Assembly: GCA_903813345.2 (NCBI GenBank)
Contig: CAIIXF020000001.1
Location: 13,659,915-13,723,914 of the forward strand
Source: Owenia fusiformis
Lineage: Eukaryota > Annelida > Polychaeta > Sabellida > Oweniidae
Length of the DNA stretch: 64,000 nt
Reading direction: 5' to 3'
Shown here piece by piece: positions 1 to 64,000 of this stretch (positions are counted from its first letter, which is position 1; each line of letters starts with the position of its first letter). Below the pieces are notes generated by a model, which was not told the DNA's origin, did not search any database, and worked only from the letters and a program-made list of their open reading frames with translations. The translations under genes and the position numbers were made by a program.

Positions 1-865
1 TTTACAATGGCACTCCACTCCTTAATATTTTACATCAGCAGTCTAACTTTACTGCTGTTTTAATAGCAGCACCACTTAAATTTCGCAACCAAATTTTGAA
101 ACAAATGTAGCGAATCTACAGCACCAAAATTTTTTCAAACTGAATCCAAGAAATACAGATAAACTGTACCTTTTTAGAATCATTTGAAACTATGAAGTTC
201 TTAATTTTTTTGTGTACCCATTGTAGGTTACATGCATTTAAGTCATACTGGGGAATGATCATTATACATAAAAAGTAGCTTAAATGTACAAATAGTAACA
301 TTCTAGTATTTCCAATTATTTTGGTGGATGAATTTTTTCTAATAATCATTATCGAGAGATTTTAGCGCTATCAGAACTTTAATAAAGAACTTCAAATGGT
401 TGCTAAAACACAGCCATAAGATATGTTCAAATCCATATTTAAATACCCCAATTTTATATCTTACAATATAGTTTGCTACACACATTGATCACAATCATAT
501 TGATATATAATATTGATAATAATAGCAGCATTTGCTAAAGCAAACACTTCAACAATAATAGGTGTTCTTACCAAGACAGGAATAAAAGTATAAATAATGT
601 ACATTTAATTAAACCCAGTGACAAACACTTGTTTCTTAACAAACATTTGTTGATTTTGACTCATCCAGGAAAAAACTTAAATACAATAAAGTTAATGTTT
701 GTTTTACATTTTGTCATCTTATACTGCCGTTTGCAGTAAATATAAAATGTCTCATCTCAGTTAATATGTAAGTACCCTGCTAATTTAGGACCAGTTTATG
801 TACAGTCACATTTGTTTCCTATATCGTTTCCCTGCTTGACTGCTCTATGATATGTGCGGATGTAT
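1..865. other. MTHFR 3' flank / probable 3' UTR, no gene seen
   Basis: AT-rich sequence downstream of the inferred MTHFR stop at 866. ATTAAA-type poly(A) signal variants occur on the minus strand (for example near 378-384 and 605-612), but nothing fixes the cleavage site. No coding region, RNA gene or clear mobile element was recognised. Confidence 0.5.
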
Positions 866-3800
866 TTATGAGGAGCTCAGTGACGTAGTATTTCCCAGTT
901 CCATTGGCTCTCCCTCTGAAAGATAATCATTCCACAAAGTGTTATTAATGGTGGTCAAAAATTTTTTGAATCGTTTCAAATATTTTTTATTCCACTTAGA
1001 TCTCTAAATTGGACCAATGTGGGAGTTAAATTCCCCATAATCATTGGCTCCCAAAGATGTGATTGGTTCCTCATTAATGATGAGGGTCAATTCAACAATG
1101 AAGGTCAACTCAAATGAGCAAAGACATTATGCACATAAAAATTGTAGGAAATTCAAAATCTTGAAATTAGCCAATTGACATTTAAAAGTTTTGAGAAAAT
1201 TCTAATGCATATAGTGTATAACTAATTTTACTGCACATTTCAAGTAAATAATGCACGGTAATCCATCTTACCTCCATGACTAGATACTGGCAATGTTTTG
1301 TGACTTCTCTCCGCCTCAATGAACATCTCATCCACTACATCCCAGAGGCAACTTTCAAGTGGAAATTCATTGTCCACTAGATTCACTAGGTAGTAATTGT
1401 CGTGTATAAAGTCTATGGTTTTGCGAGACACTGAATCATCAGGGTAAATATGACCCCAGCTTTCTTGCCAAAGACCAAAAGCTTCATCCTGAAAAACCAC
1501 AAAGATGGTCAAAATAAATTACATTATATTCTTCCACCTAACAAATTTCAACCGAAACATTTTTTCTCGGTAAAATATCACAAGTTATATTTTATATAAC
1601 AGTTCCAAAACTCTGTCTATAATTTCTAATTTCTCAAGTAAAGAGGAAATGCCCCACAATTCATAGAGGTAAGATAAGTCCACCTATGAATTCTGGGGTA
1701 TTCCCTCCTCTTCAACAAGCTCTATGTACCCACCTTCCAGTGTTTGAAGGCTATTGGATCAACTACTGTTGGCTGAATGATCTCCCTACCAGGGAAAACT
1801 CCCCATGTGACAGCTATAGGCTCCATTGAATCACAGTTGGAGTAGTCCTCTTCACCCTATTAACCATAAAAATAGATTGAATATAAAAATAGATTGAATA
1901 TGAATACTATATATTATATATGTGCAATAAAAATATTTATTTATACCAAAAAGTAAGGCACTGACAGTGTTATTTAGTTTGATCTGACGAGTGTTAATTC
2001 TTACCCATATAAAATATATGAATAGAGCGGGTGTACCAATCAATTTGAATTCTGTCAGGATCAGTGGTATAATAAAAAAAAAAAACATCCACATGTATAT
2101 TCATAATAATGATGAATCAAAAGTCTGATACTATTAGTACATCCTAAAGTCTTTATCTTTAGGATAGAGAAAAAAGAGGATTATAAAGTAAGAATAAGAA
2201 AAAGCTTAGACAAGAGTAGTAGGCCTAGACATGCAAATTAATTAGTAAAGAAATAGTAAGAAGCCATTGCCAGTGTTTACCTTATTCAACAAATGCAATT
2301 TCTGAGTTGAGCCAAAGTTTGTTATTTCATCGCTCCCCTGTTCAAAACCAAAGGAGAGATATGTTAACTACACGTACATGCAATCAAGAGTGCAAGAGTA
2401 GATAAAGCCAAAGCCAAAGATAAAGAAAATCATAATGCTCAGATTATAGGTTTAAGAATGAATAGGGTGCTTTTGCTATTAGTATAAGGCATGCAACTTT
2501 GAAAGTTAGGACTAATCAAGTCTTATTAGTAAAGATGTCAGGAAAAGAAGCAATGTCAAGCCATATTAGCTGCATTGTTAAAGATATGAAGGATTAAACT
2601 TGGTCTCGTCAAAATTCAGAACATCCTGCACCTTTCACCATCAATAAACTTTAACACAAACCTTTTCTTTTGAACAATAAAGCATATAAATCAACTTCTA
2701 TAATTATAAGCACTTGCCATGCTTAATATATTTACAGAAATCGTAAAATTGTAATCATTTGTACTAAGGTCTATTGATGCTTCAAGTTATAGGTTGTTTT
2801 TTTCAATTTAGGCATGTCTAAGACCAGAATTAAGCACTGCGTAATGTAAAAGACACATATACATACATTGTTGTTTATAATGTGGTAGTTAACTCGATCA
2901 GAATATTTCTGCAAGACTGTCTTCAGGGCATCAACATTCTCTCTGGGAGTGAAAAACTCTAAATATGCCTGGAAATATGTTCAACTACATGTAGTTATGT
3001 CTAATTCATGTATGTAACGCATAAATAAATTTAAAAAATAATTATTTTATTTCAAAGATGTCTTATAAAGCTACTGATATCAGAAATCTACAAAAAACAA
3101 CATGTGAACTGATAATATCTGAAAATCACTTTTAAACTAACCTTCTGGAAGATGTATCCATTTTTGTTCCCCCAGCCCAGGGCAGGATCACTTGATGACA
3201 CTGCATTGCAATTTGGTTGTGAATTGATTGTTAGAGCACCACGTCTATTGATATCTGCAAGCCTATCCTTAATCAAACCAGTCTCTGGGGATAACAGATC
3301 ATCATTCCATGGTAATGATGTCACCTTAAATTCATGTCAAAATGATTATAGCCTGATGGAGTAAGGAATTTACTTAGAATGTCTTGTATTGATTGCTCCA
3401 AAAACTAAATCATGTCATGACAATTCAAAATACTGCAAATAGCGTTAATTAGGTGATGTCAATAGTCAGTTTACAATGTGATATTTTATCCTATAGATTT
3501 TTATTTGAAATTGAATCAAACCAATTTACAACAAACCCTAGAAATAGTATATGTTGTATGACTACCTTTGTGCCCTGAGCATTGTCCTCCCCAGTGATGT
3601 ACTTGTGGAAAATATCCCAAACATCCTGTTCAGTCTGTAACTCTTGTCCCCACATCTTAAGCAGATCCTCTTTGGGAGTTTTAGATTTTAAATAGAACAA
3701 ATAATAGTCTGTGATTTCCCCAAATGCTGCCGAAGATGAGTTACCCCATCTGCCATTGGGAAACTCATCCCAGTTAGAAGTCCTGTGAATATAACTCTTT

Positions 3801-6800
3801 GGTCGGGACCTCCAGAATATTGGTCGAACATCTTCCGTACACCGTGTGTGATTGGCAGTTGGTTTCCAGGGAAGCGATCGTCGTGGTTCCTCGCACCACA
3901 TACCAAGTCTCTTAAGTATTTCAATCGTGGCGACCTCACGGTTTAATGTATAGAAATGTAAACCATGTACTAGGCCACTATCTAGACAAGTCTTACTTAG
4001 TTCAACAGCCATATCTATGCCAAAGTTTCTAATAGCTTCATCATTGTCTTTGATTGGGTTGATTGCATCAAGAATTTCTTGAGGGACTTCTAAACGGGAA
4101 AGTTTCACAATGTGTCGGAGAGATTGGTATGCCTGAAGTGAAGAAATGTTAAGTGTTAATTTACAACAAAAAAATCAAACATGATTACTAGATTTAATAC
4201 TAGATTTCTTGCATTTTAATTCAATTTATCACCAAAATGGCATATGCTGCAATGTAACATCAACTTTTAATGGAAAGTGCATGAGATGGCTTATATATAA
4301 GGCAGATCTTTTAAACAAAGTAATGCACAATAATAACAGGGGCTCACTACAAACAAAACTTAACAGGTGTTTTTGATTTCTTCAATAAAACTCGCAATAC
4401 CTGAATAGGCAAGATCCCTGGAATGATTGGACATTTGATTCCGATGGCTTGACAGTCTTTTACAAATGACAAGAACGTTTCAGCTTTGAAAAAGAGTTGG
4501 GTAATTATGAAATCTGCTCCAGCGTCAACCTTCTCTTTCAAGTACTTGAGATCATCTTCATAGGAAGTGCAGTCTGGATGTCCGGTTGGGTAACCTGGAA
4601 AATCATGAATTTTGAGACTTATTTCAGTATTATCACTTAAAATGACGCTACTCCTATTTGGTGATATGACCACCTTTTAAGCTGGGCCTAAGTAAACTTA
4701 TGGGCCGGTTTTTTAAGATGTTACATCACTTTGCAAACATGTAAACCAGATTTCTCTTTCATCTCAACCTACCTAAAAGTTAGGCTTTTAATATGAGTAT
4801 AACCATAGACACAAAAATTGAAGATAATTTAGGTCCAACATTTACATTTCAAAATATATAGATTTTCAAGTTTTTATAACAAAATTGATGATTGATTTCT
4901 TTACCTGCGACGCATATCACAAAATGGTCATCAAACTCTTGTTTGATATGTCTAACCAGATCAGTCGCATAGTTGCATCCACCTTCAGTCGGGGCCCAAT
5001 CTTCGTCTTGTGGGGGATCTGGAGTGAAAAGCCATTAAAAACCTTCCGAGTTATTAAGTCCAGTGTTAGTAAATGAGGGGGTTAAGGACTATGTGTTAGT
5101 TTATTTCTAAACAAGGCATTAACATGCAAGATGTCACCACCACCGAACATCAACTGACAAATAGCAACTGCCGAACACTATCTATCTAGTGGGAGACTAT
5201 AACAATTTAAAATTGCAGCATGTTCTTGGGATTTATATTTTAAGGAATCACTATTAAATATTTGTATCTACTCACCAAGCAACTCATAGTATAATACATG
5301 CACAAAAGTAGAGAAAATGTTCTGTGTATTCTAAATTCTCAAACAGCAAAGCTTAGAAACTTAGGTGTATGTTATGTGTATTCTAAATTCTCAAACAGCA
5401 AAGCTTAGACACTTACCACCTCTCAGTGCTAGAATATTCCTGATTCCCAGATCTTTGGCCTTTTGAAGGAACGCAGTAATGTGTTCCTTTGTACAATTAC
5501 AACAGGTCATGTGTAGCATGGTGTCTATGCCACAGTAGTTCAACATAGTTCCAGCTATCATTGTTGAGCTGGTAGGTTTGTTCGATGAGGGATCACCCGC
5601 TGGATGCCATGTGATGTCACAGAATAGAGGCTGACCTTCGCTCATACGGTCAAATCTGAAAAATACATAAATACAACTCAAAAACAGAACTAGTCAAAAC
5701 ACCCTTTTATTATTCAATTTTTGTCAAAATACTGGCCTAGGTATATTTATAGAAATATCAGTGATTCAGTTATATACTATTACAACCAGAACAACGGCAA
5801 CGCCAAAGCGTAGCAAATCCCATCGAACAGAAATCATCACTAGCCAAGTTGTCATCAGAAGAAGTATGGCCGACTACTCCCCAAAGTTTTATTAGACAAT
5901 GTGGCATGCTTAAAGTATTCACATATCAAATATGAACAAAATCGCTCCACTAATTTACAAGTTATAGTAAAAAACGTAAAAATGGTGGCCATTTTTCAAA
6001 ATGGCCGCCTTATACCCAAAGCGTCATTAGACAGTGTGCCATGCTTATAGTATTCACATATAAAATATGAACAAAATCGCTCTCATACTTTGTGAGTTAT
6101 AGTAAAAAATGTAAAATAACACAAGTAAAAATGGCGGCCATTTTTCAAAATGGCTGCCTACTACCCGAAATGTCATTAGACGTTGTGCCATGCTTAAAGT
6201 TTTCACACACCAAAAACAAAATTTACTACCTATAATGTCATTAGACATTGTGCCATGCTTAAAGTATTCACTTACCAAATATGAACAAAATCGCTCCACT
6301 ACTTTTTGACTTACAGTAAAAAATGTTAAATAACACACGTAAAAATGGCGGCCATTTTTCAAAATGGCCGCCTACTATTCAAAATGTCATTAGACATTGT
6401 GCCATGCTTAAAGTATTCACATACCAAATATGAACAAAATCGCTCCAATACTTTTCGACTTGCAGTAAAAAATGTTAAATAACACACGTAAAAATGGCGG
6501 CCATTTTTCAAAATGGCCGCCTACTACCCAAAATGTCATTAGACATTGTGCCATGCTTAAAGTATTCACATACCAAATATGAACAAAATCGCTCCACTAC
6601 TTTTCAAGTTACAGCAAAAATTGTAAAAATGACGTGCAAAGGCAGCCATTTTTCAAGATGGCTGCCATGTATTTCTTCTATATTTACATTTCTAGCTTAC
6701 ATTACATTAAAAACATATTGCTATTACAGTTTTATATGCAGTACCTAAATTACTGTAAAATCGGCACTAAAATGGCCGCCATTTCTTTTTGAGCGGCCAT

Positions 6801-9800
6801 TTTGAAAATCGGTTTTCGAGCAGAACTTCTACCCCCATTGGGTATATGAATACAAAATATGAACAAAATCGGGCCAGCGGTATTTGAGTTATTGCCCGGA
6901 CAGACTTCGTTCGATGGGATAATAAGTAAAGAGCAGATAAATTGCATAATAAATGTCAAAGTTCAGGAGATAAACATTTCACCACATTTAATGACTGTGT
7001 TCATTCAGGTGTTAGGGATTACTGTATATATATCCAGGTCATAATTTCTGTATTTTAAACAACCTCTCCAATACTAAAGCAACCATTTAATAAGAATTTA
7101 AAAGTAATTTGCACCCAGTCGAATATTCATTCGCACACTCTGGACCAATGATATTGTGAAAATTGAACTTTTTAAGCTTAATGAAAACCTATTTACATCC
7201 ACAAAAAGGGTTAAGAAGTCCTAAAAAATCATATTTTAATCAAATTGGAGGCAGATGTGCGAATATTATTATTATTGAAAAGATCTTAAAAGACACCGTA
7301 ACTAACAGATTGTCTTTCGTACAGCAGTCTGCATAGGGTTCTACTGTCTAGTCCACATGGTCTATCGATCTTTAAATAACTTAGTTATAAAGTCCATTCA
7401 TGGATCAAAGAGTATATATCTAAATTAAGCAACCATATGGTTTAGTTTAAAGACCATGTGACCATTTATTACTTTATTTTTAGATAATTTGATTTTTATA
7501 TATTCATAACAATCTTATCCAGACATGTCTGAGTAAGAAATGTGACTTAAATCAGCTGACAGAATCATGAATGAAAACTGTGAGTCTAAGCCTTGCTTCA
7601 ATAGTATTCTAATCAATTAACTTAACCGCATTCATTGATAAAATGTGTACAATGTCCATAATTTAAACTAGTTCCCCTGATAAGATATAATTTGGGCAAT
7701 AATTATAAATTAACCAGTTTTAATAAATAACCAAGTCAAGATGTGTTGGTATGAGGTCTGGGGAAGTTTCCCTGAGACTCCGAACCGTGCATTACAATTT
7801 TATCCTCCGAGTATCTTGAAAGTGACTTAAATGACAGTTGGAGTTGGGATATAAACAAATGTTAGCTATGAATAGGTAGATGACATAGTTTTAAGCCAAA
7901 TGTGCGAAATGCATTTTAAGATCAATGACGTCCGAGGAATGACCATATACAGATGTCATTCGCATTTCAACAAAATTTAATTTGCTCTGATTTTTGAGAT
8001 TTATTGTAAACTAAAAAAGCTCTCTTTTAAGAAGCCAAGACGGATGAATGCAAAAAGTAAAGGATAGTTCACTGTTGGTAAATTATTTAACGTCCCCAAA
8101 TAGATTTTTTGACAAAAATAGTACATGTCCATCTACTACTAGACTACTTGACTTAAGATTAGTGATGTAATATTCTATTGAAAGCCCATGTGTAGACACA
8201 AAACTAAAAAAAATCTTGACCCTAAACCTATGAAATCTTAAGGACAGTAAATAAATGAATCCAATATCAAAAAAAAAATTAAATAGAAAATATATGTCAG
8301 TAATCAAACATATGTCCTTATGGTATCTTACGAATGTCACAATCTTGATAATTTTATAAAATACTGAATATGGTCAAGAAACAAAATTATGGGAAATAGA
8401 TGGCTAAAAAGCTGAAACATTTAACATACTAACAGAATATTTAAAACTTTCAGAATTCCTAAATCATTTTGCATTATAACCATTGATATAATGACAGCAT
8501 ACTATTAGCGAACAATGGATACTGTAACTGTATTAAGAATGTTTTCTTTACAAAGTAAACTAGACAACAGCAACGCCAAAGCGTTCGATGGGATAATAAA
8601 TAAATGACTGGTCTTTATGAGTTACAAAGTAAAACAAGGCATCAATAGGCAAAATGTCACCACCCGCCATTTGTTACAGATGTCGACAACCAAACACTTT
8701 CCACTAAAAAAGTTGGGAGACTCCTAACAGTATGTCACCACTTGTGGTAGTGACATAAATATTTAAGTTACAAAAATGTAAGAAAGTCATTGATCATTGA
8801 ATTTGACATATGATAATTAGGGGTTTCATTAGCAGCAGGCAACAGGCGTTGTTCAATGGGTGTTTTCACAAAATCGCCTGTTGTTTTTAAGGACTTTTCA
8901 ACTTTTCCATGATAAATCTATGATTTCCATTGATTTAGCCTGTTGTTTTCATTTAATTAGCCTGTTGTGAGAAATTCTAGTGAAACCCCTGAATATGCTG
9001 TATATTCTTTATTTGCTGGAAACACTTAGCAATAACATGAGGTCATTTTACATCTAAATGAAGACATAAGTCATAAAATCGAGGTCTTTGTTGCGATTTT
9101 AATATGATAATAAACAGACAAGAAAAACAACTTTTTGCATTTATGAATTTTAGCGGTCATACATACTCGAATATAGACCAGTAAATCAATTGTTCTAGCT
9201 ATTGTGACGTCACGTTATCATATTAGAATTGGAAATAAAAAATAATACAGTAAAATTTTAATGTTTGGAACTACTTTGAATCTAAAAAAATAAGCAATTA
9301 AAGGACCATATTGAAACAGAATATGTAAAAATAGAAACATTTATACTTGTCCTAGCTTTTGTATATTTTAGTTTGTTTTGTAGTTTAGCTATCATATCTG
9401 TGGCGTCTTATATTTTGATGCTTCTCTGCCATGTTATTTTCGAAAAATTAACATGGCTGAAACTCCCTAAATTACAAAAGGCCACAGCTTTGCTGCACAT
9501 TATACATAACTATCTGAAATATACAAAAGTTAGGACTTGTACATATGTTTCCATTTTTTCATATACTGTTGCAATATAGTCATTTTATTGCTTATTTTTT
9601 AAATTCAAAGTAGTTCCAAACATTTAAAATTTTACTGTAGTTTCATATTTATGCACCCCACCAAGGATCAATGATATTTCAATCAACATTGTTATATCAA
9701 AACACTCATTGATCAAATAAATCATATAATAGTTATTTGTCAAGGATAAAAGAAGTCAATGTTCTTCAGCAGTGTGGAAAATACAATACAAAGACAGGAT

Positions 9801-10470
9801 ATGAAAGAGGTCATACTGACCCAACCTCAATTACAAAACTTATTTATCACATGAAATTATCTTTTGAGGAAGTCCGGAACTACAGTTAAGTACCTGGACC
9901 ATTAATTGCAAATAAATGTTCTCATGTTTGTAGGCTTTACAAGGCAAATCCATAAATCAACAACAATATTGTAAACAAACGCTGGATTTAGCCCAGCAAA
10001 TGTATATTTATCCAGGGAACACAGGATGAAACAGGATCTCATTAGACGTTTTTAAAAATAATATGCCGCTTCAAAAAATCACAAATTCTGACTCAAATTT
10101 ACAATCAAACATGCTCCATATACTCAGATAATCAAATCTATTCTACCATGTGGAAACCTCAAAATATATATTTTTCAATTTTTAACAAAAAATATACATA
10201 ATAAAAGCTTGTGTCCTAAATTTGATCATAAAAACAAAAATATTACCGTGCAATAAGGTTGACTGCACCATTGTAGGTTCTGGGTGGGAAGAACTCTAGT
10301 GAGAAGAATGGATCGCCCGATTCAGCTCGTTTATGTATTCTGTCAATCAAACTGGTATATTTGTAAGTAGGTAACACTGGTGAACTTGGTCTGGACATTT
10401 GGGACTTGAACATACATCTTTCTTTAGATTTTATTTCTGAATCCTCCAGTCCTAGCAGAGCTTCTGGCAT
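866..10470 (-). CDS. MTHFR: Methylenetetrahydrofolate reductase, 11 coding exons, 689 aa
   Basis: Reduces 5,10-methylene-THF to 5-methyl-THF with NADPH and FAD in the cytosol, supplying methyl groups for methionine synthesis. Coding exons, 5' to 3' on the minus strand: 10247-10470, 5417-5655, 4905-5018, 4401-4594, 3566-4132, 3142-3324, 2867-2968, 2281-2337, 1734-1856, 1272-1488, 866-915. All junctions are GT-AG and all phases join, giving 689 codons plus stop (human protein: 656 aa). Family strings seen: SLEFFPPRT (catalytic Glu, about residue 55), [19 protein letters not shown] (FAD contact), [27 protein letters not shown], then the eukaryotic SAM-binding regulatory half with [49 protein letters not shown] and [12 protein letters not shown]. 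The human Ala222 equivalent is Ala here. The start ATG (10468-10470) follows an acceptor by 18 nt. Exon 8 (19 codons) falls in a stretch about 20 residues longer than in human. The final exon is the least certain; without that splice the frame stops at 1240. Confidence 0.96.
1240..1271 (-). other. Alternative read-through C-terminus of MTHFR
   Basis: If the strong donor GAG|GTAAGA at 1272/1271 is not used, the reading frame runs on for 10 more codons and stops at TGA 1240-1242, ending the protein in [10 protein letters not shown] prefer splicing to 915, where a clean acceptor (TTATCTTTCAG) joins in phase and a stop follows after 16 codons, but retention could give a second isoform. Confidence 0.4.
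5333..5416 (-). repeat. Tandem 42-bp duplication next to the MTHFR exon 2 donor
   Basis: Two near-identical 42-bp copies start at 5333 and 5375. The copy touching exon 2 contains the real donor (GGTAAGTGTC on the minus strand). The second copy, 42 bp into the intron, reads CCTAAGTTTC and has lost the GT. Confidence 0.85.
5868..6665. repeat. ~147-bp tandem array in MTHFR intron
   Basis: About five units share the phrase CATTAGACATTGTGCCATGC followed by TTAAAGTATTCACATA, CAAATATGAACAAAATCGCT and a short palindrome in which GGCGGCCATTTT pairs with AAAATGGCCGCC. The palindromes lie near 5984, 6131, 6346 and 6492, so the spacing is about 147 bp with one longer, partly duplicated unit. The array is in the 4.6-kb intron between MTHFR exons 1 and 2. 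Open frames here are by-products of the repeat. Confidence 0.9.
6666..8560. other. MTHFR intron, AT-rich, no gene seen
   Basis: Part of the long first coding intron. A GGCCGCC/GCGGCC inverted motif (6772-6810) and a phrase ATCCCATCGAAC / GTTCGATGGGATAATAA, present in opposite orientations near 5817 and 6908 and again near 8583, suggest that the array above sits inside an older composite repeat. No exon was recognised. Confidence 0.5.
8561..8760. repeat. Dispersed repeat, also present near 5020-5200
   Basis: The stretch GCAACGCCAAAGCGT recurs near 5799. The segment AACAAGGCATnAA..GCAAnATGTCACCACC followed by CCGAACACT/CCAAACACTT and GTGGGAGACT/GTTGGGAGACT appears in the same order near 5110-5200. 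Both copies are in MTHFR introns. Confidence 0.6.
8819..8990. mobile_element. 172-bp TIR element (AGGGGTTTCA family), copy 1
   Basis: Starts AGGGGTTTCATTAG and ends CTAGTGAAACCCCT, so the ends are inverted repeats. The interior repeats the phrase GCCTGTTGTTTTCA. A second copy lies at 45524-45694. It is too short to encode a transposase, so it is MITE-like. Confidence 0.85.
9246..9639. mobile_element. 394-bp TIR element with ~50-bp arms
   Basis: The left arm 9246-9294 begins TACAGTAAAATTTTAATG and the right arm 9590-9639 is its near-perfect reverse complement, ending TTTTACTGTA. Both arms include GGAACTACTTTGAAT or its complement. The interior has no meaningful ORF. It lies in the MTHFR intron. 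Confidence 0.85.
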
Positions 10471-10518
10471 CTTGCCACTGTTGTATTCCTATAAAAGAGA
10501 TATCAACCTCTATATATA

Positions 10519-10692
10519 CAGGCCCGTAGACAGCTTTTACCAAGGGGGGCAGTTTTACCAAGGGGGGTAGCTTTATTGACAAAATCATGCGAAAAGTGAT
10601 CAGAATGGTGAAAAAATACACAAGTTTAAAAGAATTTCTGGCCAAGAGGGGGAAGCAGCCGCTCCCTCAGCTCCCCCCTGGCTACAGGCCTG
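10519..10692. mobile_element. TIR element, CAGGCCCGTAGCCAGG family, copy 1
   Basis: The ends CAGGCCCGTAGACAG and CTGGCTACAGGCCTG are inverted repeats, flanked by TATATA-type sequence on both sides. Two more copies are at 18176-18368 and 40199-40398, all sharing AAAATCATGC and a C/G-run near one end. This one is 30 bp upstream of the MTHFR start exon, in the inferred first intron. Confidence 0.85.
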
Positions 10693-11301
10693 ATATATAA
10701 ATTTTTCTTCAAAACTTAAGATCTGAAACGATGTGTGTTCAAAAATGTCAATAAATATCCAGATCTCTACAGCTGATTCTGCAAGCTGTCATCTCTGGGT
10801 CTCCTTTTCTGAGGAATGATAATAGGCCAATCCATTGAACATGAGGTCTATGCATGATCAGATACATGGGAAAATATGACTGCATAACATTTTCTAATCT
10901 CAGAACTGAGACCACTGGTTTGTTAACAAAACAAAAAAATCAATGCATGCAGGAGATACACCCAAATGAATAACGAAATGCACATCACTTCAAAATACAT
11001 AATAATTACAAGAACCCGAGAAATAGCTTATATTCATTCACTTGTATGTGCAATGCTGGAAAATTAGACTGACAATAAGACAAATATTAATACACTGCAT
11101 AAATAAATGAATTTATTATGGAAAATGAAAATCTGTCAAAGAAACATTTGTTTTGATTTTGAACAACTGATCAAGACTTTGTTTACAAAATAAAACACTG
11201 CAAAAACCTTCACAAAATGCTTGCAAATGTTAGGGAAACACTTTAAATCAATGAAAAATTATGAAATTCTATTATGACGAAATATTTGCACAAATACCTA
11301 C

Positions 11302-11430
11302 CTATTATAAGGATATTTTCGCTCCGGAAATAATGTGAATTTTGTGAGAACAAAGTGTGTGCTCCTCGACTCGTGATTGTTTTGACTAAAAGAGGCAGAT
11401 TAATCAAGTCGCTGGTATTTAAACAGAATT
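11302..11430 (-). other. Candidate non-coding first exon of MTHFR
   Basis: On the minus strand this stretch contains no ATG and ends in ATAATAG|GTAGGTATTT, a plausible donor about 0.8 kb upstream of the acceptor at 10489. It contains TTCCGGAGCG. The 5' boundary is a guess. An imperfect palindrome AGGTGGCGT..AGCGCCACCT (11473-11500) lies just upstream and could be promoter-proximal. Confidence 0.35.
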
Positions 11431-12160
11431 TTGACCAATCACAAACCAGTATTTTACATATTACTTGTCTATAGGTGGCGTATTTTTACTAGCGCCACCT
11501 AGTGTAAAAAACGAAGTGGTAAGTTTGAAAAAAATATTTCTCTTTTATTTCAGATTCTCTTTCCATTTGGGCACGATATGACTAAATAATTCATCTACAT
11601 TAAAGGAAGTAATACATAGTTTGTAAAATGTTGGCTCTAACACTTGACTTTTTATACTTAGCAACTTTTGAAACAGTGGGTGGGCGATAATATCACGGGG
11701 AGTTACTATTTTTTTCATGGCCTGAGTTCGCTAATTTCTATTACACTCATCTTATTAAGAGTTCATATTGCATAATAACCCTTATTATCGGATTCCAGCT
11801 GTTAGTAGTATTAATTTGAATAAATTAAAACTGAGTAGTACAGCTGAGTGGACATGTATATGCACCGATAACTAGGCCTATTTTTGCTTAGCTGCCAACG
11901 GAAACACACCTTTATAAGAGACTAGGCTATTTGTACATAGCTGTAAATAGCACATGGATTTTATTTCAGATGATCTGCTTGACTTGTTGAATTTTTTCAA
12001 CAGTCATTTGTTTGCTATTTTTTGGAACTTTTATTTACTAGTCTAGCTACATTTGTTTGGACTTATGAACCATTAGTACGGCTCCTAGTGCTCCAGAAAT
12101 TATGTACTTGGACAGGTAGGGAAATATTATGATTTTTCAAGATGGAAGTTTGAATACTGA

Positions 12161-12430
12161 AGGTCTAAATGACCATGGTCTATAATGACCACAGTCAAGG
12201 TCTAGATGACCACATGTTAGGTCTAAATGACCATAATTTAGGTCTAAATGACCACAGTTTAGGTCTAAATGACCACAGTTTAGGTCTAAATGACCACAGT
12301 TTAGGTCTGAATGACCACATGTTATTTCTAGATGACCACATTTTAGGTCTAAATGACCACTGTTTATGTCTGAATGCACACACCAAAGGTCCAAATGACC
12401 AAAGTTCAAGGCCTATAAACCAAAGTTTGA
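12161..12430. repeat. 21-bp minisatellite, ~12 units
   Basis: The unit GGTCTAAATGACCACAGTTTA is nearly perfect in the middle (12240-12310) and decays outward. Its core GGTCnnnnnGACC is palindromic. Because 21 is divisible by three, frames on both strands stay open (80-97 codons). These are repeat artefacts, not genes. It lies inside the 6.36-kb transposon. Confidence 0.92.
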
Positions 12431-15400
12431 CCAAGGTTCAAAATGAGCCGCCATCAGAATAATAGTCATATTAGAGGTCGTATTACAGTTTCAGCGAGCA
12501 TATCCATTTGCATTGCCTCATAGTAGGTTCAAATTAATAGAATCATTTTGTTTTGATTCAAGTTCTAGTAATCTAGTGCTTATAGATTCATGTTCTGTTT
12601 ATCAACGGTCTATATGTTCAATATGTTTGACTCAGTTTTCGAGGAGAACAAGTCTGAATTGAAGATAACAGACAAGCATGTAAAATCTGTCCATAAATAT
12701 TGGTCAAAAACATTATCCTAGTAGATATCAAAATATGAAGAAAAGGCTAGAGTAAGCTATCTAGAAAGTAAATGAACTAAAAATGTTCCTAGTCCCAAAG
12801 CAGGTAGAAACTTACAATTGCAAAATGGGAAATGGCATATGCAATACTGGTAATGTGTGTCACATGGACTTCCTGAAATAAAGCTCTTTATCCATGGAAA
12901 TTGGGTTAACAGCCCTAGATCAAATGACAATACTCGTACAATATTTTGATTATTGTTGCTAAACAAGGATTTCCCATAACCAACTACTGTAGTTGAAACA
13001 AGCTTCATGCTTCAAATTTTCATTTTGACAAGAGTGAATTGGAGAATTTTCTGTCTTCATACCATTACCAAAACCAAAAAGAGAATACCCCAAGCTGGGC
13101 GAAAGAATTGTTTGGTGATGACTCAACAAAAACTTTGAATTTTGTCAAAGACATGAAAACATAGTTTTCTAGATCAAAATCTTTTAATAGATTATAAATA
13201 CAAGTATTTGGCAGTCTTTTGAATAGGCCAATGAAAGCAGAAGCTAGCCGTCAGCTGGCAATAGCTACACAGCTAGAAGTCATGACAAACAATGTCATTA
13301 TACACGACGTCGCTCCAGCACAACTTACGCTGTAGAAAAATCCTTGTCCAATGACAGGTACGTCAATTTTATTTTAAAAACTAAACCAAAATGGCTCTAA
13401 AAAAGATGAATGTTTTGATATAACATCAGATCTAGAAAAAACTTTCTGGAAGTTCACTAAAACAGAAACTTAGGTAAATTACATATACTTTTTGAAGTTT
13501 CAAAGTCACCTACATAGAAATATGAAGTATGGTCAAGGTTACCAGAGATTCTGAGAAATGATAGCAATATAGCTTAAGATTTCTAAATGGAAAGCAACTT
13601 TAATATTTCTCAAAACTGCGATTTTAAGCAATCGGATGTTTTGTCCATCCTTTAAAACAGGAGATTCAGTTAACTCTTAAACATGCAACAGAAAAGCAAA
13701 GTCAAGCATAGATCAATTTCTGTGTCACATATTGTTACAGGAGAAAAGGATTGTTCCCAGAGACTTGTTCTCTAACTAAACTCTTAATTTTAAATCTAAA
13801 CCTTAACCATTTAGTTGGTATGAATATTTCAAAATGGAAGACAATAAATTGGTAACTCTAAGAAACATGAAATGGCCAAACGATTACCGATGGTGAAAGT
13901 CCATGCTAAGGATGCTTATATGACCATAAGCACAGGAAATATCTCTGTTGAATGATATAACATCATTTGAGATCATTACTATGGACCTTGCTTCCCTCAA
14001 ACTCGTGAAAATACCATAAGCGCTATTGTGGAATATTTAATTTGGTTTTGAATCTTTTATTGATTCTCTGATGTCATTCACCTCTCGCCTATCCACTGCT
14101 CATGAACATGATTTCAAGTTAGTGAAATATTTGTTTCAAACCGAAGTTTCTGATAAATGGGGAAAAGCCTATTGTTGATTTGTTCCCATCATAAAATGGA
14201 GCTTTGTAGTTTTGTGATCAATACAATTGAGATGAACTTGAAGGCCTTAATAGAAATGATAGTTTCTATCAAAATTCTCGCAAAGATTTTGTAGAGATAG
14301 AATCAACCCTAGTCAGTAATCTTACTCAAGTTATTGAGATACTTTTGAATTGTACTTTAGTCTGTAATATGTATATTGAACCTCTACATTTATTGACACT
14401 TGCAAAGATCAAAGCAGTCCTACATGTATGCATTGATTGCCAAAATAACTCACTAAAATGAATATAAAATTTGATAGTGATTGGTCCAAGAAGACGAAAT
14501 TCAGAATACTAATAGTGTTATCCGAATCAATAATTACAATAACAACAAAAAGCAGCCTGTTTGGCTAAAGCTCAAGTCTGACGGGACAGTAGCTTAGGGG
14601 AAATAGATTAAACAAAAATTGTTTCATATGAATGAAAGCCATGGATATGGTACACGTGAAAGTATTCACAAAAACTTAGACAATGTTATATAAAATTAAC
14701 AAGAAAACCACCATAACATTATGTGAACAAAATGTGGGGAACGAGATGGCTAGAAATGTTAAAGGCAATGCAAGATCGTTCAGATACCTTTGCCACAGAT
14801 ATCATTATTAGCTGTATAATATCTTCCAAGGAATCAGAATTGAATGTCAGATCAAACCTAGAGAAATTTCTCGATGCCTCAAACTAGAAATAAGATTGGG
14901 AGATTTTTCCAAATTTAAGTTTTAAGGTCCAAATAAATAGATTTTGTCGACCAGTAGAAAATTAATATTTCAGGTGGAAACTAAACCCAGAAACTCTGGA
15001 AGTTGACATATTTATTCAGAATAAACAGTCAATAACTTTCCTCCAATTTCTTAAATCAGCCGATTACTCGTTAAAGTAATATAGAAAAATGCACAGATAG
15101 CTCTCATAGCCCCAATGTGGCAAATGGCTCTGCGGTATCTATGATTGTTGGAAATGTTGGTCTTTATGCCCATCTTATTGCCAAACCATATGAAATTATT
15201 AATATCTAATCTTACAGCCTTAATAAAAAAGCTAGATAACACTTATGGTGTCCAAATTATCATCCTCAAGTTTGAAACTAGAGGTTTCTGTGACAAACTG
15301 GCAATACATGTATGTTCATTAAATCAAGTAAAGAAAGTACTTAAATTACTTCCAAGGACCCCTGGAAAACATGGGTACGCTGCAAGTTCTAATAAACATG

Positions 15401-16250
15401 ACATTAATATTTAGCCTCTGATACAAATTTAGCCAATTTCCTAACTGAAATGTCAAATCAAGTATGATGCTATTCGTTTCTCGATACTTAAAGTCTGCAA
15501 AATCAGCATATAATGGAACCATAGATAGTCATAGGTAAGTCAATACCATATTCTTGTTGATTTTATGGAAACTTTTACAATGGAAACCCACTAAATAAAA
15601 TAAATGAAACTTGGGATGTGAATAAGGTTGTACTGTATCTCACATTGAACATTCGGGTCAGAATAGAAATCTCAACTGAAAGTACACAATTAGTCATGTT
15701 AATGTCTATTTCAAGCATGTATCCCAGGGTCTCTGAAATAATATGCCATTGGATGGTTATCAAAGACAGAATGTTCAACACATAAAATTGGGGTTCCAAG
15801 ATTTTTTTCATGAGAATCCATTTAATGATGTTGTACTAGCATTTAGAAAATACCAGAAACATCTGAAACAAACTACTAGTAGTAGAAGGAAATCATAAGA
15901 AGGAAGTTTAAATTATCCTTGTCAAATGTCATGCGATGCCATGCGTGTACATATCCAGTAAAACATCTCATATACATACACATTAGCAGTTTCGATAACA
16001 ATACATAAAGATTTCAATTTTATAGAATAATAATAATAGATAGATATTTAATAAATACATTTAAGTACATTTGAAAGACATATTTAATCAGGTATGCAGT
16101 AACACAGTACCATAAACTTGAACATTTGATATATCTATAAACCAAGTCATGGGAAATGCAAATCTCTGAATGCTTTAAAACAATTTTACAAACTGATAAA
16201 CTGATAAAGGAAATTAAAGGTTTTAGATCAGTTGTTCTGAGGTTATTTAC
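12431..16250. other. Interior of the large transposon, no intact ORF
   Basis: No ORF above about 90 codons. A few plus-strand fragments look like decayed coding sequence (for example around 13210-13330 and 14040-14180), interrupted by stops, but I match them to no family. The element therefore seems non-autonomous or dead. Confidence 0.5.
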
Positions 16251-16296
16251 TTTAAACATGCAATATGAACTCTTAATAAGATGAGTGTAATAGAAA

Positions 16297-16941
16297 TTTT
16301 ACAATTTCTTAAGAATCTCGCTAATGAAATTATAATTTTATTAACGAGATCTTATTAAGAGTTCATATATTCCCTCCTCGCCCACCCAGTCGTTAATTGT
16401 CACTAAAACACAGTTTTGTTTTATTTCAGAACATAACCACAGACAACTGAGTTATGAAGGATAGAATTAACATTCAACAATCTTCATCAAGTCAAATATA
16501 ATGTATCTGTATTTTTACACTCTCAAAGTTGTCGTGAAACTTTTTAAAGTTTAAATCTCACAAACAGTGATAGGTTTATATCCTATACTACACAAGGACT
16601 TTATTTTAACTTTGCATCCCACAAAGATTTGGGGATAAATTGGACATCTCACAAGCAGTAGATGTATTTGTTTTCTTTGTCAAAGAATTCACTGAAGTTT
16701 ACTCATAGTAAGGTGAGTTTTCAATGGCTTCAGAATTTTAAGTTGGCATCTAAGCAATAGACCTAGTTATCGGTGCATATACATGTCCACTCAGCTGTAC
16801 TACTCAGTTTTAATTTATTCAAATTAATACTACTAACAGCTGGAATCCGATAATAAGGGTTATTATGCAATATGAACTCTTAATAAGATCTCGTTAATAA
16901 AATTATAATTTCATTAGCGAGATTCTTAAGAAATTGTAAAA
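16297..16941. repeat. 72-bp perfect inverted repeat pair
   Basis: 16297-16368 and 16870-16941 are reverse complements with a 0.5-kb spacer. Each contains CTCGCTAATGAAATTATAAT and GAACTCTTAATAAGATC or their complements. Part of the spacer (16744-16869) is the inner portion of the large transposon's right TIR. Confidence 0.85.
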
Positions 16942-16944
16942 ATA

Positions 16945-17919
16945 TAAGAGTTAGCTGACGTTTGGGAGTCTGACTTACCTTCTAAAGGTTAGAACCCGAA
17001 TCTTAATGAAACCATATCACCTTTGTTGCGTCGATGATGATGCATAAACACAGCATTTGATAGAAATTACAGTTGGGGACATAAATAAATGACAGGTGGA
17101 TTTGCTGAAGTGAGGATTTCCCATGTTAAAAATAAGAGAATTTACAAGAGGCCATACATCAGTGGATGAGATTATACAAAATGTAAAATATACAAATTTT
17201 AAGGGATATATATCTAGACAATATTGGAAATTATGGGCTTTCAGACCACCATAATTAGGAAATGGTGATCGAAAATCGACCTGTCATTTATTTTTGTCCC
17301 CAACTGTAGTGTAAATGCTTTTCCGACTTTTTCATTTTTCATCAATGTTGACTTCCGGGAAGGCGTTGTAGTTATCACGAAATAACGCATTGACCCTTGA
17401 ACTTTGTTGACGTGTCAACCAAGCATGTCTGGTGTGAAAATTAAAAGAATATTAAGCAATGTTCTACATCCGCCAAGCTAAGTGAAGTAGCCAATATTTA
17501 AAATTACCAATTTCAAGTGAAGTACGCAACGAACGAAACTGCGTGATCTGCACTCCCACTATTGGTCTGAACGAAATGCTACGTAGAAATATGAGCCGTC
17601 TGCTGTATTAGTCGATTAATAGAGTAAGACCTGTTGGTGATGCTTTATAATTTAGACCAAAACATTGGAGAACAAACGAACCTGTAAATCGTGAAAACAA
17701 CGAACAAATATTCGGTTTTCACATATGTTCGGTAATTTTTCGTATTGAAACTTCTGGAACTTACAAGGAAATCATTCATTTTCATGGTCAATGATTTACC
17801 TCTTGGATGTTGTGGCAAATGCTCCATGGTTGACGGAACAAATGTGATATGGTTTCATTAAGATTCGGGTTCTAACCGTTAGAAGGTAAGTCAGACTCCC
17901 AAACGTCAGCTAACTCTTA
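16945..17919. mobile_element. 975-bp TIR element nested in the transposon's right end
   Basis: The ends are TAAGAGTTAGCTGACGTTTG and its complement, flanked by TA on both sides (16943-16944, 17920-17921). The inverted arms extend about 80 bp through GGGAGTCTGACTTACCTTCT. The TA duplication suggests a Tc1/mariner-type non-autonomous element. A 60-codon ORF (17645-17827, minus) is unrecognised and probably not a gene. Confidence 0.8.
17068..17308. mobile_element. 241-bp MITE nested inside the 975-bp element
   Basis: TACAGTTGGGGACATAAATA at the left and its near-complement ending TTTTGTCCCCAACTGTA at the right form about 30-bp TIRs. With TA read as the target duplication, the element begins CAGTTGGGG, as in Tc1/mariner MITEs. 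Confidence 0.85.
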
Positions 17920-17965
17920 TATTTAGCATGTTAGCGACGAACTCAGGCCATGAAAAAAAATAGTA

Positions 17966-18044
17966 GTCACCCGACCCCCCCTCTCTATATAACAATATAA
18001 TAAATATAGCTTTATTATATTGTTATATAGAGAGGGGGGGTGAC
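17966..18044. mobile_element. 79-bp palindromic MITE
   Basis: GTCACCC..GGGGTGAC, flanked by TA on both sides. Inside, CTCTCTATATAACAATATAA pairs almost perfectly with its complement, so the whole element folds as one hairpin. It interrupts the terminal CATGAAAAAAATAGTA|ACTCCCCGTG sequence of the large transposon. Confidence 0.88.
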
Positions 18045-18175
18045 TAACTCCCCGTGGATAATATGCTCTGACAAGGACAGTGACAGTGAGTGACATACAC
18101 AGACTCGACAGAGACACACATGCTATCTATTGCAAGACTTATGCCTGGCACAACCATCTCCATGTTATTGGACCG

Positions 18176-18368
18176 CAGGTCCGTAGCCTGGGGGGTTCGG
18201 GCGAACCCCCCCCCCCCCCCCTAGCCAAAATTTCTATCAAAATCATGCAGTTTTACACCATTCTGACTATTTTTTGAGTGATTTTTGGCAAAATTTGCCA
18301 AAGTGAACCCCCCCTAGAATGTTTTGGAAAAGTGAACCCCCCCTTGGAAAATTGTGGCTACGGGCTTG
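18176..18368. mobile_element. TIR element, CAGGCCCGTAGCC family, copy 2
   Basis: Begins CAGGTCCGTAGCCTGGGGGG and ends TGGCTACGGGCTTGG. It contains a C15-class run and AAAATCATGCAGTTTT, as in the copy at 40199. More diverged ends suggest it is older. Confidence 0.8.
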
Positions 18369-18389
18369 GCTCCTTGATGAGATATTGCA

Positions 18390-18665
18390 TGATTTCGTCA
18401 GGATTTCATCTAAAATTAAAACAAAATGGCTCCAAGAAAAATGGCAATATTTGAAAACTGGACGAAATGTTGTTTATGTCTGACATTAGTAACTGGCTCT
18501 AAATTCTAAGTTAGCGATCCAGAAGATGTGAACTAATACATTGATGACTTCATATGTGTTTTAGAATTTTTGGTGAGTAATAAGACCAAAACTCGCAATT
18601 CAAATTGTGATGTGGAAAAATGGCGGACATTTGATTTCAAATTTTATGATTACAACATGACCCGT
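18390..18665. repeat. Dispersed repeat related to 59470-59760
   Basis: The ordered phrases GAATTTTTGGTGAGTAATAAGACC, AAATGGCGGACATTTGA and ACAACATGACCCGTTAT match GGAATTTTTCGTTTGGAAATAAGACC, AAATGGCGGCTATTTGA and ACGACATGCCCATTTAT in the TIR element near 59.5-59.76 kb. Boundaries were not determined. Confidence 0.55.
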
Positions 18666-18972
18666 TATACATGCAGGAATTTATCTTTGGACGAAGGCCA
18701 CGATACAGTGGCCTTAGAAGAAGGTAACGAGGAACAATTCTAAATTCTCCGATTTGGTTCATTATCTGACCGATACAGCCCTGTGGATATGGATAAGAAT
18801 TTGATTCTTTGCATGGTATTTCACAGAAAACTTGATTTTTCCAGTCAACCATCTCATTTGTCACTCTCCTTGACACCTTAAAGATCAGAAACTGGTGTTC
18901 GTTGTGGGGATTTCCACTTGTGAAATATGTTTGAAATTCACAAACTTCTGCCTTTGCACTTAAAGATATCAT
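18637..18972 (-). CDS. Uncertain 111-codon ORF
   Basis: An open frame with protein-like composition, including cysteines and YPYPQGCIGQ, but no family that I recognise and no convincing splice context. Its 3' part overlaps the dispersed repeat above. It could be an exon, a decayed element ORF or chance. Confidence 0.2.
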   Translation of the reverse strand: MISLSAKAEVCEFQTYFTSGNPHNEHQFLIFKVSRRVTNEMVDWKNQVFCEIPCKESNSYPYPQGCIGQIMNQIGEFRIVPRYLLLRPLYRGLRPKINSCMYNGSCCNHKI

Positions 18973-20000
18973 CTAATATACAAAATAATTTGAATTCCCT
19001 GCAATTTCATGTTATTTCAAATTAAGCTGTTGCTTGCAGAATTAATCGCTGAATTAGGGATTTTATGTAAAATTTGGTGCAGAATTTGCATTTTTCTCAT
19101 GCATAAAACTATTATGTGTGTATTATCTCCTGGTTGCTGAATTCTCACTCAATTATTGGAGCCATTGGATGAATATACTCCTCCACTATCATTTTAGTTT
19201 ACAGCATGGAACATTCAGGCACCGTGGGTTAAATCCAGGCGCAAATTTTCGTCCGTCTAACATAGATCTTCGATAGTATCTATTACGTGCTGCAATCAAG
19301 TAGACATCTTCCATGCAGATACATACCACGCACCTCAAAAATAAATTTCCTTTAGTGTGCAGAGCTTGCCATCAGATTTATCTGCACCAAACATACCCAA
19401 ACCTTCTTGGCAGTCATCACATACTTTCACCAGCAGTCCACTAGTCTATTCCTTGAAGTTATCCATTTACTGGAAATCATGGTTGTTATAAACATCAAGA
19501 TGTTCTAACAGTGCTGGCAAACAAGAATGCTGGGAAAGAAGTCTATTCATTTTGAGCCTGCGCGAAAAACCGAACCAGAAACCATACCTCGCACAAATTA
19601 CCTCTACTCCACTGTTATCAGTTTAGTCTTGCTTATCAGTGCAGTTGTTGGCAGTACTTTTCTAATATGGGAAACTGTTTCTACCTTACAAATATCATTA
19701 GTGGCAATAGGTGTAAAGCCTTTACTTAAAGTTGTGCCTCTCTTGAGAAAGCAATCATGGGTTGTTCCGTTTTGACACACAGTTAACCCCTTTAGGGAAT
19801 AAGTGATTCCTTTGGGGTTTTTAAAGATATCCATTATGGGGTGACCAAAATTAGCTGAAAGCAATGGATCACATGAGTTTTCCGTATGGGAAAATAACAT
19901 GGGAAATTGTTTTCCACTTTATCTAAAAGGAATCACTTTAGAATATTGATTAGAACACTGGAAGTCATATGCGTTAAATTACTCCCGCTCAATAACAATT
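18973..20000. other. Gene-poor stretch
   Basis: No confident gene. A segment at about 19745-19940 contains AGTGATTCCTTTGG and AAGGAATCACTTT as inverted copies, suggesting a degenerate TIR element. Frames of 80-98 codons are open on both strands across it and are not convincing. Confidence 0.45.
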
Positions 20001-20071
20001 ACCATGGTGGCCTTGCGTCAGAATCATTGCCTGCCACGTGGTATGTCGTGGTTTGAATCCCGGCTTTGCTT
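20001..20071 (+). pseudogene. tRNA-Gly(GCC)-like pseudogene or SINE head
   Basis: GGTGGCCTTGCGTCAGAATC..GCCTGCCACG..GTTTGAATCCCGGC follows the order of a eukaryotic tRNA-Gly: A-box region, anticodon loop with GCC (20033-20035), and a B box close to GGTTCGAATCC. The acceptor-stem halves do not pair, so it is not a functional tRNA. Confidence 0.6.
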
Positions 20072-23000
20072 ACTTTGTTTTTAAACTAAATTGTTGTTTT
20101 TTGATTTTATTCAGAAAAAAAACAATTCATAACCAAGTCAACTTAATATTGAAGCATTAATCATGTTGTCAGGTGTATAAAGATATAAGAATAATATATG
20201 TCCAAATATTGCTTTTTAGAGCAATGTCAGCCTTTAATAAAGTGCAAAGAATCACGGATTTGAAGAAATGGATTAGAATTTTCTATTGGCCATGAACTTG
20301 AGGATATCTCTATCTTTTATGTCTTTGCATTGTCTAAATGCCTCATCCTAATTCATCCACCAGAGAAAAATTATAAATTCTCTCGAGTGAAATCTCATTA
20401 ATCAATGATTCAATCATCTAAAACATGCCTGTTTCAAGATAAGATGGTTAGGTGTCTTTTTAACATAGTAGTTTTAAATTATAATACATGCTCTGGGCTA
20501 CTGCCATGCTTCTTCATCAGCAGTCCCACTCATCCTTTTGGGAGTTGAACTGTGAGTCATGTTACCATTTGGTGGTGAAAACTGCCACATTTGAATGGTG
20601 CCATCCTTGGTCCAAGGGTATTCCAATATGTTCCATGAGCTGGGACAGTGAATACCTGATCTGGAAGAATGGAATTATGCCACTTGAATTGGTTTCTCAA
20701 ATTGATTTGTAATTCTTTCTGTTTAACTAAAAATTCTTACCCATTTCTTCATGTCAATGAGAAAATATCCTGAACAACCACATGCCTAAAACAATATGTA
20801 TGTTACCTACTTAATATAACCAGAATTCAATGAAGTTTGGGGATATAGAAAATGTCTCTGACTTCATCCATCTATATGTCCATTTGTCCATCCATATGTC
20901 TATCTGTCTGTCCGTCTATCTGGGCAATAACTCAGATACTGTTGGCCCAATATTGTTGTTCATCCTATGCCACGTAGAGTTTTAGGGAGATAAGTTGGTA
21001 AGATATATCCCGTATCCTGAATTTGAGGTTTCCATATCCAGAACCTCCATATCTCCCGCCATATCTCCCACTCCGGTGCATATCTTCCCGCTTCTGGTGC
21101 ATATCTTCCTGCTTCCGGTAATGCAATAAAATGACTTTGCATATGAATGATTTGTTTATTTTTACACCTTGTACTATTGAAATGGACATTTGCCCCTGAA
21201 AACTCTACTTGGTATAGGATAAAGCAGTTATGTACGGTCGGTTTGGATATGAAAATATCGTGAGATATGCACATCTACCTTCGGTCCCTACGGTCCCTCA
21301 GGTAGATATGCATATCTCCCTCTGGATAAACCCCATCAGTATCCAAAACCTCCCAGTACATAACCCTTATATATTTTAGACACATATGCCCTGTGTGAGT
21401 TCAAGTTCTGCTTAAAAGCTGACATCAGAAGACAAAATAAAATCACAGAATTATGATTAATTGGCAGATTTATTCTTTCATAAACACATTTATTCCATAT
21501 ACTTCTGCAATGCTTCAATTTCAATATAAAACTTAAAAACATGATTATAATAGTGTACAAACAATTTGGGATTGATGTGTAAAAGTAGTAAGGGTAGACC
21601 ATAATATCATGGTTAGCCCTTAACCTTTACAGAAAAGCTATGGGAAAAGTATTTTGTCCACAAGCACCATGAGGACCCCACTATACAATGAGCTTACTAA
21701 ACTGTATCATAGCTAAATTGCAAAGGGATACATGTTAAGTGAGTGGGGTCCCTCATTCAGTCAATGCTACCACAAGCAATTTCTTACGTATATAGATAAG
21801 TTTAATTTTACCTTCTTGGTCGGAAAAAGATTATAGGGCTTCTAGGAACAGTCGGTTCTGACTCCAATTGTACCCCCCACCCTCCAAATAGTCGACCGCT
21901 GATTTTATAATGTATATTTTTTATAATTGTTACAGCATATTGAACTCTACAATGGCAGACTGAACACTGGAAACTTCATGTCACACATATCATCACTACT
22001 AGAAGTACATAGCTCATTAACTAGAGAATAATGTGCTGGATTTACAATAAAGCACAAGTACAAAGGCACTGGAATCAAACGAACATGTAAGTTTTTACAA
22101 CACACACATTTGGACCAAAAAGGAAAGAATACTGTATCCTCCACAGTCAATTGCAGTTTGATGTGGTCAACCCAAATCAGCTTACAATATTTTTCTTCTA
22201 TAGTTTAAACAATAGAAACTGAATCATCCTGATGAAAGTGAATGCGGTTCAAAATGCTACATCTGATCTGTACTATACTGTATGTGCAATTTTTGTTCAT
22301 TTTGTGTAATCATGACCCTGACATCTTTTAACAATAGGTTTAGCTTCATATTCAGCTGATCTGGTATAATTCATGAATTTCAAACATTCATGTTAATCAA
22401 CTTAGAAAGAATCAACTTAGTTAATCAACTTAGAAAGAATATCAAAACTGACTTGGGTTGCCTAAATCAAACTGACTATGTTATTCTCTGTGTTATTTGT
22501 CACTTAAAAGACTAAACAATACAATACATCAATGGGCGGGATAAATAATTTGACATGACAGGATCTAGAAGAACGCAGATATGCAAGCACCATACTACGT
22601 ATCCTCTCTATTCATACAATGCTACACTTGAGTCATATACAACTATTAAACTCATTGGGGTGACATCTTTCAATATAAGTTTTTCTTTATTTTTATCTTT
22701 GTGATTCACAAGGAAAGGATGGTGTTGTCTTTTCAATGAAATCTTTAAGATTGATACAAGTTAAATAATGTATGTTAAAAGTTTTTAGGCATATTTAGTT
22801 AATGGTCTATTTTTCATTAATATGAAGAAATAGATAGGAATTGTTTATAAAACTTGTCCCTTGGTTTCAATCATTAGGTAGACATAAAAATACCATTCCA
22901 AAACCTTTTAAATTCTCAATAAACTTATATTTAAATGTTGCCATAAAAGTATTCAAGTTTGTGATCACTCTTAGTTTTTACTTAATGAGAGAAGTTGGCC

Positions 23001-24520
23001 TTTTAAAACAATTGATACTTCATTGTAATGATGACCTCAAAGGAATATGATTGCTTCTGCACAGAATGGAGAACAAATTGTCAAGATGTCATAAATAATG
23101 AATATGACAATGACAAAGATGATAATCGTGTAGAAGTAGTGTTTGACCTTGAGGCTCTTGAGAGAATCAAACACATCTGGTTCGCTTATAGTCATCAGCG
23201 TTATTTGTTGATTTTGAAATATGAGGGAAGACTTCAGGACAGTGATGGTAAACAAGGATAAGAAATGAACAAAATAAACATAAGAAGTATACACATATAC
23301 CTTTCTCCTTTCAAATACATCACTATTATATGGGTATAATTCAGGGAGGACTCTGGAACATTTGCTTTAAAACATACAGTATCAATGGCAACCTTTTTAC
23401 AAATATTATCAATGATATTTAAATTTTGGTTTTAGTTTGTACAACAGTTTGCAATTGCTGTGGGAAGTAAATATTGGCTGAGAGGTTTGATTTGGAAAGT
23501 ATACCATGGCACAGTTATTGGGTGTCTGTTTAAAACTGATGTGATGTCATCCCTCTGCAACATTATTTGTTCTTGAGGACAGAAATAGATGGCAGGTAAT
23601 TTTACATTTTTAGATTGTTAGATGACTCAAATGTGAGTAGGTAGTTACCAGTTTCACCACCAGGTGGTTCGTTAGGGTCAGATAGCATGGCGTGTGTAGT
23701 AGAAAGTTCCCTTTAACTTAATATTTATCTGTTTTAGTGGTTCAATTTTCATATCACCCTTAAGTATCAAATAGTTATGCAAATTAAGATATGTCCAGTA
23801 AAAGAAAACGTTATCTGTCCAATGCAAGAAAAGATACTTAACTTTGTCTATGAGGAATATCCCCGAACTAGAAATCACATTATCAAAAAAAAAATTTTTC
23901 AAAGTTGATAAACAATTTACGAAACCATATTTCTAGATGTTCTTTTACTTGTGGATTTCAAATATGCCATCACTTTGGCAGAATTTTTAATATTTAATGA
24001 TGTAAATCAAGATTATACCTACGCGCATCTAGTCTATTTGACTCTATACATGTTTTGTCAAAATTTGTACTGTTGAATTGAGAGGCCGAGGGAGTCGCAA
24101 AGATTACCACCATGACACAGTTTTGATTAAAACAAAATGTCATTTTTGATTGTGTACCAATCTGATTTTATCTTATGAAATCATAATAAATGCTTACTAA
24201 AATTACATTTTTGCAATCTCATAACTAAAAGCAATATGTTATGTGTCTTTCTAAGTAGAGTCTAGGGTGCATTTATGACACAACTTTACTTGAAAGCTCT
24301 TTGTTTGCTAAATGATAAATACTTTAAGAATGAACTAAAAACAATCATAAATACATTTGTACATACATGTACAAAACATATTGGACACTGTGTACATGTA
24401 TTACATAAACAGGCTATCCTACCGGGTTTAATACTTATGTCATTTTATGGTTGACAGTTTGATTGGATGCAATATTTTAATTCTGTATTGTACAGAGTTC
24501 ATTGTTTAGATAGCTTGTAG
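20072..24520. other. 4.4-kb gene-poor stretch
   Basis: Mostly AT-rich. 20480-20712 is somewhat richer in GC and open on both strands (74 codons plus; on the minus strand 50-odd codons ending at a TAG near 20495). 20860-20930 is a TCCATCTATATGTCCAT-type simple repeat. 21010-21130 repeats CATATCTCCC/CATATCTTCC. A plus ORF at 23028-23261 (77 codons) is unrecognised. No gene is claimed. Confidence 0.45.
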
Positions 24521-24705
24521 TACTGTAAAACCTGTATAAGTGGAACAGCTTCGGTACCTCATATTACTGTGTCACTTGGGATGTATTCCACAAACAAATG
24601 CTCATTTAACATTAGATCAATGGGTAACAGGATTTGAAAAGTGGTATGTAACACTTATTGTGGGGTTCCACTTATAGAGGTGTTCCACTTACAGGTTTTA
24701 CTGTA
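24521..24705. mobile_element. 185-bp MITE, TACTGTAAAACCTGT ends
   Basis: Begins TACTGTAAAACCTGTATAAG and ends CTTACAGGTTTTACTGTA, flanked by TGTAG on both sides (24516-24520, 24706-24710), a 5-bp target duplication. Inside, GTGGAACA and TGTTCCAC continue the inverted repeat. A related copy is at 44835-45014, and a third begins at 63829. Confidence 0.88.
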
Positions 24706-24882
24706 TGTAGTTTTGCATCAAACCTCCTTCCAAATATCTTCTACAGTTCATTAGAGAAGAGGTTCTATGCAAGACTAGTTATATGCAGCAGTTTGTTGAA
24801 ATCCTATTCCATTTCAAGCGGTCAGTTTAAGCAGGACTGTCCATGTTATACCATACAAACAGTTTTCCTTAGGAAGGTTTCA

Positions 24883-27411
24883 TTATTTCAGCTCTACTTC
24901 TGCAAGGTTAAGTTCATCGATATCAATCTCTGTTCGTATCTTCATTGCACTTAGTTCTAATTTCTTCAGAGTCTCCTCAGTTAAGATTACTGACTCTAAA
25001 TCCTTTGTCAGTTTACCAGAATTATAATCCGAACTCAGTTCTTCAACTTGGGATTTTTTCATGCATAAATTTACCATTATACTGGTATCTGTAAGGAAGG
25101 TCCCCAAAACTAGGATTTCACGTTTCTGTTCGAAATACTTCAACATTGCTATGTGGCATGGAGTGCCTGTGTTATTTAAGATATCGTAAAATTTCTCGGC
25201 AGTGTATTCCAGTAAACCAAAAGCATTTCTGTTATTTTCGATATGTTCCTTACTGGTATATTTGGAATTATTTGAAGTACCTGGTCGATTTGAATGTACA
25301 TTCCTAGCACCATTAGACGTGGAGATATCTCGCTCTTTATATTTTTGTTCCTTTTTATGACCTCCAAAAAGACAGGAAAAACATAAACAATGGCAGCAAG
25401 ATTCGTTCTCTTTTTGTGGTTCTTCTATATCTAAAATCTCCAAATTTTCCATAGATCGTCGACGAGGCTCAATTTGAGCGATTGGACGTGGTTGGATAAT
25501 TTTGACGTCCTCTTCACTTTGTGTAATCCACTCTCTGCTTTTGGCCCATGCATTTTCTGTTGAATCATCTTTCTGTAGTTTGATTGCAGTCACTTTTATC
25601 TGAACCCCAACTTGGCCTGAAAATGTAAAATGGAAATGATTGCTTCAAATGTAAGTATTATAGGGAATTAATTGAAACAGAATAGAATCGTGTGCTAACG
25701 ATTGATCCTCTCTGACACTTATACATCACTTAAAGGCAGATGAAAAGGTGGATTTGAGAATGCCAGTAAAGTGCCAGAGGTAAATCTAATAAGGTTAGGA
25801 GGTTATAAAAGTGAGACATACATGAAACAAAGAAAATGGTTATCTATACATAATTTTTCCAGTTTTCTTTATAATATTTATTTTAGATATTATTATTAAC
25901 GTTGCAAGGAACAAATTCAAAATATTTGATCTAACTTAGCAGAATCAGAGAGTACATCATTGGGAGCCCATATCAGGCTGAGAAAAATTAATTTATTATA
26001 TACTGGCAAATACAGGGGGGGGGGGCATAGGACTATGTGCTATGTGCCTCAATTATTTCCAAAATTTGGACCCAATTTTTTGATTTTGGGGCCCAAAATC
26101 TTTTTTTACAATTTAAAATGTGCCCCCCCCCCCCCCTTTTTGGCTTCTGGATCCACCAGTGTTATACATGTATCGTGAAATGTTCTTGAAAATAGCATAC
26201 CTCGTTTGCGCTTTGTACCCAGGTATCCTGTAAATACAAGAAAACAATATTGAAATTGTAATAAACTGTTATTAACATGATCATATGTAACCAGAATACA
26301 CATGAACAGTATCCATGAATATCATATTACACATTAGTGCTACTAATGAGCTAAAAATCTCAAAATTAGGAAAATGGCACAAATTCATCAGCATTTCTAT
26401 GACAAATCAAATTATCACTGGATATTGGTTTAAAAGGTGATCACTGTGACTTGTAATTACAGTCAGTGTTAGCTGCACAGCTGTGCATATGATTACAACT
26501 ATGTAGGACAGGTTACATTATACTCATAGTTATGCATCAAAAAGAACAATAGAAAATATATATCATCTTCATTTCTCATACATGTACATACTGAGTTACT
26601 TGAGGGAACAATATTATGCTTCAGAGAAAATACAATCAAACTTTCTTATGATATTTATATTCAGGGCAAGTAGTTTCTTGAGTTGTTGGTTTTATCAGTT
26701 GTAATATTTTAATTGTGTTTGATGTAGCGTACTTGTGTTTATTGTTCAAATATCATGATTTACAGTAGATATCACATCATAGACTAAGAAATGAATGATA
26801 AAACAATTTGGCATTTTAAATGAAAACAATTTACTTTCTGGGTGACATAGTAATTACATAATGTTTATCCCCTTCAATTTAGTTCTTGCGTGACATCATA
26901 ATTGTCTATTGTCAGATGCAGTGTTCTAACAAGGATATTTTCTATAAGTCGATGCAAAATTCTCCTTATAGATGGTCAAAAATGCCTCTTTTGGTAATTT
27001 GCAACTTGGTGCAAATGAGTTTTCGAGTGGGTGCAAGCCAATTTTCCAAAGCTCAAGTTGGTGCAGCACCCAGTTGGTATAATGCAAGGGTGATCACTGA
27101 ATTGTCAAGAAAGTTCACCTACCTGAGCCTGACTTTGGCCTGATCCTCTCTCCCTCATCTAGCTGGTTCGCCAGTTGGTGCTGCCCCATCGTACGCAGTG
27201 CGTTGATGAACAGCTTGTATGCCATATCTCCGCCATTCTCTATGGTTTGTAACACAGCGATATTCACCTTCGCTTTACTTTTCTCAGCCCTTAACTCCTC
27301 GACAAATGCCTTCTCTAATACTCCATTTTGAATGAGATAATCAAATATGACATCGCAGTCGAGTTGTTCAATCACCTCGCGACGTGTGCTGAGTGGGCGT
27401 GTGTCGGGCAT
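24883..27411 (-). CDS. CARD plus TRADD-N-like domain protein, 3 exons, 349 aa
   Basis: Exons 27123-27411, 26201-26227 (27 nt) and 24883-25616. Every junction is GT-AG in phase 1, totalling 350 codons with TAA. Residues about 10-85 read as a CARD (FDYLIQNGVLEKAFVEEL, then GDMAYKLFINALRTMGQHQL). Residues 97-190 are a linker with basic GTKRKR, encoded by the micro-exon, and a cysteine cluster (Cys179, 180, 182, 184, 187) next to lysines, a plausible lipid-anchoring site. Residues about 228-349 resemble the TRADD N-terminal (TRAF-binding) fold seen in TRADD and in invertebrate NLR/adaptor proteins: HIAMLKYF, a strand, DYNSGKLTKDLESVILTEE, then a strand with alternating charges. The ATG follows an acceptor at 27441 by 29 nt, so an upstream non-coding exon is likely. 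By inference it is a cytosolic adaptor linking a CARD partner to TRAF-type signalling. The CARD call is firm; the C-terminal call is tentative. Confidence 0.85.
26010..26163. repeat. C-run repeat in CARD-gene intron
   Basis: Runs from a G11 tract to TGCCCCCCCCC..GGCTTCTGGATCCACCAGTG. It shares CCCAATTTTTTGATTTTGGGG- and GGGGCCCAAA-type phrases and the final TTCTGGATCC/TTCCAGATCC with 53130-53385. Its end lies 38 bp from the 27-nt micro-exon. Confidence 0.65.
26919..27099. mobile_element. TIR element, CAGTGATCTCCCC family, copy 1
   Basis: Starts CAGTGTTCTAACAAGGATAT and ends AATGCAAGGGTGATCACTG. Related in reverse orientation to 50864-51069: both contain GTGGGTGCA and GGTGCAGCACCCA. It ends 23 bp from the CARD exon's donor. 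Confidence 0.75.
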
Positions 27412-27441
27412 CTCATTCGCGTCACCATTGTAGTTGCTGCC

Positions 27442-29005
27442 TGTAGATAGAATAATTTCAGATGTGTGAGAAACATAAAGAAGTGGATTTGAGGTATAGA
27501 ATGAGGAGTGGTGTATTTCATATACACTATGGTGAAACAGATGTGGGGTGCTTTGAGAAGGCATTTTGTGTGAAGGTATCCAGTTTATGGTACTTAAAGT
27601 TCTCCATTGGCTACATTTATTCCATATTTGGTTGTAGTCATTGCTTGTTATTCATTGTTACTTCATTTTCTACACTGTATAATTACAATGTACTAATTCC
27701 TATCAAAATTGCCCGATTTGTTTCTCCATCAGCTGTTTTAAATAGTGTCTATATAAATTCAATCCAAACAATTAATGTTTCTGTCTGTGTTATATTGTGG
27801 TATTGTGTCTTTGTCATCATCACTAGTACATACTGTGGTCATACTAAATATTTCATTTCATATTGAATCTCATATAGCCATATACTTGACAATGTTCTAC
27901 TGTCTGTTATCCGATTGTCACATACTGTACAGACAGCACCCAGGATGTTCTGTGAATACTGAATAGCCACAGAATCATACTTTAATAAACCCTGCCATAT
28001 CAACTATATTAAAAATAGATTGATTGATCCCAGCTTTATTTCTCATTAATTTTAGCTCCAGTAACTTTATTTCCAATTAAGAAAAATCCATTTCGCACTA
28101 ACTTAAGTTGCTAATATGGAATCATAACATTATCTGAGATCTTTTGGAAATTGGTCTCTTTCTACAATTAATCTAATGGAGTGAGACCTTAACTATTGAG
28201 TCTATTGATTTGCTTACTTTCATATAAATCCATGTTCTAGGGCCCATGGTAATATAATTTGGTATAAATATGTATAATTTCATCTTCCCATCTGTCACAA
28301 ATCTTAACAGATGTGCATTGTATATCATATTTTCTTGGACTTGCAAAACAACATAAGTCTGCACACTACAATGATTAGCATCATGTTCGATTTTTCTTGC
28401 ATTGTGTATTATGCAATTGTGAAGTTGAGAGTTGAACACCTGTAGAACATACTTACGTACACTGATTTTAATGAGAAAGCACAAAGGGCAACATAAGAAA
28501 AACAACTAATTTTACCCTGGCCTGACAAGATTATATAGACCTCTGTTGAGTTACTGTTGATAATTGTTAACAATACAAAAAGGGTTCATATTTTTGAATG
28601 TGTGAGTAAGTGCTCCAGCAAATATTTTATCCTTTAGGATAATAGAATAAGGTCCATTGTGTGGATTTATAACATTTTTATGTCACTACCAAGAATTGTT
28701 ATAGCCATTGTTTTTATGACTGCGGCTTTCAGTTATTTTTAACCATTTTCAATTACTTAAGAAGTAAAGTTTCTGTTACCATGGCGATGAATTATAGGGC
28801 TATATGTCTAACATTTATTACACTGTTCCATCAAGGTCAGATTGACTTGAAAGTCACACATCATTCACCTTCAGGGATGTCATGGTCATCTAAAGGTTTT
28901 TTGACAGATATTTGACAAAATGAAAAATGGCTGTTTCATTTAGCAGCTAGTTTGAGAACATTCATTCCCTCTCATGATAAACCATATAATTAAAAGACTT
29001 AACAC
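27442..29005. other. Region upstream of the CARD gene, no exon recognised
   Basis: AT-rich sequence between the CARD exon and the retrotransposon. The CARD gene's promoter and 5' UTR exon probably lie in or beyond it. Frames of 110-134 codons on both strands have no recognisable content. Confidence 0.45.
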
Positions 29006-29156
29006 CTCTATGTATGTATTATTTATTTGCGTCTAGAATAAGACAGTTACATGCACATGTTATACAATAATTATAGAAAATGAAATAAAGAAAGTAAAAA
29101 AGTAACAGGGAACATGATTTCAAATCAATTATGTAGTGTGAACTGTCCTACATGAT

Positions 29157-32100
29157 TTAGATCATTGATACTCTGGCTCTATGCATGGAATATATTACAA
29201 GTGATATGGAGCAGAGTGAGTCGATGCTCTCTAAGGTTGAGCTCAACCCTAAAACAAAGTCCATCTTCTCAGCAAGTGACATACGGCCTTCACTCTCCAA
29301 CATTGTGAGTAGAGTCTGCCGTTCATAGGTAATTATATCACATTGTAGTATAAAATGTTCAATAGTGTCTCTTGAATTGATGCACAATGGGCAAACCCCA
29401 TTCTCAAAAGGATAAGACCCCGCTAGGAGTTTAAACATAAGTTTGCACTGTTTTTTGAAAATAGGTCTCAGTTTACATATGAGCCACCATATATTTGGCT
29501 GCACGTATGAGATGGATAATGTACAAGAATAAAATGATAAGGAACTATACAAAGAACACATCATTCTAATGCTATTTGCTTCATTACAGTATAAAGCATT
29601 TCTTACAATGCGTTTAAAACCTGATTTAGAGAGATATTCCCCAGACTGTATCATGTTCATAGATAAAATGGCAAAAGTGTACCGTTCAAGTGTTCTCCAA
29701 ATGATGGAAAGTGGAGAGTTATGCCGTCCATTCCCCCCTATGAGCCACAGCAATCTATGTATCAAGACGGTTTTGTAAATATTATTCATTGGTAACACTA
29801 TTATACTCCAGAAGAACATCATCCTCGAGAAATCTATCTGTCTTCTGATAGAAAGCCATCCAAGACCTGAAGCTGCTATAGGGTTCGGCGAACTTTTTGG
29901 GAGTGCCTGAATTCTTCTTCCGATTTCACGATGTGATATTTCCATTTGCTCTATTTCGTGATTACTATAGTCTATTACCTGGCAACCGTACAGTAGCTTG
30001 CTTATTGAGAAAGTCCAATATAACTTACTGGCCATTAGTGGGCAAAGGCCACCTGTTAACGAGCCAAGCCCCAATAACGAAAAATATTTCTGTTTTGATT
30101 TGCATATCGTTTGCTTTACAAAGTCGTTGTGGTTCCTAAGGGGTATCCCGACGTGCAGCTCTCCTGTTTTTTGTTGAATTGCACAGGGGCCAAGTAAAGC
30201 GGTATCATTGCCGTCGTCGGGTCTGCCGAAAATAAGAAGCGAGCATTTACCTGGATGGAAAGTGATTCGCCAGTATGAACTGTAATTCCACACGATGCTT
30301 AATAGTCTGTTCATACTTTGCATGCTAAGAGATAAAAGTGATAGGTCATCTGCGTACGCAACTACTGAGACGTCAGTGCCACCTATACGTACTCCACATT
30401 GCTCACCCACAATATCATACAAGAGATCTGCGAGGTAGAATTGGTAGACAATCATCGACATCACCCCGCCCTGATGGACACCTTGTTCGACGTTAAAACT
30501 GCTAGAACATTCACCGTCATATAAAATTGAACAGTTATAAGTTTTGTAGGACGTGTACATCATTCTCCAGAACTTTCCATTCATGCCGCATCTGTAAAGT
30601 TTGTAAAGAAAACCATCAATCCACATTGAATTGAAGGCTTTGCGCACGTCCAATAGAGAACAATATACAGTAGAACCCTTATCCCTACAGTGGGATATAG
30701 CTTCCTGTAATAAAAATGAAGTGTGAAGTGAAGAGCAGGAATCTATCGAGGCACCCTGTAGTTGTGGGATGTGTGCCAGGAAACGATGTTTACTGCGGCT
30801 GAGCAGCACGTTGTCAAATAGCTTCCGCAACGAGGACATCAGAGTTATATCACGGTAGTGGTCCGGATCTAGCGGGTCTTTATTCCCACCCTTAAACAAT
30901 GGTATGAGTAGTCCATTACAAAGACCCCGGGGGATATGTTCATGCATACGGATAATATTAAAAAATACACAAAGTACTGATACTAGGTTTGGACCGCCGA
31001 ATTTTAGGTGTTCAGCTGAAATTTTATCGCATCCGCACGCACGATTTGTGTTAAGGGCCTTAAGAGCATCATTAGTTTCGTCCTCTGTGATTGGCATATC
31101 AAGAATCCCGTCTTTGTTTGGCATCGATTCTGTTCTCAATGAAATCACCCGCCGTTGGATGTAATCGTGGAATTGATCATTAAAATGCGGGGAATTCCCA
31201 GGTGTAGCTAGTTTTGAGAAATGCCTCATCCACGCATTGCGAATTTCAGATGGATCCGATAAAACTACATCCTCATCCCGTATAGAGTTAATCCTTTGTG
31301 ATTTAGTTCCCCGACTCCTAGAGACAAGATGCCAATAAAGTCGTTGATCTATGGCGTCGTCTTGTAGTTTGTCCAGCTCTTTTTGTTCAAAATCGCGTTG
31401 CGCCTGAGAGTAAGCCTTCTTAAAGGCTTTGTTAGCAGCCTTATAACGTAAAAGTATCTCATTGTCCGACTGACGTGGGCGCCCTTCATTCACCCATGTG
31501 CGCCATGCAACATTTTTGGTTTTTACCAGATGTGAAAGATTAGGATTCCAGAAAGGTTTCTGATGCTTCCGGAATTTCTTGATAGGCACATCACAAGAAG
31601 ATTTGATAATCGTATCAACTACTAATTCACTAAAACTGTCAATTTCTTCATTCCTGATATCATTGGTTTTTAAAAGATGTCGCCCTTGTATAAGTAAAGG
31701 TTCAATGTTATGTTCGAGTTTCGTCGTGTAACAGGACGCAATCTCGTCATTAGACAGCTTATTCCAAGCGAACTGCTCACAAGGGGTTTTTGCACGCACA
31801 ATGGGTACAATATTGAATAAATCAAGTTTTGTTAGAATAACAAGATGATCGGATGACAAGTCTGGAGAATCCTCAAACACTTCACAGTATGTTATATTAC
31901 CCGCTAATTCGTGTGATATAGCGATGTGATCGATGTATGACGTTTGACCTGTGTTAATATGTGATATAAATGTGTACGTTGGTCCTACTGTGTCATTCAT
32001 CATATCCCTTATACAAAGACCGTTACTAATACACATATCAAAGAACAATTTTCCATTCGCAGATGGAATTCCTACACTTCTACTAGTATTACACAAATTG

Positions 32101-32642
32101 CCGACGTTTGCATTGACGTCACCCATTACAATCACCCTACCATTGTTACTACACACACCAATGAATTCATGCAATGTGTTCAGAACATCTTCATAACAAT
32201 CATTAACACATGTTGATTGTGGCAAATACACAGAAAAAATGTAGATTGGTACATCTAACACAATTTCAATACAGACAATCCTATCAGTACAAAATTTAGT
32301 AACAGGTAATGTATTTGACAGAGATTTCCTCCATAAAATAGCCACGCCACCATGCCCCCATACTTGACCACAATGCATTGGGTTGAGCAGTCTGCTACTA
32401 CGAGAAAGCATGTTGAAATCATTTTGCATTAAATTGAGTTTAAACGCATTACATTCATACATTTTGTGTTCTGATATACATATGATATCATTCTCACGCA
32501 TTAGCTTATGGAGTAGTATCTGAGATGTGTTAAACCCGTTTATATTCCACTGACACAAGTTTAAGAACACCATAGTGACAATTAAATACAGCATGTACAT
32601 ATAAGTCATAACTTTAATAGGACCTGTCATTCCATGCGTCAT
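29157..32642 (-). CDS. Retrotransposon ORF2: AP endonuclease and reverse transcriptase, 1161 aa
   Basis: Nicks target DNA and copies the element RNA by target-primed reverse transcription. Residues about 25-270 are an exonuclease-endonuclease-phosphatase domain: QWNING (Asn33-35), SEHK (Glu58), MGDVNANVG (174-181), SYIDHIAIS (235-243), SSDH (263-266). The reverse transcriptase covers about 570-840: IPLFKGG, YRDITLMSSLRKLFD, motif A SLLDVRKAFNS (Asp665), motif B QGVHQGGVMS, motif C AYADDL (763-766 YADD), then LHVGIPL. The C-terminus has a CPLC..H..C knuckle (Cys1084, Cys1087, His1096, Cys1101). Catalytic residues are present and there is no stop or frameshift. The first ATG (32640-32642) lies within the last codons of ORF1, so translation may be by termination-reinitiation; a later ATG near 32607 is possible. 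Confidence 0.96.
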   Translation of the reverse strand: MTHGMTGPIKVMTYMYMLYLIVTMVFLNLCQWNINGFNTSQILLHKLMRENDIICISEHKMYECNAFKLNLMQNDFNMLSRSSRLLNPMHCGQVWGHGGVAILWRKSLSNTLPVTKFCTDRIVCIEIVLDVPIYIFSVYLPQSTCVNDCYEDVLNTLHEFIGVCSNNGRVIVMGDVNANVGNLCNTSRSVGIPSANGKLFFDMCISNGLCIRDMMNDTVGPTYTFISHINTGQTSYIDHIAISHELAGNITYCEVFEDSPDLSSDHLVILTKLDLFNIVPIVRAKTPCEQFAWNKLSNDEIASCYTTKLEHNIEPLLIQGRHLLKTNDIRNEEIDSFSELVVDTIIKSSCDVPIKKFRKHQKPFWNPNLSHLVKTKNVAWRTWVNEGRPRQSDNEILLRYKAANKAFKKAYSQAQRDFEQKELDKLQDDAIDQRLYWHLVSRSRGTKSQRINSIRDEDVVLSDPSEIRNAWMRHFSKLATPGNSPHFNDQFHDYIQRRVISLRTESMPNKDGILDMPITEDETNDALKALNTNRACGCDKISAEHLKFGGPNLVSVLCVFFNIIRMHEHIPRGLCNGLLIPLFKGGNKDPLDPDHYRDITLMSSLRKLFDNVLLSRSKHRFLAHIPQLQGASIDSCSSLHTSFLLQEAISHCRDKGSTVYCSLLDVRKAFNSMWIDGFLYKLYRCGMNGKFWRMMYTSYKTYNCSILYDGECSSSFNVEQGVHQGGVMSMIVYQFYLADLLYDIVGEQCGVRIGGTDVSVVAYADDLSLLSLSMQSMNRLLSIVWNYSSYWRITFHPGKCSLLIFGRPDDGNDTALLGPCAIQQKTGELHVGIPLRNHNDFVKQTICKSKQKYFSLLGLGSLTGGLCPLMASKLYWTFSISKLLYGCQVIDYSNHEIEQMEISHREIGRRIQALPKSSPNPIAASGLGWLSIRRQIDFSRMMFFWSIIVLPMNNIYKTVLIHRLLWLIGGNGRHNSPLSIIWRTLERYTFAILSMNMIQSGEYLSKSGFKRIVRNALYCNEANSIRMMCSLYSSLSFYSCTLSISYVQPNIWWLICKLRPIFKKQCKLMFKLLAGSYPFENGVCPLCINSRDTIEHFILQCDIITYERQTLLTMLESEGRMSLAEKMDFVLGLSSTLESIDSLCSISLVIYSMHRARVSMI

Positions 32643-34377
32643 ACTGCTCGGTATGGTATTTGTTTCGGATCCTCTTTACAGCCTGTTGGAACTGGCCCCG
32701 ATGGTTATCATCCTTTCTATGATTATCAGATTCATTATAATTGTTAGATCTTTCATCATAGTCCTTTTCATCATAGTACTGTCTATCATCATGATCATCA
32801 TTTTTTTGCCTCTCATCATACATGTAGTCATCATCGAGGTGTCGTCTCTTGTCGAAATCATCATTGTTATGTCGCCTCTCATCATCTTCATGGTACTGTT
32901 TTACATCACGATTGCGATGCTCATCACGTCTGGGTCGATTGATGTTGCTGCTGGAACCGTAGGTGGAACGACCTCTGAAACGTGGGGGGATCCTATCCTC
33001 CTGGTCCCCTACCCAGTAGCCACCATCGGGTCTCTGCTTCTGTCGCCGAGGTCTGGAAATCCACTCACGACTATTCACGTCATCAGGCCACATATCACTA
33101 TCAATGGCCCTATTGAACATCGAGCTAGGTACGTATATTTTACATCCTACCCTATTACGGGAAACTTTGTTATGAATAACATATATTTGGTTTATTCTCA
33201 AACCTAAATCGTGAGCGTGTTTAAGCACTAGATCCTTTGTGGTCTCATCCGAATCATCAATACCCTGAGAGATGTTTTCCAAATACACTATACGCGATGG
33301 CTCATTTTTTACTCCACATAGTTTCTTTGTCGTTGCAGTTCCACGCCCGCTGTTGCAAGATGTGAGGACACCTGATTTGGAGAACTTCGATGTCCCCTTA
33401 ACCTCCTTGTCGGGTTGAGGTTTTGTTGGAGGAATGGCAGGGGCACGGGCTGGAGGAGACGTCGAGGAGTCAATCAGCTTCGGATCTGGAGCCACTAGTG
33501 GTGGGAAATTTATTGGATCTACGGGAATTGATGCAACTGTCGTAGAGCAATCAGAACCACTACTGGTGGTCATTATAGGGGGGACATCCAACGTTGCACA
33601 TCTACTTGTAGTTGTGGGTTTTGTTAACGTATTACTTGGCGACATAGCTGTCTTAACAGAGAGTTGCCGGTTATTTGAGCCAGGACTATTAGTATCAGAA
33701 CTACTCACAACACTGGGCTTTTGAATAGATATATCGCTTTCACAGCTGGCCCGCGGCTTTAATCCCACGTCGATTTGGGCTGCTGCGTTTTCGTTATTAG
33801 GCTTATTGCTCAGCAGGCATTCGTGTTTACAAACAGTACATGTCACTACGACCTTCTGGTTTTTTAGCTCAGCAAATGCGATTTCAAGTTCCTTTATTTT
33901 GTTGACCAATATAATATAATGTTCCTTAAGACCACTAACACCCAACGATGCTATCGTTTTAACTGCATCGGTGCCGTTGTCATCATTCACAGTGTCTTTT
34001 TTAACAAAAGTCTCTATCGCAGAGATAGTCGAAGCATTGAGGACTGATCGTGGGAATGGTGATGAATCAACGTCGGCACAATATTTATACAACTCGTATA
34101 TATCTCGGCATATAGCCTTCAGTTTATCGGGACCTCTACGCAATTTCAATCCCAAATCAATAGACTTATTACCAACCTCTGTCTGCCATTTAGCTTGTGC
34201 TGCTTCCAAAAGAGTTTCTCTCGTTTCACACAATAGACCCTCGTCAAACTCGTCACCCAATGACTCAACAATGTCATCCTTTGGCTCACAGTCAATTTTT
34301 TGGAGAAAGAATTGCACACTTTCTTCAATATCCATCATGTAGGGCGGCGGAACATCCATTGTAACGGTATTATCCAT
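32614..34377 (-). CDS. Retrotransposon ORF1: RNA-binding Gag-like protein, 587 aa
   Basis: Probable RNA-binding partner that packages element RNA. The N-terminal half is acidic to neutral, with a predicted helix around 150-172 followed by CTVCKHEC (180-187). Residues 210-340 are Ser/Thr/Pro-rich linker. About 361-445 (SRIVYLENIS to WISRPRR) looks like an RRM-type or related nucleic-acid-binding fold. The tail 480-575 is very rich in Arg, His, Asp and Tyr. The start is ATGGATAATACC, with AATGG context. The stop TAA overlaps ORF2 by 29 nt in a different frame. Antisense hydrophobic ORFs across the tail are shadows of its biased codons. Confidence 0.88.
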   Translation of the reverse strand: MDNTVTMDVPPPYMMDIEESVQFFLQKIDCEPKDDIVESLGDEFDEGLLCETRETLLEAAQAKWQTEVGNKSIDLGLKLRRGPDKLKAICRDIYELYKYCADVDSSPFPRSVLNASTISAIETFVKKDTVNDDNGTDAVKTIASLGVSGLKEHYIILVNKIKELEIAFAELKNQKVVVTCTVCKHECLLSNKPNNENAAAQIDVGLKPRASCESDISIQKPSVVSSSDTNSPGSNNRQLSVKTAMSPSNTLTKPTTTSRCATLDVPPIMTTSSGSDCSTTVASIPVDPINFPPLVAPDPKLIDSSTSPPARAPAIPPTKPQPDKEVKGTSKFSKSGVLTSCNSGRGTATTKKLCGVKNEPSRIVYLENISQGIDDSDETTKDLVLKHAHDLGLRINQIYVIHNKVSRNRVGCKIYVPSSMFNRAIDSDMWPDDVNSREWISRPRRQKQRPDGGYWVGDQEDRIPPRFRGRSTYGSSSNINRPRRDEHRNRDVKQYHEDDERRHNNDDFDKRRHLDDDYMYDERQKNDDHDDRQYYDEKDYDERSNNYNESDNHRKDDNHRGQFQQAVKRIRNKYHTEQYDAWNDRSY

Positions 34378-34440
34378 TATACATAGCCTATGAACTTAGA
34401 TCCATACGATAACAAGTACAAGTACGAGTATTTTTATTTC

Positions 34441-37400
34441 CGAGGGCGCCGCCATATTGGAAAAGTATAAAAGTCACAAAAACGTGCACAAATCCATCAT
34501 TTGTCGCTTCGATGGGAATTGTCCTAAGATATACTCCTCACATGTGTCTGCTCGAGACACTCATGGATGGTTTGGATCCAGAAATGACTTCCAATAGTCA
34601 TGTATTTGTGTGAAAAAACACTTTATAAATGCAAGTGGTACTGACACCTGTACCCAGGTTATACGCCATCTAAGGCACCATGTACATCATACCATTTTAC
34701 TCTAGTAGTTTTACGAGAGCAGATATATAAGAAGTCTTGCTTCAAGACCCCTCTCCTCCTACTTCAACAACAGTATTGTTGAACTAAATTAAGGGGGTTC
34801 CAAGGTCTTGACGCAAGACTAATAAATAAACATAATGATTACCTCTTTTACTTGTGAATATTACATATATCTGAGAACAAGTAAGAGTCAACCTGCTATT
34901 TCTACATACTAATGCCATATAATTAATAACAATCATCTAGACTATAACATGCACAGATGGTGACTAGGCACATTGGTATTCCCATACTTGTATTATCTCC
35001 CCTCTTATGTGTGTAAAAATGAAGGATTTGTCTGGTCTCTTATCAGCAAGTAGGGAGTCATCATCCCAAAAACACACATAAAGATTGCTAACCCTAACTA
35101 GAAACTAATTCAGCTAGAATGCAAACAAGGAAAATAACCAAATTTAGGATCCATCATCTTCGTTCACTTGGCTCCCATTGGTCTGGATGCAATGAAGACT
35201 AAGCGTGCGAAGATACGATCCATAGGCTGATCATGTATCAAACACAAAGGTGGATGTATTTCAGGCTGAGTTTCATGGATCATTTCCATGGGTTTCTAAG
35301 ATATAACATACTAAGTTTATCCTTGGATGAAGAGTCCATCATTATGTATATAGCCTCATTGGCACAGTTATCTGTTGATATGGCAACACCTCTCCAGTTA
35401 CATTTTACAAGATATCTTTCATATTATTCAATGTAATGCACATGGTCTTTCTTTTTGCGTCACAGGGTACTTTAACCTGTTAACATTGGCCAGATGTGCT
35501 TCTTTCTCAATTCTTTGATTGTGTTAGGGGACTAACTCAAAAGTTATTGTTCATCTGTTTTAAAATTCTAACAGCTTATAGATGAAGTGCATGAATGCAT
35601 TTTTATACGTGGATTTCAACATTCAAGGTTTACAAGATAGGTCAGATATAATATTGTCTATATACTATGAGTTTGATGTAACATTTTCAGATGTCTGACT
35701 TACACTTTTCTGAAGTTCTACATTCTATTGTCAAAGGTCTGACGTTTCATTGTAAGAGCTTTGACACACCATTTTCTGCATTCTGACACACCATTTCCTG
35801 AGTTCTGACACATGATTTTCACACATGAAGTTTGGCCATTGCCTAAGGTTTAACACACCCTTGTACTAGGTTTTCTTACAATAATCTAATTTTAGAGATA
35901 TTTCATCACAAGCATATATATACCCTCTATCAAGAACATGTAGATGTGTGTGGTTCATATAAAATAGCAAATACTCAAGATAAGACTATGGTCCCTCACT
36001 CCACTAATTCCATAAAATTCTGAGGAATAAGCACACATGTTTGTTTGATAATTGACTGCATAGTAGATATGTGATATCATAACACACATGGCAAGGTCAT
36101 TGCCTCCATTGAAGAATAAAGGAATGGGGCCCCGTCACCCCAACATGAAGCAATGGATGAAGCAATGTTAATCATATGAAAAACTTTGTTCATAATTAAG
36201 AAAGCAAGAAAGTCCAGTATAAGATTTTTTCTTTTTATGTATAACACTTTCTTGTACCTGATACTCGGGGGAGGGGGTTGGTTTGTGAATGTACTGAACA
36301 AATATTCTATTCTATAAAATATACACATGATCCAAAAACACAACTTGGAGCATCACTAATAAAGAAAGAAACATCATCCATAGGTGTTGATATAATGCTA
36401 TCATTTTGCTGGGTTTAATCAATGAAGCATGTAGTGTTTCCTAATATGGGTATATCTCACATGTACCTCTCACCATGCATTATGATGATCTCTAGCCTTT
36501 CAAGTGTCACAAGGTTATCTTCAGTTTTCTCAAGTGATCATAAGGCACCAGAAGCATGCTGTTAACTCAGTTAGTTTTTTGCTAAGTCCAGATGCACAGA
36601 TGGTTACTATATCACCAGAATCCCCCTTGAAGTTACAAACACCGAAAACTTGAACTGATTAGTTGAAAATGAGCGAAGATGATCCTTATGGATCCCAGAG
36701 ATCAATCATGTATATATAGGATCAGTTTCAAGCATATGTGACATTGAAGGGTAGTGTCTGACCTTCAAGCTGTGTCTACAGGTATGGTTGGCAGGAGTAC
36801 TGACAGGACAAAGCACCTGAGTTTACCACAGATGGTGAAATATGTTGCTACCTTATACTGTATAGGGGTATGGATTTCTTTAAAAATAGCTATCTCCAGG
36901 TTTTTCTGAACTTTAAATTCTTCCCTTAGTCTTAAATGATTCCTTGTATGTCTTACATGAGCATAGACTGCTTTTTGATGATAAGAGGTGTTGTAATGTG
37001 ATTTCTTGTTCAGTTTAACTGGAGAAGCACTGCAGAAGAAACCATGAGCAGGGGACCATAGTGTATGAATTTAGGAATACCCAGTAATGATGCACTCAAA
37101 CCCAAAATGGTTCAAAACACTGTCTAACATCCCTACAAGGGTTTAGTATTAATCTCCAAGTCTTATGAAATGAATATGACTTGAGCTAGGAGATATCATG
37201 GGTGTTTAGCATTTGTATGACCTTGACCTTTTAAAATACCAATTGTCATTTTCTCCATGGTACAATTAACATTTGTGTGACCTTGAATTTTACTGACCTT
37301 GACCTTTTTAAAATTCCAAAGTCATTTTTTCAATTAAACAATTTTTCATTTGAAGTAGCATTGAACTTTGAACTTTTACGACCTTACCCTATCTAATGAT

Positions 37401-37639
37401 CTAAGTTGTCTTACATATATGACTATGCATATATATGTTACTAGGCCAATGTGTTTTTCAAATATTGTACATTTCAATAACTATACAAAGGAAGGAATAT
37501 GTCCTACATGTATGGTACTGCTCTCAGTAAGATGATCTTATTGCAACTGATGATGATAACGGTGAAAAAATAAACCTGGTCTTCACTGCCAATAGAATAA
37601 AATATATTGTTGTATACTGTGTTTTTGCTGTATATTTAC
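34441..37639. other. Gene-poor stretch downstream of the unrecognised minus-strand gene
   Basis: No exon that I can support. 34733-34823 is an imperfect hairpin. Around 35720-35830 a TTCTGACACACCATTT-type phrase recurs. Near 37208-37310 TGACCTTGACC occurs twice. The missing 3' exons of the gene at 37640-45986 may lie here or beyond the retrotransposon. Confidence 0.4.
34733..34823. mobile_element. Hairpin MITE-like element, AGTCTTGCTTCAAGACC ends
   Basis: AGTCTTGCTTCAAGACCCC near the left and GGTCTTGACGCAAGACT at the right are inverted copies. A related right end, CTACTTCAACAACAG..GGTCTTGAAGCAAGACT, is at about 62943-62988. Confidence 0.65.
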
Positions 37640-40600
37640 CTTTGTAGTTGCATCTTGGTAAGCCAGCCTCTTCTTGCAATATTAGAGTTTTGTAACTTAG
37701 CCCCGATGGTATATTTTGGTGAATTAATATATGGAAGGTTGTCCAGTATATCTTTACCTGTGTAGTATGTTGGTGTATGTGGCTTAGAGGTGAGAATTAC
37801 ATAGTACATTAGAACCCTTGCATTTATAGATAAAAAACGTTGTCATACAATTTCATAACAGTATGTAGCATATGATTGAATCAAAGTTGAATGTATTAAG
37901 AAGTTTAACAAATTAACACATTGTTTAATTGTTATTGTTAAATTAGAATGATAAGATTGTAAATTTTGATTTGTATGCCTAATCCCAAAATCAAAAACTT
38001 ACGAGGGATGTGCAGAATAATCTGTTATCTGAGAGGATCCTAAATAACAAACAAACCACAGACATTCTCTAGGTGACATATTATACCATAGCTAATTGAT
38101 AAACACAGGATCAGGCTAGAATAATATTATTGAACAAATGAAATACCTGTGAGTTATAAATGAAGCAGATTTCTCTCTATAAACTTTGTGGATACATCAA
38201 TGTGCGACCAGAATCATAGATTTTGCTTGAATATAATTAACATTGCCCCTATAAGTACCAGGGTATTAGTTTATTTATCACAGTTATTTCTCTGTTTAGT
38301 TTAAAGTTTACTTATCCTAACATGCAGTGGTCCTGTTTACTTACCTTATATTTGAGGAAATACAGTTTGTTGAAATATGTCCATTAGTAAGTAATTCATA
38401 TAATTATATGCATTTGTTAATATTCCTGACTTTGGTTATGTAGTTTCTGTCAGTGTTGAGCATGTTCTGAGAGTAATTCACCAAAGTTGTTTAGTATGTT
38501 TGTAGTGTAATTCATAGGGTTATCAATGAACTTTATTGTAACTTATGTAGACATAAAGTCCATGAATTGTTGAGAAGAAGCTTATATTTGAAGTGTATTC
38601 ATTCCAGAATGTACAGTCAATTAATCTTAAGAATGGTCAACATTTTCAAACTTGCAAATCATTGTTAACTTTTAAAAGATAATTTTCTGTATAAATGTGA
38701 AATTGAAATTTAAGTGAGAATTTCACTCAATATCAAAGTACAAGTGCCACAAGTCATAGCTTTAAAGCAACATTTATTTATTTTTTGAAAAGAACTGATC
38801 GTATGTTTTACAAATTAGACATCTTATACGTTATAACTAAGTGATGGCTTTGCTCATTATGTCATTGTGCCCTGCTGTTGTCATGGAAAAATAAATCATC
38901 ACTGATATGTGGAGTATAGACGAGTATAGCAACACCCCACATCCCTCCAAATTTATGCTTTTAAAGTTTAAAACCAGGTTCTGTAAAATGCATATGTTTG
39001 TATTGACATGCAGTGCTTATTACCCAATATAATATTCTCAATATACTCAAATTCAGAGCAGATTGACCAAAAACTATATACCTTGCACACTTTAAATATT
39101 TACCTTACATAATATTTTTTCTTCAATCTATATACCTTGCACAATATAAACATGTCCTACTCTCCTTTGATCCCAATCTGGGGATTTTGTTACATCAACT
39201 TACCTTAGAAAGTTAGGTACTGCCAGAGAGTGTTTGATGTATTTGAAGTATCCAGAATTCTGACTGGCTCTCAGTCTACTATTACCAGGAAGAAAACATC
39301 AGCTAGTTATTATTATATGGGGAGGATCTAGGGAATTTGTGATTTTCCTTAATTAGGGGTGTTTTTCTGATTTACCTGAAATAAGTTTGTGTTCTCTCTA
39401 GGATCCTCATGTCAGTACAAAATTCTCATTTTCACAACTTATAAATGTGGATGGTCAAAGAATGCTATTACATGTATATGTATTTGATGATTTTTTATTC
39501 TGAAGTATAAATGGGTTTTGAGGAGATGCAAATATGGGATTTCAAGATTAAATTTTCCAAATAAAATGTTGGGGAGATCACTGTATGTGCACATGTACAG
39601 TACTTTCTTTTTCTCTGTTGATTGCGAGTGAAGGAAGAAAATGGACCAGTCTTTCTGTTATGTGAGAGGTCTGAATGACTTATAATTTGCAGATGTGAAG
39701 CACATATTATTAAGGGGAAGGAATCATTACATCATGGGAACTTTTATTTTATGAAATAATATACTGGGCCTGAATATTTAGCCAAAAATGGACTTGGGTG
39801 ATACATTACTAATAAATTATGCATATGTGGAAGGCTCAGAAAATGTTTCTTCTTGAACAAAAAGAAGACCAAAATGTTCCAAAACATTATTAAAACGTTA
39901 ATGAAGATGAGATCATCCAAGATTTAAGAACTGTTTTATCAAATCACAGTGTGATTCCACTCAAGTTTAAAGTTTATTTAGAATGAGTCACATGGGTAGT
40001 ATGTCCCCTGTTGAAGAAATATAAACTATTATGATTAACATTTTTAGAAGACTGCATTTCCAAAGTTGTATTTGATAGTCAGGTAATGTTACATTGTAGT
40101 ATCCTAGCCATTCACACCATTGCCAAAGCACATACTATGCCAGTATGTGGATACCATCTGTGGGAGGAGTTTGACAGTTTCAATCATATAAGTACATGCA
40201 GGCCCGTAGCCAGGGGGTTCGCAGGACCCCCCCCCCCCCTGGCCAAAAACTCTTCAAAATCATGCAGTTTTTCACCATTTTGAGCACTTCTCAAGTGATT
40301 TTAGCCATATTTGGGCCAAAATTGTCAAATGTGAACTCCCCCTGGAAATTTTTGAAAACTGAACAGTATCCCCTTGGCAAAACCTGGCTATGGGCCTGAC
40401 ATGTATCAGTTTTTTCAAGAAGGGGGATATTAGACATTGTTCTTTGTACATAATAGTTTAGAATATTAGGAGTGTGTTTTCCTGTGTTCTTAGATGCTCC
40501 CTTTTCTTGCTATATTTTGTCTTTTCCCTTGAGGTGCATTTGTGTTTTTCAAAGTTTTAATGATCCTCGGTCCATCCCTGGTAAAGAAATGTGTATGTGT

Positions 40601-43600
40601 TAGTGATCTCTCTGACACATTCTGACTTCTGGCCTAACACAAACCTTTCATAAAGCAAGGCCTATTTATCTCTGCTATATATTTTTTATGTGATTCTGAT
40701 TAAGGGTACCCCATAAGGTGTAAATGGAAACACAGGTATGTTTATTGTCCTGAAGTGAAAGACTGTAAATGCAAAATTAGATTTGTAATTTGTCGCTTAT
40801 TTATAACATGTCATATTGTCTTAGTAAATTCTATAACATGAGACATGAGATGAATATGCTAAAAACAACTTATGGTTATGTAGTGTATCTGTTCACCTTA
40901 TCTATTCAACATTCTTTCAGGGATTTTTTCTGATATTGGTGAAAATACTCGACTCATTTTACCTTAACTCTAACAAGGAAATGTCCAAATCTGGTCATAA
41001 TGATAATATTCATATTTTCTGGTCAAAACATTCCGATTTTTATGTTCTTCCAAGTGAGTTCGTAAAAGTTGTTTTTTCAAGTTTTCTGGGTGCAGCATAT
41101 GGCCGCGTTCATGCTGGGGAGGTATCTGGACCAGAACACCTAATGAATTAAGAGTTGACCCTGGCATGCTGGCAATGGTAAACTTCATCTAATATACATC
41201 ATCTTTATCAATCAAGCTATTTCATATGGCTTAGAAATTCACTGGTTTTAACAGTATGATTGTACATGGGGTAGAAAGAGGTTTCCAGATTCTGATAAAA
41301 TTAAATATGTCAAGTGCCAGAAATGGCCTTGGGATAGGTCCTTGACACTCAAGTGTTACCTGAGTATAGCCTGCTCGCAGAGTCTAGTTATAAAGTACCC
41401 TCTGCCTGGTAAAAAGTTAAGCAGCCCCACCCCCATGACCGGTGCCTGGGATAGCCTGGGTCATAAATTATTTCAAACCCACCACACTGACCTTTTCTCA
41501 ACCAATCAGCGAGCTGGAAGGAACATGTTAAATATGTGCTCATTAACTATGCGGCCCCGTCCTCACATTGACATATATGTCCTCAACCAATCAATGTGCA
41601 GAAAATAGTCCATATTGTTTTAATGTTGGTCAGTTTTGGGTCAGCAATGATGTCAGAGGAAATGTCCCAATAAAGAACAATGTCCAAAATGCAATATGAA
41701 GATCATGAATATGAAGTTGTTGTTAAAGATTTCTGCCTGGAAAAACAAGACATCTCTGGGCCAAATGAAAAGAGAACTGAACGGAGGGGGACAGGGGATT
41801 CAAGATGATAAACCAAAGTGTAAGAACACTCATTTAATTAAGCTACATACAAATTTCAGAGACCCCATTTATAGACACTGTAGTGTGTTTGCTACCTACC
41901 ATATTTGTCCTCTGGTGGATCATGTGTTCTCGACCATGACAGTCTCTTGAAGCAATCTCGCATTTTAGACATGTTGATTTTAAGTAATAACCTCAGTAGC
42001 AGTCGATATTCTAGAGTCCAATCTTGTAGCTTCACTGTAGTCTATCTTGAGACTTTGTATTATGATGTTACGTTTTGGCACCTTTTTTGCTGTGCTCAGA
42101 TGTTGTACTGGAGGAATGTCAATGTCTTCTTCTAATGATGACAGAATTTCCAGAAATGTTTGACTTACTGATCTCATGTATTCATGATTAAACATCTGTT
42201 AGTCAAATCTCTGTTAATCTACTGATAATCCTTGTTTGGTTAAACATGTACAATTATGATATCAGTTTACAATTAAAATTGCAATCCTTGTTCCTTTGGT
42301 CTGTTAAAAAATCCTATTGATCTTGTTCTTGACTAAAATGTGCTTTATTTGCCACACATGATGCTGTATCATATTTGTGCTATTCTTATTGTACTATCAT
42401 ATTGCCCATCAGGATTTGTATATATTTGTAGTGTATTTGTATTCCTTACTGGAGTGTGGCAAAGAGGTAGCACACCAGTGTTGCTGAATATTCTGTCCAT
42501 AGATAACACAACTTCTGTTTAGATAACATACACTGCCAAGATAATAATAATCTATTCTGGTTGCTCCTGCAACAAGGCCTGGACACTGTGGTGTTCCAAT
42601 AGTAGTGAGTGTTCACCAATAGCTCAAAATAGCCTGCTTATTAACACTCAAGCTTCTTAATAAGTCAGTAAATTATTGCAATCTTATGTAAGATTAGCAG
42701 TTTATTTATGCCAAATTGATTAATTATGAATGTTTTGTAAGTAATCTCTTGAGGAAATTGTATTTCACAGTAGTTCACAATGTTATCAGAAAGTTTCCGG
42801 ATGTACAATGTAATATTGAGGTTAATTCATTTTGTCATCTCTGAATCTGAGAATTATTTTGTGGAACCTTGATGTATTGCAGACATATCATGTTATATTG
42901 GACTAAACATATTGAATATGTCACTCTATTGATTAGAGTTTAATATATACAATACATCATTATTAAATTATTATATTAATTGGCCATGCAAGTGTGAACT
43001 GTGAATGGCTATTGATTTCTCTGAGGAACATCCAGATCCGATTTAATTTTCTCTGTGCCATAAAGTACTTCGGTGCAACAGTTTGCTGCATAATGTTGTT
43101 GTTAATAGACTCGTGAAGGGAGGGAGGGGTACTGTCTGATAGCAATATGGTTTACCTTTCAGATTACTCCATTGTATCATAATTTCTTTTCACTTGATGG
43201 TATAAATAAATTGTGTTGATTAAGATAGATTTGCAATTTATAATGAAATTATCAAGATATCATTAACAGTATTAACAGGGCTTTTAGCATTACTTTAATG
43301 AGCATACATAATGAAGATTGAATTTATGCTTGTATTCTTTATGGTACTATATGGTCCTTTATATAAACACCTATCACATGGAGCTATTGGGAGAGGTACC
43401 ACAAATTATGTTCAAACTGCCCAATCCAGTATATTATAAGCATGATAATTGCAATAATTTAAAGCCTTAGTCTTTTAGTATTATTTGTAGGCACACCTCA
43501 AGCATCCTTTTTATCATGGACTCATTGGTCATGAAAATTCAATGATATTTGTGACTCTCATCTTCACCTAATATCTGGTCAAGTCATCATGCACACATGA

Positions 43601-45986
43601 ATTTTGGATCAGTCTTCCACACAGTTGTAGCAAGGTTAGATATTTTTATCCTCATGCTGATGTGTTACATACTTTTTAATCAGGTGTTTAATCCCCAGGT
43701 AGATATCAGGAGTTAATCCCTGGATTTATTCGTCATGATATCCATCAATAATTGTCTGCACATGTTTTACTTTCCTGTAATATTTTATTCCCATTGACTG
43801 TTTATCATATTATTTTATCCATTTTCAATCTCTCATTTCTCATCGATCTCTTATCAGTTGACAGTTGATTACATCCGATGTAACGCATATCCCAGACATG
43901 ATGTATGTCTCCTATCTTGAGGGTGAGCTATGTCATTTCATATGTAAGTGTTCCAATATCCTTGCCTCTATGCGACTCTATGAGACTAAATGGTACTGTT
44001 ATTCATTATCATCTTATATATTGATCTTGCTGAGCGTGAGTCACACTGATTCAATAATATACTGTGTCTCAGATACAACATCACTTCTCGAGGCAGCGAC
44101 ATCATTCTGTTTCTCATCTAGTACAAGAATTTTTGTTCACATAATTGTTGTTTCTCATATATATATACTTGTATATATATAAGAATTGAATTTGTTCTGG
44201 TCTCACTATCATGCATGTGTTTTAGGTAGGTCTATTGCAATGGATAGACTGACTTATTAACTTGAACCATTTTCATTAAGGCTTGCAAGTTGATGTCCAA
44301 ACACTCTGCCTACCTAAGTCATATCTTTCTGTTTTGAGATTTTAATAATTGAAACATCTTTGAATGTGGATGCCTTTTCAAAATACACATGTAATTTCAT
44401 TTTTTCATTTTAAATTAAGTATATTATGGCAACGGTGTTTCTAAACATTAATTGATTGTGCTTTTTGAAGATTTAGTTACACAACCATTTCTTTGTTTTG
44501 CATGTTTTACAATGGTTTCAAAAATGAAATTCTTTGCTTCTGTTCGATGTTCAACTTTATTAAGATTAAAATTAGGCTATTGGAAAAACATGCAAATATA
44601 TAATTGAACTTTGCTGTTGACTGGATTATCATATAAGTTTATATATCACACAAAGAACAAGAACCATAACTACAATACATGTAATAGAATTTAACATATT
44701 CTTTATGAGATATCATTACGTTTCTTTCATTAGTAAGTGGCTAATGCTATAGATTGCATAGTCCTGTTCTGGTCTCAAAATTGTTATTCTGTATCAAGAA
44801 GCAAGCAGTGTCATGTTTCATGTGTTCAAGCGAATACAGAAAAACCTGTCATAGTGAACCTCTCTCTAGTGAACAATTGTGTCAAGTGAACACCTCATCT
44901 CAGTACATACTCTACTGGCTTCTATATGAAATCACCTCTCTGAAGTGAGCACCTACCTACAGTGAAAATGTTTTGTGCCCCTATATGTGTTCACTGTACA
45001 TTTGTTTTACTGTATGTATAAATCCCTTCTTTTGGAGGCACAATGTGAGATTCTCGAAAATGGTATGGTATTGTGGAAAATATTCAATGGCAAAACAATG
45101 GTTTTGGAGAATAAGGAGCAGACTATTAAGACCTTGTAGGATTCTTTTCAGATAAAAGAGTAAGACATGAACTAAAGGTGAAGAAAATATCACTTGTCGT
45201 TAGCATGAGTTTTATCCTGAGTATTCAACCCATATTCAATCCCTCCCAGTAAATAAATTCTATATATCCATCAGCTAGGAAAATGATGTTTAATGAAATA
45301 AAATTTTTAAATGTTATTATTACGCCAAACACCACCAAAAGAGATGACATATTGTTATGGTGTCCAACTTTTTTGTGGATGGTATTAGGCAGTCGATCGA
45401 TAGTTGGCAGTTGGCATCCATAACAAATGGCAGATGATGACATTTGCATGTTAAAATCTGAATGGTCAAGTTGTAAGAATTTTACATTAAATTATAAAAG
45501 CAGTAGCTGTGAACATACAGATCAGGGGTTTCATAGCAGCAAACAACAAACGATTTTCACCAGTTGTTTTCACAAAATTGCCTGTTGTTTTTAGAGACTT
45601 TTTAACTTTTCCATGTTAAATTCATGATTTCCATTAATTTTGCCTGTTGTTTTCATTTATTTAGCCTTTTGTGAGAATTTCTAGTGAAACCCCTACAGAT
45701 GCTTCGATCTTATATGAAAACACGTCTCCATTTATACTACAGAGATTATAAATTACTTCCAAATATAGGCGGAAAATTACATTTCAAAAGCTGGGTTTCA
45801 TTGATGAGGATAGCAAAGGGTGGATCAACCCTATTCTGAAAATTGAGATTGGATTCCCAAAGGATACTCGAAATAGAACAGTAAAAATAAACTGGTAACC
45901 ATAGCAACAGTTTCTTTTAATGATGCAAAGAAAATGAGATAGAAGAAAATAATTAGAGTGACGAAATATAACTTACCCAAATCCAT
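37640..45986 (-). CDS. Unrecognised gene, 5' part: three candidate exons
   Basis: Exon B (41900-42034) and exon C (37640-37757) are open, look like coding sequence and join in phase: B ends Y-G(1 nt) at |GTAGGT and C starts after ACTACACAG|GT. B reads VKLQDWTLEYRLLLRLL..MRDCFKRLSWSRTHDPPEDKY and C reads KDILDNLPYINSPKYTIGAKL..ARRGWLTKMQLQ, ending in phase 2 at AAAG|GTAAAT. A candidate first exon A (45977-45986, ATGGATTTGG|GTAAGT) also fits in phase, with TATAAAAA about 45 bp upstream on the minus strand. That gives about 87 residues; no later exon was found. GWLTK recalls the start of PH domains, but that is thin evidence. A 71-codon ORF in another frame (41980-42195) overlaps exon B and is taken as a shadow. 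The acceptor of B has a weak pyrimidine tract. Confidence 0.45.
37758..40198. other. Intron or gene-poor sequence
   Basis: AT-rich, without ORFs of note. Near 39572 GGGGAGATCACTG matches the end of the CAGTGATC TIR family, so a truncated copy may end there. Nothing else was recognised. Confidence 0.45.
40199..40398. mobile_element. TIR element, CAGGCCCGTAGCCAGG family, copy 3
   Basis: Begins CAGGCCCGTAGCCAGGGGG and ends CCTGGCTATGGGCCTG, an almost perfect 16-bp TIR, flanked by ACATG on both sides as a possible 5-bp target duplication. It contains a C13-class run and AAAATCATGCAGTTTT. Confidence 0.9.
40399..41899. other. Intron or gene-poor sequence with two-strand open segment
   Basis: At 40921-41190 frames of about 70 codons are open on both strands, and the segment is richer in GC than its surroundings (GGCCGCGTTCATGCTGGGG). 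It may be an old retroposed or repeat-derived fragment. No family was recognised. Confidence 0.35.
42196..44834. other. Intron or gene-poor sequence
   Basis: AT-rich, with a TATATATA tract near 44155-44180. A plus-strand acceptor-like site at about 43160 precedes a short open segment, but nothing confirms an exon. Confidence 0.4.
44835..45014. mobile_element. 180-bp MITE, TACAGnAAAACCTGT family, copy 2
   Basis: Starts TACAGAAAAACCTGTCATAG and ends GTTTTACTGTA. GTGAACC/GTTCAC phrases recur through the interior (AGTGAAC, AGTGAGC, GTGAACAC), mirroring the GTGGAAC phrases of the copy at 24521. Confidence 0.75.
45524..45694. mobile_element. 171-bp TIR element (AGGGGTTTCA family), copy 2
   Basis: Starts AGGGGTTTCATAGCAGCAAA and ends TTTCTAGTGAAACCCCT. 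It aligns throughout with 8819-8990. Flanks ACAGATC and ACAGATG suggest a 6-7-bp target duplication. Confidence 0.87.
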
Positions 45987-46957
45987 CAATGTATTCTAGA
46001 ATCTATTCACTATCGACCCGTCTGGCTATTTTTATAAAAGGCTGTTATTTTATATGTTTAATCTAATGGTATTGTAATTAGAGATCAATATTATAAAAAC
46101 AATTAGTAACCACCAGTGTATTAATTTATATACAAATGTTTGAGGATCTGCATTCAATGCACATGTATCATAAAGAGATAAGAGATTCTGCATTGCCCCC
46201 TCTGTACATATTGGATGTTGATATGTATGTTGGTAGTGACCATGAGGCCAACTGGCCAAAGGGGTAATGTCAAAATGTTTTGTAGTGGATCTTGTATTAA
46301 GCGAGAAGAAATGCATATTCGTGAACTGTTTAACTAATTTTATGGATATTTGGATACATCATCTAGTTTACTTGAGTCTTCATGACTTGATCTATTTACA
46401 ACTATGTCTATCCTTAGACATTTTCACATTTTGATCACATTGTTAAAGACATCATTTTTTGACCTTCATTCAGTGCTCAGCAACAGAAGCTAATGTTATG
46501 TGCTAACTTTTGAAAGTAGGTATTTGACATATGTAACAAATTGTTACATATTTGGAACTATTTGCAATGACTTACCAGATGGTGACATTTTATCATGTAC
46601 TTGTGAATGTCTTTAATACCAGGCTTTAACATTACATAGTGTTATTGTATTGTATTGATGTTATACATTTGTAACATTTGTAACATACATTTGTAACATA
46701 CAGAAGGCCTAAGATGTTCTGTTTTTCTATTATTTGTGAACAAATACAGGACTATTAGACACCATACCTCTTGACCTGACCCCTGATGATGATATACTTG
46801 CACATGTGATTGTTCTCTTATCTCTTTATTTGGCCTGATAATTCAGCTAGTTTTGGTTAATATTTGATAAAAAGTAGATGTAAATGGATTTCTGTTGAAG
46901 ATTGAATTTAATGGGCTTACCACTTTATACAATCTTGTTTAGGGAATAATAATATAA

Positions 46958-47206
46958 GTTATTGAATGATTTGAAGTGCAACACAGGATATATTTTGCTC
47001 GAGAAATTCCGTATTTGAACGAGACGAAGTCGAGTGCCAATACAGAATATCGAGACAGAATATATCCTGTATTGCACTTCAAATCATTTAATAACGTTTT
47101 TATCGTGTGATCCTCTGTATTGCTACTGAGAATGTCTCCTCCGTACCAATATTTTCTGTATTGCAACGGTGATGATCAATGCGGACACTCTCAGTAGCAA
47201 TACAGA
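46958..47206. repeat. Two consecutive long hairpins
   Basis: 46958-47003 pairs with 47051-47095 (arms about 45 bp, through GATTTGAAGTGCAA and TTGCACTTCAAATC), with a loop containing CGAGACGAAGTCGAGTGC. Next, CTGTATTGCTACTGAGAATG (about 47116) pairs with ACTCTCAGTAGCAATACAG (about 47186). No ORF is involved, so this is probably a palindromic mobile element. Confidence 0.75.
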
Positions 47207-47819
47207 TTGGTACAGCACAAGAACTGACCAATCAAAAGGCTTCATTTTACAGATCATACGATAATGAAATAAATGGTTGTTATGTCAATACCAAGAATGG
47301 TGATATTGTTGTAGTCTCCAACTTTTTCCTGGATGGTGTTCAATGTTTGGAGTTCAGTATCCGTAACACTGCCTTGTTTTAAAGATGACGTAGTATATCA
47401 CTAAAGCTTTCGCCATTCATATTGAATCTGTAATGATGTATCAAATGCAAGCGGTTTCTCACACCTTTGGGTCTCTAAATAGCTGAATGACGTGCTGACA
47501 CCTAACTTTAGAATGTCAAGTTATGATGTTATAGACACCTTGAGTAACAGGACATTAGTTCCCTCTATTCTGTTTTCAAATAGTTGGCTCACACAGAGAG
47601 AGTCTATGTTTTTACAGAGCATATTAATTGTATGATACTTCAACTACCATGATAATTTGCATATAACACTATTTTATATGCTATCCTAGAATCTGGTACA
47701 TACTAATGTAGGGTGGAAAAATTAGTAAACTAACAAACTGATGTTATAACATTGTTAACATAACCAAAGAAGCAAACCAAGGCCCATGTTTGGTAGGAAA
47801 CACCAAAGAGACATCTATT

Positions 47820-47972
47820 ATTATTATTTTCATTTACTTCCAATAAGATCTTTTGACATGTATAATTGAAATTCTTTCTATTTTATAGATGGAGCAACTT
47901 TCCTGATGTTTCCTTATGCATTATTGTCACTTACTTTCAGTAAAATATTTCCACATATATTATTGGAATTCT
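47820..47972. repeat. ~100-bp tandem repeat, left flank of the foldback element
   Basis: Units contain TTTCACTTACTTTCAGTAAA and GAATTCTTTCTATTTTATAG then ATGGAGCAA. Matching units resume on the right side at 52463-52610, so the foldback element inserted into this array. Confidence 0.75.
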
Positions 47973-50094
47973 TTCTATTTAGGTAGTAAGCTAGCTCCCA
48001 AAAATGTATTAGTTCGTGAACAAATTGAAATTACTTGTATCTTATGTATTTTTATGTGATACTTCAGAAAATTTTTGTCTGACACGCCATATCCGGGGCG
48101 AAAATTGTCAAAATGGGGTTTTCGACCCTAAAATGGAAAATTACAGGGGGTACTTTATCATCATTGAATAAATCGCTCTGTTAGTCTTCAATCATCATAA
48201 TAATTTTATGGGGAGTTGATTGGATCATGCTGAAGTAGTATGTAAAATTTCAATGCTCTGTCACTCATGGTTGTCATGGAAACCACAATTTTCATTCAAA
48301 ATATCCTTAATTTTGCAAAACCTGAACATGAACATCATGTAGAATGTGGATTATTTTTTGAATCAATACATATCAGCACATTTTAGCATACTCAAAATAA
48401 CCAGTACAGTTCAAACATTTGTTTAAATATAAAGGATATTGCAATTTACATGATTGGTCAGTGTCAAAGAACATACAATTACATGAGTGATCAATAGTGG
48501 GCGTCGCCCCCATAATAATAGATGATTGCTATACTCTATAAAAACAGAGTTTAACTTGACTTTTGAGATATATTTACACTAGACTTATTTGATTTGATTT
48601 TATATTAAGCATTTCTGGTAAATAATGTAAGTCTAAATGTCATAGTTATTGCAAGGGGAAGGGGGGGGGGGTACAGAGGGGGGGGGGGGGTAGTAAAGGA
48701 ATTGGGAGGAGGCAGAGCTAATCAGCCTTAAATATAAATCTCATCTACATATATCTGGATTTCATGGGGTACATCTTCTGGATCTTCTTCATATTCATCT
48801 CAATATATGGGATATTACAACTTACATGATTGGTCAGTGTCAAAGAACATACTATTACACAAGTAATCAAAAGTGGGCGTCGCCCCCATACTAGAGTAGA
48901 TGATTGCTATTCTCTATAAAAACAGAGTTAAACTTGACTTGAAATACATTTACATTGGACTTCTTTGATTATACTTTATATTTTCTGGTAAATAATGTAC
49001 AACTCAGTGCAATGGTTATTGGATGAGGAGGGGTGGGGTTAACAGTATTGGGAGGGGGCAGAGTTAATCAGCCTTAAGTATAAATTCTTTCTTTTGGACT
49101 TCTTCATAGAGTATTTTCTGGGTCTTCTTAGTTATCTCAATATACTGTATATAATTATTGTATGGGAGCGGGGTAGTAACAGAATTTGGAGGTGTGGGGG
49201 AACAAGTCAGCATTAAGTATCAATTTCATCTTCAGAGTTCTGGATTTCATAAGATACATCTTCTGGAGTCTTTCTGATTCATCATCTGGTGCTATATCAA
49301 CAATCATTTGTATGAGAATACCAGTCAATACCCAATGCAATGGTGGAGTCATTCAGTTTCCATCCATGTCCATCTTCTGCTGGAATGTCAGGGTTTACAA
49401 TATGGGCCATATGCATGATAAGTGCTTTGTAGTAAGCTCTTGACAAGATGGAAGAAGACTGAAGTCGGTTCCTTCATAGTCTTTGATTGTTTTAGTATGG
49501 GGTCTAAACTTCAATTTCAATTGGTTTATCTGGTATTGCTGGTGTAAGACATTGTGGCTTAACATAAATGTTTTTTTTTTATATTAATCAGTCTTCTTTT
49601 GTTTATCCAGCACTACACTTTGCTGTATTCGTTTTGTTTCTGGAGCTGGCAGAAAATACATGTTTTTCAAGATACTTCTAACAGCAGAGTGATTATGTGA
49701 CAATTAAATCCAAAATTCTATAAACGAACCTGATAGGAGAAGAAGAGGGTGGTGGCACCTCACCTTATCAAATATAAAATACACGAGTCCCTTAAGATTG
49801 GAATGAGTTCATGAATAAGGATGCAATCAAGAAGAAACTATACCAGTTCAGTTAATTGAATGATAAGACCAGAATGTGTCAAGAAAAAATCTACTGTGTA
49901 GCAGGTGGGAAATGCCATATCCTTTCAAGTGATCTTCATGATAAACCATGACATTTTATTTCTTCCCGGCCCTTTAGGTGAAACAGAAAGATGCTATGAG
50001 TATCAGAGTGTCTAGTGATGGCAATACAATAACAACTATAGATGAGCCTTCTCATAGTCTGATCATTTTCATTCTTTTGATTTATCGCATGATA

Positions 50095-50290
50095 TTGATA
50101 TATCAACAATCTCTTAAGAGAAAATACCACTAAACACTTGCAGATTTGAGAGTCATTCAGCTGGGACTAAATATGGTGCTCCATCTTTTGATCCATTGAT
50201 ATATCAACAATCTCTTAAGAGAAAATACCACTAAACACTTGCAGATTTGAGAGTCATTCAGCTGGGACTCAATATGGTGCTCCATCTTTT
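50095..50290. repeat. Recent 101-bp tandem duplication
   Basis: 50095-50195 and 50196-50290 are nearly identical (TTGATATATCAACAATCTCT to GTGCTCCATCTTTT). It lies in the core of the foldback element. Confidence 0.9.
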
Positions 50291-50863
50291 TAAAATGTGC
50301 TATCCTGCCCCTTCAAAGCATGGCACTTACTCTATCTAGGGAAGGTATGAAGGCTGCATATATTATGCCAGGCCCTAGATGGGAGTAGTAACAGAATAAT
50401 TAGGAGGGAGTAGAGCTCCCTCCCAGGTAACCACTTCCCAACCCTCACCCCACGTAAAATCTATACTACTAAACATATTTATGAGAAATGGTTTATATAA
50501 ATTATATTAGAACATGACTGTATTCACGCCTTCTATAAACTGTGAACAAAGTCAACATTTTACCCCTGGTATATTCGTCAACACTTCCCTTGGTAATACG
50601 AGTAATGTGTGACATCAAGAGGGCTGTAGTAATGGCAGACCATAAGTTGAATATTCAAAAAATTTTGGGGAGTTTTTATGTTTGAATTGTAATATATACC
50701 TCAGAGCAGGCTTGATATTGACAATGACCCCTTAGGGCTAGGTACAAAAGCTTTCGAACCCCTCACTCCCTTGCCTAGCCATGTGGAGTGTATTTGTCAA
50801 TATAACACCTGCTCTTCAGTCTATATTTCTTAAATAATAGAAGTATAGATGACGTATAGATGA

Positions 50864-51069
50864 CAGTGATCTTCCAAGCATTAAAGCAAGTGGGTGCAGC
50901 ACCCACCTGAGATTTTGAAAATAGGTTTGCACCCACCTGAAAATCCATATGCACCCACTTGAAAGTGAGAAAAATCATGAAAAATTGGCATATTTTGACC
51001 AATTTTGGTCTGAATTGTGAAAATGAAAATTTTGTACCCACCCGAGAAGAAATCCTGGGGAGATCACTG
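50864..51069. mobile_element. TIR element, CAGTGATCTCCCC family, copy 2
   Basis: Begins CAGTGATCTTCCAAGCATTA and ends CCTGGGGAGATCACTG, flanked by GATGA on both sides. The interior repeats GTGGGTGCA/TGCACCCAC. It is nested in the foldback element and matches 26919-27099 in opposite orientation. Confidence 0.85.
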
Positions 51070-52605
51070 GATGATCTCAAGACTCAAGTTGACCTCTGTT
51101 TGTAGAGAATGAACCATATACTGTTGTTGGGATGATTCCTACTTTTGATCACTTATGTAATTGTTTGGTCTTGGACACTTACCTATCATGTTTATTGTAA
51201 TATCCTATATATTGAGATGAATATGAAGAAGACCTAGAAGATGTACATGTCCCTTAATAAATCCAGAACGAAGTAGTTATGAGATTTATACTTGAAGCTG
51301 ATTAGCTCTGCCCCCTTCCAGTTTCAATTACTAGTCCCCCCCTCTCTCAAGTTGCCTCTCATACAATAACTATAAAACTCAGGTGTCACTGGTCAGTATC
51401 GAGCGATGGTATATGCCACATAAGCCTGGTTTAATTCAAATATCAAAGTATTACATTAACTATAAAGTAGTTTACCTGTTATTTACCTGAAATGGTTGAT
51501 ATTAAGTATAATCAAAGAAGTATAAATGATAAATATATATATATATCGAAAATTCTTCTTAAACCCTGTATTGATAGAGAATGGTAATCATCTGCTATTA
51601 TGAAGGTGATGATGCCTACTTTTGATCACTTATGTAATGGTATGGTCTTTGACACCAATCATGTAAAATGTAGTACCTATATAGGCCCTATTGAAATGAA
51701 AATGAAGAAGACCCAGAAGATTTAACCTTTGAAAATCCAGAACTATATAAATGAGAATTATACTAAGGCTGATTAGCTCTGCCCCCTCCAAATTCTGTTA
51801 CTACCACCCCCCCCCCCCCCACTCCCCTTGCAACAACTTTTACACTTATATGTACATTATTTACCAGAAATGCATGATATTAGGTATATTCAAAGAACTT
51901 CAATATAAATGTTTCTCAAAAGTCAAGTTAAACTCTGTCTTTTCAGAGAATGGTCATCATTTACTATTATGGGGGCGACGCCCACTTTTGATCACTTAAG
52001 TAGTAGTATGGTCTTTGAGACTTACCAATTGTATAAATTGCAATATCCTTTATGCTTAAACAAATTCTTGAACTTCCCTGGCGATTTTGGGTGTGCTACA
52101 ATATTCTTATATCTGTTGATTTGAAAAATAATCCACATCCTATATTATGTACCTGTACAGATTTTGGCAACCATGAGTGACAGGTGATTGAAACTTAACA
52201 TACTACCTCAGCATGATCCAATCAACTCCCCATAAAATTATTATGATGATTGAAGACCAACTGAATGATTTATTCAATGATGATAAAGTACCCCCTGTAA
52301 TTTTCCATTTTAGGGTCGAAAATGCCAATTTGACAACTTTCGCCCCGGATACGGCGCGTCAGACAAACATTTTCTGAAGTATCACATAAAAATACATAAG
52401 AAACAAGTAATTTCAATTTGTTCACGAACTAATACATTTTTGGGTGCTAGCTTACTACCTAATTCTATAGATGGAGCAAGTTTCCTCACATTTTCTAATG
52501 TATTTATATATTTATTTTCACTTACTTTCAATAAAGTATTTTGACATAATTGAAATTATTACTATTTTATAGATGGCGCAAGTTTCCTGATGTTTTCTTG
52601 GGCAG

Positions 52606-52663
52606 TCAAGCTGACTGGAGTGGACGCAGTCTTTTTTATTTGTTCTGCAGACTGAAAAGAATG
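52606..52663 (+). other. Exon-like segment, plus strand
   Basis: Lies between a possible acceptor (GTTTTCTTGGGCAG) and a strong donor (GAATG|GTAAGTATAG), and is open in one frame (QADWSGRSLFYLF..). A second acceptor, GTTCTGCAG, at 52650 would make a 13-nt exon instead. No partner exon joins in phase. Confidence 0.2.
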
Positions 52664-53129
52664 GTAAGTATAGGGTTCCCAAAGTCAGGAAAAACCGGAG
52701 AAACCCAAAATGCTTTTCTCTGTTTTTAAATGTCTCAGAATTTCAGAATTGTTTATAAAGCAATGCCATTTTCTCTGAATTCTTAGATTCCTGGATGTTT
52801 TAGCATCTAATACCCCAAAACACAGAGCCTTGTACTGAGTAGATGAAACTCTCTTTTAAGGAGGGTAAAATAGAATTATTGAAAATGGTAGTCATTTTAA
52901 TGTTCCTTACATCAAGATTTCATATGCTTTAGCTAGCTGTAATCATATTTCCCAATCTCCAAAGAATTTTTGTCAATGGGTTATACATATGGTACTAAAA
53001 TCATACTATAGCTGCAATCTGGTGGAGAACAGTAAAATGTCCTAAAATATCAATGTGGGGAGATAATCTTTCTTGAGATGATCTTTTATGATAACTTTTT
53101 ATCACATTTTGAAAAAGTGCTGTACTGTT

Positions 53130-53385
53130 GTTATCATGTGCCCCCCCCCCCCCCTACCCCTTGGGTGGGCCCAGAAAAAAGAATTGGCCCCAAAAAGTGG
53201 GCCTTTTTGATCATTACTGGGCCTTTTAAGGCTTTATTTTTTAATTTCAGGCCTACTGAAGAAAATGGGCCTCAAAATCTCAAAATTTGGGCCCACTTTT
53301 GGGTTTAGGGGCCCAAATTTTTTTCTCTGACCTGAAATTTGCCCCCCCCCCCCCTTATGGCTTTCCAGATCCGCCCCTGGTTATA
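53130..53385. repeat. C-run repeat related to 26010-26163
   Basis: Bounded by two C14-class runs and ending TTTCCAGATCCGCCCCTGG. The interior alternates GGGCCT/GGGCCC words. Frames open through it, such as RIWKAIRGGGGKF on the minus strand, are repeat artefacts. Confidence 0.7.
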
Positions 53386-53399
53386 GAGGCTGGCGGTCG

Positions 53400-55970
53400 C
53401 CAAATAAATATCGTCATAATTAAATTCAAAGAAAATTGCATGCATGAGTGGACTTTGTGTCACTAATGCCCAGATCTGATTATGTTTTAGGCATGCTGGG
53501 TAAAGTGCATGGCAGCCATTTGATTCTTCGAAGAGCAACATTTACCACCTTGTCTCCTTTATGTTTGCATTGGCTAGAAAATGTTCCATTGTAGTAGATT
53601 CAAGAGGTGCTTATTCAGTAGGAATTCCCATAATGAGAATCACTTCAAACGATCATGTGACTAAATATGTAGATCATAAAAAATCACACATTTAACATTC
53701 AACTTTGCAAGCATAAACTTTTAACCCTTGAGATTTGGTATGAATTAACCTTGTAACAGATTTGTCAAGGGCTTATATACAAGGGGCGAGTCAGATATTC
53801 TGATAAAAATGCTATAGATACATATCTTATTTTCTCTACTGTCATAATAGTAAACCTCAATCAGTGATCTACTGAATGGTATCTTATAATCAAAGGTCCC
53901 AGAATTATGCAGGCTAAAAATTGAAATTATGCTGGAAAAAAACAAAATAATGAGTGAGGAAAATGCAAATTATGCAACCACATTATAGCAAAAATCAAAA
54001 CTCAGGTAAACAAAAATGTTTTTGAAATTGTACCCCCATATGTACCGCCATTTCCGGTGATCTGAAACTTTTTTGTTAAGTTTCAACATTATTTACCTGA
54101 TAATTATTAATTTGACGAAGCATTGAAGAATCAGCTGAGATATTCTTTGAGAAAAGTGTAGATTATGCAAAGATTATAATGAAAGAATTATGCGGCATTT
54201 CCCAGAAATTCAAATGATGCAAGATTAAAATGTGCCACAAAAACAAGTAATTCTGGGACCTGTGAATAATACATCACTTAAGTAGCAAAAATGACACATT
54301 TTAAGCAATTCTGAATATTAAAATGATCTTTTTTATCACTTTTTGTTATGTTAAGTCATCAGGAAGTATGAAGTAATCATTTTATTCATTTATCATTGTA
54401 CAAATAAAAGTACATTTGTTATGTAGGGATTAGGTATCATTGACAAAAACAGACTTATCATAAGTGTGTCTTAAAATGACATTGGACTTTGATTTTACCT
54501 TCTAAAGTCTAAAATACCTTTTGTGTCACTGACACTTTCATTGAATCATGTCATTGAAGTATGATTTTCAGCAACGGAAATATACCTTTATTTGGCTGTA
54601 TCTCCATTCCATCACTGAGATGACCCTTTCAAAAAACATCTAAACATTAAAATCTGTTAAATTATTTAAATCTTTATTAATATTCGATAGGTTCCAATCA
54701 CTCTAAAATCATTCTTAAACATTGTTTTTCTTGTTTCTCGGTATCTTTTACATTGTAATCTTTTAGTTCATGTCTGGTATCAAAAGTTAACAGACAGGTA
54801 AACAACTTTTACAGGCGATCATGTATCTAACCCTGGCTCACATCATGCATTGATACATGCACCAACCCTGAGTGATAAAGTCCAACTCCACGCAGCAACC
54901 TTGCCTTTGCCATGTGCTAGATGTACCTAAATAACCCAATCAAAATATAAGATTTCTCCTTCAGACTCCCATATACATAAACAAGAATGACTCGTGCTAA
55001 AGTCTGAGGCAGTGAAATTGGAAGTGTCTCAATTCTAAAAAAAGATGAGTAATCAAAAGACCAAAGGGCAATATTATGTAGAAAATACATTTATAGTTTA
55101 GATACAAAATAATTGAATATCTTAAATATGTATTGATATTTATGTATATCATAAATATCAATACCGGTGTCTTCAAATACTTATTTTTAGGTTTGCTTGA
55201 CCATGGGCTTCCACTTTTAAATGAGTTTAAACATATTTTGGGCTTTAATCATAAATTGATTTTTCTTCCAAGATACTAAAAATGGACTAAAAAAATATAT
55301 GATACTCTTTGAAACATGTTAAAAAGGCTTTAGACATGGCAGCTCATTTTGAAGTTCTCATGTTTATATAACAGTTAGTAGAGTACCCTCCTCTTGAAGT
55401 CCCATGGATTGACTCTAACATTGACTCTGACTTTCAAAATGATGTTATGTCATAAGAGTTTATTTTCACATGTTTACATAGGATATTGTCCTGAGGTGGC
55501 CCCATAATGACCAGTATACCTACTGGCCACCTAGACACAATGACCTAGGTCATACCTCTTGCTGATCATTGACTACTTGTCCAAGAGCATGTGTTGTATC
55601 GATCAAAGAAATAGAATCACACTATTGACACATGATACACTTATCATTATTGATTGTCCAGTTATCAAACAATTTATAGTTAATAGTTATTTATCAATGA
55701 TAGGTTTCAAATTGTATAAATCGTTACATACTTTTCACTTTCATAGTTCTTATGAGTCAGTTCCTTTTCTGTTTGTGCTGTCAAACACTGACTCAATGTC
55801 TCTACATTGTCATTCTCTATGCTTTTGACTGTCTCGTACTGGAAGCATATAGTGATCAGTGTTTAAAGCAAAAGCTTAGATTGTTATGCATAATCGGAAA
55901 GATGCACATATCACCAACCAATTGTGTTGTTGGTCTACGTCTTCTTTGAGTATTTCCTGAAATTTTCTCG
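53400..55970. other. 2.6-kb gene-poor stretch
   Basis: AT-rich. About 53895-54260 carries GGTCCCAGAATTATGC at one end and TTCTGGGACC at the other with ATTATGC words between, suggesting a diverged TIR element. No gene was recognised. Confidence 0.4.
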
Positions 55971-55976
55971 ACTGTT

Positions 55977-57767
55977 TCATCCATACATTAGAACTGGTTG
56001 TTTTCGTTGACGTTCTTTATTGTTTCCCATTAGCCACTTGTATGGCGTATATTTTTCTACGAACTGTATGCAGCTATCTGAAAATAATAGTATACATTAT
56101 TTGAAATAACACTTCATACAACAAAAATCGTAATAGAAATGAAATATTTTAATTATAAAAAAGTTTTTATTCAAAGAATTTCCATCATAGGGGTTGAAAT
56201 TATTTAAAAACTAAAAGTATATATTTAAAATGATGACAAAAATCTAAATGAGGAATTAAAATAATTCTGAAAATGAAAGAAGTGGTATCGATATGGAGAA
56301 CTTTTTGAACACACATTTCACCAGTCATAAAAAAATCTAAAAATTTAACACATCGTCAATTTAATGGTCATCTTTTGAATGGTAACAATATTATTTGAAA
56401 AATATATGTATACTTTCTTCTATATTGTTTTAGAAAATACATCAAACACTTGTTTTGTTCTTGGTATCATGTTTCCAGAGTGTAATGAAACATCTCTCCT
56501 AACCTCATTGGAACAAAACGACATAAGCACAATGTGTTTAGGTCTCTCAATATTGTAATTGTACAAAGGAAATTTTGGTTGATTTTAAAAAACTATCTTG
56601 TTAATGAAATAAAAGTTTTATCTTGATTTTTATCTATTTTGGGGGAATTTTGTTTTAATTGTTTGAATACTTTTTTAAAATCAACCAAAAATTCCTTTGT
56701 GTAACTATAATATTGAGAGGTCTAAAACATGTTGTATATGCTATTTTGTTCCAACAAGGTTCAGAAAGACATTTTATTTCATTCTCAATAATTGGTAGAA
56801 AGAAGCAAAAACAATTGCACTAGAAAAACAAAAAATTAAAAAAAAACCAGTTATATAAAATATTTCTAAATAATTTTCGCATTAAATTGTTGTCAATCAG
56901 TCAACATTACATAAAATACTGTGTTTTTTACAGAATGTTTTCAATGATTGGTTTAAGACAAAAACATTGTTGAATTTAGCTCTCCATATCGATACCAATT
57001 CTTTAGATAATTTCTACTTCCAAATTGTTTTCACCCAGGTAGAATAGTTTTTGCCAAATGAAATGTCCAAATCAACATTTTGAAAAATTAATGAATAGCT
57101 AAAATTCGAAATTGAAAAAGAAGAGTCTTGAAAAATATTAATTGGAAATGGAGATCCTAATTCAGAAAAGAGAACTCATGTTCTTAAAGTTATGTAATTT
57201 CAATAATTGCTTACACCTTACCTAGAATGAAAAAATCTTCATTCTAGTCTACACCCATTTAAAACTCTTCAGAAATCAAATTTTATTATTTTCTACCAAA
57301 TTTTTATTTTGGCAGTTTTGGAAAAATCAGTTTTCTTTAGGATATTTAATATACTGTACCCACTCATATTTGGAGTCTTTTATAAAATGAACTGTTATAT
57401 ATCCTCATTATATATAAAAAATTATATCATCAACAAAATCATATAATTATAAAAATTATATGGATGTTGTTTTCCCATAAAATAAAATTTGTTTTGTTTG
57501 AATTCAAAATAAATGACAATAATTTTTGAATAAAAATGTTCCATTTGAAGCAAACAATTAGTAATGTAAATACTAAATACCTTGAATTTTGTTGGATATC
57601 TTCAGAATTTGGTAAACCCAGCCTGCAACGAAGAACATGATGCTGGCATAGATAAAGCACAACATCAGTACCACGAGGCCCCTGATTAACGGCATCATAT
57701 TGTTGATAGTACCTTTGTTCCAGAAGATGCTGATCCTGAGGTAAAATTGTTTTATAAACCACGTCAT
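55977..57767 (-). CDS. Small single-pass membrane protein, 2 exons, 95 aa
   Basis: Exon 1, 57581-57767, ends AAATTCAAG|GTATTT. Exon 2, 55977-56077, follows ATTATTTTCAG. The phase-1 join gives 96 codons including TGA. An in-frame TAA (57774-57776) precedes the ATG, which supports the start. Residues 1-24 are aromatic and basic (MTWFIKQFYLRISIFW), residues about 28-56 form one strongly hydrophobic helix (GLVVLMLCFIYASIMFFVAG), and the tail is soluble, ending NNKERQRKQPVLMYG. The charge pattern does not settle the topology. I do not recognise the family; small integral membrane or organelle-complex subunits are possible. The intron holds a 715-bp MITE. Confidence 0.6.
56283..56997. mobile_element. 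715-bp foldback MITE, TGGTATCGATATGGAGA ends, full copy
   Basis: Starts TGGTATCGATATGGAGAAC and ends GCTCTCCATATCGATACCA. A second inner inverted pair of about 90 bp (AACCTCATTGGAACAAAACG and its complement, then AATTTTGGTTGATTTTAAAA and its complement) surrounds a short AT loop. It lies in the intron of the small membrane protein gene. Confidence 0.9.
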
Positions 57768-57776
57768 TTTCAGTTA

Positions 57777-58768
57777 GGCTGCACTGACTTTAACGTTTAA
57801 TAAATCGTTGTGTTATGTAAACCTAGACTGATAAACACTGATGTCGGGTATTATGTCCTGGTAGTGTTTGACTGTCAAACATCGTTCAGCTACCTTTTTG
57901 ACCTGATCTTTTATTAATGTGGTTTTCTAATTTTAAAGTGTTTTGACAGTTAAATGTTTACTACTTGAGTATTGTATGTCACTGTGTCCACTAAACAAAA
58001 ACTTGTTTACATCTCAAAATAAATTTGAAAAATTATTTTCTCCCTGCTCCTCCCCCTTGCACATGCTAAGATAAATAAAGTACCATATTCTCTCTAAAGA
58101 ATGCACATCGCCCAAAGAGCACACATGCAACTTTTGTGATGAATACAGTCTCAGGAAAATTGAAAATTGACTCACCAGCAAATGAGATTTTTCCAGCAAG
58201 GCTTTGAGGTTTTGATATATTCTTGATTACATTTGATGCAATGAAAGTAATATGGTAGCAATAGAGTATTTATTATAATTTAGTGATAATGACTAAAAAG
58301 AAGTTGAAACATGTTATGTAATTAATTTCACCTATTGTAAGCAAAATTTTCTTTAAAATTTTTGTATTTGCAAACTTGAAAATATCTCAATATTTCACTA
58401 TTTTCAATCTTCATTTTGGGAGGGCACTGTGTGCTTTTAAGAGAGAATACGGTAAATGTATATAGAGCATGAAATAAGGCCTGGAATGGTAATGGCTCAG
58501 AAATATTGCAGAAATATATCTTATTTTCAGCAATGTGTTCATCTAAAGAAATGCCAACATTGCAGATAAGAAAAAAGAGTTCTCAGTGCAAGTTGCTGTA
58601 ATTCAGGGATGTGTTCTCACATAAAGGTAGCCTCAGTTCTAATTTAGGCAGAGATTCCACAAAATAACCTCCTATTGAATTATTTCATTTTGTGAATAAT
58701 CAGTGTTAAACAAATCATCATTCAAAATATGAAAATCACACTTTATTCATGATTTTGATAGAAAGGAG
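57777..58768. other. Upstream region of the small membrane protein gene
   Basis: Expected promoter region for the minus-strand gene. AT-rich, with no recognisable core-promoter element that I would defend and no other gene. Confidence 0.4.
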
Positions 58769-59271
58769 TGGTATCGATATGGAGAACTTTTTGAACACAC
58801 GTTTCTCTAAAACCTGGGTCATGAAAAAAATCTAAAAATTTAACACATCGTCAATTTAATGGTCGTCTTTTAAATGGTAACAATATAATTTGAAAAAGGT
58901 ATATATATACTTCCATCTATATTGTTTTAGAAAACACATGAAACTCTTGTTTTGTTCTTGGTATCATGTTTCCAGAGTGAAATGAAACATCTTTCCGAAC
59001 CTCATTGGAACAAAACGAAATAAACACAACATGTTTAGGTCTCTTGATATTATAATTGTACAAAGGAAATTTTGGTTGATTTTAAAAAAGTATCTTGTTA
59101 ATGAAATAAAAGGTTTATCTTGATTTTTATCTATTTTGGGGGGATTTTGTTTTAATTTTTTGAATACTTTTTCAAAATCAACCAAAAATTCCTTTGTATA
59201 ACAATAATATTGAGAGGTCTAAAAACATGTTGTATATGCTATTTTGTTCCAACAAGGTTCGGAAAGATACA
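58769..59271. mobile_element. Second, right-truncated copy of the TGGTATCGATATGGAGA MITE
   Basis: Aligns from TGGTATCGATATGGAGAACTT through the inner inverted pair to TTCCAACAAGGTTCGGAAAGA and then stops, missing the right TIR. It is in the same orientation as the copy at 56283, about 2.5 kb away. Confidence 0.88.
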
Positions 59272-59334
59272 GCATATATCATATCTTACATGCCCTATCA
59301 GCAAGTTACACATTTCACCTTCTCAAAAAGTTTA

Positions 59335-60435
59335 AATGTGATTTTTGCAATTTTACTGAACAAGAAAACTTCAAGTATGCTTTAAAATATCTTATGACAA
59401 TATATAGATGGCATGATTGATGTTTCTTTAATGCAACATATTACAATAAAACATTTACTGAACAAGAAGGATTGGCTCCCAGGATCGAACCTCAATATTT
59501 TCCAACAATGAAAATGTAGAAATGTTGTTATTTTCCGAAATTATAACTTACTATAAATTCAAAATAAACAGTCCAAAAGATTTGAACCAATGTCTCAATC
59601 ACTTCTTGTGAGTTTTGGAATTTTTCGTTTGGAAATAAGACCACAAATCATGATTCCATTGTTTAAGTGAACAAAATGGCGGCTATTTGAATTTGAATTT
59701 TGTATCACGACATGCCCATTTATGGGATAACATATCAATGTTGAACTCTGGGAGCCAATCCTACTTGCTGAACAAAAAAATTCAGGTATGTTTCAAAATA
59801 TCTCATGAAATTATATAGATGGCATGATTGATGTTTCTTTTCTGCAACAATGCAATGTGTGAACATATATTTACATGATTATAAATGCTCTTATAAAAAG
59901 TTGGTGTGTTAAAAAAATGTTTGCGTAATATCAAAGCACAATCATTTAGTTAAAAATATTAAAGTAATTACAGACTGGATTCAAACTACTGTGGTCCCTG
60001 TCCTGGGTAAGTATTCTACCGCCACCAACTCAATTATTAATTGCACAAGTAATTTATTGCGAATTATTGTGAACATTTTAATTGAGTAGTGATGTCATAT
60101 TTTATATTTAGAAACTTACCAAAAATCAAATTGTTGCTGACAATCCAAGCAATCCAAGGAACAATTCTCATAATGACACATTTATCGCGAGTATTTGCAC
60201 ATAAGATTTGCCCCGTTCTTTCACCAGAGTATATTATTTCATTAAAGCTCAAAATCTTACAGTTGACCCCTGTGCAACCCCAAATCTGCACTCCAGAGTG
60301 ATGTCCAAGTTTAATAAAATGTTTACAGAACAAAAAAAGATCAAATATATTTCAAAATATCTTATGACAATATATAGATGGCATGATTGATGTTGCTTTA
60401 CTGCAACATATTACAATAAAACATATGCTGAACAA
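59335..60435. repeat. Triplicated ~120-bp direct repeat with nested TIR element
   Basis: TATATAGATGGCATGATTGA preceded by TCAAAATATCT or a variant and followed by TGTT..CTTTnnTGCAAC occurs near 59400, 59810 and 60375. Two copies extend to CATATTACAATAAAACAT..CTGAACAA. One lies on each side of the TIR element at 59468-59762, the third downstream. Confidence 0.8.
59468..59762. mobile_element. 295-bp TIR element, AGGATTGGCTCCCAG ends
   Basis: Starts AGGATTGGCTCCCAGGATCG and ends CTCTGGGAGCCAATCCT. The interior AAATGGCGGCTATTTGAATT and ATCACGACATGCCC match the dispersed repeat near 18.6 kb, giving that repeat a likely source. Confidence 0.85.
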
Positions 60436-60556
60436 CTCTGAGAATACTCATCTCAATAGGTTTTATCTTTTGTCCCGTATTATTGATATCTCTTAATGGG
60501 AACATTTTGGCAAATTCCATTTTATACATGTTTCACAATAATTCTTTTCCTTTCAG

Positions 60557-60600
60557 AGATGAAATGAATGAAAATAACAGATCAGAGGTGTTGAAGTTAG
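60557..60600 (+). other. Orphan exon-like segment, plus strand
   Basis: TTCTTTTCCTTTCAG precedes and GTAAGTGTTT follows, both strong splice signals. One frame is open (DEMNENNRSEVLKL, 1 nt + 14 codons + 1 nt). No neighbouring exon was recognised. Confidence 0.3.
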
Positions 60601-63430
60601 GTAAGTGTTTGTTGATAAATACTTTAATCACTTCCCTAATGTATCATATTTAATGAATCTATAAGGAGCTGGGTCAGGTATCAATGTTCCATTGCAAATC
60701 TAATAGAGGATATCCTATGATTTATGAGTGATATGATTTTTATCCACGAATGGATATCTGTCAAAAATATCATATATTACTGTCAGTTAGAAAAGTATCA
60801 ATTTATTTATCCTATGAATATCACGGTAACTTTGGAATAAAAATAATCATCATGTTTGGGGAGGAGTAAAAGTTTCAGTATTGAAAAAGCCATTGAATTG
60901 GCAATTTTGTCAAAATTTTTCTCTCAATGTTTTTTCATCACTCCTTCATAATCTTCAAAGTGCGAGTAGAATCTTTACATCTATCATTAAATAATAAAAT
61001 TTTCGTAAAATTACATTTAGAATTTATCAAAATTGTTCATTGATTAGGTATATACTTAATATATATTAAAATATATTTTGCAAACTAGTGGTGGGGTATT
61101 CAACTTTTGTTTACACTAGGATAGTGGTGTCTGAATCTGAAACAATGTTTAATATTTAGGCTCAAGCAGTGTTAACCAATTCATACACCAAGTTCCTTGG
61201 TTTATATTTGTCACATAGTACTGTATTGATGAATGATATGAATTACCCTTGATCAGATTATATCAGGATGTTGCTTGATAAGAAGATGAAAATGAATTGT
61301 TCAGACCAAGATATAATGTTATGTTATTCCAGAGAGGAATCTCTTTTAACCCTTATAAGTACATGGGGAATGCTGCAGCAATTTCACAGAGAGCATGTCT
61401 GGACCGAAAACTTGATATCTTTAAATCTCAGTTGTTCATGCTATTAAAGTACAACAATCTTTTATCCATTGAACACACACAACAAAAATCATGAAATTAC
61501 CTTGATTATTGAAGTTATTCGAAAATTAGTGGGTTGCATTTTTTGTCACCCTGTATGAAGTTGCCATAAAATGATTGTCTGCGTTATGGAGAAAGTGAAG
61601 AATCATATCAGATCATAAAAAAAATTATACGAGTGAGAGCATAGTGAACTAATCTGCATTCTGGGAAGACACAATCAATTACTGAATATTGGCATTGCAT
61701 CACCACTTATGGGTACTTTGGGGATATTCTATATTGTTGAATTATGGAGCAATCATTCTCAGAAATAGAAATCTTTAATTTCATGTCATCTTTGCTGTTT
61801 AGATAAATTTGGAAATTGCCTTTCGCATTTAAAGGGATAGATGGTATGTAAATGAAATTGAATTTAAACCTTTTTAGCATTAAATTAATCATATGTAAAT
61901 CATGACTTAGTAGGACCTGGTTTTTATCAACGGAATCTATTTTCAAGTATATTTAATCCACATGTATTGATCATATCTGGGATAAATCAAATAAAAAATG
62001 GTGGATTATATTTTATTGAGATAAATGACCAAAGTGAGCTCCAGCTCTCCATAAGTGTCCAATAATTATAAACCAATATCCCGGCAAATGTAATATACTG
62101 TTTAAAGTGCTCAGATTATATATTTGTGCAATTTCTGTAATTCTAACCCCAAGGCTGGATTTAAATTACCCTAAATGTGGATGTAGATGTTAAGACATAG
62201 TTGAAATTGTACAAGAGATTCTCTGAATCAGTAATGGAAATCTGTCTTTTCATTTGATATAGCTAAGACGTAGGTTACCACATATTTGAAGAGCTCTTGT
62301 GTTAATGGGGAATGACAGTAATATAATATTGTATCTCTATGTTCTAAGATTGTATTGCAATTGAAAATAACAGTTAAGGCCAGAAGGTCTCCTTGACATT
62401 GGTGCTATACTTGTCTGTGTCTGATGTCATGACAACCTAACTATGACAAATAGCTCAAAAATATATCTGCCATGCACAGTATTATGAAGAAGATTTATGA
62501 AAAGAAAAAGAAAACCAAGGTATTAATCTATTTAAAGGGGTAGTTGATAATCTTGAGATTACTATAACACCTAGATGATTATGAAATCCTTCAGGAATGT
62601 AGAAATTGCCTTTAAAGTTCTCAAGAACTACGGAAATGTATCATCATAAAATTTTCAGATGTTATGTTATGCAGATCCTCAAGCTGGATATTCTTGTTTT
62701 GAGAATACAATTCATGTTTACTCATGGACATATTCTTTTTCCATTATGGGGGCACATTGGCTCATTTATTAGACATAAAAAACAATATGTTAGACTCCCA
62801 TATAAACAGATTCTAAAGGTTTAAGGATCGGCATCACATTTACTCTTAACTTTAGCTGACATTTACTGTACTGACATAATGTTATGAGACACCCTGTACT
62901 GTGTTATGATTTGATATTGGGATAAATGTTGGGATATTATCTCCTACTTCAACAACAGATAAGTGTCCAGGGTCTTGAAGCAAGACTATGATCCTGTTGG
63001 AAAGATGTCAAGTATTGTCTTTAAAAACTTAGGAGGCTTCTTTCATTTATCATAGAGATCAATTTTATGGCTTCTAAAATCTTGGATTTCATGATTCATA
63101 ATGGATTTCTTGGAAATCAAACAGCACAAGTTTAAGCCCAAGTCACAGTGATTTGTGAGTGATTAAAACATGAGGATTTTATTTGCAGCCCTTAAACTTA
63201 GACGGTGAAGTAAAAGTGTATAAAAACATTTTGCAATGTCCAGCAGTTTGATCATGATGATATAAGGGATTATCAAAATCTCCCTTCGGATTAAGAAATT
63301 TCCCTCGGAATAGACCCTATATCACAATCTCCAAGTATGTAACCCTTATGTATAGAGATTACCCAATAGGAGGGTCAGGATATGGGATTATATTTGAGAT
63401 TTTTTCTGTAATAGATTGTATATATATATA
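60601..63430. other. 2.8-kb gene-poor stretch
   Basis: AT-rich, without convincing exons. About 62943-62988 shares CTACTTCAACAACAG and GGTCTTGAAGCAAGACT with the hairpin element at 34733. No other structure was recognised. Confidence 0.4.
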
Positions 63431-63628
63431 TTGTGTATTTGACCACAACTATCAGTAAATGTCCATTCTTTCTTGCCCTATCTCTAATATTATTCCAATG
63501 GGATTCATTTCCATTATTAACTCACATGGTGATTTTTACTTTCTTGAGAGTTAAGTTCACAGTGAATCTACATTTCATATTCCCATGTGCAATACTTGTC
63601 ATTATAATTGCTGTTTAGTATTATTGTT

Positions 63629-63720
63629 ATTTTTAGCTCACTTGGTTGAGCTATTGTTATCACCCACTTGTCTGTCCGTCCGTCCGTCTGTCAACACATT
63701 GGTAGCTAATTTAAAATCCT
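63629..63720. repeat. AGCTCACTTGG / GTCCGTCC dispersed repeat
   Basis: TTTTAGCTCACTTGGTTGAGC followed by a (GTCC)n-like tract and GTCAACACATTGG. This layout is common in marine invertebrate genomes, from memory. The open frame across it (LSPTCLSVRPSVN) is an artefact. Confidence 0.65.
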
Positions 63721-63828
63721 CCACAACAATTGGAACGATTTCACTTTTAAAACGTGTCTATATAAGCACTCTTCCACAATTAGTTACTTTGGTGGAACGT
63801 CAATGTAACAAAATGGATGAAGATGAAC

Positions 63829-64000
63829 CTACAGTAAAACCTGTTCGATGGAATACCTCTCTGTAGGGAAAACCTATGAACAAGGAATGCTTTTCAAAAG
63901 AACCAAATATTTTTCCATTGACTTACATGTTAACGGACCCTCTCTGTAGGGAAAACCTGTGAACAAGGAACAAGGAACACTGTTTTAGGGCAATATGGAA
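63829..64000. mobile_element. TACAGTAAAACCTGT MITE, copy 3, cut by window end
   Basis: Starts TACAGTAAAACCTGTTCGATG, the same end as the elements at 24521 and 44835. CTCTCTGTAGGGAAAACCT and GAACAAGGAA are each repeated inside. The right end is outside the window. Confidence 0.6.

Follow-up and report, generated by a model that had tools for sequence, protein, structure and literature searches.

The TRADD N-terminal domain (TRADD-N) is an RRM-like sandwich that, according to the text of PMC8195603, occurs in TRADD, DEDD2 and NCOA6 and in large invertebrate expansions, where it often adjoins a DED or another death-like domain. Proteins combining a death-like domain with TRADD-N include DEDD2 and the expansions described there in Crassostrea, brachiopods, cnidarians, amphioxus (Branchiostoma) and the sponge Amphimedon; TRADD itself is confined to vertebrates (PMC8195603). 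The turn between strands beta2 and beta3 carries a motif composed of a tiny residue and a conserved serine. In TRADD, this serine, Ser67, is a key contact with the MATH domain of TRAF2 (PMC8195603), and S454 of TRAF2 bonds Q143 of TRADD (PMC7215387). Oyster MAVS is an adaptor with a CARD-Death-transmembrane architecture and binds TRAF6 (PMC5557890).

The gene described here lies on the minus strand of the window, the whole 64,000-nucleotide stretch of DNA that was analysed. It appears to unite a CARD with a diverged version of the domain through which human TRADD docks, and it probably encodes, as judged from its sequence, a DEDD2-type adaptor with a CARD. The pairing of CARD and TRADD-N is unusual; the class to which it belongs, adaptors of immunity and cell death in animals, is already known. 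An earlier note on this DNA had reported, at 24883-27411, an N-terminal CARD, a cysteine cluster and a C-terminal TRADD-N-like domain, and had read them as a possible undescribed adaptor that would link CARD partners to TRAF signalling. As an observation, this is confirmed as a whole; as an interpretation, it is partly supported.

Gene model and surroundings

Three exons on the minus strand join in phase into 350 codons including the stop, which correspond to 349 residues with no internal stop. The exons and the features that they carry are as follows.

27123..27411, minus strand: coding exon 1, 289 nt, with the ATG at 27411; residues 1-96 plus one base; carries the CARD
27160..27387, minus strand: CARD, residues 9-84, from Pfam PF00619, a genome scan and solved-structure matches
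26201..26227, minus strand: predicted micro-exon, 27 nt, adding nine residues that include the short basic run KRKR
24883..25616, minus strand: coding exon 3, 734 nt with the TAA stop; linker, cysteine cluster and TRADD-N-like domain
25372..25398, minus strand: cysteine cluster CCHCLCFSC, residues 179-187, followed by lysines
24886..25161, minus strand: TRADD-N-like domain, about residues 258-349, scored with TRADD-N profiles built without the candidate

All four intron ends are GT/AG, and the donor of exon 1 reads CAG/GTAGGT. In a simple weight matrix with assumed base frequencies, this donor scores 7.1 bits and the acceptor of exon 3 scores 6.8 bits, and the predicted micro-exon has an acceptor of 6.0 bits and a donor of 4.4 bits. 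The interval offers 32 in-phase open candidates 3-60 nt long, and the called micro-exon ranks best among them; the frame stays open without it as well. The three exons are predicted to be spliced at sites that are plausible to good. The earlier claim of three exons joining in phase into 349 codons agrees with the frame and with the intron ends, the splice sites themselves being predicted.

The gene model would be wrong if the CARD exon and exon 3 belonged to separate transcripts, or if an extra coding exon lay upstream. An upstream coding exon is possible because a weak acceptor-like site (0.5 bits) lies at 27440 and the in-frame stretch ahead of the ATG is open; in addition, the three-exon join is predicted from sequence alone. 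However, the exon phases are compatible, the splice sites are good, exon 3 sits within a 253-residue open frame, and there are no other minus-strand ORFs of at least 85 residues between the CARD exon and exon 3. We consider an error of this kind very improbable. In window positions 27411-27440, also on the minus strand, an out-of-frame ATG stands just ahead of the called start, and its short frame overlaps that start.

The surroundings contain several further elements. A LINE-type open frame of 1172 residues with endonuclease and reverse transcriptase domains (window 29160-32675, minus strand) lies some 1.7 kb upstream of the exon that carries the CARD; it is overlapped by an upstream 593-residue open frame with no Pfam match at E 0.01 (window 32617-34395, minus strand). 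Retrotransposons are described beside TRADD-N genes of the DEDD2 clade in the text of PMC8195603. A possible synteny anchor is a methylenetetrahydrofolate reductase gene, of which exons with the domains MTHFR and MTHFR_C lie at window 1243-4676, minus strand. A 21-bp tandem repeat of 10.9 copies, open in one frame per strand, occupies window 12177-12406. In the genome as a whole, 38 of 52 forkhead candidates are matches, spread over nine of the contigs C1-C12 with a group of four on C8; the Fox genes of Owenia fusiformis occupy nine of 12 chromosomes (PMC9539403), under different chromosome numbers, so that an oweniid annelid is a reasonable guess for the source.

The CARD and the cysteine cluster

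The N-terminal CARD is clear, as the earlier note had stated. In a Pfam hmmscan, PF00619 matches residues 9-84 with 37.3 bits and an E value of 2.9e-9, exceeding the curated cut-off of 23.9 bits, and a CARD scan of the genome gives 40.0 bits at the same bases, one of 38 matches among 43 candidates scored. On the full protein, Pfam reports the CARD alone, with no C-terminal death domain and no DED. When the CARD was compared with the sequences of solved structures (22 sequences at E up to 1), a designed protein matched best (1.1e-5), followed by caspase-9 (0.0009-0.003), APAF1 (from 0.007), RAIDD (0.013) and CARD8 (0.17); no MAVS or RIG-I chain is among these 22. A phmmer search of solved structures with the full protein gives mostly CARDs and a few chance matches, and TRADD is absent from the 22 sequences found up to E 10. 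Among the NLR, caspase or RIG-I-like partners suggested earlier, the sequence hints at a caspase- or APAF1-like upstream partner, caspase-9 and APAF1 being the nearest natural solved chains. The hits from a protein search of the same genome (10 candidates scored) were the two long exons of the gene itself and three weak matches limited to a CARD (E 0.58-0.74); no paralogue was found among them.

Residues 179-187 hold five of the eight cysteines of the protein, a concentration equalled by none of 20,000 protein shuffles. The compact cysteine cluster near lysines, another element of the earlier description, is real as composition. It may be a site of S-acylation or a metal site, and the basic run encoded by the micro-exon may have a targeting role.

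Likeness of the C-terminal domain to TRADD-N

All TRADD-N profiles were built with the candidate left out, and its C-terminal 135 residues served as the target. The full set has 18 members: three domains from the same genome, human TRADD (sequence checked against 1f3v) and 14 bacterial domains (14 of 21 cyanobacterial loci). The own-genome members were obtained with PF20694. Two lie above the cut-off, one in an NCOA6-like protein that also matches PF13820 and one in a protein that we take to be DEDD-like. The third TRADD-N-like domain of this genome, L008 (G000:C523:36844-36954), falls below the cut-off; an open frame near it has letters suggestive of RNF213-type proteins, and nothing convincing was found for this frame in Pfam. 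A three-member metazoan profile was made from the DEDD-like protein, L008 and human TRADD, leaving out the NCOA6-like protein. For several members only part of the domain was entered, and the NCOA6-like sequence aligned poorly, a caveat for the scores below.

The three-metazoan-member profile scores the candidate at 21.7 bits (single-comparison E 9.1e-9), the four-metazoan-member profile at 15.9 bits and the all-18 profile at 14.1 bits, and none of 5000 shuffles does as well with any of these three. An earlier 17-member profile gave 13.1 bits, equalled by one of 5000 shuffles. Much weaker scores came from the DEDD-like-only profile (8.4 bits; matched or beaten by 2 of 5000 shuffles) and from the bacterial-only profile (7.4 bits; 8 of 5000). 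Since six models were tried, the best score is to be discounted accordingly. The decoys were 816 ORFs, made up of 182 from the window with exon 3 of the gene itself taken out, 35 from loci of the same genome and 600 from cyanobacterial loci. None reaches the score of the full protein with the all-18, four- and three-metazoan models, and one of the 816 does so with each of the DEDD-like-only and bacterial-only models. In E. coli, none of 212 windows from 44 proteins reaches the candidate's score with any of five models. On the full protein, the three-member model totals 24.8 bits, of which the TRADD-N stretch alone provides 18.4 bits; a spurious stretch of 4.4 bits falls inside the CARD.

When each of the 18 members was held out and the model was built from the other 17, the candidate scored 9.0-16.7 bits, above 3 of the 18 and below 15. 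The held-out members below it are the DEDD-like protein (0.1), TRADD (-0.6) and the NCOA6-like protein (5.7); those above it are L008 (12.4, versus 9.0 for the candidate) and the 14 bacterial domains (26.4-95.6). In the three-member version, the DEDD-like protein scores 20.7 (candidate 13.8), L008 14.4 (12.4) and TRADD 6.8 (23.2). These scores place the candidate domain within the range of the diverged animal members and not of the bacterial ones.

The profile comparison proposed in the earlier note had a divided outcome. With the metazoan three, hhalign gives 40.5%, versus a maximum of 3.1% in 150 shuffles, but Pfam hmmscan of the C-terminal region finds no TRADD-family match up to E 10, a search whose speed filters lose most matches above about 0.1. 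The hhalign values are 14.4% with all 18 members (maximum of 2.3% in shuffles) and 11.9% with the bacterial members, for which there is no shuffle baseline; they point modestly in the same direction as the profile scores. The candidate domain is missing from the genome matches listed for PF20694 (10 scored candidates) and PF09034 (one), and NCBIfam and PHROGs give no matches in the C-terminal region. In the alignment, the domain is 21% identical to the DEDD-like protein of the same genome. Its serine at residue 284 aligns with the conserved TRADD-N serine of the beta2-beta3 turn. The preceding residue is a threonine versus the usual glycine, so the turn keeps the serine of the motif and resembles its tiny residue only loosely. 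Single-sequence AlphaFold2 models of the region are all-helical, with pLDDT values of 40 and 47, a low confidence that makes them uninformative on the fold, and they lend no support to an RRM-like sandwich. TRADD was also the top solved-structure match to an alignment holding the candidate and human TRADD, a result set aside as evidence because TRADD itself was in the query.

The C-terminal region could alternatively be an unrelated, lineage-specific region that resembles TRADD-N by chance, as the silence of Pfam, the weak bacterial-only and DEDD-only scores, the low hhalign probability with all 18 members and the all-helical, low-confidence models would allow. The shuffle, decoy and leave-one-out results of the metazoan and mixed profiles and the retained serine speak against chance, and we judge this reading quite unlikely. 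With the metazoan and mixed profiles, the resemblance to TRADD-N exceeds what chance would give, in keeping with the earlier claim of a TRADD-N-like domain; with the bacterial-only and DEDD-only profiles, it is marginal.

Candidate mechanism and relation to known adaptors

We favour, as a reasonably probable reading, an intracellular adaptor with two working ends, akin to DEDD2 and TRADD, in which a CARD replaces the DED or death domain. The N-terminal CARD would join CARDs assembling on a CARD-containing protein upstream, or nucleate such an assembly, and this would cluster the C-terminal TRADD-N domains. The exposed face of the TRADD-N sheet around the conserved serine would then serve as the dock for a regulator or effector further downstream. 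Through the cysteine cluster, the assembly may be kept membrane-bound; the micro-exon, if optional, may alter localisation through its basic run. Possible partners exist in the same genome, which has, besides the 38 CARD matches, 16 TRAF/meprin-type MATH matches among 36 candidates (12 of the 16 being nearly full-length domains). The genome also has one match to the RIG-I C-terminal domain.

Two further readings are narrower forms of this general CARD-adaptor explanation. The first is that the protein recruits TRAFs, its TRADD-N domain docking a TRAF2-like MATH domain and connecting CARD partners, possibly at a membrane, with signalling of the NF-kB type, much as oyster MAVS recruits TRAF6 (PMC5557890). 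The TRADD-N likeness, the retained serine, and the MATH and RIG-I C-terminal domains of the genome are consistent with this proposal. However, its C-terminus falls at roughly TRADD residue 126-137, depending on the alignment and with chain numbering taken as residue numbering, and so the protein stops short of the segment with the TRAF2-contacting Q143 (contact described in PMC7215387). None of three linear TRAF2/TRAF6 motif patterns, partly assumed, is present in it, and no RLR or MAVS chain is among the CARD matches to solved sequences. The missing segment and motifs tell against the earlier claim of TRAF binding. Taken together, the retained serine, the absent Q143 segment and TRAF motifs, and the MATH domains of the genome lead us to prefer an adaptor that is driven by its CARD and docks through TRADD-N, for which a TRAF is an unlikely partner.

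The second narrower form is a DEDD2-like nuclear regulator, in which a CARD stands in for the DED, the basic run of the micro-exon acts as a nuclear signal, and TRADD-N contacts nuclear partners. The alignment with the DEDD-like protein of the same genome favours it. The DEDD-like sequence by itself finds the candidate weakly, however, the cysteine cluster suggests otherwise, and the basic run as a nuclear signal is a pattern that we assume, which also counts against the proposal. The order of a death-fold domain first and TRADD-N later is shared with DEDD2 (PMC8195603). On balance, a nuclear regulator is somewhat unlikely.

Returning to the favoured CARD-type adaptor, one of its closest counterparts is DEDD2, also a small protein in which a TRADD-N-type domain comes after a death-fold domain. 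DEDD2 begins with a DED, whereas the candidate has a CARD, a cysteine cluster and a TRADD-N domain that Pfam does not report. The death-like plus TRADD-N proteins of PMC8195603 likewise come from marine invertebrates and have the death-like domain first; those families are expanded and usually carry a DED and variable further domains, whereas the candidate has a CARD, no further domain and no paralogue found. TRADD also unites TRADD-N and a death-fold domain in one adaptor, but the candidate has the opposite order, a CARD for the death domain and no counterpart of the Q143 segment. With oyster MAVS, for which TRAF recruitment is a feature (PMC5557890), it shares being a protostome CARD adaptor. 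No death domain was found in the candidate, in contrast to the CARD-Death-transmembrane MAVS, and its CARD is nearest those of caspase-9 and APAF1 among natural solved chains.

The earlier suggestion of a possible undescribed death-fold adaptor was framed partly off the mark, as TRADD-N is not confined to TRADD and proteins joining a death-like domain to TRADD-N are published in PMC8195603. A CARD adjoining TRADD-N is not named in the text of that paper, its figures and source data aside. Among the matches listed for CARD with TRADD or TRADD-N in the open-licence literature on molluscs, invertebrates, amphioxus and annelids, only PMC8195603 centres on TRADD-N architectures; given the limited scope of the literature covered, this does not establish that the combination is unreported.

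In its boldest form, the adaptor would work at a membrane, linking CARD assemblies without an intermediary to the docking face of TRADD-N, and the micro-exon would act as a switch that adds a basic targeting run; such an adaptor would be an invertebrate MAVS-like hub made from TRADD parts rather than built around a transmembrane CARD protein. This form is improbable. If the favoured reading is true, TRADD-N adaptors would reach into the CARD branch of the death fold as well. It would also suggest that, in animals other than vertebrates, diverged TRADD-N domains escape the curated profiles, and the candidate is a small, testable protein for the question of whether docking of TRADD-N to TRAFs predates the vertebrates.
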